DNA of 14,163 nt from Methanoregula sp. GTDB lineage: Archaea > Halobacteriota > Methanomicrobia > Methanomicrobiales > Methanospirillaceae. The notes below the pieces were generated by a model. That model was not told the DNA's origin. It searched no databases and worked only from the letters and a program-made list of their open reading frames with translations. Below are positions 1 through 14,163 of the stretch, piece by piece. The number at the start of each line of letters is the position of its first letter. The stretch's first letter is position 1. The DNA is taken from contig NZ_PIZH01000011.1 of NCBI RefSeq assembly GCF_002835825.1, positions 1 to 14,163 on the forward strand, in the 5' to 3' direction. The translations under genes and the position numbers were made by a program.

Positions 1-96
1 CAATATCCCGTAAATAATACGGGCCGGGTATGGCAGAGGGTGATTGCCATTACACCGGAGGAGGAGAAATCGCGGTTCCGGGCTAAAAACCGTTAA
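1..96 (+). CDS. 3' end of an unidentified protein-coding gene (partial)
   Basis: Frame 1 is open from the first base to a TAA at 94-96 and encodes the last 31 residues of a protein, ending EEEKSRFRAKNR. The other two forward frames hit stops within the first 15 bases. The tail is charged and hydrophilic. The next gene starts 21 bases later on the same strand, so the two are probably co-transcribed. The fragment is too short to assign a family. Confidence 0.5.
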   Translation, partial: QYPVNNTGRVWQRVIAITPEEEKSRFRAKNR

Positions 97-117
97 GCAG
101 ATGAAGGGAACGGGACA

Positions 118-576
118 ATGAAGACTATGGACCGGAAATTCCTGTTCCTGGCTATAGCCGGGATCATCCTCACGATAGTTGCGTCACTCATCAGTATCTA
201 TGCCGGCGGTGTTGTCCTTGTCCTTGTTGCAGTCATTGCCATGTCCCTCTTCATCATGCAGGATACAAGGAACCTGCCTGATGTGGTTGTTGAACTCAGG
301 GATGACGCAAAAGGGATTATTATCCGGAATTCCGGAAATGCCGATGCCGTGAACATCCATGTTTCGCTTGTCCCGGTCAATATTGAATACCGTATCCAGG
401 CACTTGCGGCCGACCAGGTCAACGAGTACCCGCTGGAATCAATGCTTGCAGAGGCAAAGGCTGTTGCAACATTCGAGAACGTGATGGGGGGGGCCTTCCA
501 ACGGACGTATGATCTCTCGGCCCGGGGTTCGTATGACCCCCTCAGGCCGATGATCCCGCTCTTCCGTCACAAGTGA
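118..576 (+). CDS. Small two-TM membrane protein of unknown function
   Basis: This 152-residue protein is not one I recognise. A short basic N-terminus (MKTMDRK) is followed by two closely spaced hydrophobic helices at about residues 8-29 and 31-48. The two form a hairpin, so both termini should be cytoplasmic. The remaining ~100 residues are soluble. They contain a stretch around 'IIIRNSGNADAVNIHVSL' that resembles the beta-sandwich of CARDB/Ig-like domains (weak, by eye only). The start at 118 is supported by AAGGGA at 104-109, 8 nt upstream; ATG at 127 is an alternative. It lies 21 nt after the preceding gene and probably shares its transcript. It converges on the kinase gene ending at 620, with only 43 nt between. 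Confidence 0.75.
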   Translation: MKTMDRKFLFLAIAGIILTIVASLISIYAGGVVLVLVAVIAMSLFIMQDTRNLPDVVVELRDDAKGIIIRNSGNADAVNIHVSLVPVNIEYRIQALAADQVNEYPLESMLAEAKAVATFENVMGGAFQRTYDLSARGSYDPLRPMIPLFRHK

Positions 577-596
577 CCTGGACGATCCACGACCCA

Positions 597-612
597 TTTT
601 CACTCCTGTTTT
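597..612 (+). terminator. Possible T-rich terminator in the convergent gap
   Basis: Two TTTT tracts (597-600 and 609-612) lie in a pyrimidine-rich stretch just after the stop of the forward gene. Archaeal transcription often stops at oligo-T tracts without a hairpin. The runs are short, so this is weak. No matching T-run is visible for the opposing gene that ends at 620. Confidence 0.25.
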
Positions 613-619
613 GCTGCTG

Positions 620-2512
620 TCAGAGCCCGGCTTTCCGCTGCATGGGGAGCACCTCGGCCCCCTCGAGATTACCGGCAGCCCACGTGTATCGTTCGCGGAT
701 TGCCGGGGGGAGCAGGGTTTCGGGTATGGGTTCAAAGCCGTACTGTCGATAGAACCCCTCCAGGTGGCGGACCGCGTACATGAAGAGGTCGTCATTATGG
801 CAGGCCTCCACCAGTGCACCAACAGCGATGCGGGAGTACCCGTTCTTCCGGAATTGTGCCGGTGTAAAGACACCGTCCACCTCAAGCCCGTCCGGGTGCC
901 GACGGCAGCGGGCTATGGACACCAGTTTTCCGGAATGGAAGACGCCGAAAATACGGTCCACCGTAGGATCGCCAGTGGTATCATGGTACTCCTTCCAGAC
1001 TTCATCGGCAAGGGAGAATTCATCTGCCCGCAATTCCCGTCCCACCGGGACTCCATTCTCCTCTGTCGTGGGAGAGATGTGGCGCTGCGAGGTTCCGGTC
1101 CCGGTGGCAGAGTTTTCTACCCGATACCCTTCCGATGGAACCAGGATCTCAAACCGCGCACCTTTGCGGTACTCCCCGGTCTCGCGGATAGCCATGCCGG
1201 TCAGGGAGACAATTTCCGCTGCAAGGAAAAGTCCCCTGCCATAACTGTCCTTGCGCTGTACGAAGAGTCCGTCTTTCTCATTCTCCGGAATGCCGGTCCC
1301 GTTGTCCTCGATGATGATGGCACAGCCCTCGTTACGGACCTGGTACGTGATGACGATCCTCGTTGCGCGCGTTGACTCTTTTAACGAGTTGTGGAGGATG
1401 TGGTAGAAGACCGTGGGCAGGTGCGGGTCCGAGAAGACGCAGAGCCTGCCGGTCCATGCATGGAACGTCACGTTCCTGAACTCAAGGCGGTCTGCTGCTG
1501 TAGCAACCGCATTCTGCACAGAAATCCATGACGGGGGCGTCCCGCCTATATCGCGAAATTCGCGGGAGATGTCGATCTGCCGTGTTATTCCGTCAGCAGC
1601 CAGTTTGAGGTCGCCGATGTACGCAATAATCTCGGGGTCAGAGAACTTCATGACGCCAAACCGGAGCTGGCCGTAAAGGACAGCAAGCTTACGGGAGATA
1701 TCATGCCGCAGGATGCCGGCAAGCGTATTGAGCCGGTGGCTGGTCTTCTCCAGCGCGGATGCGGTCATAACCCGGTCGGTGATATCCCGGATGGACTCGA
1801 TGGCTCCGGCTACGTTCCCGTTTGCATCCAGGAGTGGAGAAGCGGAGAAGCGGAGGTGCATGCCCCGGTCCCCCTGCATGTGCGGGAGAAAGATCTCTGA
1901 TACCAGTGTCCCGGATTCATTTCTTACCTGGGGATATTTCCTGGGGATCCCGCTCCCGTCACTGATGATCAGGCCGGCGAGCATCGGGCGGCGATCGCCA
2001 TAAAACGCAAGTGCGTACTCGTAGTTGCCGCGGTTCAGCATCGAGGCTTTCGACCGTCCTGTCATGGTCTCCAGTGCACGGTTCCAGGCAATGATCCTGC
2101 CCTCCTTGTCGATCGCGAAGGTTGCATCGGGCAAAAACTCGATGATATCGTGGAGCTGCTGTTCGGACTGTGCCAGGTTCCATGACAAAAACGAGACGAT
2201 ACACCCGACAAGCACGAGGATTGCGCACCGTGCAAAGGTAGCAAAACCGAGCACGAGATCGACCGGGGCAAAGAGAGTTATCTCCAGTGCAAAGATAAGG
2301 GCAACACTAAGGGAAAACGGGAGGCCGCGGCGGGGATACCAGTAGGAAGCAAGGATGATGGGGAAATAGAGGAGGTGGGAGAGGACTGCCGTGAGCCCGG
2401 CAAGGATGCCAAAGAGGTTAATGGCAAGGGTACACGCGGTGACTATCGCGAGCAGGATGATGCGGTCTTTTCGGGGGGGATGGGTGATGACAGACAGGTT
2501 CGGGACGTTCAT
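620..2512 (-). CDS. Membrane PAS sensor histidine kinase fused to a C-terminal GNAT acetyltransferase-like domain
   Basis: This 630-residue protein has four parts. (1) Residues ~17-111 hold about four hydrophobic helices, including the 'HLLYFPIILASYWYPRRG' type of sensor region. (2) A PAS domain spans ~117-250, ending in the usual 'SIRDITDR'. (3) A kinase core has phospho-acceptor His270 in 'LRHDIS', an N-box around Asn375, a G1 loop 'EDNGTGIP' (402-409) and a G2 loop 'GRGL' (425-428). (4) After a Ser/Thr-rich linker (~460-487), residues ~488-625 look like a GNAT N-acetyltransferase. The acetyl-CoA loop is 'RKNGYS' (555-560), followed by a helix, and 'FYRQYGFEPIP' (587-597) matches the GNAT C-terminal motif. 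The substrate is unknown. It is the last gene of the chemosensory cluster. The only start in this frame after the upstream TAG is the ATG at 2512, with AGGA 10 nt upstream. The kinase assignment is secure and the GNAT assignment likely; a signalling link between the two domains is inferred. Confidence 0.9.
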   Translation of the reverse strand: MNVPNLSVITHPPRKDRIILLAIVTACTLAINLFGILAGLTAVLSHLLYFPIILASYWYPRRGLPFSLSVALIFALEITLFAPVDLVLGFATFARCAILVLVGCIVSFLSWNLAQSEQQLHDIIEFLPDATFAIDKEGRIIAWNRALETMTGRSKASMLNRGNYEYALAFYGDRRPMLAGLIISDGSGIPRKYPQVRNESGTLVSEIFLPHMQGDRGMHLRFSASPLLDANGNVAGAIESIRDITDRVMTASALEKTSHRLNTLAGILRHDISRKLAVLYGQLRFGVMKFSDPEIIAYIGDLKLAADGITRQIDISREFRDIGGTPPSWISVQNAVATAADRLEFRNVTFHAWTGRLCVFSDPHLPTVFYHILHNSLKESTRATRIVITYQVRNEGCAIIIEDNGTGIPENEKDGLFVQRKDSYGRGLFLAAEIVSLTGMAIRETGEYRKGARFEILVPSEGYRVENSATGTGTSQRHISPTTEENGVPVGRELRADEFSLADEVWKEYHDTTGDPTVDRIFGVFHSGKLVSIARCRRHPDGLEVDGVFTPAQFRKNGYSRIAVGALVEACHNDDLFMYAVRHLEGFYRQYGFEPIPETLLPPAIRERYTWAAGNLEGAEVLPMQRKAGL

Positions 2513-2539
2513 TTCTTTGAGATCCTGTAAACGTAACTT

Positions 2540-2575
2540 CAGGTGCAGATTCAGCTGTTTGCGGGCAGGTGCAGA
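2540..2575. repeat. Perfect 10-bp direct repeat CAGGTGCAGA in the gap between the two kinase genes
   Basis: CAGGTGCAGA occurs at 2540-2549 and again at 2566-2575, a start-to-start distance of 26 bp. Both copies lie in the 78-nt non-coding gap just upstream of the PAS-kinase-GNAT start. They could be paired protein-binding sites or a remnant of duplication. No TATA box is obvious beside them. Confidence 0.45.
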
Positions 2576-2590
2576 CCCCGGAGAGGGGGG

Positions 2591-3913
2591 CTATGCGGGT
2601 GCGGGATCATGATTGCGGATAACTTGTTCCGGGCAGTGGATCTCGAAGCGGGCACCGGAGCCGCTCGTCCCGGTTTCGGATATGGTGATTCCGGTGATGG
2701 CCAATATTTCCCGGGCGAGAAAGAGACCAAGGCCCATGGTCATGCCGTGTTCGTACGTGAATATCGACTCCTTTCGTCCATCAGGGATGCCGACACCATC
2801 GTCTTCGCAGATGATAGTTGACCCGGATGATGTCTTTTCCATGCTGACGCGGAGCAGAGTCACCTTCTCACCATATTTTACCGAATTTTCCATCAGGTTG
2901 GAGAACACCTTGCCGATGAGCGGATCGGCATAAATCTCGGTTCCGGCAGGGACCTCGTTTTTGACCTTCAGGTTGCCGGGAACCTTCTCTTCGGCTGCGG
3001 CATCGACGAGGGTACGGACATCCTGCCATTGGGGTGATTTGACCCCCACTTTCTGGTAGTCTCCGGTAAATTTTACAGAGTTGAGAGTACATGTCCCTAT
3101 CTGGGCTGCAGCGGAGACATACTCCCATGCCTTATTCAGATCCGTATCTTTCAGCCTGAGTGCATATTCGAGAGATTCGTTCTGGGTCGTGAGCTGGTTT
3201 ACCACGTCATGCCGGGTGATACTGGCCATCAGGTTCAGTTTCTTGTTGGCCTCGTCGAGTGCTTTTTCGACCCTCCTCCGTTCGGTGTTTTCGGCTTCAA
3301 GCCGGGCATTTGATTCTTTCAGGTCATCGACTGCACCATGGAGTTGTTCATTCATGGCGTTGAGCTGTTCGCGCGCCTCTTCGAGTTCGGAATTCCTCCT
3401 CACCGCGACTTCATACGTGGAGAGAAGGATTCGCATAATCCGGAGCCTGCTCGCCGCGATCCGGTGGGTCTTTCCTGCATGAGAGATGTCAAGGGGGAAT
3501 GGGACTCCTTCCGGATCCGGCTGGCCGATCGCTTCAAGGATGCCGGTGATGCGGGCCCGGATATAGTCCGGGTCATAGGGTTTGACGATGAAATCATCAG
3601 CCCCGCACCCGAGACCGCGGATCACGTCAGCAGGATCAAAGAGCTGGGAGACGAGGATGACCGGGATCCCCCTTGTTTTTTCATCCTCACGGATCCTTTT
3701 ACAGAGTTCATATCCGTCCATCTCGGGCATGACGATATCCGAGAGGATCATCGTGGGGAGGAAGCTTTTGACACTCTCAAGTGCGTCCCTGCCATTCTCT
3801 GCCAGCAGGACCCGGTATCCTTCGGTTTCGAGGATGTGGCGAAGGTATTCCGCCTGTGTGCGGCTGTCTTCCACGATCAGGATCTTTACCGTTTTTTTCG
3901 CGATCTGCTCCAT
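2591..3913 (-). CDS. Response regulator-histidine kinase (REC, coiled coil, HisKA-like/HATPase)
   Basis: This soluble 440-residue protein begins with a receiver domain (residues ~8-127): acidic pair Glu15/Asp16, phospho-acceptor Asp59 in 'LSDIVMPEMDG' and conserved Lys111 in 'VKPYD'. A linker ('DISHAGKTHRI', ~142-152) and a helix lead into a coiled coil (~175-228). The kinase module follows: His235 in 'ITRHDVVNQL', an N-box 'NLMENS', G1 'EDDGVGIP' and G2 'GLGLFLA'. There are no membrane segments, so it probably receives its input as a phosphoryl group on Asp59, plausibly from the upstream CheA. The ATG follows the CheA stop by 3 nt in the same frame (TAA-ATC-ATG), which suggests translational coupling. 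The nearest purine-rich signal, GGGAG, is 14 nt upstream. The stop is TAG, and the frame stays open from there to the next gene. Confidence 0.92.
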   Translation of the reverse strand: MEQIAKKTVKILIVEDSRTQAEYLRHILETEGYRVLLAENGRDALESVKSFLPTMILSDIVMPEMDGYELCKRIREDEKTRGIPVILVSQLFDPADVIRGLGCGADDFIVKPYDPDYIRARITGILEAIGQPDPEGVPFPLDISHAGKTHRIAASRLRIMRILLSTYEVAVRRNSELEEAREQLNAMNEQLHGAVDDLKESNARLEAENTERRRVEKALDEANKKLNLMASITRHDVVNQLTTQNESLEYALRLKDTDLNKAWEYVSAAAQIGTCTLNSVKFTGDYQKVGVKSPQWQDVRTLVDAAAEEKVPGNLKVKNEVPAGTEIYADPLIGKVFSNLMENSVKYGEKVTLLRVSMEKTSSGSTIICEDDGVGIPDGRKESIFTYEHGMTMGLGLFLAREILAITGITISETGTSGSGARFEIHCPEQVIRNHDPAPA

Positions 3914-3916
3914 GAT

Positions 3917-6304
3917 TTACCGTCTGGCTCCCAAACGCCCCTGCGGTCTTTTTGTCCAAATTAAGTTCCTGACGACTGCAAGCAGGGCGCTTTTCTCAAA
4001 ACTGCTTTTGACAATATACGCATCTGCGCCGACAGCAATCCCGTGCTTCTGGTCTTCTGCGGAATCCAGCGAGGTCACCAGCACGACCGGAAGGGACTGG
4101 AGTTTTGGATCGCTCCGTATCTTCTCTGTCAGTACAAACCCGTTCATGCGGGGCATGTCAACATCCGATACGACAATATCTACCTGATGCTCTTTAAGAA
4201 TTGCGAAAGCCGCCATTCCGTCAGTGGCGGTCATCACCCGGTATCTCTCGCGCTCCAGGAGCATCTGGAGGAAAGCCCGCGAGGTTACTGAGTCTTCGAC
4301 AACAAGGACAATGGGTGCAGGTTCGCCTTTCTGTAACGGGGCTGCCCCGCGGGTGCTGATCCTGAGAGACTCCTGGATCAGTTCGGGAGGATCGAGCACA
4401 AGTGCAAGCGTCCCGTCACCAAGGATCGTTGCTCCGGCAATACGGCGTACCCTCCGGAGCTGGCTTCCGAGCGGCCGGACAACAATCTCCTGGACATGCA
4501 TAATCTCATCCACCTGGCATGCGACCTGGCCGGCACCGTAGGCGATGACGATGAGGGAGACAGGAGTATCTTTGCCGGTTGGCAGGCGGGATACCGGGAC
4601 ATCAAGGACATCGGATAGTTTTACGATGCCGATATCCTGTTCATCTACCCTGATGTACTGGCGCCTGCCACGGGTGAAGATGGTATCGGGTTTTATCCGT
4701 AAGACCTGCTGTACCTGCTGCATGGGGATAACATAGACCTGGCTGCCGGAACGGACCACAACGCCACGGAAGGTCACAAGACGGACCGGGATCCGCAGGG
4801 TGATTGTTGTTCCCTTCCCGTGTTCGGACGCGATGGTCACATACCCGCCAAGACGGGTAATGGTATCTTCCACAATGGCAAGGCCAAGCCCCCTCCCGGA
4901 GACTTCTGTTATGATAGGGCTTGTCGAAAAGCCGGAACGGAAGATGAGCCAGACTGCCTCAGCATTGGTAAGCCGTGCCTCTTCCTGCTCGGATATAAGG
5001 CCGATCCTGACCGCAGCTTTACGGATTTCACTCCCGTCTATCCCTTTCCCATCGTCCGATACCTCGATGTCAACTTTCCCTCCGGAGACAAGGACAACGC
5101 GGATTCGAACCGTTCCCCTGATGGCTTTATTATGCAGCGCCCGTAAATCGGGGTATTCGATCCCGTGGTCGATGCTGTTGTAGATCAGGTGCATCAGCGG
5201 ATCCTTGAGACTGTCGAGGATCCGGCGATCTACTTCGATCTCCCCGCCTTCGATCACCAGTTCAACCTGTTTTCCGGTAGTACGGGAATATTCCCTCACA
5301 AGGCCATGGAACGGTGCAAGGACGCTTGATACCGGCAGGAGAACCGCATCATGGATAAGTTCGGAGATCTCTAAGGTGCTGGCTTCAAGCGCAGCCCGGT
5401 CCCGGTCTGTTGCGCGAATAAATTCGGTGAGATCATGCTGGAGATAGGTGACGAACTCGCGGTCATAGTCCAGGAATTCCACCAGCCGCTGGAGTGGCAG
5501 GACGAGATCTGCCGGCAGATCTGCCTTGCCTGAACCGAACGACCGCTCGCGGATACGGTGGATATCCGTGGAGATGGCGGCCTGGTTCCACCGCCAGATG
5601 GTGAACCGTGCCAGCCACTCCTCCAGTTCCCGCATGCGGTGGGTAATGAAAAGGCGGGTTGTGAGAAGGTCATCCGAACCCGCGATGAGCCGGTCGAGTT
5701 TGTGTGCCGCAATGCGGACCGTTGCACCGTCTCCCTCCGGTCGACTTGCTCCTGTGGAGAGCACAGGAGGTTTCCGGATATCCCCCTGGTCCCTCTCCGG
5801 CAGGGAGGGATTAACCCCCGGCATATCAGCCGTGGAACGCACAGGAGGACCTCCCGGGTGCTTCTCCAATTCCTGTTTTTGCTGAGTCGCGGTGTCGCCG
5901 GGAGATGATTCTTTCCGCGTAAGGGAACGGAGTGACGAAACAATATCGGTAACCGGGGTAACGGGTTGTCCGGCCCCGTCCAGGATGCCCTGGACCACCC
6001 TGGCGGCCTGGTGGAAAATATCAAAATCGTCTGCATCGGGGACATACGTCCCTTTTTTCATGCGGGAGAAGATGTTCTCCAGATTCTGGCAGACGGACTC
6101 GATCTCCTTTTGTCCCACCGCCCGGGCCGCACCCTTGAGGCTGTGGGTTGTCCGGTAAATCCGCTCGACCGTTGCACTTTCCGGTACGGGGGGCGCTTTC
6201 TCCAGCTCGAGGAGTATTGCGACGATAACGTCCAGGTGTTCCCGCGCTTCCTCGCGGAACGTGGCAAGGAGTCTTTTTGTGAATTCAGCATCCGTTCCTT
6301 TCAT
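3917..6304 (-). CDS. cheA: Hybrid chemotaxis-type kinase CheA with C-terminal receiver
   Basis: The protein has 795 residues. An Hpt (P1) domain with phospho-acceptor His54 in 'THSLKGAARA' is followed by a long Pro/Ser-rich linker (~112-195) with no recognisable P2 domain. Next comes an extended helical region (~196-345) in the position of the P3 dimerisation domain but longer than usual. The HATPase domain (~350-505) has N-box 'HLIYNSIDHGIE' (Asn376), G1 'SDDGKGI' and G2 'GRGLGL'. A CheW-like P5 domain spans ~506-645. A receiver (~664-785) has acidic pair Glu670/Asp671, phospho-acceptor Asp714 and Lys766. This architecture is like FrzE/WspE-type hybrid CheA proteins rather than the classic motility CheA. 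It starts 12 nt after the receptor gene with no clear Shine-Dalgarno, so coupling is likely. His54 can pass phosphate to its own Asp714 or to the neighbouring REC-kinase. Confidence 0.95.
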   Translation of the reverse strand: MKGTDAEFTKRLLATFREEAREHLDVIVAILLELEKAPPVPESATVERIYRTTHSLKGAARAVGQKEIESVCQNLENIFSRMKKGTYVPDADDFDIFHQAARVVQGILDGAGQPVTPVTDIVSSLRSLTRKESSPGDTATQQKQELEKHPGGPPVRSTADMPGVNPSLPERDQGDIRKPPVLSTGASRPEGDGATVRIAAHKLDRLIAGSDDLLTTRLFITHRMRELEEWLARFTIWRWNQAAISTDIHRIRERSFGSGKADLPADLVLPLQRLVEFLDYDREFVTYLQHDLTEFIRATDRDRAALEASTLEISELIHDAVLLPVSSVLAPFHGLVREYSRTTGKQVELVIEGGEIEVDRRILDSLKDPLMHLIYNSIDHGIEYPDLRALHNKAIRGTVRIRVVLVSGGKVDIEVSDDGKGIDGSEIRKAAVRIGLISEQEEARLTNAEAVWLIFRSGFSTSPIITEVSGRGLGLAIVEDTITRLGGYVTIASEHGKGTTITLRIPVRLVTFRGVVVRSGSQVYVIPMQQVQQVLRIKPDTIFTRGRRQYIRVDEQDIGIVKLSDVLDVPVSRLPTGKDTPVSLIVIAYGAGQVACQVDEIMHVQEIVVRPLGSQLRRVRRIAGATILGDGTLALVLDPPELIQESLRISTRGAAPLQKGEPAPIVLVVEDSVTSRAFLQMLLERERYRVMTATDGMAAFAILKEHQVDIVVSDVDMPRMNGFVLTEKIRSDPKLQSLPVVLVTSLDSAEDQKHGIAVGADAYIVKSSFEKSALLAVVRNLIWTKRPQGRLGARR
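5754..5848 (-). repeat. Short imperfect duplication within the CheA linker
   Basis: GTGGAGAGCACAGGAGG (5754-5770) and GTGGAACGCACAGGAGG (5832-5848) differ at two positions and start exactly 78 bp (26 codons) apart. In the protein they encode the two 'PPVxST' motifs of the low-complexity P1-P3 linker (near residues 153-158 and 179-184). An in-frame internal duplication is the likely origin. Confidence 0.45.
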
Positions 6305-6316
6305 GGAAGGCGCACT

Positions 6317-8704
6317 TCACACATGGTACTGGACAGTGAGTTTCTTTAACCGGAGACCCAGCTCGTGGAGGTCTTCTGCCGTTTTCTCTGCTTTCCGGGT
6401 GATATCGAGGTTCTTCTGGGCTGCATCCCGGATCTTCTCCATGGCCAGGGATATCTGGTCCATGCCGGTTGCCTGTTCATGGATGGATGAGGCGATCTCG
6501 ATGGCCTGTCGCGATGATTCGGCAGTCGATCGCGTGAGGACCTCGATTGCCTCGCGGGCATCGCTTGTCAGCCGGACTGCATCAGCTACGGACTTTGTCC
6601 CCCGTTCGGTAGATATCACCGTCGATGAAACGCCCCGCTGGATATCCGTTAAGATGGTACGGATGTTCGAAGTTGCCTGTTTTGACTGTTCGGCAAGGTT
6701 ATGGATTTCGTGAGCAACCACGGCAAAACCTTTGCCAAGTTCACCGGCTTTTGCCGCTTCGATGGATGCGTTCACCGCGAGCAGGTTGGACTGTTCAGAG
6801 ATGTCCGTCACCGTTGCAATGATCTCCCCGATAGCCTGGCTCTGCTCCGAGAGCTTGATGACGTTCATGCCGATCATGTCCATCTGGCGCTGGATATGGT
6901 TCATTCCGTCGAGGATCTCCTGGACCGACTTCTGCCCGTCACCGGAGACATTCAGGGCGTTCATGGCCTTCTCTGATACTTCTTTTGTCTTCTGGTTCAT
7001 CAGGTCTGTCTTGGTCCGCACGCTCTCGACCGTATCGGAGGTCTCGTTTACGGTCGACGCGGTCTGTGAACTGGTTGAGGAGAGCTGGGTCGTCACGGTT
7101 AAAAGTTCGCTTGACGCCGAGGAGAGAACCGATATGCCTTCGTACAGTTCTTCGTTGATCAGTTTCATGAGCCGTTGTAACTCGATACCGATGGTGTTGA
7201 GGGCATCGCGATACGCGACGAATTCGCCGGCAACCGGAATCTTCTCATCGAACCGTGCCGTGAAATCACCGGATGCATAGAATCGGGCAAGGCGCATGGC
7301 CTCGTTGACCGGCTCCGTGATGGTTTCAAGCGTTTTGTTGAAACCGGCGATGATCATCCGGTACCCGCCGCGGAATGCCTTCTCGTCACCGCGTACAGAG
7401 AGATCCCCGGCCCGGGCAGCATCGGTCAGCTTGATTGTTTCCTTGTGCAGGTGGTCCAGTGAATCGACCATCATCCGAAGGGCAGGCCGGATCTCATCGC
7501 GATCGTCCACCGGTTCAGAGAACTGTTCGATATATTCCCCGTTTGCGATCTTCTTGATATCGCCGACAACGTTCGTCTGGAGATCGTCGGCAAACTCATC
7601 CATGGTGGCAGACATCATGCCGATCTCGTCCTTGCGCTTGAGGTTCAGCCGGGCCGAGAGATGGCCGTTCCTGAGTTCCCGGATCATCAGGACAACCTGC
7701 TGCAGGGGTTCGGAGATGGATTTCCCAAAGAGGACCGCGACTGCTGCACCGATGCCCATGGATGCGAGGACCAGGGCTAAGATCGTGTTCCGGATGGTGT
7801 CAATCGGACCGCTGAAGTCAGCAAGTTCTGCCCGGGAGACAATATACCAGTCAAGGGGTTCGTAATACGTGTACGCATCGATAACCTGCGTTCCTTCCAC
7901 ATCATGGGGAACCGCTCCTTCTTTTTTGACGAACATTTCCTGGACATATGCCCTGTCAGCCCATGTCTGGCCCTCGGCATTCGGGTGAACGAGGACGGTT
8001 CCGGTACTGTCAATAACATACATGTACCCATTCTGGCCGACAACTGTATCGCGGATACTCTTCTTGACCACATCAAGAGTCTGCCCGGCTTCAGTTCCTA
8101 CGAAAAGGACACCGATGATCTTGCCGCTGGGATCCTTGATCGGCTCATATGCAGTGACATAGTCCTTGCCGAACAGGTCTCTCCTGCCATAGTACGTCTC
8201 GCCCTTTTCTACCGCAACCTCGTAGACATTATCGGTCAGGTGAGTGCCTACGGCTCGCTGGCCGTTGGAGTCAAGCACATTGGTCGAGATACGTGCCGCA
8301 TAGCTGTTATTATACACCTGGAAGACGGTGGCCGCGCCGCCCACCATCGACTGGACCTTGTCAACGATCTCGAAGTTGTCATTTATAACGTATTGCGTAC
8401 CGTCATTAGTGACAAGCGTCATCCGGTCGTTGATGATCTGCGGGGTGCCTTTCCCGTAAAAGTTCTGCTTTGCCACATTCAGGTCGCTGTTGACCTTGTT
8501 GCGCGTGAGCTTGTACACATCGTTGGTCCAGCCCTTCATGTCCTGGACCTGCGTCTCCAGGAGCGACTGTGTCTGTTCGCTGATAACGCTGCTTGATGTC
8601 GTGTAGGCGACAATGCCCAGGAGCAGCGTCGGTATGATGGCGAGGAACAGGCAGATGACCAGGATCTTTGTCCCGACTTTCATGTTTGAGAAGAATTCAA
8701 GCAT
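6317..8704 (-). CDS. Methyl-accepting chemotaxis protein (Cache sensor, poly-HAMP, MCP signalling domain)
   Basis: With the start at 8704 the receptor has 795 residues. TM1 is ~13-33. The extracellular sensor (~36-300) looks like a double Cache (Cache_3-Cache_2 type): '[19 protein letters not shown]' is followed by '[19 protein letters not shown]'. TM2 is ~304-327. Then come a HAMP (~328-378) and about three further HAMP-like repeats (~380-510), each with a glycine followed by Asp/Glu/His and Leu/Tyr/Phe (GEY, GDL, GDF). The signalling hairpin covers ~520-790. Its tip, '[16 protein letters not shown]' followed by '[16 protein letters not shown]', is the CheA/CheW contact. There is no C-terminal CheR-binding pentapeptide. 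The longest open frame begins at 8758, but that ATG has no ribosome-binding site, while 8704 has GGAG 8 nt upstream and gives a normal receptor N-terminus. The ligand cannot be told from sequence. Confidence 0.93.
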
Positions 8705-8712
8705 AAATATGT

Positions 8713-8716
8713 CTCC
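8713..8716 (-). promoter_or_regulatory. Shine-Dalgarno GGAG that fixes the receptor start at 8704
   Basis: On the minus strand GGAG is followed by eight bases and then ATG at 8704-8702. Nothing similar precedes the in-frame ATG at 8758. This favours removing 18 residues from the longest open frame. Confidence 0.65.
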
Positions 8717-8735
8717 GGAACGTTCCAGGAATTCC
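8717..8735. promoter_or_regulatory. Two adjacent palindromes, candidate operator in the receptor leader
   Basis: The stretch GGAACGTTCCAGGAATTCC holds a perfect 10-bp palindrome (8717-8726) and a perfect 8-bp palindrome (8728-8735), separated by one base. This gives four GGAA/TTCC half-sites in a row. It lies between the putative TATA box (8740-8749) and the start codon, about where transcription would begin. A regulator bound there could block initiation. No footprint evidence is available from sequence. Confidence 0.35.
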
Positions 8736-8739
8736 CTGA

Positions 8740-8749
8740 TTGTATATCC
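8740..8749 (-). promoter_or_regulatory. Possible TATA box for the receptor gene
   Basis: On the minus strand GGATATACAA lies 36-45 nt upstream of the start codon at 8704. Initiation about 25 nt downstream would leave a leader of roughly 16 nt containing the GGAG. The 136-nt gap between cheW and the receptor is the largest inside the chemosensory cluster, so a second promoter here is plausible. Confidence 0.3.
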
Positions 8750-8840
8750 TGATGGCATGTCGCATAAACGTAGTGATTCTCAGCTGCAACAATACAACCG
8801 GATACCCTGCAATGGTTATTGCGCCTGTTTGGGGAATGGT

Positions 8841-9860
8841 TCATGCCTCGTCGATGATCATTCCCGGGTCGGTAAAGAGCGCGCAGGTGTCGAGAATGAC
8901 AAGCGGACCGTCGGCCACTCCTTTTACATACCTGTTCGCCATTATGGGTAGATCTGTTTTTTTTGCAGAGATACGATCCAGTTCGATGGAACCAATACCG
9001 GTGATGTGGTCAGCGAGGATCCCGAAGGTCAGTGTCCTGTCAGTCAGGACGATCACGCGGTTTAAGTCGGTAAGCCCGGTCTCGGGAATGGCAAGCAGGA
9101 CGCGGAGGTCGACAAGGGAGATGATCTCGCCCCGGACAATACAGATCCCCGAGATGAAATCCGGTGTTCCGGGAACCGGCGTGATCTCTCCGGTAAGGAT
9201 AACTTCCCGGATATTTCCCATCTCGATTGCATACTCCCGGTAAGCGAGCCGGAACTTGAGGACTTCAACCGTTTTTATTTCGACAAGGGCCTCTTCCGGG
9301 CGGGCAATCTTTGCTGCACGTTCGGCCAGCACCGCATTGATATGTGCTCCGTCATTGTCAGGTCCTGCAAGAGCTCGTTCGCTGGTGTCATCTCTTGTTG
9401 CCTCTCGGGCCGGCACCAGATTGTCATCGGCGCTGTCCGGCATAATGCCTCCGGATGCGAGCAGCCCCGGAAGATCGTAAACAACCAGGAGTCCTTCTGC
9501 GGTTTTCAGAACACCGGATCCTTCAGGAAATGTCTGGTGGGGCATCCCCTTCGCATCCCTGGGAAGGGGGATCTCGTGGACGCCGGAGGTTGCATCAACC
9601 CAGAGTGCAAGGTCATGGTTTCCGGTCCGGGCAATGATGAGCCTATCCGTCAGTGCGGGAACTGCATCTTTAAGGCCAAAGAGGTACCTCACTGAAACAA
9701 CGGAAAGTGTCCTGCCATGGAGATTGATGGTCCCTGCATCCCAGGGGGGGTCGCCCGCGTTCCTCTGTTTAGGCCTGACCATCCGGATGACCTGCATGGT
9801 CTCCTCAAGGGGAATTGCACCATTGACGGGTCCGACAGAGAAAAGGAGCAACTGGGCCAT
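8841..9860 (-). CDS. cheW: Tandem CheW-domain scaffold protein
   Basis: With the start at 9860 the protein has 339 residues. Two CheW-like domains are visible: residues ~1-150 ('QLLLFSVGPVNGAIPLEETMQVIR', then 'GTINLHGRTLSVVSVRYLFG') and ~195-335 ('LKFRLAYREYAIEMGNIREVI', then 'SGICIVRGEIISLVDLRVLL'). An acidic/Ala-rich linker of ~45 residues joins them. Known CheW proteins are usually single domains of ~150-170 residues that bridge receptor and CheA; here two are fused. The C-terminal copy matches the consensus better, and the first is more divergent. I chose ATG 9860 because CheW domains normally start just before the first strand and GTGAT precedes it by 4 nt. The longer frame starts with GTG at 9890 and has no ribosome-binding site. 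It is the first chemosensory gene after the archaellin. Confidence 0.9.
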   Translation of the reverse strand: MAQLLLFSVGPVNGAIPLEETMQVIRMVRPKQRNAGDPPWDAGTINLHGRTLSVVSVRYLFGLKDAVPALTDRLIIARTGNHDLALWVDATSGVHEIPLPRDAKGMPHQTFPEGSGVLKTAEGLLVVYDLPGLLASGGIMPDSADDNLVPAREATRDDTSERALAGPDNDGAHINAVLAERAAKIARPEEALVEIKTVEVLKFRLAYREYAIEMGNIREVILTGEITPVPGTPDFISGICIVRGEIISLVDLRVLLAIPETGLTDLNRVIVLTDRTLTFGILADHITGIGSIELDRISAKKTDLPIMANRYVKGVADGPLVILDTCALFTDPGMIIDEA

Positions 9861-9898
9861 GATTATCACGCAATGATCCAGCATTGGCACTGATGGCT

Positions 9899-9903
9899 AA
9901 AAA
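9899..9903 (-). terminator. Possible weak terminator between archaellin and cheW
   Basis: A T5 run on the minus strand lies 43 nt after the archaellin stop and before the CheW start. A short T-run could terminate part of the transcripts, allowing high archaellin expression with limited read-through into the chemosensory genes. The run is short and no hairpin is evident. Confidence 0.2.
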
Positions 9904-9946
9904 GAATGATGGATTGTCCCCGTCCCCTGCGTGGGTGTACATGGGA

Positions 9947-10561
9947 TCAGTAGAGTGGTTGTATCCGCGAGAGTGCTCCGGGAACGGTCTTTGAGAAGGA
10001 TGAGACCGCTCCCACGGCAGGCTGCAGGTTAAAGGTAATCTTCTGGTTGACCGTTGCGCTGGGGGGCATCCCGATAGAGATAATCCAGATCTCGTTAGGT
10101 TCGAGCAGGTTATTGGGGAGTCCCACCTCATTGATCTTCTGGGAGACACACCACTCGATATCATTATTCGTTGCAGCATTTGCGGTGAGTATTGTGCCAC
10201 ACGCTGAGGGAATCATATTGATGCTGGGATTCCTGCCGCCGCCGGAATCAGAGTAGGAGATAACCATCTGGGTCAGGTCCATCGGCGTTCCGCCGGCCAT
10301 GAGCATGATGCTTGCGTTAATGTAGGTTAGACGCGAGGGATTTTCACCCAGCGCAATTCCTATGACATTGCCGGCAATTTCAACGCTTGAGCTGGCCTGG
10401 GCAACACCGGTATGTACCGTTGCCTGGGCAGTCTGGGTTGTATAGAATCCCGCCCCAAGCACAACATAGGAGAATACAGCGGCGACTACGACAAAGGCGA
10501 TGAGGACAATCGCAGCCTCAAGGCCGGTAAATGCGGTTTCAATATATGGGGGTAGTTTCAT
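9947..10561 (-). CDS. Archaellin (archaeal flagellin, class III signal peptide)
   Basis: The 204-residue preprotein has a very short leader (MKLPPYIETA). It is followed by FTGLEAAIVLIAFVVVAAVF, the hydrophobic N-terminal helix of archaellins, with Glu at +5 of the predicted mature protein. The leader would be removed by the prepilin-type peptidase (FlaK/PibD). The next segment ('TTQTAQATVHTGVAQASSSVEIAG') is also typical of Methanomicrobiales archaellins. The outer domain (~70-204) is beta-rich and has two cysteines (121, 138) that could form a disulfide and one N-glycosylation sequon (Asn82, NAS). GGAG lies 4 nt before the ATG and a TATA box lies about 70 nt upstream. No archaellum assembly genes (arlC-J) are in the window, so other motor parts must be elsewhere. 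A type IV pilin role is less likely but possible. Confidence 0.88.
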   Translation of the reverse strand: MKLPPYIETAFTGLEAAIVLIAFVVVAAVFSYVVLGAGFYTTQTAQATVHTGVAQASSSVEIAGNVIGIALGENPSRLTYINASIMLMAGGTPMDLTQMVISYSDSGGGRNPSINMIPSACGTILTANAATNNDIEWCVSQKINEVGLPNNLLEPNEIWIISIGMPPSATVNQKITFNLQPAVGAVSSFSKTVPGALSRIQPLY

Positions 10562-10625
10562 GATTCTCCCGTGGCTCCGACGTTCTTTTCTCTATGGCGT
10601 TGTGCTCCCTTAACTTCGGTATGAT

Positions 10626-10635
10626 CCTATATATT
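10626..10635 (-). promoter_or_regulatory. TATA box of the archaellin gene
   Basis: On the minus strand AATATATAGG lies 65-74 nt upstream of the archaellin ATG. Initiation ~25 nt downstream would give a leader of about 44 nt containing GGAG. This is the best TATA element in the window. The surrounding 291-nt gap (10562-10852) otherwise holds only A/T-rich tracts and no convincing gene; short forward open frames there lack ribosome-binding sites and family features. Confidence 0.55.
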
Positions 10636-10717
10636 CGTCATCATCTGATCCCGGCCATTTTCCAATGGTACGATCTGGTGCAGGAGAGCGGAAACCCTGA
10701 GGAAAACACGGCAAATC

Positions 10718-10740
10718 AAAAAAAGGATTTATGGGAAAAA
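10718..10740 (-). terminator. Probable oligo-T terminator of the mfn operon
   Basis: Read on the minus strand, a T5 tract (10740-10736) is followed by a T7 tract (10724-10718), about 115-135 nt downstream of the last gene of the mfn operon and upstream of the archaellin TATA box. Oligo-T tracts are the usual intrinsic terminators in archaea. The position between two same-strand transcription units fits. Confidence 0.4.
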
Positions 10741-10852
10741 GTTAGTGTCCCAATAATAAAATGGGTCCTATTTTTGCCGGCGAGCCCCGCGCACATGGCG
10801 GTCTGCGTTGCCATTCGTTGTATTTGATATACTGCGATCTCACCCTGCTTTC

Positions 10853-11086
10853 TTAATCCGGATCCCGCATCTCAAGGGGAGTAGCATCATATGGGCAGTA
10901 TCGTTCATTTCCCGAAGTCTCCCATCCACAGGCAGGACAGTGACGGATACTCTTTTTCCTGCAAAGGAACGGGAGAAGGGGGACACAGAGAAAGAGGAAG
11001 AATAACGGGAATCCGGAGAACCACATCAGGAACGTGACAACAAGTGAGCCGATCAGGAGTATCAGGCTGGTTTTCCCGGTGTTCAT
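10853..11086 (-). CDS. Small membrane protein with C-terminal zinc ribbon
   Basis: With the start at 11086 the protein has 77 residues. It has two hydrophobic helices (~7-23 and ~26-42), a basic stop (RKK) and then a zinc-ribbon-like tail, 'CPACGWETSGNERYCPYD'. The ribbon has C50-x2-C53 and C64-x2-D67, the 'CPxCG...YCPYD' form in which Asp replaces the fourth Cys. Function is unknown. It starts 13 nt after the mfnF stop on the same strand, so it is the third gene of the mfn operon. The longest open frame begins at 11161, inside mfnF. I prefer 11086 because the 25 extra residues look like read-out of the mfnF coding region, although the ribosome-binding site at 11086 is poor. It is too small to be certain from one genome. 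Confidence 0.65.
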   Translation of the reverse strand: MNTGKTSLILLIGSLVVTFLMWFSGFPLFFLFLCVPLLPFLCRKKSIRHCPACGWETSGNERYCPYDATPLEMRDPD

Positions 11087-11099
11087 GATTTGCCGGCCT

Positions 11100-12041
11100 T
11101 CAATGGGAGAATTCCCTGTTCCGGAGCGCAATTTCCCGCACCGCGAATGCCGGAAGAGCATCGGCTACCGGCCCCAGCTCCCGGTTCAGATCCTGTGCCC
11201 CGAGTTCACGGGCAAAGAGGCGTGCTCCGATACCGGCAACGAGAATCTCCTGTGCCCCATAAGCCATGGCACAGGCCCGGGCCGCGTTGCAGACCATCGC
11301 CTTCTGCCGTTCATAAACCTGATGCGCAATCTGTAATGCGCCCTCTTCACCAATCTCTTCGAGATCTGCGCAGACCACGCGGGCCAGTCTCCTGAGCGAA
11401 GCGTTCCGGGTTTTCTCTTTGTGGTCCGGAGTATCACACGCATATTCATCTGGGGTGATATGTCCCAGCACGAAGTGGGCATCGGCGCTTGTTGCAAAAT
11501 ACTCTGAACTGATGGGAGTTGGAATTCCAAAGAGGTCCACGGATTGCAGGATGGCCGCGATGTTGGTTCGCAGCATTCCGGTATAGAGCAGGAAACCCTT
11601 CTGGAGCCGGTTCAGGTCGGTGAGCTCATGCAGGCTCCCGAAGTGCCCGAGCGGGATAATGTCCGCAGTTGTGCTGCCGAGGTCCAGAAGAATAGCACCG
11701 GCATACCGTTCCCTTAGATAGTCAGCCGATGCAAGCCAGTTCGCCGCAGCCAGCTGCGGGACCGGCCGTTCATGGAATTGTGCATCCATACCATAGAACC
11801 TGGCACCCGGGAACGCCTTCTGCACTTCACCGACAATGAAGGAAATCCCCTGCAGTTTATTCTCAAAGCAGTCCGCAAGCTCCCCGCTCATGACAACTGC
11901 TGCACTGGTTTCACCCTGCTTTACATAGGGTTTGAGCGTGTCGGCTATCGGCGCTTTCTCCCAGAGGGGACAGTAATGGATATGGACACCCTCGTCATTG
12001 ACCACCTTCAGGTTGGCTCCCCCGACATCGATGCCGATCAT
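11100..12041 (-). CDS. mfnF: MfnF, methanofuran biosynthesis condensing enzyme (hydantoinase/oxoprolinase-like ASKHA fold)
   Basis: The 313-residue protein has the ASKHA/oxoprolinase signature: phosphate-1 loop 'GIDVGGANLK' (3-12), phosphate-2 loop 'LLDLGSTTADI' (118-128) and adenosine-type motif 'ILVAGIGARLFARELG' (266-281). Archaeal proteins of this length and pattern, long annotated as 'H4MPT-linked C1 transfer' or hydantoinase-like, include MfnF. MfnF joins gamma-glutamyltyramine to the 5-(aminomethyl)-3-furanmethanol diphosphate and forms the core of methanofuran, the first C1 carrier of methanogenesis. The start at 12041 overlaps the mfnD stop as ATGA, which indicates translational coupling. 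The longer open frame from 12158 lies wholly within mfnD and lacks family features. The neighbouring mfnD supplies its substrate and strengthens the call. Confidence 0.88.
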   Translation of the reverse strand: MIGIDVGGANLKVVNDEGVHIHYCPLWEKAPIADTLKPYVKQGETSAAVVMSGELADCFENKLQGISFIVGEVQKAFPGARFYGMDAQFHERPVPQLAAANWLASADYLRERYAGAILLDLGSTTADIIPLGHFGSLHELTDLNRLQKGFLLYTGMLRTNIAAILQSVDLFGIPTPISSEYFATSADAHFVLGHITPDEYACDTPDHKEKTRNASLRRLARVVCADLEEIGEEGALQIAHQVYERQKAMVCNAARACAMAYGAQEILVAGIGARLFARELGAQDLNRELGPVADALPAFAVREIALRNREFSH

Positions 12042-12928
12042 ATCCGGGTGACCTTCCCGTTGCAGTCGAACCTGGCCCGGCCGCTGAAATGAACGGCATC
12101 GGGGCCGTTCCCTTTCGAGGCAGACACAAGGATATCGGCAATCTCTTCCTGGATGCATGCAGTAATGCCGACAATGCTCGTTGTGATCCGTGGATTGACA
12201 TCAACGATGTAAATCTTGTCCGCGACAACAACGTCAACACCGCAGTATCCCTGGCAGCCAAGAACGGTCGCCGCCTTTACCGCAGTGTCAATGATCTCTT
12301 TTTCCCGGTCAGGGTGAAGCGGCGTCTCCCCGCCAAGATACTGGATGGTGCCATCGGGGCCGACAGCGATCTCCTGCTGGTTGACAGCAAGGACTACGGG
12401 CGGTTTTCCCGAAAAGTAGGCACAGGCATCCCCGATCACCCGGTTGATGACCATGCTGACCGAGTAATTCTCCCCTTCGATATACTCCTGTGCAAATTCC
12501 CCCTCTTTTGGGAATTCTCCGGAAAGCCGGACCCCCTGCGAACCACACCCTTTGATGGGCTTTATCACGTGTTTCCCCGTGGCAGGTGCCGCAACGGGAA
12601 CAGGAATGCCGTTCTCTGCAAGGATCTTGCCGGATGATACTTTGTTTGCACAGAGCGCAGTGGCCATGAACCCGCACCCGAGGTTATGGGTTGCCTGCTC
12701 CAGCAGGAATGTATATTTCGAAAGGAGGTGATCGGGTGCAATCACAAGGCCCATGTCGCAGCCTGGAGCAAGGCGCGTGATCTCTTCCCCGAAGTCACCC
12801 GGCCCGGGAAGAACAACATCATACCCGCAATGCTCAAAACTCGACTTCAGTACCGACAGCATTGCAGCGCCTTCATGGGCAAGTGCAGGTTCGTGGGCAA
12901 CAGTATACTCGGCAAGGAGGACCTTCAT
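12038..12928 (-). CDS. mfnD: MfnD, tyramine-L-glutamate ligase (ATP-grasp)
   Basis: This 296-residue ATP-grasp enzyme has an N-terminal domain starting MKVLLAEYTV. The ATP-grasp core carries 'VIKPIKGCGSQGVRL' (121-135, with Lys123/Lys126 and the glycine loop), 'QEYIEGENYSVSMV' (147-160) and the metal-binding strand 'GVDVVVADKIYIVDVNPR' (230-247), where Asp243 and Asn245 are probable Mg ligands. MfnD adds glutamate to tyramine through its gamma-carboxyl to give gamma-glutamyltyramine, with ATP hydrolysed. Overlap with mfnF by 4 nt makes this the first gene of a methanofuran operon. The ATG at 12928 gives a standard N-terminus but has only GAGG directly against it, so the ribosome-binding site is poor and a short or absent leader is possible. 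Other ATP-grasp ligases are possible, but the mfnF neighbour favours MfnD. Confidence 0.88.
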   Translation of the reverse strand: MKVLLAEYTVAHEPALAHEGAAMLSVLKSSFEHCGYDVVLPGPGDFGEEITRLAPGCDMGLVIAPDHLLSKYTFLLEQATHNLGCGFMATALCANKVSSGKILAENGIPVPVAAPATGKHVIKPIKGCGSQGVRLSGEFPKEGEFAQEYIEGENYSVSMVINRVIGDACAYFSGKPPVVLAVNQQEIAVGPDGTIQYLGGETPLHPDREKEIIDTAVKAATVLGCQGYCGVDVVVADKIYIVDVNPRITTSIVGITACIQEEIADILVSASKGNGPDAVHFSGRARFDCNGKVTRI

Positions 12929-13002
12929 CCCTCATATGTTTGCGCTGCAATGAAATTACCCTATCCGATCGGTGAGGTATTTCTCCTTTGCCGGAAACAT
13001 GA
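12929..13002. promoter_or_regulatory. Divergent intergenic region between mfnD and surE
   Basis: These 74 bases separate two genes transcribed away from each other and so should carry both promoters. No strong TATA element stands out in either direction. The best AT-rich stretches are around 12944-12958. GGTGAGG at 12971-12977 is too far from the surE start to be its ribosome-binding site. Confidence 0.4.
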
Positions 13003-13794
13003 ATGAATGCGATGAAACCCTCGATCCTGCTGACCAATGATGACGGCGTGAGCTCCATCGGGCTCTGGGCCGCGTATGAAGCGTTACAATCCATCGCGGA
13101 TGTCACGGTCGTGGCTCCTGCGACACAACAGAGTGCTGTCGGCAGGTCAATCTCCATTTTCGAACCCCTGCGGGCAACACAGATCGTGATCAACGGTGAA
13201 CCGGCATGGGCCGTTGCAGGCAAGCCCACAGATTCTGTAATCATCGGCCTGTATTCGTTAAAACTGAAGCCGACCCTTGTTGTAAGCGGGATCAATATCG
13301 GGGAGAACCTCTCGACAGAATCCATCATGACCTCCGGCACGATAGGTGCTGCGCTCGAAGCATCCAACCAGGGCACCAAGGGGATTGCATTTTCCCTGCA
13401 GGTGGAAGACCAGGGTGACAAGTTCGATGACCCCCGCACCCATGGCCAGAGTTTTGCTGAGGCCAAAAAAGTTGTGCGGGATGTCGTCTCCCGCGTGCTC
13501 GCCTCCGGGTTCCCCCCCGGTTCAGATGTCATCAACGTGAACATCCCGTCAAAAGTGACCGGTGGCTACGAGGTGACACACCTTGCCGGCAAACTTTTCC
13601 ATACCGGTGTTGAGAAACGTCTCGACCCGCGGGGAAGGCCATACTTCTGGATCAACGGGCCGCTTGTGGAGGATGCAGAGGATGGGACCGATGTCCATGC
13701 AGTCCGGAAAGGCAATGTTTCAATCACTCCGATCACCCTTGACTGCACGGCATACAGCACACAAGACGCCATCCGGAAGATCTTCCTCACATAG
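13003..13794 (+). CDS. surE: SurE, 5'/3'-nucleotidase (survival protein E family)
   Basis: The 263-residue protein shows the SurE metal-binding signature: 'ILLTNDDGVSSIGLWA' with Asp13/Asp14, then 'APATQQSAVGRSIS' with Ser44, and 'VVSGINIGEN' with Asn98, followed by 'TSGTIGAALEA'. SurE enzymes dephosphorylate nucleoside 5'- and 3'-monophosphates and are cytosolic, usually dimers or tetramers. The length matches the family (~250-265). The start is not settled: ATG 13003 has GGAA 6 nt upstream, while ATG 13012 gives the MKPSILLTNDDG form usual in homologues but has no better ribosome-binding site. It is divergent from mfnD and is followed after 78 nt by rpiA, which has its own TATA-like element. 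Confidence 0.95.
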   Translation: MNAMKPSILLTNDDGVSSIGLWAAYEALQSIADVTVVAPATQQSAVGRSISIFEPLRATQIVINGEPAWAVAGKPTDSVIIGLYSLKLKPTLVVSGINIGENLSTESIMTSGTIGAALEASNQGTKGIAFSLQVEDQGDKFDDPRTHGQSFAEAKKVVRDVVSRVLASGFPPGSDVINVNIPSKVTGGYEVTHLAGKLFHTGVEKRLDPRGRPYFWINGPLVEDAEDGTDVHAVRKGNVSITPITLDCTAYSTQDAIRKIFLT

Positions 13795-13836
13795 ATTTCA
13801 CCCGTTTCTCCGGTTGTGCCAGCCACAGAATCACCA

Positions 13837-13848
13837 GTTTTAATAATT
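13837..13848 (+). promoter_or_regulatory. TATA-like element of rpiA
   Basis: GTTTTAATAATT lies 25-36 nt before the rpiA ATG and is the only strong AT-rich element in the surE-rpiA gap. Archaeal transcription starts ~25 nt downstream of the TATA centre, so the mRNA would begin within a few bases of the ATG. This fits the lack of a Shine-Dalgarno and suggests a leaderless transcript. Confidence 0.45.
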
Positions 13849-13855
13849 CACGCAC

Positions 13856-13867
13856 TGATACGTATCA
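13856..13867. promoter_or_regulatory. 12-bp perfect palindrome upstream of rpiA, candidate operator
   Basis: TGATACGTATCA is a perfect inverted repeat between the TATA-like element and the start codon. It is also overlapped at each side by a CACTGA direct repeat (13853-13858 and 13866-13871). The position suits a repressor site. A 12-bp palindrome is expected a few times by chance in 14 kb, so only the location makes it notable. Confidence 0.3.
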
Positions 13868-13872
13868 CTGAC

Positions 13873-14163
13873 ATGGACGAAAAGACGCGTGCTCTCACGG
13901 CGGCAAAGTCCGCTGCTGGATACCAGGCAGCGGATATGGTGGAAGACGGTATGGTCATCGGCCTCGGGACCGGATCCACCGTGTATTACATGATCGAGCG
14001 GCTTTCTGCACGTATCCGCGAAGGCCTGCACGTGACCGGTGTCCCGACATCGTTCCAGACTGCCATGAGAGCGCGTGAGTGTGGCGTACCTCTTACAACG
14101 CTTGACGACCACCCGGTCATTGATTTGGCTATCGATGGGGCAGATGAGGTTGACCCACACCTC
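13873..14163 (+). CDS. rpiA: RpiA, ribose-5-phosphate isomerase A (5' part, runs off the window)
   Basis: The first 97 residues are present. They show the RpiA pattern: 'AAGYQAADMVEDGMVIGLGTGST' with the phosphate-binding GLGTGST loop (30-36), 'VPTSFQT' (57-63) and 'IDGADEVD' (87-94), which carries the active-site aspartates. The enzyme interconverts ribose 5-phosphate and ribulose 5-phosphate. In methanogens it supplies ribose phosphate for nucleotides, working with the ribulose monophosphate route. The family is ~225-235 residues, so more than half lies beyond the window. There is no Shine-Dalgarno before the ATG, which fits a leaderless message. Confidence 0.95.
   Translation, partial: MDEKTRALTAAKSAAGYQAADMVEDGMVIGLGTGSTVYYMIERLSARIREGLHVTGVPTSFQTAMRARECGVPLTTLDDHPVIDLAIDGADEVDPHL

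Follow-up and report, generated by a model that had tools for sequence, protein, structure and literature searches.

In actinobacteria, protein acetylation is regulated by sensor domains that precede a GNAT in one protein. According to the sections of PMC6434083 on which we draw, such proteins include the cNMP-GNAT proteins MtPat and MsPat and the ACT-GNAT protein AAPatA, and MsPatA may have a universal stress protein among its targets. A histidine kinase without an H-box has been described in Methanosarcina acetivorans (MA_type 2, RdmS); according to the sections of PMC11784639 on this protein, it binds and hydrolyses ATP and has no autokinase activity. The word 'acetyltransferase' is absent from the main text of that article. 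In term searches, the main text of PMC5847659 mentions neither GNAT nor acetyltransferase, and the main text of PMC11237513, on archaeal fusions, does not mention histidine kinases. Among open-licence papers, we found no published account of a kinase-GNAT pair; automatic annotations name both domains in some database records already. Sensor kinases are read by default as phosphate donors. Here we analyse a gene of Methanoregula sp. in which a histidine-kinase-like sensor is joined to a GNAT domain. The gene lies in a stretch of 14,163 nucleotides (contig NZ_PIZH01000011.1), to which we refer as the window.

Domain order and conservation of the fused protein

The protein encoded at positions 620-2512 on the minus strand is modelled as consisting, in this order, of membrane helices, a PAS domain, a histidine-kinase core, a disordered linker and a GNAT fold. 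The following features were assigned:

620..2512, minus strand: whole gene, 630 aa, a membrane PAS histidine-kinase-like sensor fused to GNAT, with fused relatives known
2138..2479, minus strand: four predicted long helices, residues 12-125, likely the membrane input region (secondary structure of model m5fa9b2c09366; hydrophobicity by eye)
1769..2134, minus strand: PAS domain, residues 127-248 (PAS_4, E 1.2e-11)
1550..1780, minus strand: dimerisation helices (DHp), residues 245-321 (model helices 245-289 and 293-321)
1703..1705, minus strand: codon of H270, candidate phosphoacceptor in RHDISRKL (sequence comparison)
1133..1423, minus strand: HATPase_c domain, residues 364-460, with N375 and D403-G405-G407 (Pfam match; residue alignment)
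1049..1117, minus strand: Ser/Thr-rich linker, residues 466-488 (pLDDT <50 at 469-485; dN/dS 0.58 and 0.93)
623..1048, minus strand: GNAT domain, residues 489-630 (domain match, alignment and predicted fold)
833..850, minus strand: acetyl-CoA loop RKNGYS, residues 555-560 (family form R-x-x-G-Y-S/A)
749..751, minus strand: codon of Y588 in FYxxxGF, near-invariant (family alignment)
635..721, minus strand: family-specific C-terminal stretch, residues 598-626, E..LPP.IR.RY.WA.GNLEGAEV.PM.R (family alignment)

The kinase part has the residues of an orthodox histidine kinase, with H270 in the H-box and N375 (N box), D403, G405 and G407 (G1 box) in the ATP site. The GNAT part combines the fold and the acetyl-CoA loop of the superfamily. 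In a structure model of this domain, the fold is predicted confidently (pLDDT 91) and resembles the GNAT structures 5z6n, 2ozh, 9cr5 and 2r8v. In the full-length model the linker is poorly modelled, and the pTM is 0.52, so that no kinase-GNAT interface can be taken from it. The kinase-GNAT fusion had been proposed in a preliminary description of this locus, and it is borne out by the domain matches, the predicted fold and fused relatives in independent assemblies.

In its textbook form the acetyl-CoA loop reads Q/R-x-x-G-x-G/A, and the final Ser of the window's loop departs from this consensus. The preliminary description had seen in this Ser a reason to doubt catalysis. We aligned 266 domains of the family, of which 77 are kinase-fused, 50 USP-fused, 131 stand-alone and eight of other architectures. 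The loop R-x-x-G-Y ends in Ser in 178 of these and in Ala in the other 88, with few changes at its other places. A degenerate GNAT was thus rejected as an explanation of the Ser, which is the family norm; activity itself is a prediction. The residues W506, Y509, R520, D546, R555, Y588, P602, R608, G614 and R626 are conserved at 99-100%. Apart from single exceptions, the 16 tallied positions are alike across the four architecture groups, and only the Ser/Ala position of the loop differs, with Ala being usual in the USP-fused domains (49/50). By analogy with other GNATs, Y588 is a candidate general acid.

Within the window's taxonomic family, 91 of 108 genomes encode a GNAT of this kind, and within its class 168 of 232 do; all 168 belong to the window's order. 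Beyond the order, 40 genomes of a phylum sample of 392 matched at E <= 1e-6, and we read these matches as other GNATs. The best of them has an E-value of 4.4e-10 (40 bits), compared to at least 127 bits for the listed near-full-length copies inside the order. Names among the best 80 of 126 loci are Methanoregula, Methanoculleus, Methanolinea, Methanocalculus, Methanofollis and a Methanospirillum MAG. Seven proteins of 350 aa (P0063, P0065, P0067, P0073, P0080, P0082 and P0097) carry this GNAT at the C-terminus, behind an N-terminal part that matches neither the kinase nor the USP references. There is also a second GNAT paralogue (L171, L173, L174, L176; L010), which stands alone and is 41-44% identical; in four relatives it is encoded about 6-8 kb away from the fused or paired gene, and the coordinates in G068 and G069 place a paralogue likewise near that gene. 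A PAS protein of 335-360 aa is found near the paralogue, and one gene between the paralogue and the fused or paired gene presumably resembles a formate transporter, judging by its first residues. In the window's genome, the stand-alone paralogue is located on a different contig.

Fused and separate genes and their chemosensory neighbourhood

Relatives from independent assemblies contain the same fusion at nearly equal length, by which an assembly or frame artefact was rejected. At the orthologous locus, the gene is fused in L012, L013, L016, L019 and L026, and a kinase gene is followed by a GNAT gene in L014, L015, L017, L018, L020-L025, L027, L028 and L030. The preliminary description had considered that the domains might be separate genes in all homologues; relatives with the same fusion were found instead, and both forms coexist at the same locus. 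The fusion is thus real, yet it is not fixed there. Where the two genes are separate, they overlap by 1 or 4 bases at 12 of 15 junctions, or at 10 of 13 with two repeated loci counted once; some frames in the junction, cluster and census analyses are over-extended at the start (e.g. 327 aa; the L018 junction). We inferred a tree of 104 kinase modules by a quick method without bootstrap, with the H-box columns masked. On this unrooted tree the fused or separate state changes at least nine times; type-1 fusions need eight changes, and well-supported branches make five of these unavoidable. On such a tree each change may be either a fusion or a splitting. Convergent to the fused gene, the window encodes a 152-aa protein without a Pfam match (118-576), which is kept there in many relatives with 48-91% identity.

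Linkage was counted in a census of 24 genomes with 1-5 contigs each (G042, G155 and G193, whose matches were incompletely listed, were left out and one partial match in G065 was dropped). Of 45 GNAT copies, 23 are kinase-linked, namely seven fusions and 16 copies just downstream of a kinase, defined as a same-strand kinase frame that ends at most 1,100 bases before the GNAT domain. The 16 unfused copies are 11 GNAT genes and five USP-GNAT genes. The other 22 copies, seven USP-GNAT and 15 GNAT, have no kinase just upstream. By raw counts of adjacency, linked copies (one or more) are present in 16 of the 24 genomes. In 15 of 16 cases, the upstream kinase matches the reference modules of membrane helices, PAS and kinase core; the exception is L220, where the upstream frame of 322 aa matches PAS and kinase without a match to the membrane part. 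In that genome (G227), a membrane and PAS frame and a PAS and kinase frame lie about 2 kb apart, both before the GNAT gene. At L198 (G033), a type-2 kinase frame directly precedes the GNAT part and the joint frame is interrupted by an in-frame TAG, for which reason alone this copy was counted as having no kinase.

In Methanoculleus and others, this GNAT family also occurs joined to USP domains. Genes for such USP-GNAT fusions (about 400 aa) directly follow a membrane PAS kinase gene, mostly one with a replaced phosphoacceptor, at L048, L049, L073, L075-L085, L087-L089, L091, L092, L094-L096, L098, L099, L101, L121 and L139. The window's fusion is one form of a wider kinase-GNAT association. 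Judged by gene order, the repeated fusion together with the tight adjacency suggests a functional link between kinase and GNAT.

In the window, a run of genes for paired CheW stretches, an MCP with Cache sensor, CheA-REC and REC-kinase ends in the kinase-GNAT gene:

2591..3913, minus strand: REC and histidine kinase with intact H-box, conserved neighbour
3917..6304, minus strand: CheA with C-terminal receiver (Hpt, HATPase_c, CheW, REC), conserved neighbour
6317..8758, minus strand: methyl-accepting chemotaxis protein (MCP) with Cache_3-Cache_2 sensor, conserved neighbour
8841..9890, minus strand: protein with two matched CheW stretches, conserved neighbour

The same run, with kinase and GNAT fused or separate, is present in L041-L047, all from the window's genus (the CheW pair of L045 was read as two frames). 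The genes for MCP, CheA, REC-kinase, kinase and GNAT are consecutive in Methanoculleus (L065, L067, L069, L071 and L086) and in L068, and the run from MCP to GNAT is seen in L061-L065, L067-L069, L071 and L086. In L090 (Methanocalculus), L215 and L219, the pair comes after CheA and REC-kinase, of which only the REC-kinase could be recognised in L221; L215, L219 and L221 fall in two further families. The gene thus belongs to a che cluster by its stable neighbourhood with mcp, cheA and cheW, and the kinase-GNAT pair closes a chemosensory cluster that is shared, at least in part, with other families. A chemosensory or archaellum setting, as anticipated in the preliminary description, is indeed what we observe, with the cluster lying beside an archaellin gene. 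This archaellin-like gene (window 9947-10561; PF01917, E 4.4e-31) heads the cluster in the window and also in L041 and L042; we did not find it in L043-L047.

A Pfam scan detected neither CheR nor CheB in the window's cluster, and neither was found in the window's own fragmented genome. Among 12 genomes tested, CheR is encoded in 11 and CheB in 10, away from the kinase-GNAT cluster. We thus rejected absent methylation as the reason for acetylation. Reading the substrate from gene neighbours was likewise rejected, as no conserved neighbour points to one. Around type-2 fusions, no gene family besides the fusion itself occurs in more than 9 of 30 loci, and there is no hint of a substrate among them. 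Around USP-GNAT genes some families recur in up to 16 of 25 loci, a recurrence for which gene order in near relatives may account.

Phosphoacceptor and ATP site of the linked kinases

We compared the residue at position 270 among the GNAT-linked kinase modules. The first set of rows, from which only exact duplicates had been dropped, gave His in 5 of 31 kinases beside USP-GNAT; the rows were hence recounted after clustering at 90% and 70% identity. Since the fused rows partly come from a length-limited protein search (best 120 of 295), the ratios of fused to separate rows are not a census. In the 90% clusters, His is found in 9 of 46 type-1 fusions, with Asn in 30 of them, in 9 of 15 separate type-1 kinases, where it is replaced in six, and in 3 of 21 kinases beside USP-GNAT genes. 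None of the 32 type-2 fusions has His at 270; 30 have Asp there, and His is found at 271 in 30. Clustering at 70% gave 4/16 for type-1 fusions, 3/7 for separate kinases, 0/4 for kinases adjacent to USP-GNAT and 0/17 for type-2 fusions. In the control class of REC-kinases, His is present in 17/18 at 90%, with the misaligned row L126 counted as non-His, and in 13/14 at 70%. As a second control we took 19 further kinase frames of the same genome, drawn from 20 sequence stretches and covering part of that genome's kinases; 18 of the 19 keep His.

On the kinase tree, the His state changes at least seven times. Over independent pairs, we found no association between His loss and fusion, and 6 of 15 separate kinases lose His too; fusion as the cause of phosphoacceptor loss is thus unsupported.

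The ATP site behaves differently from the phosphoacceptor. Across the GNAT-linked rows, G405 is kept in 114/114 and G407 in 113/114. D403 is kept in 42/46 type-1 fusions, 11/15 separate type-1 kinases, 21/21 kinases adjacent to USP-GNAT and 31/32 type-2 fusions; the corresponding counts for N375 are 32/46, 11/15, 20/21 and 31/32, so that the N box appears to show some decay in type-1 modules. As far as the alignments indicate, GNAT-linked kinase modules often have no phosphoacceptor His, whereas the ATP-site glycines and the GNAT residues are nearly invariant. ATP binding thus looks better conserved than the phosphoacceptor.

Proposed sensor control of acetylation and described systems

The GNAT is constant, whereas the kinase core is variable and often unfit for orthodox phosphotransfer, which argues for an output role of the GNAT, with the sensor part regulating it. 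We thus propose a membrane-anchored acetyltransferase whose GNAT output would be controlled by a kinase-like sensor, and we see the chances of this proposal as even. The helices and the PAS domain would perceive a signal, and the histidine-kinase core would bind ATP, dimerise and mainly relay the signal by a change of shape. The GNAT beyond the flexible linker would then acetylate a target amine, most likely that of a protein, with acetyl-CoA as the donor. The GNAT active site and the C-terminal signature hardly differ between stand-alone, USP-fused and kinase-fused domains, so that all architectures probably share one chemistry, and the N-terminal partner would set when or where the GNAT acts. 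Likely targets at this locus would be the proteins of the chemosensory cluster.

Several observations count against a sensor-regulated acetyltransferase: His is kept in the window's clade and in 9 of 15 separate type-1 kinases, type-2 modules have a His one residue on and may thus be active, His loss does not follow fusion, N375 is kept in only 32 of 46 type-1 fusions, 22 of 45 census copies are unlinked, and the conserved neighbours give no pointer to a substrate. The retained His could point to a protein with two outputs. In such a protein, the kinase of the window's clade would be active and pass phosphate to a receiver encoded nearby, in REC-kinase or CheA-REC, and the GNAT would acetylate this partner or a different one. 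The window protein has an intact H270-D271, which is retained in the clade, as well as N375 and the G1 box, and receivers are encoded next door. The DHp region is under strong purifying selection, with dN/dS of 0.009 and 0.041 compared to L012 and L013, the lowest in the protein (GNAT: 0.125 and 0.189). With H270-D271 kept and DHp so constrained, kinase activity may persist in this clade. However, the residue at H+4 is R in the window, whereas it is N in 16 of 18 REC-kinase rows and usually N in the 19 control kinases. Furthermore, His is replaced by Tyr in L015, which is closely related and lies at the same locus, and by Asn in most type-1 fusions, yet they retain the GNAT. We therefore consider two outputs rather unlikely. 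For the coupling of phospho-signalling to acetylation suggested in the preliminary description, this means that it may apply to the window's clade, which keeps His, but not as a general rule: most sampled linked modules have no His at the usual position, and phosphotransfer is thus not their common denominator.

From the role of acetyl-CoA in metabolism, the preliminary description had also argued for acetyl-CoA as an input to the kinase, with the GNAT as a non-catalytic sensor reporting the metabolic state. The conserved acetyl-CoA loop agrees with such a role, which otherwise fits poorly and which we regard as very improbable, because stand-alone and USP-fused copies of the domain have the same residues including Y588, because the kinase to be informed often has no phosphoacceptor and keeps its link all the same, and because the GNAT sits behind the ATPase domain, which is no input position. 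The shared gene or operon could also serve only co-expression or membrane tethering, with an acetyltransferase that is not under control of the sensor. The loose and poorly conserved linker agrees with this, as do the census copies without a kinase just upstream; that the same type of kinase is paired with the GNAT across several families, and that the pair has repeatedly switched between one gene and two, makes this explanation improbable as well.

More generally, and as a tentative suggestion that we hold to be possible, this order of methanogens may use kinase-like membrane sensors with an acetylation output, one unit of which resides in an old chemosensory cluster. If so, the kinase core would be an ATP-dependent switch for a dedicated acetyltransferase, and acetylation would replace or join phosphorylation in an archaeal sensory pathway. 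A conserved group of kinases with preserved ATP binding, a frequently missing phosphoacceptor and a tie to an acetyltransferase would mean that the histidine-kinase scaffold has a second kind of output, and it would open a way to study signalling by protein acetylation in methanogens. As close relatives offer both fused and separate forms, the link is directly testable with purified proteins.

When comparing the window protein to described systems, we find that each shares a part of it. ElaA and the other GNAT structures (5z6n, 2ozh, 9cr5 and 2r8v) share the fold, the acetyl-CoA loop and an FYxxxGF-like region; unlike these, the window's family has its own ARCRRH strand and the C-terminal stretch 598-626, and the best profile match has an E-value of 2.9e-7. 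Orthodox archaeal PAS histidine kinases have the same PAS-DHp-HATPase_c core, whereas a C-terminal GNAT and the frequent loss of the phosphoacceptor distinguish the GNAT-linked group. With RdmS, as described in the sections of PMC11784639 cited above, the group shares an ATP-binding kinase core without phosphoacceptor His; unlike in RdmS-type kinases, the loss is recurrent here and affects kinases that are tied to a GNAT. The closest architecture is that of the class I-beta Pat enzymes, in which an N-terminal regulatory domain is likewise followed by a C-terminal GNAT (sections of PMC6434083), and in the window protein the sensor and kinase core, as the putative effector part, precede the GNAT in the same way. 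The regulator is a soluble ligand domain there and a membrane PAS and histidine-kinase core here; the window's GNAT family, unlike class I-beta Pat, is archaeal, belongs to one order and has predicted activity only. By analogy with the enzymes covered in those sections, the kinase-GNAT sensor would work like the cNMP-GNAT and ACT-GNAT acetyltransferases.
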